A stretch of 40,810 bases of DNA from Methanosphaera stadtmanae (lineage in GTDB: Archaea; Methanobacteriota; Methanobacteria; Methanobacteriales; Methanobacteriaceae). Positions 1 through 40,810 of this stretch are shown one piece after another (within the stretch, counting starts at the first letter, position 1; each line of letters starts with the position of its first letter). The notes under the pieces were generated by a model. That model saw nothing but the letters and a program-made list of their open reading frames with translations, was not told the origin of the DNA and ran no database searches. Both the position numbers and the translations under genes were made by a program. The DNA lies in NCBI GenBank assembly GCA_015062825.1, contig SUTR01000014.1, forward strand, positions 12,140-52,949, given 5' to 3'.

Positions 1-1
1 A

Positions 2-91
2 GCTACTGAAGAAGAAGCTACTGAAGAAGAAGCTACTGAAGAAGAAGCTACTGAAGAAGAAGCTACTGAAGAAGAAGCTACTGAAGAAGAA
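2..91 (+). repeat. Tandem 15-bp repeat coding for ATEEE, six copies
   Basis: The unit GCTACTGAAGAAGAA occurs six times without a mismatch and begins at the window edge, so the array may be longer. Each unit encodes Ala-Thr-Glu-Glu-Glu in frame with the coiled-coil gene. Perfect identity, including synonymous positions, indicates recent slippage-type expansion. Confidence 0.95.
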
Positions 92-1051
92 GTTGTTGAA
101 GATGCTGAAGCTGAGGAAGAAGTTGAAGCTGAAGAAGAATCTGTTGAAGAAGCTGAAGCTGAGGATGCTGATGTTGAAGAAGAAGCTGCTGAAGCTGAAG
201 AAGAAAAACCAGAAATTGATCTTTCAAAACTAAACTTCAACCAATTACTATCAGTTAAAAGAGAGTTAGAAGATGAGTTAACAGCTCTTAAAAACGAAAG
301 AGATGAAATGAATGAAAACACTAAAACATTCAGACAAGAAAGAGATGAATTAAACCAAAAACTCAAAGACACTCTCCAAATAGCATTAGATAAAAGAAAT
401 GAAAGAGACGAAATCAACAAACAAGTTCATGAAAACAAAGAATTAAGAAATGAATGTAATGAAGAACTTAAAAAAGTTGAATGGAACTCTGGTAAAAAAG
501 AAATAGCTAATATCCAAGCTGAAATCAACAAAATAGATAAAACTATTCAGACAAAAGTTTTAGATATTAGAAAAGAAAATGAACTTGTAAAACGTGTATC
601 TGATTTAACCAAACAACTTAAGAAAATCCAAAGTGATGAAGAAGAAGAAAAAACAGCTGATCAATTAAAAGAAAAATCAGAAAAATATCACCAAAATGTT
701 GTAGAATTATCAGATAAAGCACAAGTTGTACATGAAGAAATGATAGAATACTTCAACCAAATTGATGGAATAAGAGAAGAAGCAGATGCAAAACATCAAG
801 ACTTCATTAACTCCAGAAAAGCTGCAACAGCTAAACATGAAGAAGTTAAAGCTAAATTATCTGAAATCAGAAAAGTTAACAAATTCATGGATCAAGCTAA
901 ATCTAAATCAAGAGGTAGAAAATCAGAAAATAAACATGATGATGATACCAAAGAAAAAGAAGCAGCTGAAGAAATATTCCAAAAATTCAAAGATGGTAAA
1001 AAATTAACTACTGATGAATTCTTATTATTACAGAAATACAACATCATGTAG
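2..1051 (+). CDS. Archaeal coiled-coil protein, 5'-truncated by window edge
   Basis: The frame is open from base 2 to the TAG at 1051 (349 residues visible), so the true start lies outside the window. The N-terminal third is extremely acidic: six ATEEE pentapeptides, then more Glu/Ala/Val-rich sequence up to about residue 75. After a short KPEIDLSKLNFNQ segment comes a long, highly charged heptad-like coiled coil (about residues 85-300) and a Lys/Glu-rich tail ending in a KKLTTDEFLLLQKYNIM-type segment. The body resembles the uncharacterised archaeal coiled-coil family (COG1340), sometimes annotated as phosphoserine phosphatase without catalytic motifs; none are visible here. The first in-frame ATG is at 308, but the reading frame and composition clearly continue upstream of it. 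The function is unknown; a scaffold or structural role is inference only. Confidence 0.8.
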   Translation, partial: ATEEEATEEEATEEEATEEEATEEEATEEEVVEDAEAEEEVEAEEESVEEAEAEDADVEEEAAEAEEEKPEIDLSKLNFNQLLSVKRELEDELTALKNERDEMNENTKTFRQERDELNQKLKDTLQIALDKRNERDEINKQVHENKELRNECNEELKKVEWNSGKKEIANIQAEINKIDKTIQTKVLDIRKENELVKRVSDLTKQLKKIQSDEEEEKTADQLKEKSEKYHQNVVELSDKAQVVHEEMIEYFNQIDGIREEADAKHQDFINSRKAATAKHEEVKAKLSEIRKVNKFMDQAKSKSRGRKSENKHDDDTKEKEAAEEIFQKFKDGKKLTTDEFLLLQKYNIM

Positions 1052-1103
1052 ATTTTTACATTTTTTTCTTTTTCATAAAATATTTGATATGATAAATGGG
1101 GTT

Positions 1104-1139
1104 ACCAGTATATTTATACTGGTTTATATCATATATTTT
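1104..1139 (+). terminator. Hairpin and T-rich tract after the coiled-coil gene
   Basis: ACCAGTATA at 1104-1112 pairs perfectly with TATACTGGT at 1115-1123 across a two-base loop, followed by AT-rich sequence ending in six Ts. It lies between the convergent coiled-coil gene and rad50 and could serve both strands. T-runs directly after the stop codon (1055-1073) are a further archaeal-type termination signal. Confidence 0.55.
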
Positions 1140-1253
1140 TTATAACCCTAACACTTTAATAATTAATTTTTTTTTAAATCTTGAACTATTTTTAATAAAC
1201 AAATCTATTTTAACAGTTAATATTACAAAAAAGAGAATAAGTTGAAATAATAG

Positions 1254-3968
1254 TTAATTATTTGAACTTACGGAGGATATTCCATTATCTTTGGATATTG
1301 TTATAATGTTATTGGATATTCCTAATAATTCATTATCATGTGTTATGACAATCATTTGTGGTGCAATATTTGCTTCACTTAATATTTCAACAAGTTGTCC
1401 CCGTCTGTCTTCATCAAGATGGATAGTAGGTTCATCAAGTATCAGCAGGTCTGTTTTTGTATCTTCAATCACTTTTGCTATGGCCAATCTCAATGATAAT
1501 GCTATGATTATTTTTTCTCCACCACTTAGTAATTGTAATGGTATGACTTCGTTGTCATTGTTGTATATTGTCATATTGTATTCATCATCAAGCTCAATGT
1601 CTTTGTATCCAAATCCGAATGCATCGAATATTTCTTTTGTTTTACTTTCGATACGTGGTTTTGCCTGATGTCTTAATTCTTTTTGAACTCCATCCTTGCC
1701 ATATAAGTCTCTGATATGTTCTAGTAGTTTAATGTAATCTTTGATATGTTCTTGTTTTTGGGATATTTGGGTGTATTCTTTCATTTTATTTTCTAATTCA
1801 TCTATTTTATTTTTAAGATGTTTAAGGTCATTTTCTTTTTTGACATGGTCTTCTTTCATTCTTTCCAATTCTTTAGTTGATGATGTATATTCTTCATTTA
1901 TTTTTTTGTAATATTCCTCATCAAATCCTAATTCTTGAAGTTCCTTCTTATAATTATCTAGTTGATTGTTCCATTGTGTTAAATTATCATTGCTTTTTTT
2001 AAGATTTTCAACTACTGATTCTTTGGTACTGAGTATTCCCTTGTTTTTTTCAACTTTACTTTTAACATCATTTAAATATTTTATTTCTTGTTCAAGATTA
2101 TCTACCGGACGGAATTTTGATTGAAGTGTAATCATCATATTTTTCAGGTCATCTTGTTTACCTTCAATATCACTTCTTTGTTTATTTAAAAGATCTTCAT
2201 CATAGTCCTTCAATATACTTGTTGCAGTTTTATATTTTTCATAATCTTCAGTTAACTCTTTAATATTCTTTTCCAGATTATCTAATTGTGCACTTATCTT
2301 TTCAAATTCTTCTTGAATGTTATCATAATCTTCTAATTCTTTGCTTAAATTTTTGGTGGTAGTTGATAAATCCTTAAATTTAGCATAGGATGTTGTTAAT
2401 TCTTCTAATGCTATTGTGTTTATCTTATCAATTTTTGCATCAAGTGTATTTATTTCCAGAATATGCTTTTGATTTTCTTCATTTAACAGTTTAATATTCT
2501 TTTCATTCTCTTCTATATCTTGATGATATTTTTCTGATAATTCCTTATGTTTGTCTTCACTAATATCTGATTGACATATTGGACATGTATTTTCTGTTTT
2601 TTCAAGTTCTCTTAATGATTTCTGAGTACTATTTATAGTAGTTTTGAATGAACTTATCTTTGCATTGTTTTCATGGATTGTTTTATTAATATCTTCTTTT
2701 TCTTTCTGATACTTGTTTAATTGCTCATTCATTTCATTTTTTACTTCATCTGCATTATTTAAATTCTTTTCTAATATCTTCTGTGCATTAGACACAATAT
2801 TTCTAACATTGGTGAAGTTTTTATCTTTTTTATTTTCATATTCTTTCAGTTGTTCCTTTTTCAAATCCAATGATTGTTTTTGTTTAGTTATCTCTTCTTT
2901 TTGTTTTCTATAATCATCTAATGAATCTATGTTTTCATTATATCTATTGTAACTATCTTTAGTATTCTTTAGGATATCTTTTTGTTGATTTATCTTATCA
3001 ATATTTTCAACAATACTTCTTAATTGGTACTTGTTCTTATCATATTCCTGTTTTTTATGCATCAATTCTTCCATATAATCCAATGGTTTAATTTTCTTCT
3101 CATATTCCTTATTTTCTTCTTCTAATGATTCTATGCTTTTTAAATTTTTTTCTATTTCTATCTTATTTTTTTCTTCATTTTGAATGTTTGAATTAATGTT
3201 ATTTATATGGGATTTGTATTCAATGTATTTATTTTCCTTTTTCCGCAGTAATTCTAATTCGGTTGCTTTATCTTCATTAGCTTTTTGCTTATTGTTAATA
3301 TTATTTTTTTCTTTTTCTACTTCTTCTTCATACTTTTTAATATTTTCTTCAGTTTCCCGTTTTTCTTGTTCATCCTTCTGTTTATTTGACAATTGCTTTT
3401 CGTTAAATTCATGTTCTATCTGATATTTTTGGATTAAATTCTTCATGTTCTCCCATGATTTTTGTAGGTTATCAATATTTAATAACTTTGCAATTAATGC
3501 TTTTCTTTCACCAGCACTCTTATCAATCAATGCAGTTATTTCTCCTTGTCTAATGTACACTGCATTAAGGTAGGATGTTTTGTCAACACCAAGTATTTGT
3601 TCTATTTCTTTAGTAACTACTGTGTCTCCCTTGATTAATAATCCACTGTTGTCTTCTTTTATTTCACGAAGTTCAGCAATATTTTGAGTACCTCTTTTTC
3701 CTCTACTTAATCTGTATTCCTTTCCATCATGGTTGAAGTAGACAATTACTTTCATCTCTTTAATAATATCAGTATCATCAGTTCGTTTACGGATTACTTC
3801 ATTTATTTTTCCATCAAACTCTTTGAATAATGCATAGCTTATTGCTTCAAGAATTGTTGATTTACCTGCACCATTTGAACCTATTATAAGAGATATTCCA
3901 TTGTCCAAGTTTATTGTTGAATCCTTATGTGATTTGAAGTTTTTTAGAATTATCTTATTAATTATCAT
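1254..3968 (-). CDS. rad50: DNA double-strand break repair ATPase Rad50
   Basis: SMC-like ATPase that, with Mre11, binds and processes DNA double-strand ends. The 904-residue length is normal for archaeal Rad50. The N-terminal half-ATPase carries Walker A GSNGAGKST (residues 30-38). Two long coiled-coil arms flank a zinc hook, CPIC (Cys462 and Cys465), which dimerises Rad50 through a shared zinc ion. The C-terminal half-ATPase carries the signature LSGGEK (from residue 814), Walker B LLILDEPT (Asp845, Glu846) and a D-loop-type HLDED. The ATG lies three bases after the mre11 stop, and its GGAG ribosome site is inside mre11, so the two are translationally linked. It is the last gene of the nurA-herA-mre11-rad50 operon. 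Confidence 0.97.
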   Translation of the reverse strand: MIINKIILKNFKSHKDSTINLDNGISLIIGSNGAGKSTILEAISYALFKEFDGKINEVIRKRTDDTDIIKEMKVIVYFNHDGKEYRLSRGKRGTQNIAELREIKEDNSGLLIKGDTVVTKEIEQILGVDKTSYLNAVYIRQGEITALIDKSAGERKALIAKLLNIDNLQKSWENMKNLIQKYQIEHEFNEKQLSNKQKDEQEKRETEENIKKYEEEVEKEKNNINNKQKANEDKATELELLRKKENKYIEYKSHINNINSNIQNEEKNKIEIEKNLKSIESLEEENKEYEKKIKPLDYMEELMHKKQEYDKNKYQLRSIVENIDKINQQKDILKNTKDSYNRYNENIDSLDDYRKQKEEITKQKQSLDLKKEQLKEYENKKDKNFTNVRNIVSNAQKILEKNLNNADEVKNEMNEQLNKYQKEKEDINKTIHENNAKISSFKTTINSTQKSLRELEKTENTCPICQSDISEDKHKELSEKYHQDIEENEKNIKLLNEENQKHILEINTLDAKIDKINTIALEELTTSYAKFKDLSTTTKNLSKELEDYDNIQEEFEKISAQLDNLEKNIKELTEDYEKYKTATSILKDYDEDLLNKQRSDIEGKQDDLKNMMITLQSKFRPVDNLEQEIKYLNDVKSKVEKNKGILSTKESVVENLKKSNDNLTQWNNQLDNYKKELQELGFDEEYYKKINEEYTSSTKELERMKEDHVKKENDLKHLKNKIDELENKMKEYTQISQKQEHIKDYIKLLEHIRDLYGKDGVQKELRHQAKPRIESKTKEIFDAFGFGYKDIELDDEYNMTIYNNDNEVIPLQLLSGGEKIIIALSLRLAIAKVIEDTKTDLLILDEPTIHLDEDRRGQLVEILSEANIAPQMIVITHDNELLGISNNIITISKDNGISSVSSNN

Positions 3969-3971
3969 ATT

Positions 3972-5129
3972 CTACAACTCCATTTCATATCTTTTCTCAA
4001 AATAATTTTTACTAATTTTTAATGCTTCTTCAGGGTTTGGTATGTATAGTTGCTTGTATAGATTTAATGCCAATTTGGTAATTTCTTCATCTTCATATTT
4101 TTCCATAATTTTCTTTGCAATGATTTGTTCTGCTGTTTGTTGTTCTTCTGTTATATCTTCACCAGTTTCTGTATCTGTTGGTTCATATTTTAATTTAATT
4201 GTCAATGAATCTCTTTTTAATTTGTCATGTACTTCCTGCATTACCTCTGATCTGTCAAAATCTCCTTTTTTAACTGTTAAAAATAATAATGGCTTATTAT
4301 CTAATGCGCATATTTTTTGATATAATTTTTCGAGTTCTTCCTCAAGTACTGGGTATTCAATATCCTTTTGTATAAATTCCCTTTTCAATGGTATTTTTAC
4401 CTGTTCTACTGTTACCATTTTTTCATTTTCTTCATCAAATGTTACAATATTATATCCTTTACCATTTGTTCTATAATCCTCTAATTCATTGGCACTTCTC
4501 ATTTCTGTAGATCCAGGATAAGATAATGTTGCTTCATGAAATGAGTCAACTATCCTGTTATGTATGTGGCCCATAGCATAATAGTCAAATCCATATGGTA
4601 TTGTTTCATTGTCAAATTCTGGATTTAACTTAAAATTCTTCTCTGTTCCACCATGCAGAACTAATATCTTATATTTATATCCTTCTGCTTTGTCTTTTAT
4701 AATATTCAATGCCTTGTTAATCATTTCCTGGTTGCTTGAACCAATAAATGATATTCCACCTATGAATAATTCATCATTGTATACTGTTGTCTTATTGGGG
4801 GTTAATATATGAAAATTTTCATTTTCATATAATTCTTGAGGTATGGATGAGTCACTTCTTTGAAGCTTGTCATGATTTCCTGCAATAACATATACTGGTA
4901 TGTTGTTATTTAATAATTTCATAAAGCCTGCTTGTGCAGTTAATAATGCCTTTATTGGAGGTTTTGGCTGTTCAAACAAGTCTCCACTATGTATGATCAA
5001 ATCCATCTTTTTTTCTATCATATCATCTATGATCTTATTGAATTGTTCATAGAAGTCATTTTCACGTTCAGATAGTCCATATTGTCTATAGCCTAAGTGT
5101 GTATCTGCAAAATGTCCTATTCGTATCAT
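3972..5129 (-). CDS. mre11: DNA double-strand break repair nuclease Mre11
   Basis: Calcineurin-type metallophosphoesterase with Mn-dependent 3'-5' exonuclease and endonuclease activity at DNA ends, partner of Rad50. All five phosphoesterase motifs are visible: FADTHLG (Asp9, His11), SGD (Asp50), GNHD (Asn85, His86), LHGG (His159) and GHIH (His188, His190). The C-terminal region (from about 300) is the usual variable Rad50-binding part, rich in Glu and Lys. The 385-residue length is typical. It sits 21 bases after herA and three bases before rad50, placing the complex in one transcript with NurA and HerA, as in many archaea. Confidence 0.97.
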   Translation of the reverse strand: MIRIGHFADTHLGYRQYGLSERENDFYEQFNKIIDDMIEKKMDLIIHSGDLFEQPKPPIKALLTAQAGFMKLLNNNIPVYVIAGNHDKLQRSDSSIPQELYENENFHILTPNKTTVYNDELFIGGISFIGSSNQEMINKALNIIKDKAEGYKYKILVLHGGTEKNFKLNPEFDNETIPYGFDYYAMGHIHNRIVDSFHEATLSYPGSTEMRSANELEDYRTNGKGYNIVTFDEENEKMVTVEQVKIPLKREFIQKDIEYPVLEEELEKLYQKICALDNKPLLFLTVKKGDFDRSEVMQEVHDKLKRDSLTIKLKYEPTDTETGEDITEEQQTAEQIIAKKIMEKYEDEEITKLALNLYKQLYIPNPEEALKISKNYFEKRYEMEL

Positions 5130-5150
5130 CTTAATTCACTTCATAAATTT

Positions 5151-6674
5151 TTATGCAAGTCGCATTATGTCATCAAAATCTTCTTCATCCTGTTGTTCTT
5201 TTTCTTCTTTTAATGAAGACCATATACCTACAATATCCAGGTCACTACCAACGCTTTTTCCCTTGAATTCATCAATCTTTACCATTGTAGGTATCTTTAC
5301 CATCTGTCCAAGAACTATTGCCTCTCCTATGTTTAATGATGGCAATTGTTGTAGAAGGTCATTACTTAGACTTTCGCTACTGTTTTGCACATGCTTCTGA
5401 TCACCAGGCTCTACAAGCCTTAATATGATGAGGTTGTTTACCTGGCTTAATGCTCCGCTATCTAATGATTTAGGACTTTGACTTACAAGACATAATCCTA
5501 CACCGAATTTTCTTCCTTCACGTGCAATTTGACCAATTGTTCCTTTTGATTTGGTATTTATTGAATGGGATGCTAGCATATGTGCTTCTTCAACCACACA
5601 AAATACTGGGAAATCCAATGTTTTTGCATTGTTGTTGCTTCCTTCTACAACATTTTTTCTACGTTGGAGTATGTTTCTTAGCATATGATTAACCAGTATG
5701 TCAGTTGCGGTTTCATTCAATGAACCTAAACTTATTATATTTACCTTGCCTGGTATAATATTATCTACCATATCCGTTGTATCCGTCTGGAATATCTTAT
5801 GATATTTTTTAGTCATATCCTCTAGCTTAAAGAGTACCTGTTGGCATGCTTCAATATGTTTTTTCATGGTTGAATCTTCTTCAGCTTCATATTTCTGAAT
5901 TTGTGATTGGATATAGAATATCATATTATCTATAAACTGATATTCAGTGCCTTTTTCATCTAAATCTCTTGCATATTCATATGCTTTTCTTAGATGTGGC
6001 AATTGATTTGTCGCACTTTCGGAGAATTTTCCAAGTTTTCTATATTCATATTCGGATAGGTCACGTGGATTTATCTTTGATGGTATTATATGTGTTTGAC
6101 CATTTTTAAATTCAGTCTTTGAATATTCGGAGTGCATATCATATACCACTATTGTACCGCCTATTCTGAGTAGTTCATCAATTATTACACTAGTGGTATT
6201 AGATTTTCCTGCACCTGTCATTGCAAGTATTGCAAGGTGTCGTGATACCATTTTGTTAACGTCTAGTTTAACAGCTACATCTTCCTGGTTTAGTAATGTT
6301 CCTATTTTAATACCCTGGTTATCCTTTTCAAATATGCTTTTTAATAAGTGGGAGTCGGCCTTCATTACTTGTGTTCCCGGTGGTGCTGGTGTTCGTGGTA
6401 TGATGAGTTTGTCCTTATCTCCAAGTATTGTTATTGTTCCACGTATATAATGGTCCATATCTCCTTCCAGTTCTAGTATTTTGGCTATGGTCTCGGGGTT
6501 AAGTAAATCTTCACCTAAGGTTGTACTTCCTCTAAAGAGCGTATCTATCATTCCAAGTATTGTTTTTCCACCATATTCAAGGTATACATATTCTCCTACT
6601 GCAGGGGTTGTTTTTGATATGAACTCTACTTTGTAGGGTGTTGTTTCACCTATACATCTTCCTATTTCCATCAT
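5151..6674 (-). CDS. herA: DNA end-resection helicase/translocase HerA
   Basis: Hexameric FtsK/HerA-family ATPase that works with NurA to resect DNA ends after Mre11-Rad50. Numbering from the longest frame (GTG at 6683), an N-terminal HAS-barrel region (about 1-100) is followed by Walker A MTGAGKS (155-161), Walker B VVEEAH (363-368) and a downstream REGRKFGVG segment (388-396) with conserved arginines. The ATG at 6674 is chosen because an AGTGAT ribosome site lies four bases upstream, whereas the GTG at 6683 has only a weak site. The stop of nurA is 15 bases upstream. The chain is about 507 residues, normal for the family. Confidence 0.96.
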   Translation of the reverse strand: MMEIGRCIGETTPYKVEFISKTTPAVGEYVYLEYGGKTILGMIDTLFRGSTTLGEDLLNPETIAKILELEGDMDHYIRGTITILGDKDKLIIPRTPAPPGTQVMKADSHLLKSIFEKDNQGIKIGTLLNQEDVAVKLDVNKMVSRHLAILAMTGAGKSNTTSVIIDELLRIGGTIVVYDMHSEYSKTEFKNGQTHIIPSKINPRDLSEYEYRKLGKFSESATNQLPHLRKAYEYARDLDEKGTEYQFIDNMIFYIQSQIQKYEAEEDSTMKKHIEACQQVLFKLEDMTKKYHKIFQTDTTDMVDNIIPGKVNIISLGSLNETATDILVNHMLRNILQRRKNVVEGSNNNAKTLDFPVFCVVEEAHMLASHSINTKSKGTIGQIAREGRKFGVGLCLVSQSPKSLDSGALSQVNNLIILRLVEPGDQKHVQNSSESLSNDLLQQLPSLNIGEAIVLGQMVKIPTMVKIDEFKGKSVGSDLDIVGIWSSLKEEKEQQDEEDFDDIMRLA

Positions 6675-6689
6675 TTTTATCACTTTCTT

Positions 6690-7871
6690 CTATAACATGT
6701 CGCGTCCTGTTTTTTCGCCATTTTCTCTTATTGTTGTGAATTTGTTTATTATACGTTCAACGTCTTTGTTTTTTATTACTACTTCATTATGGATTTTCTT
6801 TAGTATGTGAGGATATCCTTCTGTACATGATGTTGAAATGTCATCAAGTATTGATTTAATATTTTTCATGATATCTTCTGCTTCTTTATTATCTATTGCA
6901 GGAATTTCTATTTTCAATACATTTCTTCTATCCTTAAATCGTGCAAATAATGTTATGAAATTATAATGGGGTATTTCATCGTTATATAATGGATAGTTTA
7001 ATGGTCTTTTAAATGTATCATCCACTGTAATAATTGTTTTTACTTCCTTTGTATGTTTTGGGTTTGTATATCCTGATTCAGTAGTCACATAGTCCAGTAC
7101 TGCTGCATCAGGTATTTGTTCATTAAAGAAGCGTCTGGTTGTACTTGTCTTTGATATGCCTATTATCTTTCCATGATAATATTTTATCAGATGTCTTATG
7201 CATGCCAGTAGTTCAAGTTGTTCATAGTATTCAATTACATCATATTCAATGTCTTTAAACGTTTTCTCTGAATCTTTTTCTTCTAGCATTTTTGTTATAT
7301 TGTTATAGAGTATTCCTTTTATATTAGGATATTTTAATTCTACTTTAAAGTCTCCCTTGATTAAATCATCTTCAAAGGACATTATCTGTCCTTTAAGTAA
7401 TCTTTCTACTGATACGTCAAGTTCATTTGTAATCCTGAAATTTTGTAATTTTCCTAGAACAGAACCGTCCATGTATATGTAATCTATTTTATCAGGATAT
7501 TTTTGCAGAGTTTTTATCGTGCTTTTATATTCGAGTATGTCCATCTGTCTGCTTAGAGTTTTATTGAGTCTTTGTGATTGTGTTGTAGGCAATGTGAGTA
7601 TGTCTGATCCTTCATATTCCTTTAGTAAATTATTTTCTTTTGAGACGATTGTTTTACTTCCAATGACATATATAAAGCAGGACATGAATTTTTTTGAATT
7701 TTGACTTCCATCTGTAGCTATGAATGTTTTTGTCTGTTTTTCTGGCTTAAATGGATATTTATTATAATCTTCCAGAACATTTTCTACATCGATGTCCTTA
7801 TGTAACTGATTGAATATTTCAGTAATCTCTTGCTTTTTTTCAATACTTTTTAAGTATAATGATTCTAACAT
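6690..7871 (-). CDS. nurA: DNA end-resection nuclease NurA
   Basis: RNase H-like 5'-3' nuclease partner of HerA. Conserved metal-binding acidic positions are visible in ATDGSQ (Asp54) and YMDGSV (Asp136). A C-terminal VDDTFKRP...EIPHYNF segment carries the His/Asp residues typical of the family. At 393 residues it is within the family range. A good ribosome site, AGGGGAGGTT, lies nine bases upstream of the ATG (complement of 7881-7890). It is the first gene of the four-gene operon, so its upstream region should hold the operon promoter. Confidence 0.93.
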   Translation of the reverse strand: MLESLYLKSIEKKQEITEIFNQLHKDIDVENVLEDYNKYPFKPEKQTKTFIATDGSQNSKKFMSCFIYVIGSKTIVSKENNLLKEYEGSDILTLPTTQSQRLNKTLSRQMDILEYKSTIKTLQKYPDKIDYIYMDGSVLGKLQNFRITNELDVSVERLLKGQIMSFEDDLIKGDFKVELKYPNIKGILYNNITKMLEEKDSEKTFKDIEYDVIEYYEQLELLACIRHLIKYYHGKIIGISKTSTTRRFFNEQIPDAAVLDYVTTESGYTNPKHTKEVKTIITVDDTFKRPLNYPLYNDEIPHYNFITLFARFKDRRNVLKIEIPAIDNKEAEDIMKNIKSILDDISTSCTEGYPHILKKIHNEVVIKNKDVERIINKFTTIRENGEKTGRDML

Positions 7872-8289
7872 TTATTTTAGAACCTCCCCTTAGTTTTATA
7901 CTTTAGTATTTTTTACTTTTTTTTGAATTATTGTATTATGTATATTATTATATATTTTGGATTTTTTTAATTTTATTAATTATCTGATACTTTTTATGGT
8001 ATCATAATGAATTTGGAATTATTAAATTCAAATATATTAATATATTATTCCCCATAATATAATATTCAAATTTTATTATTTTTTAGTATAAGCTCTATTT
8101 TATACTATATTTTTCAAGTCATATCTTTCGATATTTTATTGTAACAATTAATATATTTTTTATACTTTATATAATTTGGCATATTATTGTGGATATTTCT
8201 CATATTGTATTATGTCTCTTGGTTATTGAAAAAATTATTATTGATGAAAAAGAAAAATAATATACATAATATTATAGGTGTTTTTTCCA
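7872..8289. promoter_or_regulatory. Divergent intergenic region with two palindromes (nurA operon / winged-helix gene)
   Basis: An AT-rich spacer between the nurA operon (-) and the small winged-helix-type gene (+). It holds two spaced palindromes: TGATAC/GTATCA with an 8-base spacer (7985-8004), and TAGTATAA/TTATACTA with an 8-base spacer (8084-8107). Both have the form of archaeal regulator operators. Many TATA-like stretches occur in this AT-rich DNA, so no single promoter can be chosen with confidence. Confidence 0.45.
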
Positions 8290-8760
8290 ATGCAAATAAT
8301 TACAAAAAATGAAAATAAAATATTACTGCTTCTTAAAAACAATAAAGATAAATATCCGGATAAAATATCCTATGAAAGAATAAAGGATATGTTGGATATA
8401 TCTGAAGTTATATTATTTGATTGTCTGGAATCATTACAGGAAAAGGAATTTATAAAGTTAGATTCTGATGAAAAACAGGTATATTATGATGATTTGGATA
8501 AGGAGATTAAAGTAGTTGAGGATAAATCTGCACTCAAGAAGTATATGCTCAACAAAACAGAAGAAGATGCATATGAAATAATACAGGATGTAATAACAAA
8601 ATATGAAGGATATGCACCAAGATATGTACTGGAGGGAGCTTTACTCTATGGAGAACTTGAATTAACACCTAAAAGAACATATAACATCATAGTATCATTA
8701 GAAAATAAGAAACTATTAAATAGGGTACTCAAAACTGATGGTGAATATTATACAATGTAA
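8290..8760 (+). CDS. Small winged-helix-type DNA-binding protein, function unknown
   Basis: The protein is 156 residues from the ATG at 8290, chosen because AGGTG at 8276-8280 is a well-spaced ribosome site; the GTG at 8278 lies inside that site. The N-terminal half (NENKILLLLKNN... DKISYERIKDMLDIS... LFDCLESLQEKEFIKLD) has the helix pattern of a winged helix. The C-terminal half (EEDAYEIIQDVITKYEGYAPRY... LELTPKRTYNIIVSLENKKLLNR) could be a second one. I do not recognise a named family. It is divergent from the nurA operon across a palindrome-bearing spacer and is followed by a hairpin, so it is probably a single-gene transcript. Control of itself or the repair operon is inference. Confidence 0.7.
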   Translation: MQIITKNENKILLLLKNNKDKYPDKISYERIKDMLDISEVILFDCLESLQEKEFIKLDSDEKQVYYDDLDKEIKVVEDKSALKKYMLNKTEEDAYEIIQDVITKYEGYAPRYVLEGALLYGELELTPKRTYNIIVSLENKKLLNRVLKTDGEYYTM

Positions 8761-8765
8761 CTGAT

Positions 8766-8786
8766 AATCCATATTTATGGATTTTT
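8766..8786 (+). terminator. Intrinsic-type terminator after the winged-helix gene
   Basis: AATCCATA (8766-8773) pairs perfectly with TATGGATT (8776-8783) over a two-base loop and runs straight into a T-tract. It begins six bases after the stop codon. Confidence 0.65.
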
Positions 8787-8956
8787 CATAACCTTCAACA
8801 TAATTTTTTTCTAATGAATATCGATTATATCATAATTTTTCTAGATAATTTCTACATCAAATCTTAACCTATAATCTTAATTACATTTAACAATATAAAT
8901 AATATATAATTATTTTTTTAATCGACTTTTTTATAAAAAATTCAGGAGTAATTATA

Positions 8957-9931
8957 GTGATACTTATTGTTGGAGGAGCAGGTTATATTGGCTCACATGT
9001 TAATAAATTATTAAATGAATCAGGATATGAAACAATAATCTTAGATAATCTAAGCTATGGCCACAAAGAAGCAGTTCAATGGGGAATACTTGAAGAATGT
9101 GACATAAAGGACATTGATGATATAGATAAAATCTTCACAAAATATGATATAGATGCAGTAATGCACTTCTCATCATTTATAGAAGTTGGAGAATCCGTTA
9201 CAAATCCCGAAAAGTACTATACAAACAATGTGGTAAATACAATGAACCTACTAAAGGTGATGCTAAAGCATGATGTTAAAAAGTTCATATTCTCATCAAC
9301 ATGTGCAACATATGGCGTTCCACAAAAAATACCACTTACCGAAGATCATCCACAAAATCCAATTAATCCATATGGATGGACTAAGCTAATGGTTGAAAGA
9401 ATACTAAAAGACTATGATACGGCCTATGGACTAAAATCAATAATACTAAGATACTTCAATGCATCAGGAGCAGATGAATCAGGACTCATAGGAGAAAATC
9501 ATAACCCTGAATCCCACCTCATACCATTAATATTGGATGCTGCAATAGGAAAACGAGAAGATATAAAAATATATGGAACAGACTATGATACACCTGATGG
9601 AACATGCATACGTGATTATATACATGTAAATGACCTGGCAGATGCACATATCAAGGCACTAGAATATCTAAATGAAAACAATACCAGTAATGAATTCAAC
9701 CTAGGAAATGGGAAAGGATTCTCCGTACGTGAAGTAATTGAATCAGTAAAAAAAGTAACCGGACGCCAATTTAAAGTAAGTGAAACTCCAAGACGTGAAG
9801 GTGATCCTGCAGTTCTTATTGGCAGTGCTCAGAAAGCCAAGGATTTGCTGGGATGGAATCCACAGTATGTCCAAATAGATCAAATAGTGGAAACCGCATG
9901 GAATTGGCATCAAAAACTAAACAAGGAATAA
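8957..9931 (+). CDS. galE: UDP-glucose 4-epimerase (NAD-dependent epimerase/dehydratase)
   Basis: Short-chain dehydrogenase-type epimerase interconverting UDP-glucose and UDP-galactose, or their N-acetyl forms. The NAD-binding GGAGYIG motif is at residues 6-12, a Ser-Ser-Thr at 113-115, and the catalytic YxxxK at Tyr139/Lys143. Further GalE-type segments are the LRYFNASGAD and the YGTDYDTPDGTCIRDYIHV region. The length of 324 residues is standard. The start is GTG, with CAGGAG about eight bases upstream. The next gene, a GlfT-like glycosyltransferase, starts six bases after the stop, suggesting this epimerase feeds galactosyl donors into surface glycan synthesis. The exact sugar specificity cannot be read from sequence. 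Confidence 0.93.
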   Translation: MILIVGGAGYIGSHVNKLLNESGYETIILDNLSYGHKEAVQWGILEECDIKDIDDIDKIFTKYDIDAVMHFSSFIEVGESVTNPEKYYTNNVVNTMNLLKVMLKHDVKKFIFSSTCATYGVPQKIPLTEDHPQNPINPYGWTKLMVERILKDYDTAYGLKSIILRYFNASGADESGLIGENHNPESHLIPLILDAAIGKREDIKIYGTDYDTPDGTCIRDYIHVNDLADAHIKALEYLNENNTSNEFNLGNGKGFSVREVIESVKKVTGRQFKVSETPRREGDPAVLIGSAQKAKDLLGWNPQYVQIDQIVETAWNWHQKLNKE

Positions 9932-9937
9932 ACTAAA

Positions 9938-10954
9938 ATGTCAAACACAGTATGTGCAGTGGTCGTAACATATAATCGTAAAGATTTACTTATTAAATGT
10001 ATACAATCACTAATATCACAGACAACCAAGCCAGAGGCAATATATATAATAGATAATTGTTCAACAGACAACACGCCAGAATTACTCCAACAACACAATT
10101 ATCTAACAACGCTACCTGATAAAATAAGTGATACATTTCAATCAACAACTACAATAGAAAATATATTAATAAAATACATACGGCTAACAGAAAATCTCGG
10201 AGGAGCCGGCGGATTTTATCATGGTGTAAAAGAAGCCTACACTGATGGATATGACTGGGTATGGATAATGGATGATGATGCATTTCCAACACCAACTTGT
10301 CTTGAAGAGCTTGTACCATATTATAACCTGGAAGATACAGTGGCACTTGCCAGTCTAAAGGTAGACCTTGATGACAATATATTATATCATCACCGAGGAT
10401 ACTTTAACTTTAATCATGGACTACCAATACAGGAACACATAACATATGAAGATACACAAACACAAACAACAGATATAGACATGGCATCATTTGTAGGACT
10501 TCTAGTACATAGACGTGCAATAAGTCAAATAGGATATCCAAAAAAGGAATTCTTCATACATACAGATGATCTAGAGTACTGTATAAGACTCAGAAGTGTG
10601 GGAAAGATAAAGCTCATAAATTCAAGTATTATCAAACATGCAGAAGGAAGTGTACAGGGAACATTCAAAAAAACAGTACTTGGAATAACTGTAGACAGAA
10701 GACCCTATGAAAAATTATGGATAAATTATTATATGCAACGAAACCTAATATGGATAGGACGAAAACATTCAACAAACAAAATATCATTATATCTTACAAT
10801 AATAAAAAACTATATCCTAACAATAATTGGAATAATAGTATTTGATGACAATAAAATAAACAGGATAAGATTCTATACCAATTCATATAATGATGGACTA
10901 ACATCAAACTTTGACAATAAAAAGCCAAGAAGAATATTATATAAGGAGGAATGA
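9938..10954 (+). CDS. Family 2 glycosyltransferase, GlfT/rhamnosyltransferase-like
   Basis: GT-A fold glycosyltransferase: VVVTYNRKDLL at the N-terminus, IIDNCSTDNT for nucleotide binding, the ENLGGAGGFYHG segment typical of galactofuranosyl- and rhamnosyltransferases, and the metal-binding MDDDAFP (acidic triad at residues 112-114). A later TDDLEYCIRLRSVGK segment matches the catalytic-base region. There is no signal peptide; one hydrophobic stretch around residues 282-305 (LYLTIIKNYILTIIGIIVF) may associate with the membrane. It directly follows galE and overlaps the fen reading frame region, so it belongs to the same transcript. Transfer of galactose or galactofuranose to a wall or lipid-linked glycan is inference from the neighbour. 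Confidence 0.85.
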   Translation: MSNTVCAVVVTYNRKDLLIKCIQSLISQTTKPEAIYIIDNCSTDNTPELLQQHNYLTTLPDKISDTFQSTTTIENILIKYIRLTENLGGAGGFYHGVKEAYTDGYDWVWIMDDDAFPTPTCLEELVPYYNLEDTVALASLKVDLDDNILYHHRGYFNFNHGLPIQEHITYEDTQTQTTDIDMASFVGLLVHRRAISQIGYPKKEFFIHTDDLEYCIRLRSVGKIKLINSSIIKHAEGSVQGTFKKTVLGITVDRRPYEKLWINYYMQRNLIWIGRKHSTNKISLYLTIIKNYILTIIGIIVFDDNKINRIRFYTNSYNDGLTSNFDNKKPRRILYKEE

Positions 10955-10956
10955 TT

Positions 10957-11943
10957 TTGGGAGTAAAATTTAAGGATATCACATCACCTGAACCCATAGA
11001 ATTAGATGATTTAAATACAAGAATACTGACCATGGATGCATCAAACGTAATCTACAAATTTTTAACAACCATGAGACAGCCTGATGGAACACCACTAAAG
11101 GATTTAAATGGAAATATAACCGCACATCTTAATGGAATAATGTTTCAAACAGCAACACTGGTAAACAAGGGAATAAAGCCAGTTTATGTATTTGATGGAA
11201 AAGCACCAGAATTAAAGAAGAAAACTCAAGAAGAAAGAATAGAAATTAAAAAGGAAGCACAGAGAAAATTTGAAGAAGCAAAAAAGGCAGGTGACCTTGA
11301 AGCTGCAAGAAAATATGCATCACGTACGCCTTTTATAAACAAGGAAATCATAGAATCATCAAAGAAACTGTTGGATTTGATGGGATTGCCTTATGTACAG
11401 GCAAAAACAGAAGGAGAAGCACAAGCATCATATATGGTAGCACAAAAAGATGCATTTGCAGTAGTAAGCCAGGATTATGACTGTCTGCAATTTGGTGCAA
11501 CAAGAATGCTTAAAAACTTCAAATTATCCAATAAGCAATCAAAGGACTTGCAAATAATCTACCTTGAAAAAACACTTAAAGAATTGGAAGTTACGAGAGA
11601 ACAACTAATAGATATTGCAATACTTGTTGGAACAGACTTCAACGAGGGCATATATGGTATTGGACCAAAAAAAGGATTAAAACTCATTAAAAAATATCAA
11701 AATCTGGAAACAGTACTTGAAAAGATTGATAAAACAATAGAAGTGGACTATAATGACATCCGTGAAATATTCCTCAATCCGGATGTAGTAACCGATTATG
11801 AATTGAAATTCAAAAGTCCAAAACGAGAAAGACTAATAGACTATCTATGTGGGGATCATGACTTTACAGAAGAAAGAACATTCATGGCAATAGATAAGTT
11901 ATCCAAAAATACAGCACAAACAAATCTAGAACAATGGTTCTAG
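10957..11943 (+). CDS. fen: Flap endonuclease 1 (FEN-1)
   Basis: Structure-specific 5' flap nuclease of replication and repair. Visible are the N-terminal MDASNVIYKF, VFDGKAPELK, GEAQASYM, SQDYDCLQFG and the GTDFNEGIYGIGPKKGLKLI helix-hairpin-helix region, which together supply the acidic metal ligands. The C-terminus QTNLEQWF is a PCNA-binding PIP box. I choose TTG at 10957, giving MGVKFKDI: the AGGAGG site (10944-10949) is seven bases from this TTG but only one base from the ATG at 10951, and FEN-1 proteins characteristically begin Met-Gly. It is co-transcribed with galE and the glycosyltransferase; a hairpin follows at 12001. Confidence 0.95.
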   Translation: MGVKFKDITSPEPIELDDLNTRILTMDASNVIYKFLTTMRQPDGTPLKDLNGNITAHLNGIMFQTATLVNKGIKPVYVFDGKAPELKKKTQEERIEIKKEAQRKFEEAKKAGDLEAARKYASRTPFINKEIIESSKKLLDLMGLPYVQAKTEGEAQASYMVAQKDAFAVVSQDYDCLQFGATRMLKNFKLSNKQSKDLQIIYLEKTLKELEVTREQLIDIAILVGTDFNEGIYGIGPKKGLKLIKKYQNLETVLEKIDKTIEVDYNDIREIFLNPDVVTDYELKFKSPKRERLIDYLCGDHDFTEERTFMAIDKLSKNTAQTNLEQWF

Positions 11944-12000
11944 AATTCATCACTTCTTTTAATTAGCTATTTTTTCTTAGAATAATGGGGTTTATGTGTT

Positions 12001-12022
12001 GGAATATTCTTCTGAATATTCC
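12001..12022. terminator. Hairpin between fen and the ahcY fragment
   Basis: GGAATATTC (12001-12009) pairs perfectly with GAATATTCC (12014-12022) over a four-base loop, followed by CTATTTAATC. It lies between the convergent fen gene and the ahcY fragment and has bidirectional terminator form. Confidence 0.5.
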
Positions 12023-12040
12023 TATTTAATCTATTCATTT

Positions 12041-12597
12041 TTATGTTCCTACGTCCCAACTGTTCATGTATTCTTTCTGATCATTGCTTAGCTGGTCTAT
12101 TTCTATGTTCATTGTTTGTAGTTTGAGTTTTGCTACTTCTATGTCTACTTCGTCTCTTGTCTTGTATACTCCTGGTTTCATGTCTTCTGTGAGTATTCTT
12201 TTTGCTGATAGTGCTTGCATTGCAAAGCTCCGGGTCCATGATTTCGGCTGGATGTCCCTGGCCATGTTCACCTGCAAGGTTTACAAGTCTTCCACTGCAA
12301 TCCGGTACATGTTTCTTCCATCTTTGAGTGTGTAACATTCAACATACTATGACAGATTGTTCTGCTATTACTGAGTTTGTTGTTTCCCGTATTGAGTTGA
12401 ATGTTGATTGTCAAGTTCTGTATATGTTGTTAAATAGGTATTTTATGTATGAGTCATGTACTGTTATTATGGATATTTTAAGTGCCTTGTCTTCATACCT
12501 AGTTTTAAGTCTCTGTATTTTTGTGCTTGTTCTTCACATTCACTATCTATTTTTTTCTAGTAGTTCTGATCTTTCTTTATTATATTAAAAATATTTA
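12041..12597 (-). pseudogene. Degenerate partial copy of ahcY
   Basis: The sequence aligns in order with the intact gene at 14242-15495. The C-terminal part (12041-12235) still encodes SFAMQALSAKRILTEDM... through the same MNSWDVGT end. A one-base gain at about 12233 moves the preceding GRLVNLAGEHGQGHPAEIMD segment (12236-12300) into another frame. At 12341 the copy jumps from the homologue of 14541 to that of 14861, deleting about 320 bp of the NAD-binding region. Homology then continues to about 12597 (parent about 15105). The N-terminal ~130 codons are absent. The 59 bases at 12236-12294 look identical to the parent while the distal part is clearly more diverged. The copy cannot make a functional enzyme. 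Confidence 0.9.
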
Positions 12598-12841
12598 TTT
12601 ATGAATTAACAATATTATTGTAAATTCATTATATTGTAAATGAATAGTATAAAATTTATTATTTGTATAAATAATACTATTTAATTAATTATATATACTA
12701 TTATTTTTAATAAAACTTTTAATTTTAATTTAATTAATGTAAATAGTATATACTTAATTAACTATAAATATTTTATAAAACAAATAGTAATAAGTTATTC
12801 ATTAAAATGAGGAACATATTATTAATACATTTAATAAATCA

Positions 12842-13417
12842 ATGGTTTTATTTTCATTTTTATTATTTGCTTTATTACTGATTAATCCTGTAATCGCAGA
12901 GGATTTTAATCAAACAATATATTCATCTGATTCAATGATTTCAGATTATTCAAATAGTACCAACAATCAATTATATGTTGATGAAGAAAAATCTGATGAT
13001 GAAAATAATATTGAAACAGATTATTTGGAAGATAATATTGGTGAATATGAAAGTAATAATTCAAATAGACATATAAATAGAATTACTACATCACAAAATT
13101 ACAAATATTATGATATTTTAAAAGCAGCTAATTATACAAGTAATTATATTAAAAGTAATTTAAGACTTCCAACTATAGTTAACATAACAAATCATGAAGT
13201 AAATATGAATGATTTTCTTTATAGTGTAGAATCAAAAATATTGGCATTAACAGAAAAGACCCTATTAGATAAATTAGTTTGTTCTTTAGGTAATAGTTTG
13301 TATCATAATAAATTAACTTCTACAAAACAATTATTCCAAACTTCATTTTTGGATAGTATTGATGGTTTTTATTATAATGCATTTTTAAATAGTTGTGGTT
13401 TTCATGAAAATGATTAG
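12842..13417 (+). CDS. Secreted protein with one pseudomurein-binding repeat
   Basis: A hydrophobic N-terminus (LFSFLLFALLLINPVIAED) is a signal peptide with cleavage likely after Ala19. An acidic, Asn/Ser-rich linker follows (about 20-80). Residues 90-135 (YDILKAANYTSNYIKSN...LRLPTIVNI...NMNDFLYSVESKIL) match the pseudomurein-binding repeat pattern known from methanobacterial autolysins and surface proteins. The C-terminal 50 residues are unrecognised, with two cysteines. No catalytic domain is seen. The ATG at 12842 has no nearby ribosome site; GAGGA at 12809-12813 precedes an in-frame extension containing ATT codons. A membrane protein follows 12 bases downstream, so the two probably form a wall-associated unit. 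Confidence 0.75.
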   Translation: MVLFSFLLFALLLINPVIAEDFNQTIYSSDSMISDYSNSTNNQLYVDEEKSDDENNIETDYLEDNIGEYESNNSNRHINRITTSQNYKYYDILKAANYTSNYIKSNLRLPTIVNITNHEVNMNDFLYSVESKILALTEKTLLDKLVCSLGNSLYHNKLTSTKQLFQTSFLDSIDGFYYNAFLNSCGFHEND

Positions 13418-13429
13418 GAGGTGGTTATT

Positions 13430-14107
13430 TTGATTAATGAACTTCATATGTTACTTTTATTTTTATTATTTGGTGGGATATTAAGTATTATTTTCAATAT
13501 TTTTTGTTCAAAAATTTTATATAAATATTTGGATGAACATTTGGATTTTATAACATATGACGAAACTAAAAGTCCTTTGACTAGTATTTATGTTTTGGGA
13601 CGTGGGAAATCAGCAGTATTTAACAATATTATTTCTGCATTAATTCCCTTTGTATGTTTTGTTTTTGGAATTCCGGCAATATTTTTTGATATACGTTATG
13701 TTTGGGGGATAATATTAAGTATATTTTATGCAATATTTTATAATATTATTCTTTGGCGTGAGGATGTTTTTATAGCTATATTTGATAAAAGTGAAATAAT
13801 TCTGAAATATAATTTACCTGAAGATACATTTTTAGGTTATCATGCGGGTTATGCACAACTTATTTGTCTTTTTATTTCAGCATTCTGTGTTATATTTGGA
13901 ATGACTCATTATTATACATTACATAATATTCATTGTTTGATTTATGTTTTGATTTGTATAATTTGTATGTTATTAATATGTTATGTGGATAAGGTTGATA
14001 AGTACTTGTTTATAGATTTGAAGGATGATAAAACATATAAAAGATATTGTTTGGCAATGTTTTTAATAGTTTTTGTATTAACATATACTTATTTGCCACT
14101 AAAATAA
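13430..14107 (+). CDS. Polytopic membrane protein, unknown
   Basis: The TTG at 13430 is chosen because AGGAGGTGG (13416-13424) lies at ideal distance; the in-frame GTG at 13421 falls inside that site. The 225-residue product has about six hydrophobic segments (near residues 4-25, 62-84, 86-107, 139-160, 163-186, 203-222). Between the first two lies a polar stretch, HLDFITYDETKSPLTSIYVLGRGKS. I recognise no family or catalytic motif. It directly follows the secreted pseudomurein-binding protein and precedes a strong hairpin, so the pair is likely one transcript. A role in anchoring, exporting or sensing the partner is speculation from gene order. Confidence 0.65.
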   Translation: MINELHMLLLFLLFGGILSIIFNIFCSKILYKYLDEHLDFITYDETKSPLTSIYVLGRGKSAVFNNIISALIPFVCFVFGIPAIFFDIRYVWGIILSIFYAIFYNIILWREDVFIAIFDKSEIILKYNLPEDTFLGYHAGYAQLICLFISAFCVIFGMTHYYTLHNIHCLIYVLICIICMLLICYVDKVDKYLFIDLKDDKTYKRYCLAMFLIVFVLTYTYLPLK

Positions 14108-14148
14108 TATATTAAAATTTAAACTATCCAAGAAAAAATAGCATAAAC

Positions 14149-14174
14149 TAATCTAGAATAATAATTCTAGATTA
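14149..14174. terminator. Strong bidirectional hairpin
   Basis: TAATCTAGAAT (14149-14159) pairs perfectly with ATTCTAGATTA (14164-14174) over a four-base AATA loop. It sits between the convergent membrane-protein gene and ahcY, with T-rich sequence downstream on the plus strand (14182-14202). Confidence 0.6.
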
Positions 14175-14241
14175 TCCATTAACCTTTTAATATTTTTTTT
14201 TACAAAAAAAAGGAGTTTAAGAATTAGTATTAAAATAAATA

Positions 14242-15495
14242 CTATGTTCCTACATCCCAGCTGTTCATATAATCTTTCTGTTCATCTGTCAGCTGGTCTA
14301 TTTCTATGTTCATGGTTTGTAGTTTGAGTTTTGCAACTTCCTGGTCTACTTCATCTCTTGTCTTGTATACTCCTGGCTGCATGTCCTCGGTAAGTATTCT
14401 TTTTGCTGATAGTGCCTGCATTGCAAAGCTTAAGTCCATGATTTCGGCTGGATGTCCCTGGCCATGTTCACCTGCAAGGTTTACAAGTCTTCCACCTGCT
14501 AGTAGGTACACGTTTCTTCCATCTTTTAGTGTGTAACATTCTATGTCCTGTTTTATTGTTTCATGACTTTCTGTTCTTGCAAGAAGGTCTTCTTCATTTA
14601 TTTCAACGTTGAAGTGTCCGGAGTTTGCAAGTACACATCCGTCTTTAACATAGTCAAAGTCGTCACCTGAGATAATGTCACGGTTACCTGTAGCGGTTAT
14701 AACAAAGTCTGCCTCTTGTAATGCTTGTTTTATTGTCATTACACGGTATCCATCCATTCTTGCTTCTAGTGCTCTGATTGGATCTACTTCTGTTACTATT
14801 ACATTTGCTCCAAGACCATCTGCTCTCATTGCTATTCCACGGCCACACCATCCGTATCCACATACTACGACAGTTTGTCCTGCAATTACGGAGTTGGTTG
14901 TTCCCATTATTGAGTCGAATGTGGATTGTCCTGTTCCATATCTGTTGTCAAAGAGGTATTTCATGTAGGAATCATTTACTGCCATGACTGGTATTTTAAG
15001 TGCCTTGTCCTCATGCATTGCTTTGAGTCTGTGTATACCTGTGGTTGTTTCTTCACATCCGCCACGTAGTTTGTCTAATAGTTCTGGTCTTTCCTTATGT
15101 ATTAAAAATATTAAATCTGCACCATCATCAATTACAATATCTGGTTCATAGTCTAATACTTTGTTTAGGTGTTCATAGTATTCTTCGGTGGTTTGTCCTG
15201 TCCATCCATACATGTTTAGTCCAAGCTTTGCACCTGCTGCTGTTGCATCATCCTGTGTGGATAGGGGATTGCATCCTGTCATAACTACTTCTGCTCCACC
15301 TGCCTGCAGTGTTAATCCTAGGTTGATTGTTTTAGGTTCTAAGTGTAGACATGATCCTATTGTTATTCCTTCAAATGGTTTTGTTTCTTCAAATTCCTTT
15401 TTAATTGATTCAAGTACGGGCATGTGTCTTTGAACCCATTTAATCTTTTTTTCACCTTCTGGTGCTAAGTTAATATCTTTAATATCATATGCCAT
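14242..15495 (-). CDS. ahcY: Adenosylhomocysteinase family (S-inosyl-/S-adenosyl-homocysteine hydrolase)
   Basis: NAD-dependent hydrolase that removes the methylation by-product. In methanogens of this type the homologue is reported to prefer S-inosyl-L-homocysteine. Motifs seen: GCNPLSTQDDATAAG near the N-terminus, NDSYMKYLFDNRYGTGQS, the NAD-binding VVCGYGWCGRGIAMRADGLG followed by VTEVDP, TATGNRDI, and the C-terminal GRLVNLAGEHGQGHPAEIMD. The 417 residues are typical of archaeal forms. A GGTAGGAT ribosome site precedes the ATG. A decayed partial copy of this gene lies 1.7 kb away in the same orientation (12041-12597). Confidence 0.95.
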   Translation of the reverse strand: MAYDIKDINLAPEGEKKIKWVQRHMPVLESIKKEFEETKPFEGITIGSCLHLEPKTINLGLTLQAGGAEVVMTGCNPLSTQDDATAAGAKLGLNMYGWTGQTTEEYYEHLNKVLDYEPDIVIDDGADLIFLIHKERPELLDKLRGGCEETTTGIHRLKAMHEDKALKIPVMAVNDSYMKYLFDNRYGTGQSTFDSIMGTTNSVIAGQTVVVCGYGWCGRGIAMRADGLGANVIVTEVDPIRALEARMDGYRVMTIKQALQEADFVITATGNRDIISGDDFDYVKDGCVLANSGHFNVEINEEDLLARTESHETIKQDIECYTLKDGRNVYLLAGGRLVNLAGEHGQGHPAEIMDLSFAMQALSAKRILTEDMQPGVYKTRDEVDQEVAKLKLQTMNIEIDQLTDEQKDYMNSWDVGT

Positions 15496-15956
15496 GTTAA
15501 AATCCTACCTTTTATTTATTATTATAAGATTACTTCTATAATTAGATAGTTTTATATTTTTTTATAATTTAATTATTTTTTTAATTTAAACGAGTTTTGC
15601 TTCTTATTTTTCAGTTATCATTTATTTCATTATTTATTTTTCATATTATTAATATTTAATTTTCATTCATTCTAAATTCTATATGTATTTAAAGTAATAT
15701 TAGAAAAATAAGGATATTTAATCCGTTATTTATTTCTTGATTAAATAAGAAAGGTATATTTATTTTTATTATCCATATAGAATATTAAAGTGATTTGATT
15801 ATATTATTGAATATTACTTTTTTAATAAAAAGTATCTATTAAAAATGACTTTTTATTCAGTATAATCTAAAATTATGGTTATGATATATGATGTATCTTA
15901 AGATTAAAATAATATTAATTTTAATTTTTTGACAAATTTTAGATTCAATTTGTAAT
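15496..15956. other. AT-rich spacer, divergent promoters expected
   Basis: Between ahcY (-) and the methyltransferase-like gene (+). It must contain both promoters, but TATA-like runs are too numerous to choose between. A weak inverted repeat (TTATTTA with TAAATAA, about 15728-15750) is visible. No open frame with a ribosome site, RNA-like GC-rich patch or repeat was seen. Confidence 0.5.
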
Positions 15957-16874
15957 ATGTCCAATTTTAAACGAATCACAAGAGAAATAAGTATATTTTT
16001 GTTGATAGAAATGATAAAACCTAATTTAACATGGATACAGATTTTAAAGAAAATGGTACGTTTTAATAAGAAACTACATAAAACAGAAAGATTGGATTGG
16101 AAATATTTAAATGAATGTTTATATGAAAATCCAAAATATAAAGGTACAAAACGTATTACTCATTATGGAAAAACAGTATTTTCACAAAATGGTGAAGATG
16201 GAATTATTGATGAAATTTTCAAAAGAATAGGAACCACCAATAAATTTTTTGTTGAATTCGGACTACAAGAGGGAATTGAGTCTAATACTGCACTGTTGCT
16301 TTTAAAAGGATGGGATGGATTATGGATAGAAGCTGATAAAAAATATGTTTCTCAGATAAATGAAACTTTTAATGAGCCTATCAAATCTAAGCAATTGAAA
16401 GTAAAAAATTCTTTTGTTACACCAGAGAATATTGAAAATATCTTTGATGAATGTGGTGTTCCTAAAGAATTGGATTTATTATCTATTGATATTGATTCTA
16501 CAGATTATTGGGTTAGAAAATCAATAAATAAATATAAACCAAGAGTTTTAATTATGGAATATAATGCAGTCTATTTTCCACCAATAGTATGGATTAAGAA
16601 GAAAGATGATCCTTATTGGAATAATGATATAAATATGGGTGCTAGTTTACAAGCAATTCATGATTTAAATAAATCTAAAGGGTATTCTCTTGTTGGATGT
16701 GATTTTAACGGAGTTAATGCTTTTTTTGTTCGTAATGATTGTTTTAGTGAAGAATTATTTGAGTCAGATACTAGTGCTGAATTTCATTATGAAACTTTTA
16801 AGGATTTAGTACCATATTCATATCATAAAAAAGTATTTAATATGGGTGATGTTGATCCGGATATAAAAGTTTGA
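15957..16874 (+). CDS. FkbM-like SAM-dependent methyltransferase family protein
   Basis: 305 residues. The segment VFSQNGEDGIIDEIFKRIG, then FFVEFGLQEGIESNTALLLL, then GLWIEADKKY corresponds to the Rossmann SAM-binding start of an FkbM-related family. LDLLSIDIDSTDYWVRKSI with RVLIMEYN is the following conserved block. The N-terminal 60 residues are basic, with a hydrophobic patch (ISIFLLIEMI). No clear ribosome site precedes the ATG, so the start is uncertain. These proteins are often found among surface polysaccharide genes; the substrate is unknown. It stands alone, flanked by long AT-rich spacers on both sides, and its AT-rich, T-ending codon use differs from galE or pelA, which hints at accessory origin. 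Confidence 0.7.
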   Translation: MSNFKRITREISIFLLIEMIKPNLTWIQILKKMVRFNKKLHKTERLDWKYLNECLYENPKYKGTKRITHYGKTVFSQNGEDGIIDEIFKRIGTTNKFFVEFGLQEGIESNTALLLLKGWDGLWIEADKKYVSQINETFNEPIKSKQLKVKNSFVTPENIENIFDECGVPKELDLLSIDIDSTDYWVRKSINKYKPRVLIMEYNAVYFPPIVWIKKKDDPYWNNDINMGASLQAIHDLNKSKGYSLVGCDFNGVNAFFVRNDCFSEELFESDTSAEFHYETFKDLVPYSYHKKVFNMGDVDPDIKV

Positions 16875-17257
16875 TTAATAAAATTTTTGTTTTATTAACA
16901 TTTTTAATTATTTTTTTTTTATATTTTATTTCATGTTTAAGAAAGCTCATATTTTTGTAGAGGTTATATATTATTTTTTGATAACTTTGTTTTGTTGTTA
17001 ATGTATATTTTTTTTAAAATGTTAAATTGTTATTTTATCAAATAAGTTAATTGTAATCCTATTTTTATGGATTTGTTTATGACTATTTTTTTTGATATAA
17101 ATTTTTTATTTAAATATTTTTTTTAAGGGGATTTTCCATAATTCATTGTTTTGATTATTTTCTTGTTTTTTGTTTTAATAAGATTTTTTTTTAATTGTTT
17201 TTTTGATGTTTTGTTGTTTTTTATTGGTTTTTTTTGTTTTTATGGCTTTTAATCGGT
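16875..17257. other. Low-complexity T-rich spacer
   Basis: Nearly pure T with scattered G, A and rare C on the plus strand, with many T-runs of six to ten. It lies between two convergent methyltransferase-like genes. It would terminate plus-strand transcripts many times over. No gene, hairpin or repeat unit was recognised. It may be decayed coding sequence of the truncated gene that follows. Confidence 0.6.
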
Positions 17258-18004
17258 TTATTTTTTTATGACACTACCTTCAATGTCTAGTTTTAAAACA
17301 TCAACATTCCCCTCAATTTCATCTACAATCTCATTGATGGTGATGGTGTTTACTTCAACAATTTCTTTATTGGTTGAATCATTAAATTCAGATGTGATTG
17401 CACTAAAAACATCATTTTCAATAGGTATCTTCAGTATTTCTTTGTCTGATATTGTCAGATTATAAATTTCGATAATATCCTTGTATTTGGGGTTTAGTTC
17501 TAAGTTTTTCAATGCTACTTCATAAACTGAAGGTGAAGCTTCATATGAATATACTTTCTTAGCACCATCTTTTGCATAAAACAATGCTGTATCACAGATA
17601 TTTGCACCTAAATCAAGAACTATTTTATCTTTGACATTTAATGTTACATTGTATTTATCGGTTAAACGTTCACTTACTGTACAGATTGTATTATTGTTTA
17701 AGAATTTTAACGAATCTACAGTTACGATGTCCTCTTTACTTAAAACATCTTCTATAAATTTCTTAAATATATTAATATCTTCTTTTGATGGTGAAATATC
17801 TTTTGGAACATTAACTAGATATGAATATATTAGGTTGAAAATAAATGTGTTGTTCCATTCTGATGAAATTTCAAAGTTTCCATAATTTTTAGTATTTATG
17901 CTTATGTTTTTAAGAATTCCTGCTCTATAGAGTAATATTGTAATGGGGTTGTTGCTTGTTCTGAATATTTCTTTTATCAATTTGAATGTTTGAACGATGG
18001 TCAT
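17258..18004 (-). CDS. FkbM family methyltransferase, apparently 3'-truncated
   Basis: 248 residues. The N-terminal 115 residues are a variable region. SAM-binding motif I is IVLDLGANICDTALFYA followed by GAKKVYSYEASP (about residues 128-157). The chain then runs to VDVLKLDIEGSVIKK and stops. In FkbM methyltransferases the DxEG motif is normally followed by roughly 50 more residues including a strand and helix; here the frame ends in VIKK and the downstream DNA is A-rich low complexity, so the C-terminus seems lost. The start is ATG, with a peculiar G-only-plus-one-A ribosome site (18013-18024). It may be inactive; functional status cannot be decided from sequence. Confidence 0.6.
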   Translation of the reverse strand: MTIVQTFKLIKEIFRTSNNPITILLYRAGILKNISINTKNYGNFEISSEWNNTFIFNLIYSYLVNVPKDISPSKEDINIFKKFIEDVLSKEDIVTVDSLKFLNNNTICTVSERLTDKYNVTLNVKDKIVLDLGANICDTALFYAKDGAKKVYSYEASPSVYEVALKNLELNPKYKDIIEIYNLTISDKEILKIPIENDVFSAITSEFNDSTNKEIVEVNTITINEIVDEIEGNVDVLKLDIEGSVIKK

Positions 18005-18012
18005 AAAATATA

Positions 18013-18024
18013 CCCCCCCTCCCC
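18013..18024 (-). promoter_or_regulatory. G-tract ribosome-binding site
   Basis: On the minus strand this reads four Gs, an A, then seven Gs, ending eight bases before the ATG at 18004. It can serve as a Shine-Dalgarno site, but a run of seven Gs is exceptional in such AT-rich DNA and prone to slippage. Confidence 0.55.
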
Positions 18025-18662
18025 TTATGTAGATTCAAAGTATATTTTTATTAAACATTATCATATAAATATTATACATACTTATCTTTATTATCATTCA
18101 TATATAAACCTATTTTTTACTCATGAAATAAAAAATTTTGACTTCAAAATGTTTTATAATAACTTAACTAATTAAATTAAATTGATTAATAAAAATTTTT
18201 TTTTATTATTTTTTTTAAATAATTATGATATAAAATTAGTGAATAATATTTAAAATTTTATAAAATTATTTTTATAATTTTATATTTGTAAAATATCTCA
18301 TTTTCACTAAGATTCTTTATAAACATTCATTTATATTTACTTATTTAATTAAATTATAATTGATTTTAATTAATATTTTGTTTTTAAATATATATTTGCC
18401 AGAGTAAAAACTAAAATATGGGGATGATTATTCATTATGATTAATTATATAAAATGTACTTTAATTTTAAAAGACAAATAGGGGAGTCACAAGTAAACAT
18501 TTAAAAATAATTAGTAATTGATATGTTGGGTTATTTACAAAATACATTACATTATAACAAAAACAAGACTCTCTAAAAACATTAAAAGTATTCTGTTTAT
18601 AATAATCTCAAAATCTAATGAATTGATGATTAAACCCATTTTTTTAAACTGGTGATAAAAAT
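18025..18662 (+). promoter_or_regulatory. Adhesin promoter region with a long putative 5' leader
   Basis: A 638-base gene-free stretch. The best TATA-type elements are TTTAAATA at 18383-18390 and TTATATAAA at 18445-18453. Transcription from either would give a leader of roughly 190-250 bases before the adhesin ATG at 18663, which has a GGTGAT ribosome site. Within the leader, GGGGAGTC (18481-18488) could pair partly with GACTCTC (about 18570), a possible long-range stem. Nothing coding was seen. Confidence 0.4.
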
Positions 18663-21600
18663 ATGTTAAAATCTAAATATATTAAAGGTTTTTTCTTATT
18701 AACACTTGTACTACTTGCATGCATATCAGTAGTATCAGCAACGGATACAACTGATGATGCAACTGCGGATGTTGTTGAAACATCCAGTATCTCGACACAA
18801 GAAGTTGAGACAAACTCATTTGATGAAGTGCAAACAAGTGATAATACTCAAAAAACTAATAAAAACATAAAAAAGGAAACAAGGTCGTTAATTGAAGTAA
18901 ATGATAGTAATTTTGATTATTATTTTACAAGTAATGGTTTTACTGATAATGTAACTGATGAAGACACTATTTCATTTACAACTAACATATCCCGTTATAA
19001 CAATACTACATATGTTGTAAATAAACCAGTAACCATTTTAGGTAATAATAAAACAATTACATTAAATACGACATCTGGTGCTTATGAAGGTAATGAAACA
19101 GGTTCTTCATTTATATTTGATAAGGGTGCATCAGGATCTACCATATCTGATCTTGCATTTTATAACACACAGGTGATAGTTAGAAACACTACTAATATAG
19201 TTTTTGATAATATTAATCAAACAGTATTCAATCAAAGAATTGGACAAGGAATAGGAACATTCTCAATTAGGGATAATTCCAGTTTTATCACGGTAGAAAA
19301 TTCCAGATTTTCAACTACTAATAACTCTGGAAGTAGTACGTTGGTACTCGCAGCAGCTTATAACTGTACAATTCATAATAACAATATAACTGGTAGTGGA
19401 AATGTAGGTAATTTATTATATTTAACCACATATAATATTGTTGGAATGGCTAATACGGATTTGGAACTCAATTCGTACAATTATATTACCAACAATAGAG
19501 TATCCAGACCGGAGGGAGAATCTGATATAACATGGGGTATTACCTTAACAGGACATGATAATCATATAGAAAATAATATTGTAGATATCTATGGACAGGG
19601 TATAACTACACAATGGTTCTATACTGATCCGGCCACTCCACAAATTGGAAACAATAGTGACCGTTATAAAGGTAATTATTATATCAACAACACAATCTAC
19701 AATAATGCATCATTTAAGCCAACAAACAACAGTACAATAACTTCAAATACTTTGAATGGTGTGACACTTGGACATAACTGTACTTTCATAAAAAATACAG
19801 CGGCAAAAGTTAGTTTAACTGGACAAAACAATCTTTTATGCAATAATACAATAACCGAATTAAATGTAGCTTCTCAGGCAACTAATAATAAGAGATGTGA
19901 GTGTAATAATATTAGTATTATCACTGGAACAGTCGGAAATTGTCCACTTATCTTCTGTAGTAATTGCCCATTCTGTGATGATAATTCTGATGAACTTACC
20001 AGTAATGCAAAAGTGTTAAAAGCTGATGATGATGAAAATGTCTTCATTTTTAATATTACTAATGAAGAATCATTTAATCAATATATGCCGGGAGGACGAA
20101 TAGATGATGGTCTTATTTCAGTAAAAAATGCAACTTATATCTTCTATCTGGAATATTTTCCTAATAACGTCTCTAGTTTAAGGTTGAATAATGTTATCAA
20201 AAATATTCGTTCATCAACGCTTAAGATATATGGTATGAATAATCTAACACTAACTAATGTTGATATTTTTATTGAGATGCAAGCACGAACATTCATTATG
20301 GGTAATTTAACATTAAACTATAACAATGATCATGCTCCTGTTAATTCTTGGAATATGCTTACAGTAGCACCTATTCGTAGTAACACTTTTTTAATAGAAA
20401 ATGTTACTATAAATCATAATAAACGATTAAATTTAGAAACTAACGATTTTCCTGATGAAAATCCAATAAATGTTATTGGTTATTTTGAATGTCCTGTTAA
20501 CCTAAATAATGTTACTGTGAATATGAATACGGATTCAACTCCTGTTAACTGGGATGGTCAATGGAATGTACCCTATACTATACCTCTTAGATATATTCCT
20601 TCTCAAACTCAAAATGCTAATCTAACTGTTTCAAATTCTACATTCAATTTTAATGAAATAGATACTTATTATGAAGATAATGAATATCACTCAGTATATG
20701 GAGTATATTTGGGAAGCAACACGACATTTATTGATAATACTATTAATGTTAATGGAAGTCAGTGTGTTTACGGTATAGTTGCAAGAGGTGGTAATAATAT
20801 TATAAGCAATAATACCATTAACTCAAAATCTACAGGTTATTATGCTTGTGGAATAGATGTTGAAAGTAGTAATATAGCAAATAACATTTTAGAAAACAAT
20901 TATATTAATGTCACGGCAGGTTATGGTGAAAATGCAAACCAAAACCCACATGTAGCATACGGTGCATTGATACTTGATTACTCCTATAAGGGATTTAAAT
21001 ACGTACCGAATGAATATTCAGTGGAAAATGTATCTTACATCAACAACACAATTATAGCAGATGCAGGACAAGCATATGGTGTGGAAATATATGGTGGAAA
21101 CAACCTCAATATATCCGACAATAACATATATTTAACAAGCCGTGTACCAATGGGTATAGGTGCCATAGGAGAAAATGTAACAATATCAGGCAATACAATA
21201 ATAGCAAATGGAACAAATAATGCAACAGAAAGTACAGTAGACTACTTAACATCAAGAACAGTTGGAGTATATACTAGATTCACGAGTGTAGGAGTAAATA
21301 TTACAAATAATAACATAAACATGACAACTGGACGGGGAATATTCATAGACCACTCCAACAATACAGTAAGTTACAATAATACAGTAAATGTAGGAAACTA
21401 TACCTATGCAGTAGAGATAAACAATGGAACAGCAAACAGTATACATGATAATTATTTGGTAACTCCAGATCTTAAAGGTGATGAATCTGTATCTGATTAT
21501 GTCGGAACTGATAACATAATTGAAAACAACTTACCTAAAGTGGTTAAAGAATACTCCGTTGTAGTTGATACAACCGAATTTACACCTGGTCAAAACGCTA

Positions 21601-22178
21601 CAATACAGGCAAGCATAAACTATGGAACCGAAAGTTCACATGAAGTGGCAATCAACATCTCCAAAGGTAAAATATCATTCAAAGTGGATGGTAAAACTCT
21701 TAAAGATACTAAAGGTAAAGTAATCTATGCTAAAGTAACAAACGGGGTTGCAATGATTGAAAACTATCAAATACCAGATACTTGGACTGAAAAAACTACA
21801 ATACAAGCAGTATATTCTGGTTCAAGTGATGTGGCAAAAATGTCAAGTGAAAAAACAGCAATAACTATAACGGCAACTGAACCAACTATAACAACAGAAG
21901 ACGTAACAGCAACGGTTGGTGCTACAGTCACGCTGTCTGCTACAATCAACACCAATGTTACCGTAAATACTGGTAAAGTGGTATTTAAAATAAATGGAAA
22001 AACAGTTAAAGATGCTAACGGCAAAGTAATCTATGCCAAAGTATCAAACAACCAAGTAAACATGGAATACACATTGCCGGAACAATACAAGGCAGGTGCC
22101 TATAACATTACGGCAGTATTTGTTTCATCAAACTACCGGCTTGAAGATTCAAAAACATTAACCATTACGGAAGCTTAA
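18663..22178 (+). CDS. Adhesin-like surface protein: beta-helix plus two Ig-like repeats
   Basis: 1171 residues. The signal peptide is residues 1-27 (KSKYIKGFFLLTLVLLACISVVSA). Asn/Thr-rich right-handed beta-helix sequence follows in two blocks, about 60-410 and 465-975, recognised by recurrent N-x-I/V-x-N-N-T-I rungs. Between them is a Cys cluster (about residues 411-440: CEC, then CPLIFCSNCPFC). The C-terminus holds two similar Ig-like domains (about 985-1080 and 1085-1171), each with a GKV..K(I/V)(N/D)GKT(L/V)KD..GKVIYAKV signature. Many N-x-S/T sites suggest N-glycosylation. No transmembrane segment, sortase-like signal or pseudomurein-binding repeat closes the chain, so attachment is unexplained. 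Such adhesin-like proteins are abundant in gut Methanosphaera and Methanobrevibacter; the ligand is unknown. Confidence 0.88.
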   Translation: MLKSKYIKGFFLLTLVLLACISVVSATDTTDDATADVVETSSISTQEVETNSFDEVQTSDNTQKTNKNIKKETRSLIEVNDSNFDYYFTSNGFTDNVTDEDTISFTTNISRYNNTTYVVNKPVTILGNNKTITLNTTSGAYEGNETGSSFIFDKGASGSTISDLAFYNTQVIVRNTTNIVFDNINQTVFNQRIGQGIGTFSIRDNSSFITVENSRFSTTNNSGSSTLVLAAAYNCTIHNNNITGSGNVGNLLYLTTYNIVGMANTDLELNSYNYITNNRVSRPEGESDITWGITLTGHDNHIENNIVDIYGQGITTQWFYTDPATPQIGNNSDRYKGNYYINNTIYNNASFKPTNNSTITSNTLNGVTLGHNCTFIKNTAAKVSLTGQNNLLCNNTITELNVASQATNNKRCECNNISIITGTVGNCPLIFCSNCPFCDDNSDELTSNAKVLKADDDENVFIFNITNEESFNQYMPGGRIDDGLISVKNATYIFYLEYFPNNVSSLRLNNVIKNIRSSTLKIYGMNNLTLTNVDIFIEMQARTFIMGNLTLNYNNDHAPVNSWNMLTVAPIRSNTFLIENVTINHNKRLNLETNDFPDENPINVIGYFECPVNLNNVTVNMNTDSTPVNWDGQWNVPYTIPLRYIPSQTQNANLTVSNSTFNFNEIDTYYEDNEYHSVYGVYLGSNTTFIDNTINVNGSQCVYGIVARGGNNIISNNTINSKSTGYYACGIDVESSNIANNILENNYINVTAGYGENANQNPHVAYGALILDYSYKGFKYVPNEYSVENVSYINNTIIADAGQAYGVEIYGGNNLNISDNNIYLTSRVPMGIGAIGENVTISGNTIIANGTNNATESTVDYLTSRTVGVYTRFTSVGVNITNNNINMTTGRGIFIDHSNNTVSYNNTVNVGNYTYAVEINNGTANSIHDNYLVTPDLKGDESVSDYVGTDNIIENNLPKVVKEYSVVVDTTEFTPGQNATIQASINYGTESSHEVAINISKGKISFKVDGKTLKDTKGKVIYAKVTNGVAMIENYQIPDTWTEKTTIQAVYSGSSDVAKMSSEKTAITITATEPTITTEDVTATVGATVTLSATINTNVTVNTGKVVFKINGKTVKDANGKVIYAKVSNNQVNMEYTLPEQYKAGAYNITAVFVSSNYRLEDSKTLTITEA
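21547..22175 (+). repeat. Two diverged copies of an Ig-like domain repeat
   Basis: The DNA around GGTAAAGTAATCTATGC (21713-21729) recurs as GGCAAAGTAATCTATGC (22020-22036), about 307 bases downstream. The flanking protein sequence aligns over about 90 residues. The copies differ at many positions elsewhere, so the duplication is old with a conserved core. Confidence 0.8.
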
Positions 22179-22643
22179 GTTAAATCTTTTCTTCCACATT
22201 TTTTTTTAACAGATAATATTGCATTTAATCAAGTTTCTTAGGAATCTTTTATAGATAAATGTTACTAGTCTTTATCTGATATTTACATATTTTGTGATAT
22301 ATTGGAATTTATCTTATAAAAATATTCTCAGAAGGATATTTGGATTAATTCAATTGATGTTTTAATTGTTTTTTTTTTAAAAAAATAATAGAATGATTAT
22401 TCTATTTAATTTAGTGTGCACATATTATATTCTTTAAATGAATATGATTTATTTGAGTGTTTAAATAATTATACATGTTGGATTGTGTTTATATCTATAG
22501 AAAATAAGTATATATTAAATTAAAAAATAAAAAAAAGGGTGGAGGAAATAATTATATTTGAATTTTACACGCGTTTTTTACTTAAATTTTTAGTACTTTT
22601 TATTTTTCTTGTTAATTAGCTTTGAGTCACAAATTGTATTTAT
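22179..22643. other. Convergent spacer with hairpin and T-runs
   Basis: Between the adhesin (+) and cdc48 (-). AATAGAAT (22387-22394) pairs perfectly with ATTCTATT (22399-22406), preceded by a run of nine or more Ts near 22370. This fits bidirectional termination. A strong ribosome-site-like GGGTGGAGGAAA (22537-22548) precedes a 21-codon hydrophobic frame that lacks a standard start codon. Nothing else is recognisable. Confidence 0.5.
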
Positions 22644-24836
22644 TTAGTTGTATGAGACTAGTTCTGTTTCTTTCTTGGGTTTTACTTTTTTCATTGCTTT
22701 GTCAAATTCTGACATGTATACTTCCACTGAATCAAGATCTTCTCTGAGTGTGAGCATTACTGCTTCTCGGCAGACTGCTTCTATGTCTGCTCCCACGTAT
22801 CCTTCAGTTTTTCTTGCAAGTTCTTCTAAGTCTACATCGTCGGCAAGTGGCATGTCTTTTGTATGGACTTTGAAGATTTCTATTCTTGATTTTTCATCTG
22901 GAAGACCAACTTCTACATGTCTGTCAAATCGTCCTGGTCTTAGGAGTGCTGGATCAATTATGTCTGGTCTGTTTGTTGCTGCTATTACTGAGATGTCATG
23001 TAGTTCTTCCATTCCATCCATTTCGGTTAGTAATTGATTTACTACTCTTTGGGTTACTCCGCTGTCTCCTGCTGTTGCTCCACGGGTGGATGCTATTGAA
23101 TCTATTTCATCAAAGAATATTACTGTTGGTGCAGTTTGTCTTGCTTTTCTGAAGATTTCTCTTACACCTTTTTCAGAGTCTCCTACCCATTTGGATAGTA
23201 ATTCTGGTCCTTTTACTGATATGAAGTTCGCATCACTTTCATTTGCTACTGCTTTTGCAAGTAATGTTTTTCCAGTTCCTGGAGACCCTGTTAGCAATAC
23301 TCCTTTTGGTGGGGTGATGCCGAATTGTTTGAATTTTTCAGGTGTTTTTAGTGGCCATTCTACTGCTTCTTTTAGTTCTTGTTTGGCGTCTTCTAATCCT
23401 CCTACATCATCCCATGTAATGTCTGGTATTTGTACTAGTACTTCTCTTAGTGCTGATGGCTGTATTTCTTTAAGTGCATCTTTGAAGTCTTGTTTGTCAA
23501 GTACCATTTTTTTAAGTACTTCTTGTGGTACTTCTTTGTCTGTCTGTATTTCTGGCAGTATTCTTCTTAGTACTCTCATTGCAGCTTCTTTACAGAGTGC
23601 TTCCAGGTCTGCTCCTACAAATCCATGTGTAACTTCTGTTAGTTCGTCAAGGTTTACATTTTCTGTTAATGGCATGTTTCTTGTATGTACTTCTAGGATT
23701 TCTTTTCTTTCTTCTTTGTCTGGTACGCCTATTTCTATTTCTCTGTCGAATCGTCCTGGTCTTCTTAGTGCTTCATCTATTGCATCTGGTCTGTTTGTTG
23801 CACCTATTACAACTACTTCTCCTCTGCTTTTTAGTCCGTCCATTAATGTTAAGAGTTGTGCTACGGTTCTTCTTTCTACGTCTCCGGTTACTTCTGCTCT
23901 TTTTGGTGCTATTGCATCTAGTTCATCTATGAATATGATTGATGGGCTGTTTTCTTCTGCTTCTTCAAACAGTTCTCTGAGTTGTTCTTCAGATCCTCCA
24001 ACGTATTTGCTCATGATTTCCGGACCGTTTATTAGTATGAAGTGTGCGTTTGTTTCATTTGCAACGGCTTTTGCAAGTAATGTTTTTCCTGTTCCTGGTG
24101 GACCGTGTAATAATACTCCTTTTGGTGCTGATATTCCTAATTGTTTGAAGAGTTCTGGTCTTTTAAGTGGTATTTCTACCATTTCTCTGATTTTTTTAAC
24201 TTCGTTTTCTAATCCGCCTATGTCTTCATATGATACGTCTATGAGGTTTTCTACTCCTTCGAATTTGCTTGGATCTACTGGTTTTGTTTCCATTTCTATT
24301 TGGGTATCTTCTGTTATTTTTACTGGGCCTAATGGTTTTGTACTAACTACTGCGAGTTTTATTTCGCCTATTGATGTTCGGTTTGCCATCATTTGGTTTA
24401 TGATATCATCCAACATCATATTTGGAACTTGTGGTTGTGGTCTTCTGATTCCCGTCATTATGATGTCGCCTTTGTTGACTATTCTGTTTAGGAATACGCC
24501 ATTAATGTTTCCTTGTATTGCTATTTCCTGGTCTACTGGTGCTAGTTTAACTTTTTTAGCTTCTTTGATTTGTGCTGGTCTGATGGTTACTTCTTCTCCT
24601 ATGGATGTTCCTGCATTTTTTCTGAGATAACTGTCTATTCTTAGTATTCCTAGACTTACGTCTGATTGTGATGCTATGACTGTTGCTGTTGTTAGTTTGT
24701 TTCCTTCAATTTCTATTACATCACCGTCTTTGAGGTTTAAGTCTTCCATACATTTTGGGTCGATTCTTGCAACTGATCGGCCGATGTCTGCTTGTGAAAA
24801 TGCTTCTGCTACTTTTAGTTTTAATTCATTTTCCAT
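22644..24836 (-). CDS. cdc48: CDC48/VAT family AAA+ ATPase
   Basis: Double-ring AAA+ unfoldase that extracts and unfolds proteins, in archaea likely feeding the proteasome. An N-terminal substrate-binding region (residues 1-185) begins with the double-psi barrel ([18 protein letters not shown]). D1 has Walker A GPPGTGKT (245-252), Walker B IIFIDELD (300-307) and [14 protein letters not shown]2 has Walker A GSPGTGKT (517-524, Ser replacing the usual first Pro), Walker B VIFFDEID (572-579) and [14 protein letters not shown]. The 730 residues are normal. The C-terminus ELVSYN lacks an obvious HbYX proteasome-docking end. A GAGGAATAG ribosome site precedes the ATG. Two matching palindromes lie 49-73 and 128-152 bases upstream. 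Confidence 0.96.
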
Positions 24837-25185
24837 ATTCTATTCCTCCTTTATTCTTTATATAATTTATTATAGTGAGAAATCTTTTAGTATATTTTGG
24901 TTACTAAAAAATTTTATTAATGTAATTTATTTTATTTACTTTTTGTAATTATAAGTTTATACCTTTTAGTATATAAAGGTTACTAAAATATAATTTTTCT
25001 ATAATAATTCTATTTCTAAATTCAAGGTATATTGATATTTAAAAAAAGGTAAATTTTCATTAAATATTATTATTAATTTTAATAAAAATTCATAAGTACT
25101 TATTTGATTAAAATACGGTCTAAATTCATTTTTAATTAAATTCACTATTTTTAAAAAATTTTTCTAAATAAAAAAAGGTTGGGGG
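24837..25185 (-). promoter_or_regulatory. cdc48 promoter region with twin palindromic operators
   Basis: Two 25-base elements, 24885-24909 and 24964-24988, each consist of TTTTAGTA, a 9-base spacer ending in GGT, and TACTAAAA. Arms are perfect and identical in both copies; only three spacer bases differ. Their starts are 79 bp apart. The distal copy contains TTTATATA on the minus strand, a good archaeal TATA box. A regulator bound there would block the basal machinery, and the proximal copy would lie in the early transcribed region. The rest of the spacer is plain AT-rich sequence. Confidence 0.6.
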
Positions 25186-26529
25186 TTATCTTATTTGTGC
25201 ACCTGTTGCTTTGATATAGTTTTCAACTTTTATATTATCCTTCTTATTAAATGTCTTATAATTGTATGTTAAACTTTTTTGATTATCTTTAATTTGTGAA
25301 CCAGTATATACATCAATCAATTCAACACTAACAATTTCATCAATCTTGCTTATGATATCCTTTAAGATGTTTTCATCAGCAGTTTTTGGAGTAAGTATGG
25401 ATATATCATATGAATACAATTTGATGTTTTCTGTCTTCCATTTGTATAATTCATCATCGCTTAATATTCTAATATTGGATATCTTCAACTTCACTTCGTT
25501 TTTGTTATCTTTAATTAGCGTAACATTGTTTGAAGTTACTGATTTGACAATACCTACATGTATGTTGTTGGAATATTGGTGTTTAAGTCCTACTTCATTG
25601 CCAATATTTTCCTTAAGGTATCTAACATCTTGTGTGAGAATACTTATTGCCTTATCAGACCTTCCAAGTGCATCCTCAAATTCATCAAGATGTTTTGCTG
25701 AATTTTTCATATTATTTATGAATTCATCTACTTTTCCCTCTTCAATATAGTTACATAACTTTATGCTTTCATCAATCAGAGTTCTACGTGTTTGAACATT
25801 TATCTCATTTGATTCCTGTATTGAATAGTATAGGTATGGATTTTGGGATACTATACGACTTATCATATCAAGCATTAAATTATAGACAGGACTTGCAAAT
25901 TCCCTTGATCTTTTCACACTTACATCAAGTTTCTTTATGGTTGATGCAATGCTAATATATGAAAAATGAGTCAATCCCTGTACTACACTCATAATTTTGT
26001 CATGTTCTTCAGGAGTACTGATTACAAGCTTTGCATTATGCTCGTTGAGATATTTTTCAATTTTTTCAACATATTGGTTGTATCTGTTTTTTAATGGGGT
26101 AATTATTATTACCTGTCCATCTATTGAAGGTACTCTTGGTCCGAACATTGGATGGCATGGTAATATTTCACAGTTTTCTGGTGCATATTTTTCCAGTGCC
26201 TCTGCGGGTCTTCTTTTAACAGAGGTCACATCCATCAACAGACTCCCTTGGGGGGCATGTGGGGCAACTTCCTTTATTGTATCTACCATATATTCTATCG
26301 GAACGGCAAATATGATTATTTTGGAATATTGTATTGCTTCAATATTGTTATCTGAGTAAGATGCCCCTATTTCTTTGGCAATCTGTTCTCCAGAGGATTT
26401 GTTACGACTTGTGATTTTAACACTTATGTTGTTGTTTATTAAATCTTCGGCAATCCACCGGCCCAATCCTCTTGTTCCTCCAATAATTGTCACATCACTT
26501 TTTTCATCACAAGTCATTATCCAATCCAT
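25186..26529 (-). CDS. tyrA: Prephenate dehydrogenase with C-terminal FDX-ACB-like domain
   Basis: Oxidative decarboxylation of prephenate on the tyrosine pathway. The NAD(P)-binding loop GGTRGLG is at residues 17-23, followed by KIIIFAVPIEY and the family motif CHPMFGP (125-131), then the helical dimerisation domain (QGLTHFSYISIA, 184-195, to about 300). A beta-rich linker (about 322-370) leads to residues 372-447: YSYDISILTP, VELIDVYTGSQI...NQKSLTYNYKTF and a final TGAQIR. This matches the order and key residues of the FDX-ACB domain that ends phenylalanyl-tRNA synthetase beta. The 447 residues are long compared with bacterial TyrA (about 280-370). The start at 26529 is tentative; an in-frame ATG at 26517 is equally possible. 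The next upstream gene ends 41 bases away. Confidence 0.9.
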   Translation of the reverse strand: MDWIMTCDEKSDVTIIGGTRGLGRWIAEDLINNNISVKITSRNKSSGEQIAKEIGASYSDNNIEAIQYSKIIIFAVPIEYMVDTIKEVAPHAPQGSLLMDVTSVKRRPAEALEKYAPENCEILPCHPMFGPRVPSIDGQVIIITPLKNRYNQYVEKIEKYLNEHNAKLVISTPEEHDKIMSVVQGLTHFSYISIASTIKKLDVSVKRSREFASPVYNLMLDMISRIVSQNPYLYYSIQESNEINVQTRRTLIDESIKLCNYIEEGKVDEFINNMKNSAKHLDEFEDALGRSDKAISILTQDVRYLKENIGNEVGLKHQYSNNIHVGIVKSVTSNNVTLIKDNKNEVKLKISNIRILSDDELYKWKTENIKLYSYDISILTPKTADENILKDIISKIDEIVSVELIDVYTGSQIKDNQKSLTYNYKTFNKKDNIKVENYIKATGAQIR

Positions 26530-26570
26530 CCTATTTATTTTTTCTTGTTATTATTTATAATTGTAGTTTC

Positions 26571-26879
26571 TTATATTTCTATCCTTGGAAGTGGACGTTT
26601 TGAATAAATTTCATTTATTATATCCAGTAAATCTATTATTCTTTTATCTTCACATATTTTTTTTATCGCAAGGAATTCTGTGGAATTTTTTATAAATATT
26701 CCTCTTCTTTTAAGTGTTATTCCATTGGATGTCGGATTCAATTCTACAAATATTGTTTGATGATTGTTATGTTCTGGTGTTTTAACGATGTATACTCCAT
26801 CTATATTTGTTGCAATTTTTTCCCATGGTTCTGCTTGTTCTATTGATTTTATAATAATGTTTTTCTTATTGTTGTTCAT
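26571..26879 (-). CDS. Conserved-looking small protein, unknown
   Basis: 102 residues, mixed alpha/beta by eye: KNIIIKSIEQAEPWEKIATNI, a strand-rich middle (DGVYIVKT, QTIFVELNP, GITLKRRGIFI) and a helical end (FLAIKKICEDKRIIDLLDIINEIY). No signal peptide, membrane segment or known motif. AGGTGA lies about 13 bases upstream of the ATG, a rather long spacing. It is 41 bases upstream of tyrA on the same strand, so co-transcription is likely. I cannot assign a function. Confidence 0.7.
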   Translation of the reverse strand: MNNNKKNIIIKSIEQAEPWEKIATNIDGVYIVKTPEHNNHQTIFVELNPTSNGITLKRRGIFIKNSTEFLAIKKICEDKRIIDLLDIINEIYSKRPLPRIEI

Positions 26880-27034
26880 AATTTTAATTGATTCACCTCA
26901 TATTTTTGTAATACTATTTTTATTAATAATCATATAAAAGTATTACTATTATCACTAAAACTTATTACTTAAATATAAAATAAATCAAGACAATAATATA
27001 TATTATATCTTAAACAAAAGAAGGAAAATATAAT

Positions 27035-28090
27035 ATGCAAATAAAAAACCAGGATAAAAAAATAGGATTGATAGAAGTAATACCAGAAAACCTTGATGAT
27101 TTATGGCATTTATCTCATATTGTAGAAATAGGCGACTACATATCAACACTCACTACCAGAAGAATACAGGACAATAATAGTGGAAAAACAAGGGCAGATA
27201 GAGGAGTCAAGAAAACATTTTATCTTGGAGTAAGGGTGGAAAAAATTGCATTCCATAAATACACAGGGATTCTACGTTTTACGGGAATCATAGAGTCAGG
27301 ACCTGAAGACTTGGTGCCACTTGGATCACATCATACAATAAATATGCAGATAAATAACAGTCTGAGGATACAAAAGACATGGAATAAATGGACTCTTGAT
27401 AGATTAACCCAGGCAATAGAAGCTTCAAAGAGAAACGAGGATATAATAATAGCAATTGAAGACAATAATACTGAACTTGGATTAATCAAACAGTATGGGA
27501 TAGAATATGTGGGACCTATAATAGGTGACATATCCGGTAAAAGAAACATACAAAAGGATAGGAAGGAAAAAATAAACCAATACTATGAAGACATTACTCA
27601 AAGTATTTTACAGCACGGAACATTCAACAAACTAATAATAATTGGGCCTGGATTTACAAAGAATGGATATTACAACTACTTGGAAGATAAATATCCTGAA
27701 ATGGCCAAAAAGGCAACATTGGAAAATACCGGTTCTGGAGGACATGCAGGTATTCAGGAAGTACTAAAAAATGGACTTGTTGAAAATCTATCCAAGGATG
27801 CAAAAATAGCAAAGGAAATTGCAACCGTAAATAAATTATTAGAAGAAATAGGCAAGTCATCAAATCTGGTTACATATGGATTTAAACAGGTATCAAATGC
27901 TACAAATATGGCGGCAGTTGAAAAATTAATAGTTGTAGACCAGGAGGTACGACAACAAAAGACACAACAAATAATGAATAACGTGGAGAATATGGGTGGT
28001 ACTGTTGAAATAATAAGCAGTCAACATGATGGTGGAAAACAATTGGAGGCTCTAGGTTCAATAGCGGCATTTTTAAGATATCCCATATAG
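27035..28090 (+). CDS. pelA: mRNA surveillance protein Pelota (Dom34 homologue)
   Basis: eRF1-related factor that enters stalled ribosomes and, with aEF1A and ABCE1, promotes their dissociation. The N-terminal Sm-like domain has the typical EVIPENLDDLWHLSHIVEIGDYISTLTTRRIQ start. The middle domain has VKKTFYLGVRVEKIAFHKYTGILRFTG. The C-terminal domain holds NTGSGGHAGIQEVLKNG and ends ALGSIAAFLRYPI. The eRF1 GGQ motif is absent, as expected. The 351 residues are standard. An AAGAAGGA ribosome site and a likely TATA element (TTAAATATA at 26969-26977) lie upstream. Confidence 0.96.
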   Translation: MQIKNQDKKIGLIEVIPENLDDLWHLSHIVEIGDYISTLTTRRIQDNNSGKTRADRGVKKTFYLGVRVEKIAFHKYTGILRFTGIIESGPEDLVPLGSHHTINMQINNSLRIQKTWNKWTLDRLTQAIEASKRNEDIIIAIEDNNTELGLIKQYGIEYVGPIIGDISGKRNIQKDRKEKINQYYEDITQSILQHGTFNKLIIIGPGFTKNGYYNYLEDKYPEMAKKATLENTGSGGHAGIQEVLKNGLVENLSKDAKIAKEIATVNKLLEEIGKSSNLVTYGFKQVSNATNMAAVEKLIVVDQEVRQQKTQQIMNNVENMGGTVEIISSQHDGGKQLEALGSIAAFLRYPI

Positions 28091-28230
28091 ATTTCATGAA
28101 AAAATTATTCATGTAAATAACATTTAAATGTTTCAATTAATAAAACTATTATATAGATAACATAATATTCTATGAGAAAATCATAGTTCATGTTATGATA
28201 TATTGCATTAAATAACTATTAGGTGAGATA

Positions 28231-29145
28231 ATGGAAGTTTATCTACAATGGATAACTGGATTATTCTTAACTTTAATCTTAACAATAGTATTTACTGTAT
28301 TATTTACTAAAATTAAGGGAAATTTATTTGAAGATATACGTGGCGGTATTCCTAAAGCAGTTGGAATAGCACCATTTATAGTAATGGTATTACTATTTCC
28401 TGAACCATACAAATATTTAATAGTTATAATAGGTATTACTGCATTTGTTGATGACGTAATCGGAAGAAAACGATTAACGTCATACCTGGAAGTAGGACAG
28501 TTAGTCAGAGGTCTGGGACTTATTATAGTTATGATTTGGGGATATTATCTTGCTGGACCTGTTGCAATATTGGTAGCTTTAATGATACAGATATATAATA
28601 TTGCTGATATGCAGCCAGGAGTTGCATGTATAACAACATTAATCATGTCCGCACTTTCCTTTGCAATATTAGTATTATTGGGCTCTGTAGCATATTACAT
28701 ACCTGTATTATTATTCATGATATGTTTAGGTTACATGTCACTTGACTATTCTGGATACATTATGATGGGAGAGGTAGGAAATCATTCATTCGGTGTAGCA
28801 CTTGGTATGTGTCTTGCACTTGTATCAGCAGAATTTACAAAAATATTTTTACCGGCTAATGTATTTTACCCAGTAGAATTTATAATAATGTTAATATTGT
28901 TTTTAATAACAGCAATAATAATTGCAGAACTAAGAAGAGAAACACTAACATACTATCTTGAAAGATATCTTAAAATAGACAATCCTACATTTGGGGACTT
29001 ATTGATGGATGTCTTGACTGGTGGCGGATTAGGTGATCTATTTAGAAAATTAATTTTAGAAAATAAGCAGATTCAAGTTAAAAATAATTTTTTAATAGCA
29101 TTAGGTTTTAGAAGATTATTGTATAATCCTGTAAAAGTTTCTTAA
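28231..29145 (+). CDS. MraY/WecA-like (GT4) membrane glycophosphotransferase homologue
   Basis: 304 residues with about eight hydrophobic segments. The order of motifs follows the polyprenyl-phosphate sugar-phosphate transferase family: RGGIPKAVGIAPF (residues 37-49, cf. the GxPxMGG loop), AFVDDVIG (71-78, Asp74/Asp75), YNIADMQPG (122-130, cf. NLxDGxDG) and MGEVGNHSFG (179-188, cf. GDxGSxxLG). The last two motifs are altered from bacterial MraY. A conserved-looking cytosolic tail follows (DNPTFGDLLMDVLTGGGLGDL). In Methanobacteriales such MraY-like proteins are candidates for loading the pseudomurein precursor onto a lipid carrier. AGGTGA precedes the ATG. The MurG-like gene two genes downstream supports this role; the exact substrate is inference. 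Confidence 0.75.
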   Translation: MEVYLQWITGLFLTLILTIVFTVLFTKIKGNLFEDIRGGIPKAVGIAPFIVMVLLFPEPYKYLIVIIGITAFVDDVIGRKRLTSYLEVGQLVRGLGLIIVMIWGYYLAGPVAILVALMIQIYNIADMQPGVACITTLIMSALSFAILVLLGSVAYYIPVLLFMICLGYMSLDYSGYIMMGEVGNHSFGVALGMCLALVSAEFTKIFLPANVFYPVEFIIMLILFLITAIIIAELRRETLTYYLERYLKIDNPTFGDLLMDVLTGGGLGDLFRKLILENKQIQVKNNFLIALGFRRLLYNPVKVS

Positions 29146-29160
29146 AAAACAAATAAATTT

Positions 29161-29202
29161 ATTCATTATCAAAAATGAATGATTTAATTTTTCTATTTTT
29201 TT
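29161..29202 (+). terminator. Hairpin and T-tract after the MraY-like gene
   Basis: ATTCATT (29161-29167) pairs with AATGAAT (29174-29180) across six bases, followed by T-rich sequence with a run of seven Ts. It begins 15 bases after the stop codon. Confidence 0.6.
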
Positions 29203-29269
29203 ATTAGTTGAATTTTATAATTCAATTTACAATTTTCATAATTTTTTGTTTAACTTAAAAACCAAAACA

Positions 29270-29279
29270 TTTATATATA
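29270..29279 (+). promoter_or_regulatory. Archaeal promoter (TATA box) for the ferredoxin gene
   Basis: TTTATATATA preceded by ACCAAAACA, which resembles a BRE. A start site about 25 bases downstream would give a leader of roughly 35 bases carrying the GGGGGAG ribosome site (29317-29323). Confidence 0.6.
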
Positions 29280-29332
29280 TTATGTATGATACTAATTTTA
29301 TTAATGCGTATTTTTTGGGGGAGCGAATTTTT

Positions 29333-29566
29333 ATGTATGAAGTAATTTTAGATAGAGACGATTGTGAAATGTGTGGTAATTGTGTTGAATTGGATGAAAC
29401 ACTATTTACTTTTGATGATGATGACCTTGCAACAATCGTTGGTTCAACAAGGGATGGAAATATAGATGAACTTGAAATAGATGATGCAGAGATATATAGT
29501 GAAGCTGCAGAAAACTGTTCAGGTGAATGTATAGAAGTTTATGACGACGAAGGAAATCCAATATAA
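29333..29566 (+). CDS. Small acidic ferredoxin-like iron-sulfur protein
   Basis: 77 residues from the ATG at 29333, chosen because GGGGGAG lies nine bases upstream; the longer in-frame ATG at 29246 would overlap the promoter. Cys11, Cys14 and Cys17 form CxxCxxC, and Cys62 in ENCSGECIEV is the expected fourth ligand for one [4Fe-4S] cluster. Cys66 is an additional cysteine. The middle is very acidic (DETLFTFDDDD, ELEIDDAEIYSEAAE), typical of low-potential single-cluster ferredoxins. It has its own promoter and stands between the MraY-like and MurG-like genes, with no obvious functional link to either. The redox partner is unknown. Confidence 0.85.
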   Translation: MYEVILDRDDCEMCGNCVELDETLFTFDDDDLATIVGSTRDGNIDELEIDDAEIYSEAAENCSGECIEVYDDEGNPI

Positions 29567-29719
29567 TCCTTCATCATTACATCTTTTTTAATCTCCACAA
29601 CATTAATAAAATACTATCTTTTTCTATAATTAATAACTTTTAATAATTATATTAAACAAATAAATTTATAATTAAAAAATGAATAAGGTATACTTATTTA
29701 ATCTTATGAGGGAATATAA

Positions 29720-30772
29720 ATGGAATTGTTACTTTTTGTTACAGGTAGAGGAATTGGTGGTGATGCTGTAACAGCATATAATATACAAAACTATCTACAA
29801 GAATATGGAATCGATTCTAAAATAGTATTGGATCCTAGTGCACCAGGATATTACTTTAAAAAACGAAATATGGAATGGCTAAAATCTCCAATTCCTAATG
29901 CAGGAGGACATGCAGCTACAAAAATCAAACTTATCAAGGCAGCATTCAAAACATTAACTGCATCAATTAAAGGTGCAAGGCTTATTAGAAAAACTAAATG
30001 TGATGGGGTTGTAGGAGTTATAGGTGGAGGTGCAATAATTGGATGTTTATCTGCAAAACTTGCTGGAGTACCGGCAGTAGGAATAGTGGCAACACCTACA
30101 GATACTAAAGTATCATTAAAATTAAATTCAACATTACTACTACCAGAATCACCACTCTATACTAAATCTAATGTTGAAAGCAAATATAATGTACATACAC
30201 AGTATTCACCAATTAAAATGGATATTATAGAGGGTAACAAAGACAATATCCTGGATAAATTAACAGACAAGTACAATCCTGAAAATCCATCAATATTATT
30301 CTCATCAGGTTCAACCCTATTTGATGATATGGCTAAGGCAGCAAGAAAATTTGCCGAAGAAAATGATGATGTTAATATCTTTGTAATAGGCGATCCATTA
30401 AAAGAGGAATTAAATTCAATAATTAATCATCCAAATATTATTAACTTAGGTTATATCAATTATATTAAGGATTTATATAATTTATTGGACTTGGCTGTTA
30501 TTACTGATGATGGATTAACATTACATGAAACAATAGCTTGTCAAATACCTGTCGTTGTAGTTTTGGGTGTAAAATATGGACGTTATCATAATCTAGCAAG
30601 TGTTTTTGAAGGTGCAGTACTTGAAAGTAATGTTGATAACATATCAGAAGTAGTAAAAAATGCATTGGATAATCAAGTAGAAATGAAAGAGGCTGCAAAA
30701 AAATATTCTGCAGGTATATTGAATTCACCCGCAGATTTGTGTAAGTTTATTAAAGAAAATATTGAGAAATAA
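29720..30772 (+). CDS. MurG-like (GT28/GT-B) glycosyltransferase
   Basis: 350 residues in a GT-B arrangement. The N-terminal half has LLFVTGRGIGGDAVTAYNIQNYL (cf. the GGTGGH loop) and GVIGGGAIIGCLSAKLAGVPAVGI. The C-terminal half has SILFSSGSTLFDDM and DLAVITDDGLTLHETIACQIPVVV, which corresponds to the sugar-nucleotide pocket (GxxTxxE) of MurG-type enzymes. There is no signal peptide or transmembrane segment, consistent with a peripheral inner-face enzyme. GAGGGA precedes the ATG. By proximity to the MraY-like gene it is a candidate for adding the second sugar to the lipid-linked pseudomurein precursor. It converges on the flavin reductase gene, with only 24 bases between stop codons. Confidence 0.75.
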   Translation: MELLLFVTGRGIGGDAVTAYNIQNYLQEYGIDSKIVLDPSAPGYYFKKRNMEWLKSPIPNAGGHAATKIKLIKAAFKTLTASIKGARLIRKTKCDGVVGVIGGGAIIGCLSAKLAGVPAVGIVATPTDTKVSLKLNSTLLLPESPLYTKSNVESKYNVHTQYSPIKMDIIEGNKDNILDKLTDKYNPENPSILFSSGSTLFDDMAKAARKFAEENDDVNIFVIGDPLKEELNSIINHPNIINLGYINYIKDLYNLLDLAVITDDGLTLHETIACQIPVVVVLGVKYGRYHNLASVFEGAVLESNVDNISEVVKNALDNQVEMKEAAKKYSAGILNSPADLCKFIKENIEK

Positions 30773-30796
30773 TTTCCCAACTTAAAATTCTTTTTT

Positions 30797-32107
30797 TTAT
30801 AAAAATCGTTTATAATACTCTGTTAATTTAAAGATACCATCTGTTGATGGATGTATTTCTAGGAAATTGTCAAAGTTATCCGCATTATTTCCATCTTTCA
30901 ATAATTTAACCATGTATGGTAATGCAATATTGGATGATGGTGTTATTGCAAGAATATTGTTTATATGTCCATTTTCAAGATCTATATATTCCTTTGTAAA
31001 ACCTGTTTTTCCATGAAGCATATTCCAGAATGATGATGGTCCTGCTGCTGCAGGCATTGTGATTTCCTTACCATTCTTTGAAACTTCACTTCCTTTAAGA
31101 TAACTTACATCATAGGATAATGATATTGTAAGTGGAATCATACTATAATCCGGTGTTACTTTTTCGTTCATAATATTTCTTATTGCTACCATTCCCTCCA
31201 TACGACTTACTGGTGTTGAGAGAATTCCACCAATCACATCACCTGCTGCATAAATATCTTGGTTGGATGTTTGCATATATTTGTTAACAATAATGTTTCC
31301 TCTGGAATCAATATCAACAATGCCTTCCAATATTTCGGAATTTGCCTGGACTCCTGTTGCTAATAAAACAGTACCTTCAATTTCACCAAAATTTGTTTCG
31401 ACTGACCTATCTGTAATTTTATTTATTTCCACATTTTCATGAATGATAGTATTTTTAAGTAAATTACGTACAATATATTCCTCACTTTCATTGTCATCTA
31501 ACATTTTAAGGAAGGTACTTCTACATAATATGTCTACTTGACTTCCAATGCTGGAGAATATTCCAGCATATTCAGCTGCAGTAGAACCTCCGCCAACAAT
31601 AACTAACTTTTCAGGAACTTCATCAAACTTCAGAGTATCTTTATATGTATATGCATTTTCAACACCTTCAATGTCTGGAATCAATGGAGAAGAGCCTGTA
31701 CATACCAATAATTTATCATATTCGTATTCGTCCTCATCATCAACAATCACAACCTTCCGTTGTGCATCGACAGTTGCATTTCCATGAATGTATTCAACAC
31801 CAGTACCTGTCGTTTCCTTAGTAATCACATGTCTTATTTTCTTTTGTGTTTCTTTAATCTGACTACATGCCCTTTTATAATTAACCTTTATTTCACTATC
31901 AATAATACCTAAATCGTTAAAGTTTTCACTAGCAAGAACATGTTTGGAAATGTCTGTTAAAGCACATACAACCATACATGCTTGATTTAAACATTTACCA
32001 CCAATATGGCGTTTTTCAATCAAAGTTACATTATTTCCTTCTTCAGCAGCTTTCATCGCAGCAAATCTACCTGCAGGTCCAGCACCAATTATTACAATAT
32101 TTGTCAT
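30797..32107 (-). CDS. FAD-dependent pyridine nucleotide-disulfide oxidoreductase
   Basis: 436 residues of the dihydrolipoamide dehydrogenase/mercuric reductase type. The FAD-binding GAGPAGRFAAMKAAEEG is at the N-terminus, followed by the redox disulfide in GGKCLNQAC. The second nucleotide-binding loop is VIVGGGSTAAEYAG, and the FAD motif DIYAAGDVIGG comes later. The C-terminal dimer-interface region ends EIHPSTDGIFKL, where family members usually have HPTxxE: the His-Pro is kept, but the catalytic-dyad Glu is not at its usual place. No lipoyl-dependent complex genes are nearby, so the substrate is unknown. The ribosome site is weak. It is separated from the trp operon by a terminator. Confidence 0.85.
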   Translation of the reverse strand: MTNIVIIGAGPAGRFAAMKAAEEGNNVTLIEKRHIGGKCLNQACMVVCALTDISKHVLASENFNDLGIIDSEIKVNYKRACSQIKETQKKIRHVITKETTGTGVEYIHGNATVDAQRKVVIVDDEDEYEYDKLLVCTGSSPLIPDIEGVENAYTYKDTLKFDEVPEKLVIVGGGSTAAEYAGIFSSIGSQVDILCRSTFLKMLDDNESEEYIVRNLLKNTIIHENVEINKITDRSVETNFGEIEGTVLLATGVQANSEILEGIVDIDSRGNIIVNKYMQTSNQDIYAAGDVIGGILSTPVSRMEGMVAIRNIMNEKVTPDYSMIPLTISLSYDVSYLKGSEVSKNGKEITMPAAAGPSSFWNMLHGKTGFTKEYIDLENGHINNILAITPSSNIALPYMVKLLKDGNNADNFDNFLEIHPSTDGIFKLTEYYKRFL

Positions 32108-32171
32108 TTTATATCATCATTTGAAATTATAATATAATGTATATGGAAGGTAATAATTAAAATTGCGTAAT

Positions 32172-32212
32172 CAAAAAAATAATTCAAAGAAAGGGAGGTA
32201 TTTGAATTATTT
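32172..32212 (-). terminator. Intrinsic-type terminator of the trp operon
   Basis: AAATAATTCAAA (32177-32188) pairs perfectly with TTTGAATTATTT (32201-32212), with a 12-base loop. Read on the minus strand, the stem runs straight into seven Ts. It begins 46 bases after the trpD stop codon, at the end of the seven-gene operon. Confidence 0.7.
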
Positions 32213-32257
32213 CTAATGAAGGTCATGATAAAAATAGAGATGATAAGAAAGGTAGTA

Positions 32258-33307
32258 TCATGTATTGCTGTATTTAATTATATTATTCAACTGTTCCTTG
32301 GCAATGCCTTCTTTGAGAACCTTTCGTGAAAGTTCAACACCTTCCCTAAGACTTTTAACTTTATCGGTAACATATAAAATGCTTGCTGAATTCATAAGGC
32401 ATAAATCCATACGTGCTTTCTGTTGTCTAGTTTCAATCCGGTTGTCTAAAATATCCTTTATTATTTGTACATGTTCTTCAGGGCTGTCTGGAGCAGTAAT
32501 ATCATCTTCTGTGGAATATTCAAGACCAAAATCTTCAGGTGAAATGTATCGTACATTGATGTTGCCATCTTCTATGAATGCTACCTTTGTTTTTCCAACA
32601 TTGGATATTTCATCCATTGCAGGATTGCCCTTGCTATCAAATCCATGAACAATCATGCCACGTTTAACACCTAAATTAAGACTTACCTTTGCAATGGTCT
32701 CAACCAATTCAGGATCATAGATACCAGTCATTCTGGCAGTAACATGGCTTGGACATGTTATTGGTCCGATTAAATTAAAAATTGTCCTGGTTTTCAATTC
32801 TTTTCTAAGCATCATCACATTTTTAGTTGCAACATGATATTTAGGTGCAAATATGAATGCGAAGTTACAGTGTTCTAATGATTCAATCACCTGATTTGGT
32901 GTTAAGTTGATATTAACTCCTAAAGCTTCAAGTGCATCTGCTCCACCAAATTTGCTGCTTACACTTCTATTTCCATGTTTTGATATTTTAGCACCTGCAG
33001 CACTTGCAATTATGGATGATACAGTACTTACATTAAATGTTTTTAAGGTATCACCACCGGTACCGCAACTTTCAACAAGATATTCATCACTTTCATAGTC
33101 AATTTGCAATGCATGATCCTTCATGCATTGTGTAAGTGCTGTAATCTCATCAATGCTTTCACCTTTCATACGAAGTGCAATTAAAAAACTTGCAACGATA
33201 CTGTCAGGATAACTGCCACTTATCAAATCATTCATACATTCATATGCTTCATCATATGTCAAATCATATCCTTCATCTATAATTTTATCAAGTACTTCTT
33301 CTATCAT
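32258..33307 (-). CDS. trpD: Anthranilate phosphoribosyltransferase
   Basis: Second step of tryptophan synthesis: anthranilate plus PRPP gives phosphoribosyl-anthranilate. The phosphate-binding loop ESCGTGGDTLKTFNVST is at about residues 79-95. KHGNRSVSSKFGGADALEALG and FAPKYHVATKNVMMLRKEL cover the anthranilate and PRPP sites, then RTIFNLIGPITCP. The 349 residues are standard. The ATG directly follows the trpA stop codon, and its AAGGAGGATAG ribosome site lies inside trpA, so translation is coupled. It is the last gene of the operon. Confidence 0.96.
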   Translation of the reverse strand: MIEEVLDKIIDEGYDLTYDEAYECMNDLISGSYPDSIVASFLIALRMKGESIDEITALTQCMKDHALQIDYESDEYLVESCGTGGDTLKTFNVSTVSSIIASAAGAKISKHGNRSVSSKFGGADALEALGVNINLTPNQVIESLEHCNFAFIFAPKYHVATKNVMMLRKELKTRTIFNLIGPITCPSHVTARMTGIYDPELVETIAKVSLNLGVKRGMIVHGFDSKGNPAMDEISNVGKTKVAFIEDGNINVRYISPEDFGLEYSTEDDITAPDSPEEHVQIIKDILDNRIETRQQKARMDLCLMNSASILYVTDKVKSLREGVELSRKVLKEGIAKEQLNNIIKYSNT

Positions 33308-34123
33308 TTAACTATCCTCCTTGGTTGCTTCTTTCATCATACCTATATATTCTCCAATCTTTTCAAACATTAAATCCTCATTTTCATAGTTTTCTTCAAT
33401 AATCTTAATCAATGCACTTCCCACAATTGCTCCATCACTACCTGCACTTAATACTTTTTTAACATGCTCAGGTTTTGATATTCCGAATCCTACACATAAT
33501 GGAATGTCCGTATTTTCTCGTATTCTTTTTATTAGTTCTGTTGTATCGTTTTCTACATTATCACGTACACCTGTTGTACCCATAACAGATGCTATATAAA
33601 TAAATCCACTTACATATTCACAAATATTCTTAACTCTTTCAGTATTGGTTGCTTGAGAGATTATAAAAATCTGTTCTATATCATATTTATTGGATGCAGC
33701 CATCACATCATCTGCTTCTTCAGGTGGAAGATCTGCTATTAACACAGCATTTACTCCAACAGCATTCAATCTTTTATAAAATGCATCAATGCCATATTTA
33801 TATACTAAATTATAATATAATAACAAACCGAATGGCTTATCAGTATATTCTCTTAATTGTTCTAGGTATCTGAAACATTTTTCAACAGTCATACCATTAT
33901 CAAATGCTCTGATATCTGCATTTTGTACACTCACACCATCTGCAACAGGATCAGAAAATGGAAATCCTATCTCCAATGCATCAGCACCTGAATCAACCAA
34001 CTTTTTTGCAATCTCTAGTGATGTATCATAACTTGGATCTCCTGCGACAATAAATGGTATGAACACTCCCTCATTATTCTCATGGGCTTTGGTAAAAATT
34101 TCATTATAGGTTAATTTATTCAT
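33308..34123 (-). CDS. trpA: Tryptophan synthase alpha subunit
   Basis: Cleaves indole-3-glycerol phosphate and passes indole to TrpB. The TIM barrel carries [19 protein letters not shown], the catalytic Glu in [15 protein letters not shown] (about residues 50-64) and the catalytic Asp in LIADLPPEE. Later come [14 protein letters not shown] and the phosphate-binding [11 protein letters not shown] plus [10 protein letters not shown]. The length of 271 residues is typical. Its ATG overlaps the trpB stop by four bases (ATGA), with AGGGGTGAAG as ribosome site inside trpB. Confidence 0.96.
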
Positions 34124-35301
34124 AACTTCACCCCTAATTCTTCTGCAACAATAAACATATCCTTATCTCCACGTCCAGATAAGTTTACAACTATGGTTTT
34201 TCCTTTATTCTCTTTCATTTTAGCATATTTAACAGCATATGCTATAGCATGTGAACTTTCAAGTGCTGGAATAATACCTTCTGTCTGACATAATAATTTA
34301 AATGCGTCTAATGCTTCATCATTATTTATTGTAACATATTTTGCACGATTTATGCTATGCAAATATGCATGTTCTGGTCCAACGCCAGGATAATCCAATC
34401 CTGCTGAAACACTGCTTGTATGATTAATCTGTCCATCCCTATCCTGTAATATGATGGATAATGAGCCATGTAATATTCCATCACTTCCCTTGTTTATTGT
34501 AGCTCCATGAGCATCAGTATCTAATCCTTCACCACCTGCTTCTACACCGATAAGGTCTACTTCACTATCATCTACAAATCCACTGAATATGCCCATTGCA
34601 TTACTGCCACCACCAACACATGCAATTACAGTATCAGGTAATCTTCCTTCAAGTTCCAGTATTTGTCTTTTACATTCCTTTCCAATTACGCTTTGGAAGA
34701 ACTTAACCATGGTAGGAAATGGATGTGGTCCCATGGTTGTACCAATCAAATAATGTGTAGTTTCTAGATTGGGAATCCAATATCTGAATGCTTCATTAAT
34801 TGAATCTTTCAATGTCTTTGAGCCTTGTTCAACGGGAATAACTTCTGCACCGGATAGTTCCATTCTAAATACATTTAGTTTCTGACGTTCAACATCCTTT
34901 GCACCCATGAATACTTTAACATCTAGGCCTAATTTGGCACCAATAACTGCCGTTGCAATTCCATGTTGTCCTGCACCAGTTTCTGCTATAAGCTGACTTT
35001 TGCCCATATACTTTGCAAGAAGTCCCTGTCCAATAGTATTGTTAATCTTATGTGCACCGGTATGCAGCATATCTTCACGTTTAAGATAAATTTTACATCC
35101 TAACTCTTTTGATAGATTTTCTGCATAATATAATCCTGTAGGACGTCCTGCAAATTCCCTTAAATAAAATTCAAGTTCTTCAATAAATTTTTCATCATCT
35201 TTAAACTTATAAAATGCTTCTTCCAATTCTTCTATTGCTGGAATTAATAATTCTGGTATGTAAATACCACCATATTTCCCAAATTTTCCATTATACTTCA
35301 T
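34120..35301 (-). CDS. trpB: Tryptophan synthase beta subunit
   Basis: PLP enzyme condensing indole with serine. The PLP lysine is in HTGAHKINN (about residue 85). [12 protein letters not shown] and the phosphate-binding [12 protein letters not shown] are clear, and the C-terminal NLSGRGDKD ends the fold. The N-terminal [13 protein letters not shown], along with overall layout and the adjacent trpA, marks it as the standard TrpB1 type rather than TrpB2. It has 393 residues. AGGTG precedes the ATG. Confidence 0.96.
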
Positions 35302-35309
35302 ATTAACAC

Positions 35310-35984
35310 CTATATTTCATCAATTAACTTCATTATTCTCTTTACTTCCTTAATATTTTTTATCCCTGGAGAATCCTCTACTCCACTATTCAAATCAATT
35401 CTGTCAAAATAATGTAACTTATCCATTATGCTTTCCAAATATTCATAATTAAGGCCACCGGCTAGTGTTACTTGGGTCTTGCCGTCAATGTTTTTTATAA
35501 TATTTCTTGCCCTTATTGCCTCATCTATAGGGATATGGGTATTGGTACCGCCAGTTAAACCATCTTTCATATAATCAAGCAATATGTTGTCACAGTATAA
35601 TGCATGATTTTCTAATTCATGTTGTTTTTCTTTTCCATTTTTATCCTTTAGTCCTATTGCCTTTGTAATTTTCATTCTTTCAAAATTATGGTATCTGTTA
35701 ATCCAATGAAGATATTTGATGTGAAATGGGGTGAGACAATGTAACTGTATGTTGAATATTCTAGTACGATTGCTTTTTAATATAACATCATAGGGGTTAC
35801 TTGGCTCTAAAACTAATGTTCCCATACGTTTTGATGAAAGTTGATTTTCGAAGGAAGTTATCTTATCCATTTCCACGAATCTTTTAGATCTTTTGATGTT
35901 TATGAATCCAAGATATTCTATTTCCAGTTTCTCTAATTTTCTAATTTGTTCGGCTTTTGTAATTCCACATACCTTTACCTTCAT
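35310..35984 (-). CDS. trpF: Phosphoribosylanthranilate isomerase
   Basis: Amadori rearrangement of phosphoribosyl-anthranilate. The catalytic Cys is in KVCGITK near the N-terminus and the catalytic Asp in [16 protein letters not shown] at the end; [11 protein letters not shown] and the GVEDSPG loop bind phosphate. I start at the ATG at 35984 (224 residues, MKVKVCG) because GGAGGT lies six bases upstream. An in-frame ATG at 35999 sits just before that site and would make the ribosome site part of codons 2-3. It lies between trpC and trpB with short spacers. Confidence 0.93.
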
Positions 35985-36006
35985 ATTTATACCTCCCATA
36001 TTTTGA

Positions 36007-36798
36007 TTAAATTAAAACATCATGTAACTTTTGTATATATGATTTGATTGATGGTGGATTGTTTTCTCTAAGAATGCTAGTTCCTATTAGCAATGCATCT
36101 GCATTGTAGCTTTTAAGAAGCCTTGCATCATTCAGATTATTCACTCCACTTTCTGAAATCATATAGTTTGGCACATATTCTCTAAGATGTTTTGTTGTCT
36201 CCAGGTTTATTGTCAAATCCTTTAAATTTCTATTATTTACTCCTATTATCTGTGGATTTAAGTCAACTACATTTTCCAAATCATCCCTGCTGTGGCATTC
36301 AACTATTGCATCTATTCCTAAGTCAGTGGTAATATTCAAATATTTTTCTATATCTGGGCAAATGCCCTCTATTAAAAGAATACAACTTGCATTATTTGCA
36401 GCTGCTTCATATATCATATATTCATCTATCACAAAATCCTTTCTTAAAAGAGCCTTGTTTGTATTTTCATTTGCTAGTTGAAAATTCCTAAAATTACTCT
36501 TAAAATATGATTCTTCTGTTATAATACTAATCATATCTACAGGACTTTCATCATAAATTTTTATTACTTCATTAACATCTAAATCTGATATATTGCCCTG
36601 GGATGGACTTGCTGGTTTATATTCACATATGAGTTTTGTTGTTTTATCCTTCTTTAATACACTTTGAAATCTGAATTTTTCATCCATACTATCTCTATAA
36701 TCAAATGCTTCCCTTTTAATCTGTGATAAATTCTTCTTTTGTTTTACTTTTTCAAGCATATTTTTCTTGTTTTTTATTATTTGCTCTATTACATTCAT
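36007..36798 (-). CDS. trpC: Indole-3-glycerol-phosphate synthase
   Basis: Ring-closing decarboxylase. LICEYKPASPSQG (catalytic Glu and Lys of the ExKxxSPS motif), the lysine in ALLRKDFVIDEYMIYEA, IIGVNNRNLKDLTINLE and the phosphate-binding ISESGVNNLNDARLLKS with ALLIGTSIL are all visible. I choose the ATG at 36798 (263 residues) because the GATGTGAT ribosome site is four bases away; the GTG at 36807 lies inside that site. The trpG stop is ten bases upstream of the start. Confidence 0.95.
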   Translation of the reverse strand: MNVIEQIIKNKKNMLEKVKQKKNLSQIKREAFDYRDSMDEKFRFQSVLKKDKTTKLICEYKPASPSQGNISDLDVNEVIKIYDESPVDMISIITEESYFKSNFRNFQLANENTNKALLRKDFVIDEYMIYEAAANNASCILLIEGICPDIEKYLNITTDLGIDAIVECHSRDDLENVVDLNPQIIGVNNRNLKDLTINLETTKHLREYVPNYMISESGVNNLNDARLLKSYNADALLIGTSILRENNPPSIKSYIQKLHDVLI

Positions 36799-36808
36799 GA
36801 TTATCACA

Positions 36809-37375
36809 TCATATTTCTAGGAAGTTTTCAATAATCTTATCACCATAATTGCTGCCTATTGATTCTGGATGAAATTGAATACCATATGTTGGGTTGTGCT
36901 TGTCCTCTATGGACATGATTATTCCATCATGTGTATAAGATGTGACTTTTATGTTATCAGGAATGTTGTGTTTATCACATATTAATGAATGGTATCTTAC
37001 AGCTTCAAATTCCTGTGGAATGTCCCTAAAAAGTATTGAGTCTTCATGATAGATAACATCTTTTTTTCCATGCACTGGAATATTATTTATTATTTTTCCT
37101 CCGGAATTATAGTAGATTCCCTGATGGCCAAGACAGACACCCAATATTGGTGTTGATTTCATATATTTTAATATGTCTGTGCATATACCAAAATCCCTAT
37201 TGTTTTTTGGATGTCCCGGTCCTGGTGAGAGTATTATATGACTGGCATTTAATCTTTCTATTTTATCAATTGTAATTTTATCATTTCTTATAACCTTAAT
37301 ATCCTGGGAATATTTTCCTACAAGTTGGTATAGATTATAGGTAAATGAATCATAATTATCTATAATCAATATCAT
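36809..37375 (-). CDS. trpG: Anthranilate synthase glutamine amidotransferase subunit
   Basis: Class I glutaminase supplying ammonia to TrpE. The oxyanion region LSPGPGHP is followed by the nucleophile Cys in LGVCLGHQG and the catalytic His-Glu in IQFHPESIGS. NYDSFTYNLYQ marks the N-terminus of the TrpG/PabA family. The 188 residues are normal. The ATG overlaps the trpE stop by four bases, giving translational coupling of the two synthase subunits. Confidence 0.96.
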   Translation of the reverse strand: MILIIDNYDSFTYNLYQLVGKYSQDIKVIRNDKITIDKIERLNASHIILSPGPGHPKNNRDFGICTDILKYMKSTPILGVCLGHQGIYYNSGGKIINNIPVHGKKDVIYHEDSILFRDIPQEFEAVRYHSLICDKHNIPDNIKVTSYTHDGIIMSIEDKHNPTYGIQFHPESIGSNYGDKIIENFLEI

Positions 37376-38745
37376 ATTGCTTCACATCCTGATTTAATTA
37401 ATGCCTCGACTAATGCCTGTCTTTTTCTACTGCATTCATTATATTCTGATTCAGGTTTGGAGTCATATACAATTCCTGCTCCTGCCTGTATTTCTGCCCT
37501 GTCATCATATGTTGTTATTGTTCTTATTGTAATTGCAAAATCTGCATTTCCATTTAAAGAAAAGTATCCTACTGCTCCTCCATAGGGGCCTCGGGCATAT
37601 TTTTCATATTTATTGATTATTTCCATTGCTCTAATTTTTGGAGCACCACTTAATGTTCCTGCAGGAAATAATGACATGAATGCGTCTATTGCATCAAGTT
37701 CCTCTCTGATTTCTCCAGTTACATGTGAGACAATATGCTGTACATGGGAGAATTTTTTTATATCATAAAATTCTTTGAGCTCTACACTTCCTATTTTGCT
37801 TATTTTATTAATGTCATTTCTTGCAAGATCAACCAACATTAAATGTTCGGCCAGTTCCTTTTGATCATTCAATAATGATTCTTCAAGTCTAGTGTCTTCC
37901 TCTCTTGTTTTTCCTCTTGGTCGTGTTCCTGCAATGGGGTATGTTTCCACTATATTATTTTCCAGACGCATAAGCATCTCTGGACTTGATCCTATTATTT
38001 CTCTTTGTCCAAGTTTGATATGATACATGTATGGTGATGGATTTATTTTTCGAAGATATTCATATAGGGGTAATTTGCTTCCCTTAAGAACAATATTCAA
38101 TGGATTTGAAATTACTGCCTGGAATATTTCGCCGTCTGTAATTAATTTTTTTGTATTGGCTACGGCATTCACATATTCCTCCTGTTGGAAGTCCTCTTCT
38201 ATGATTTCATATTCCAATATTCCGTTGGTGTGTTGTTCATTATTTATTTTTTCTATCAAATTACTTCTATCTTCATTTAATGTTGTATATTCACAGGTAT
38301 TGTCTATATTGTTATAGACTATGCAATCCAGGAAAAGTCCAAATTCAAAGTCGGGATATATGCTATCATGTGTTGGAATATCTTCAATGTATTTGATTGA
38401 TTCATATGAAACATATCCCAGTAATCCTCCTCTAAATCCTTCCAGTTTATAGTCATAATCTATTAGTTCTTTTAAGTCCAGCAGAGGATTTTCTGATTCA
38501 TATTCTATTGTTTCTCTATTTAGGATGATGCTTACTTTGTTGTTGTGTGCTTTTATTTTTGCAACTGGATTGAATCCTATTATGGAATATCTTGCCAGTC
38601 CATTGTCTGTTTCCATAGATTCAAGTAAGAATGCATCTTTATAATTGTAATATAAGTTTTTAAATAATTCTACTGGTTTGTTAACGTTTATTTTTCTTGT
38701 TTTAGGTTTTTTGATTAATTTTTTTAGTTTGCCAAAAACATTCAC
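37372..38745 (-). CDS. trpE: Anthranilate synthase component I
   Basis: Converts chorismate and ammonia to anthranilate; first enzyme of the pathway. LLESMETDNGLARYSIIG near the N-terminus is the LLES-type feedback-inhibition region. The chorismate-binding core includes FQAVISNPL, PSPYMYHIKLG, GSSPEMLMRL, PIAGTRPRG, ELAEHLMLVDLARND, FPAGTLSGAPKIRAMEII and GAVGYF. The 457 residues are standard. The start is a GTG at 38745 with only a weak ribosome site. A better site (AGGTTGAT) precedes an out-of-frame ATG at 38755 that opens a 17-codon overlapping frame. It is first in the trpEGCFBAD operon. Confidence 0.96.
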   Translation of the reverse strand: MNVFGKLKKLIKKPKTRKINVNKPVELFKNLYYNYKDAFLLESMETDNGLARYSIIGFNPVAKIKAHNNKVSIILNRETIEYESENPLLDLKELIDYDYKLEGFRGGLLGYVSYESIKYIEDIPTHDSIYPDFEFGLFLDCIVYNNIDNTCEYTTLNEDRSNLIEKINNEQHTNGILEYEIIEEDFQQEEYVNAVANTKKLITDGEIFQAVISNPLNIVLKGSKLPLYEYLRKINPSPYMYHIKLGQREIIGSSPEMLMRLENNIVETYPIAGTRPRGKTREEDTRLEESLLNDQKELAEHLMLVDLARNDINKISKIGSVELKEFYDIKKFSHVQHIVSHVTGEIREELDAIDAFMSLFPAGTLSGAPKIRAMEIINKYEKYARGPYGGAVGYFSLNGNADFAITIRTITTYDDRAEIQAGAGIVYDSKPESEYNECSRKRQALVEALIKSGCEAI

Positions 38746-38883
38746 TTCTGTTCATTTTTATCAACCTTCATTGTATATATAATTATTACATCAATGTAGT
38801 ATTTAAATGTTTAGTGTATAAATTTATACATTAAATATTTATATTATACAACAAAGATAAATAATATTATAGAAGGAGTACCT
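38746..38883. promoter_or_regulatory. Divergent trpE/trpY control region with TGTA/TACA operators
   Basis: A perfect 16-base palindrome, TGTATAAATTTATACA, lies at 38815-38830, and a second, TACATCAATGTA (5-base arms, 2-base spacer), at 38787-38798. Further TGTA/TACA half-sites occur at 38772 and 38847. TTTAAATA on the minus strand (complement of 38801-38808) is a plausible trpE TATA box lying between the palindromes. TTTATATTA (about 38838-38846) is the plausible trpY box. In Methanothermobacter, TrpY binds TGTACA boxes in the equivalent spacer, so these are strong candidates for its operators here. Confidence 0.7.
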
Positions 38884-39387
38884 ATGTGGAATGAAACTAT
38901 ATCAAAATTCGATAAATATCCGTCACAACAAAAAGTAATCAAGAAAATATTGAACTTAGGATTAAGAGTAAGTGAAGATAAAAAAGTATACTGTCAAGAT
39001 GTAGAGATAAACATGTCATCACTGGCCAAATCATTAAATACAGATAGGCGAGTAATCATATCTACAATAGAAAATATATTGAAGGATGATGATTTGAAAC
39101 AGATATTCACCAATATACAGCCTGCAGGCCCGATATTATCAAATATTTCTCAACAGTTAGGATTGGGTGTAATTGAAATAGAGGGTAATGCACAGGAATG
39201 TGGAATACTAAAAAAAGTAACAGAAATACTTGCAGAAAGAAATATAAACATACAACAGGCACATGCAACAGATCCATATATAACCCAAATTCCTCATTTG
39301 ACCTTGATTACAGACAAAACAATAAGTGGAAATCTAATACAACTGCTGCTTAAAATAGATGGCGTAACAAAGGTATCAATATATTAA
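38884..39387 (+). CDS. trpY: TrpY-type transcriptional regulator (HTH plus ACT domain)
   Basis: 167 residues. The N-terminal half contains a helix-turn-helix-like stretch (INMSSLAKSLNTDRRVIISTIENIL, about residues 41-65). The C-terminal half (about 95-167, LGVIEIEGNAQECGILKKVTEILAERNINIQQAHA...LTLITD...VTKVSIY) has the beta-alpha-beta pattern of an amino-acid-binding ACT domain. Its divergent position to trpEGCFBAD matches TrpY of Methanothermobacter thermautotrophicus, which represses its own gene and, with tryptophan bound, the operon. AAGGAG lies about five bases before the ATG. Codon 2 is Trp, the only one in the protein. Identification rests on architecture and synteny. Confidence 0.85.
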   Translation: MWNETISKFDKYPSQQKVIKKILNLGLRVSEDKKVYCQDVEINMSSLAKSLNTDRRVIISTIENILKDDDLKQIFTNIQPAGPILSNISQQLGLGVIEIEGNAQECGILKKVTEILAERNINIQQAHATDPYITQIPHLTLITDKTISGNLIQLLLKIDGVTKVSIY

Positions 39388-39493
39388 GGATTTACTTTAA
39401 AATCTTAGTAATTCTAAGGGGATTATTATAATCTCAATAATGTAATAATATGTTTTTTTTTTAAAAAAAGTTTGTAAAAGGAAGTTGTATGAA
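39388..39493. terminator. Convergent terminator region
   Basis: A short hairpin (CTTAG/CTAAG around 39404-39418) and then a run of ten Ts followed by As (about 39451-39468) separate trpY from the convergent winged-helix gene. The T-run serves plus-strand and the A-run minus-strand termination. Confidence 0.45.
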
Positions 39494-40024
39494 TCAATAA
39501 ACTCCTTTTTGTTGTTTTTTATGAATATAATTTATTTTTAATGCTGGAATACTTATTTTCTTTAAAAGATTTAACAATTCTTCCTTGTCTTCAATATCTT
39601 CGGTTACAATTTCTTCCCAGTCACTTTCAAGTTTTTTCATTTCATCAATTAATTTTAGACCTTTGTCAGTTATGATAAAATCATATGCAAGTCCATTGTC
39701 TGGTTTATCAATTACTTCAATGATTCCTTTTCTTTCTAGCTTCTTATATCTTTTAAGGAATAATTGCTGATGTAACTCAAAATGTTTAGGAATTTCATCA
39801 GGATTTTCCATTAATTTTTTATACTGATTAATTCTAACTTTTTTATGATGTGGTTTGTCATGTTTAACAATTTCCTTAAATAACTTAATTTCACTAACGT
39901 GTAAATGAATACTTAAATTATCCTGTAGATAATATGTTTTAGAATTATCTAATAATGATACTAATGGTGCAATATCCGTTGTGTTTTCAATAAATTTATC
40001 ATGTGGATGTGAATTTCCTGTCAT
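39494..40024 (-). CDS. Winged-helix (MarR-like) transcriptional regulator
   Basis: 176 residues. The N-terminal part is polar and His-rich. Residues about 75-135 (ENPDEIPKHFELHQQLFLKRYKKLERKGIIEVIDKPDNGLAYDFIITDKGLKLIDEM) have the recognition-helix and wing pattern of MarR/PadR-like regulators. A C-terminal acidic helix and basic tail follow. There is no clear ligand domain. It is divergent from hypC across a spacer that contains a perfect 16-base palindrome, so it may regulate itself, hypC or both. Precise family assignment is uncertain. Confidence 0.65.
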   Translation of the reverse strand: MTGNSHPHDKFIENTTDIAPLVSLLDNSKTYYLQDNLSIHLHVSEIKLFKEIVKHDKPHHKKVRINQYKKLMENPDEIPKHFELHQQLFLKRYKKLERKGIIEVIDKPDNGLAYDFIITDKGLKLIDEMKKLESDWEEIVTEDIEDKEELLNLLKKISIPALKINYIHKKQQKGVY

Positions 40025-40154
40025 TTTATCACCTATCTTTTTAATTATATTTTATCATTTAATATATATTAATTTAAGTTTTAGAAAATTTTTTGTCATA
40101 CTTTAACATTTTTTTCATTTAATTTTTTTCTAATCCATATTGGTATTATACATG

Positions 40155-40170
40155 AATGTCATATGACATT
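40155..40170. promoter_or_regulatory. Perfect 16-bp palindrome, candidate operator
   Basis: AATGTCATATGACATT sits in the 287-base spacer between the winged-helix gene and hypC, followed at once by TGTCAAA, a partial half-site. A TTTAAATA box for hypC is at 40203-40210 and a minus-strand TATATATTAAAT-type box at about 40058-40072. Perfect dyads of this length with a GTCAT core stand out from the AT background. Confidence 0.6.
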
Positions 40171-40311
40171 TGTCAAAACTCATTACTTGCATATACTTCA
40201 CATTTAAATAATACAAAATATATAGTATTAATAGATAATTGAATAAATAAATTAAATGGAAATAATTAATTATATTAATTGTTTAGAGAATTTAGTAGGG
40301 AGGAATAGGTT

Positions 40312-40536
40312 ATGTGTATAGCAGCACCTGCAAAAATATTAGAAATAAATAATAATGTGGCTACTTGTGATTTTGGAGGAGTTAAACAAGAAGCTAAATT
40401 AGATTTAGTTGAAGCGGATATTGGCAGTTATGTATTAATACATTCTGGGTATGCAATTGAAGTCTTAACTGAAGAAGCAGCAAAAGAAACTCTTAATACA
40501 TGGAATGATCTTTTAGAAGAATTAGAACAAGAATAA
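40312..40536 (+). CDS. hypC: Hydrogenase maturation chaperone HypC
   Basis: A small chaperone that carries the Fe(CN)2CO unit with HypD and delivers it to the large subunit of [NiFe] hydrogenases. The conserved N-terminus MCIAAPAKI supplies the essential Cys2, followed by the OB-like sequence ATCDFGGVKQEAKLDLV, GSYVLIHSGYAIEVL and the acidic helix. The 74 residues are standard for the family. AGGGAGG precedes the ATG. No other hyp gene is next to it in this window. Confidence 0.95.
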   Translation: MCIAAPAKILEINNNVATCDFGGVKQEAKLDLVEADIGSYVLIHSGYAIEVLTEEAAKETLNTWNDLLEELEQE

Positions 40537-40623
40537 TTTCTTTATTCTTTTTTTTTATTATTTTTAATTACCCCTTATTTTAATCAGAGGACTTTTTTTC
40601 TTAATTTTATACTATTACTTTTC

Positions 40624-40652
40624 TCATATAATCTATTAAATTAATTATATGA
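40624..40652 (+). terminator. Hairpin downstream of hypC
   Basis: TCATATAAT (40624-40632) pairs perfectly with ATTATATGA (40644-40652) across 11 bases and is followed by T-rich sequence. A T-run also follows the hypC stop directly. Confidence 0.45.
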
Positions 40653-40752
40653 TTTTATTTTAAATTTTAGAGGGTGTGCGACAATTATTGAGCTTTTTCT
40701 ATAATTGATTCAAGCACTATTATTAGTTTTTATTTTTTTTTATTGAGTTATT

Positions 40753-40810
40753 TTAAGTTAGTTCTATTATTTTAGTGTAGTTTTCTTGTTCTTTTAGTTC
40801 TATGTTGTGT
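40753..40810 (-). CDS. Possible 3' end of a minus-strand gene
   Basis: From the window edge to a TAA at 40753-40755, one minus-strand frame is open for 18 codons and reads HNIELKEQENYTKIIELT, a plausible hydrophilic helical C-terminus. It is too short to identify. The neighbouring GC-richer patch GGGTGTGCGACAA (about 40672-40684) could be unrelated or could mark the end of a mobile element. Confidence 0.25.
   Translation of the reverse strand, partial: HNIELKEQENYTKIIELT

Follow-up and report, generated by a model that had tools for sequence, protein, structure and literature searches.

A putative G34-recognition pocket in the C-terminal tail of archaeal prephenate dehydrogenase suggests control of TyrA by tRNA, or by tyrosine in the same site

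The prephenate dehydrogenase gene of Methanosphaera stadtmanae raises the question of what a domain resembling the anticodon-binding domain of phenylalanyl-tRNA synthetase (PheRS) does at the end of an enzyme of tyrosine synthesis. The gene lies on the minus strand of the window, the whole stretch of 40,810 nucleotides that was analysed, and was divided as follows:

25186..26529, minus strand: tyrA, encoding a C-terminally extended prephenate dehydrogenase (447 aa and a stop codon), from the NF006408 (PRK08655) equivalog match (E=2.9e-189, residues 9-447)
25675..26529, minus strand: catalytic part, residues 1-285 (PDH_N plus PDH_C), from Pfam and residue counts
25462..25608, minus strand: predicted small beta barrel (Sm/SH3-like), residues 308-356, from AlphaFold, Foldseek likeness to the MscS barrel plus ferredoxin region, and conservation
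25189..25434, minus strand: FDX-ACB (ferredoxin-fold anticodon-binding) domain, residues 366-447, from PF03147, PheRS beta profile matches and fold

The protein was identified as an archaeal REG-type TyrA by the full-length equivalog match, tail included, and by the residues H126, H188 and R225, whose catalytic role is presumed from the known TyrA family and which were kept in 162 of 162 collected TyrA proteins (residue counts). Pfam divides it into PDH_N (26-169), PDH_C (172-275) and FDX-ACB PF03147 (374-431). The initial annotation had placed a FDX-ACB domain at 25189-25416, which corresponds exactly to residues 372-447, and the motifs that it quoted were found where it had put them (YSYDIS at 372, IDVYTG at 405, KSLTYN at 418 and GAQIR at 443). 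The box stands as an outline of the ferredoxin fold; the extension itself begins earlier, with the small barrel at about 308-356 lying ahead of it. Taken together, sequence and model indicate that the tail is a two-domain module, a Sm/SH3-like barrel with near-invariant residues H317, Y319, S320, H324, G326 and N352 (conservation counts) followed by a FDX-ACB domain whose homologue in bacterial PheRS beta binds the anticodon.

That the domain fused to TyrA is of the FDX-ACB family, as had been proposed, was borne out by both family and fold searches. The whole TyrA matched PF03147 at 31.3 bits (E=2.9e-7), barely exceeding the curated cut-off of 31.1, and the tail alone at 33.3 bits (E=6.5e-8); this was the top Pfam family for the tail, followed by the NCBIfam family TIGR00472 (pheT_bact, E=3.2e-7). 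TyrA orthologs of Hydrothermarchaeota scored up to 48 bits, and a profile of 25 TyrA tails matched PheRS beta chains in the PDB with E-values down to 6.2e-5. A weak likeness of the single tail to Alba (phmmer against the PDB, E 0.21) was superseded by this profile search. The ACT family, named in the initial annotation as a competing assignment, was absent from the profile matches of the window TyrA and of 46 aligned members, and the predicted topology was FDX-ACB-like.

The AlphaFold2 model, for which only the window sequence and fetched relatives were used as input, gave a pLDDT of 92.6 for the tail (residues 295-447), with the order helix, barrel of about five strands, helix and then a beta-alpha-beta-beta-alpha-beta ferredoxin fold at 372-447. 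Foldseek placed a PheRS beta chain first (E 9.1e-5), the TM values being modest because the query also includes the barrel. MscS channels were found at nearly equal E-values; these also combine a Sm-like barrel with a ferredoxin-like domain, and the likeness was taken as one of fold, no MscS sequence match being present in the Pfam or profile searches. The full-length model (pLDDT 89.5) matched prephenate dehydrogenases.

The tail has been noted before. Song et al. (2005, BMC Biol 3:13; PMC1173090) named it TyrA-REG (COG4937), described it as restricted to some archaea and presumed it to be regulatory, so that the fusion itself is no new find. In the literature searched, which covered few subscription journals, COG4937 was mentioned only in that paper, and a 2024 survey of archaeal fusions included prephenate dehydrogenase only in a PheA fusion. 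The same search, mostly of open-access papers, yielded none in which FDX-ACB or another anticodon domain was connected with prephenate dehydrogenase. Later COG releases presumably rename COG4937 as a ferredoxin-fold anticodon-binding domain, and the fold assignment may already be public.

The expectation that the fusion would be conserved in methanogens was followed up by a survey, in which the tail profile matched 142 of 152 Methanobacteriota genomes and PF03147 itself 119 of 152 at E 0.01. Twelve Methanobacteriota genomes were checked further, and nine of these were without a detectable TyrA; in G112 TyrA ended before the barrel and in G109 and G111 after it, the three proteins being L180, L181 and L192. 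As these genomes are drafts, the truncations call for caution. PF03147 was matched in 19 of 23 genomes of the phylum to which the Hydrothermarchaeota loci belong, over the cut-off in 16, and a gene with this domain was present in M. jannaschii, included as a control. The fusion is near-universal among the TyrA proteins of Methanobacteriota and Hydrothermarchaeota. In the window's genome TyrA was the only PF03147 match over the cut-off, because this genome has a PheT of the archaeal kind, which contains B1, B3/4, B5 and CLM domains but lacks FDX-ACB.

The residues by which PheRS recognises its tRNA offer a way to ask what the domain might bind. In human mitochondrial PheRS, G34 is held by Asp364, Phe366, Ser375 and Arg414, of which Phe366 corresponds to Tyr beta731 in Thermus thermophilus; the Asp364Gly change leaves the enzyme inactive, and A35 and A36 contribute little (PMC7540514). 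A conserved Phe likewise stacks on G34 in the PheRS of Mycobacterium tuberculosis (PMC12447630). Equivalents of all four were predicted in the TyrA tail from alignments and conservation, with contacts taken from PMC7540514:

25312..25314, minus strand: D406, equivalent of Asp364 (H-bonds G34 N1/N2)
25306..25308, minus strand: Y408, equivalent of Phe366 and of T. thermophilus beta Tyr731 (stacks on G34)
25273..25275, minus strand: S419, equivalent of Ser375 (H-bond to G34 O6)
25189..25191, minus strand: R447, the C-terminal residue, equivalent of Arg414 (H-bonds G34 N7/O6)

Mapping to the human and Thermus numbering was done via profile coordinates and not residue by residue; 1b70 chain B aligned at an offset of 665, so that Tyr731 falls on the Y column, and the alignment of 3cmq covered 315-410. 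Among 92 non-redundant TyrA proteins (below 90% identity), D406, Y408, S419 and R447 ranked 11, 1, 4 and 3 in conservation of the 82 domain positions, and the chance of all four falling within the top 11 is about 2e-4 if positions are taken as exchangeable. D406 is replaced by Glu in about one in ten relatives. When six bacterial PheT sequences were aligned with four TyrA tails only six columns were invariant (R, D, D, G, S and R), three of which belong to the tetrad, with the Tyr column nearly invariant. By alignment, then, the four residues with which PheRS recognises G34 (Asp, Tyr/Phe, Ser and Arg) are all retained in the TyrA tail, which is a new observation.

The domain does differ from that of PheRS. 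The helix before the last strand is shortened, as had been noted from the sequence: 11-12 residues around the RTLxDxE motif, a segment typical of PheRS without strictly defining it, are missing from all TyrA tails aligned, and the PF03147 match stops before or at this segment. For the G34 pocket, in which the four residues remain, the suggestion that the tRNA surface had been repurposed finds no support, even though this helical block of PheRS is gone.

The identity of the tetrad residues points to guanine 34 and hence to a tRNA as the candidate ligand. Both tRNA-Tyr (GUA) and tRNA-Phe (GAA) have G34. With slightly less than even confidence, it is proposed that the tail binds a G34-containing tRNA, most plausibly tRNA-Tyr or tRNA-Phe, as a feedback signal. 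TyrA would grip the tRNA through the retained PheRS pocket, and binding would adjust tyrosine synthesis to how much aromatic tRNA is present or how far it is charged, the tail acting as an ACT domain does where a free amino acid tunes other pathway enzymes. Counting against this reading are the replacement of D406 by Glu in some relatives and the charge of the FDX-ACB domain, which in Methanobacteriota averages -2.6 and so is not basic. Bacterial PheT FDX-ACB domains are also not basic, ranging from -6 to +4, and domain charge was for this reason set aside as uninformative on RNA binding.

In the main rival, judged somewhat less probable than tRNA binding, L-tyrosine (or phenylalanine) would be an allosteric ligand that has taken over the G34 pocket, with the tail working like a C-terminal ACT domain. 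A tetrad of D, Y, S and R could equally hold an amino acid, with D406 binding the amino group, R447 the carboxylate and Y408 stacking on the ring. The presumption of Song et al. (2005) that the archaeal tail is regulatory would agree with this, as would the inhibition of the Methanococcus maripaludis prephenate dehydrogenase by tyrosine cited in the same paper, which fits plain tyrosine feedback (PMC1173090). The third fold match of the full-length model was the TyrA of Bacillus anthracis in complex with L-tyrosine (5uyy); a related entry, 7mqv, is described as having the ACT domain removed. Against an amino acid ligand, the four residues kept are the guanine-contacting ones of PheRS, Y alternating with F as it does there, and a rebuilt pocket should have changed some of them; the lack of any ACT match also speaks against it.

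The surroundings of the gene were inspected as well. The order pelota, small gene, tyrA, cdc48 (window 22644-28090) recurs at further Methanobacteriota loci (L032, L033, L066 and L072). The small gene, directly upstream of tyrA (26571-26879, minus strand), encodes 102 residues with no Pfam match and is present in 11 of 80 tyrA loci, mostly of Methanosphaera. Tryptophan biosynthesis genes (TrpA, TrpB, TrpE-like and neighbours; 32258-38745, minus strand) lie about 6 kb from tyrA, and a 1171-residue Asn/Thr-rich product whose start resembles a signal sequence, probably a surface protein of the adhesin type, is encoded at 18663-22178 on the plus strand. The position of tyrA between pelota and cdc48 in several Methanobacteriota, and the reading of a guanine by the homologous PheRS pocket (PMC7540514), would also be in keeping with a tail that has a different RNA or a free guanine nucleotide as its ligand, or that places TyrA near the translation machinery, in each case without metabolic feedback. 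This is judged improbable, the least probable of the readings weighed here: the pelota/cdc48 order is absent from the Hydrothermarchaeota loci inspected, which have other genes nearby, and nothing indicates a particular other RNA.

Further evidence comes from TyrA proteins in which the pocket has been lost naturally. A protein was counted as site-lost when at least two of Y, S and R were gone; in the sample of 162 TyrA proteins, 125 were intact, 32 lost and five intermediate, and thinning at 85% identity left 67 intact and 24 lost. In the thinned set S419 and R447 fell from 100% to 4% and Y408 from 99% to 8%, which follows by construction as these residues define the split. Positions not used for the split also changed: H317 went from 100% to 21%, usually to Asp, H324 from 100% to 50% and N352 from 100% to 58%, while G441, G443, W364, K365 and R290-D292 stayed at 90% or above in the site-lost proteins. 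On a tree of the catalytic part only, the site state needs nine changes, six of them on well-supported branches. The site has been lost at least six times, mostly in second TyrA copies, with the catalytic residues and usually the fold kept.

The barrel position that changes most was assigned as follows:

25579..25581, minus strand: H317, a barrel residue that most tetrad-lost proteins have exchanged, usually for Asp, from residue counts and tree

Of six independent pairs, about 3.8 showed H317 changing in step with the site and none showed the opposite (p 0.125, six pairs being too few for significance), and much of its association with the tetrad stems from one big site-lost clade. The net charge of the barrel averaged +2.7 where the site is intact and -1.0 where it is lost (p 2e-7, uncorrected for kinship).

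Site-lost proteins were mostly found as second copies beside an intact TyrA (for example L006/L169 and L025/L161), but in some genomes the site-lost form was the sole TyrA seen (L172-L175). Many Methanobrevibacter-group genomes hold such second copies, about 50-54% identical to the window TyrA (L144-L151, L153, L155-L157, L160-L171), in which the catalytic residues are intact, the G34-type pocket is lost and the loop often carries a short deletion where the Tyr would be. It should also be noted that the window's own genome contains a stray TyrA tail fragment of about 138 aa with no in-frame catalytic part (G000:C96:13762-14172; L143, L154), downstream of a transposase-like ORF and with most of the tetrad gone, which looks like a decayed copy.

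These losses bear on the proposed functions in different ways. Copies without the site beside intact ones resemble feedback-insensitive and feedback-sensitive isozymes, as a tyrosine site would allow; the switch of barrel charge from positive to negative upon site loss is not predicted by tyrosine binding. If instead the tail were only a structural or dimerisation scaffold, its conserved residues would be inherited structure, and the persistence of the tail and its fold positions where the tetrad is gone does suggest that it probably does more than hold one ligand. A purely structural role is nevertheless judged unlikely, since Y, S and R, which cluster in the pocket of PheRS, have disappeared jointly and more than once from tails whose fold positions persist, and the three genomes with TyrA cut before or after the barrel keep the catalytic part, so that a scaffold would not be essential. 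Recurrent joint loss with the catalytic residues kept is more easily explained by a regulatory ligand site that can be dispensed with than by a scaffold. Because the site residues are lost together, several times, while the catalytic residues stay, the tetrad would be an optional ligand site and hence a regulatory one. What the analysis shows is the homology, the predicted fold, the presence of all four G34 residues and the recurrent loss of their site from enzymes with intact catalytic residues. From the residues and their history we infer that the tetrad binds a ligand, that this ligand is a tRNA and that its binding regulates catalysis; more broadly, the alignments suggest that tRNA, or tyrosine in the same pocket, may control TyrA.

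If the tail does read tRNA, an amino acid pathway enzyme would be under the direct control of its own tRNA, bypassing both transcription and translation, and the domain that was labelled 'REG' two decades ago would gain a function. As enzymes of all three kinds, intact, site-lost and domain-lost, exist in nature, sometimes two in one genome, ordinary enzymology can address the question.

Among known systems, TyrA-REG has the same architecture, with a presumably regulatory extension at the C-terminus of an archaeal prephenate dehydrogenase; the part of that account considered here also describes the TyrA-ACT fusion and makes no mention of FDX-ACB, an anticodon site or site loss (PMC1173090). 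The B8 (FDX-ACB) domain of bacterial PheRS beta and the domain that ends mitochondrial PheRS are homologous to the tail in sequence and fold and have the same G34-contacting Asp, Tyr/Phe, Ser and Arg, whereas the TyrA domain is without the 11-12 or so residues at RTLxDxE, is attached to a dehydrogenase with a barrel ahead of it and takes no part in aminoacylation. TyrA-ACT, as in Bacillus, also places a C-terminal regulatory domain of ferredoxin-like fold on TyrA, but ACT is another family. In HisRS-like regulators such as HisZ and GCN2, parts of a tRNA synthetase are re-used to control amino acid synthesis; these are HisRS-like modules, whereas in TyrA just the anticodon-binding domain is present, fused to the biosynthetic enzyme.
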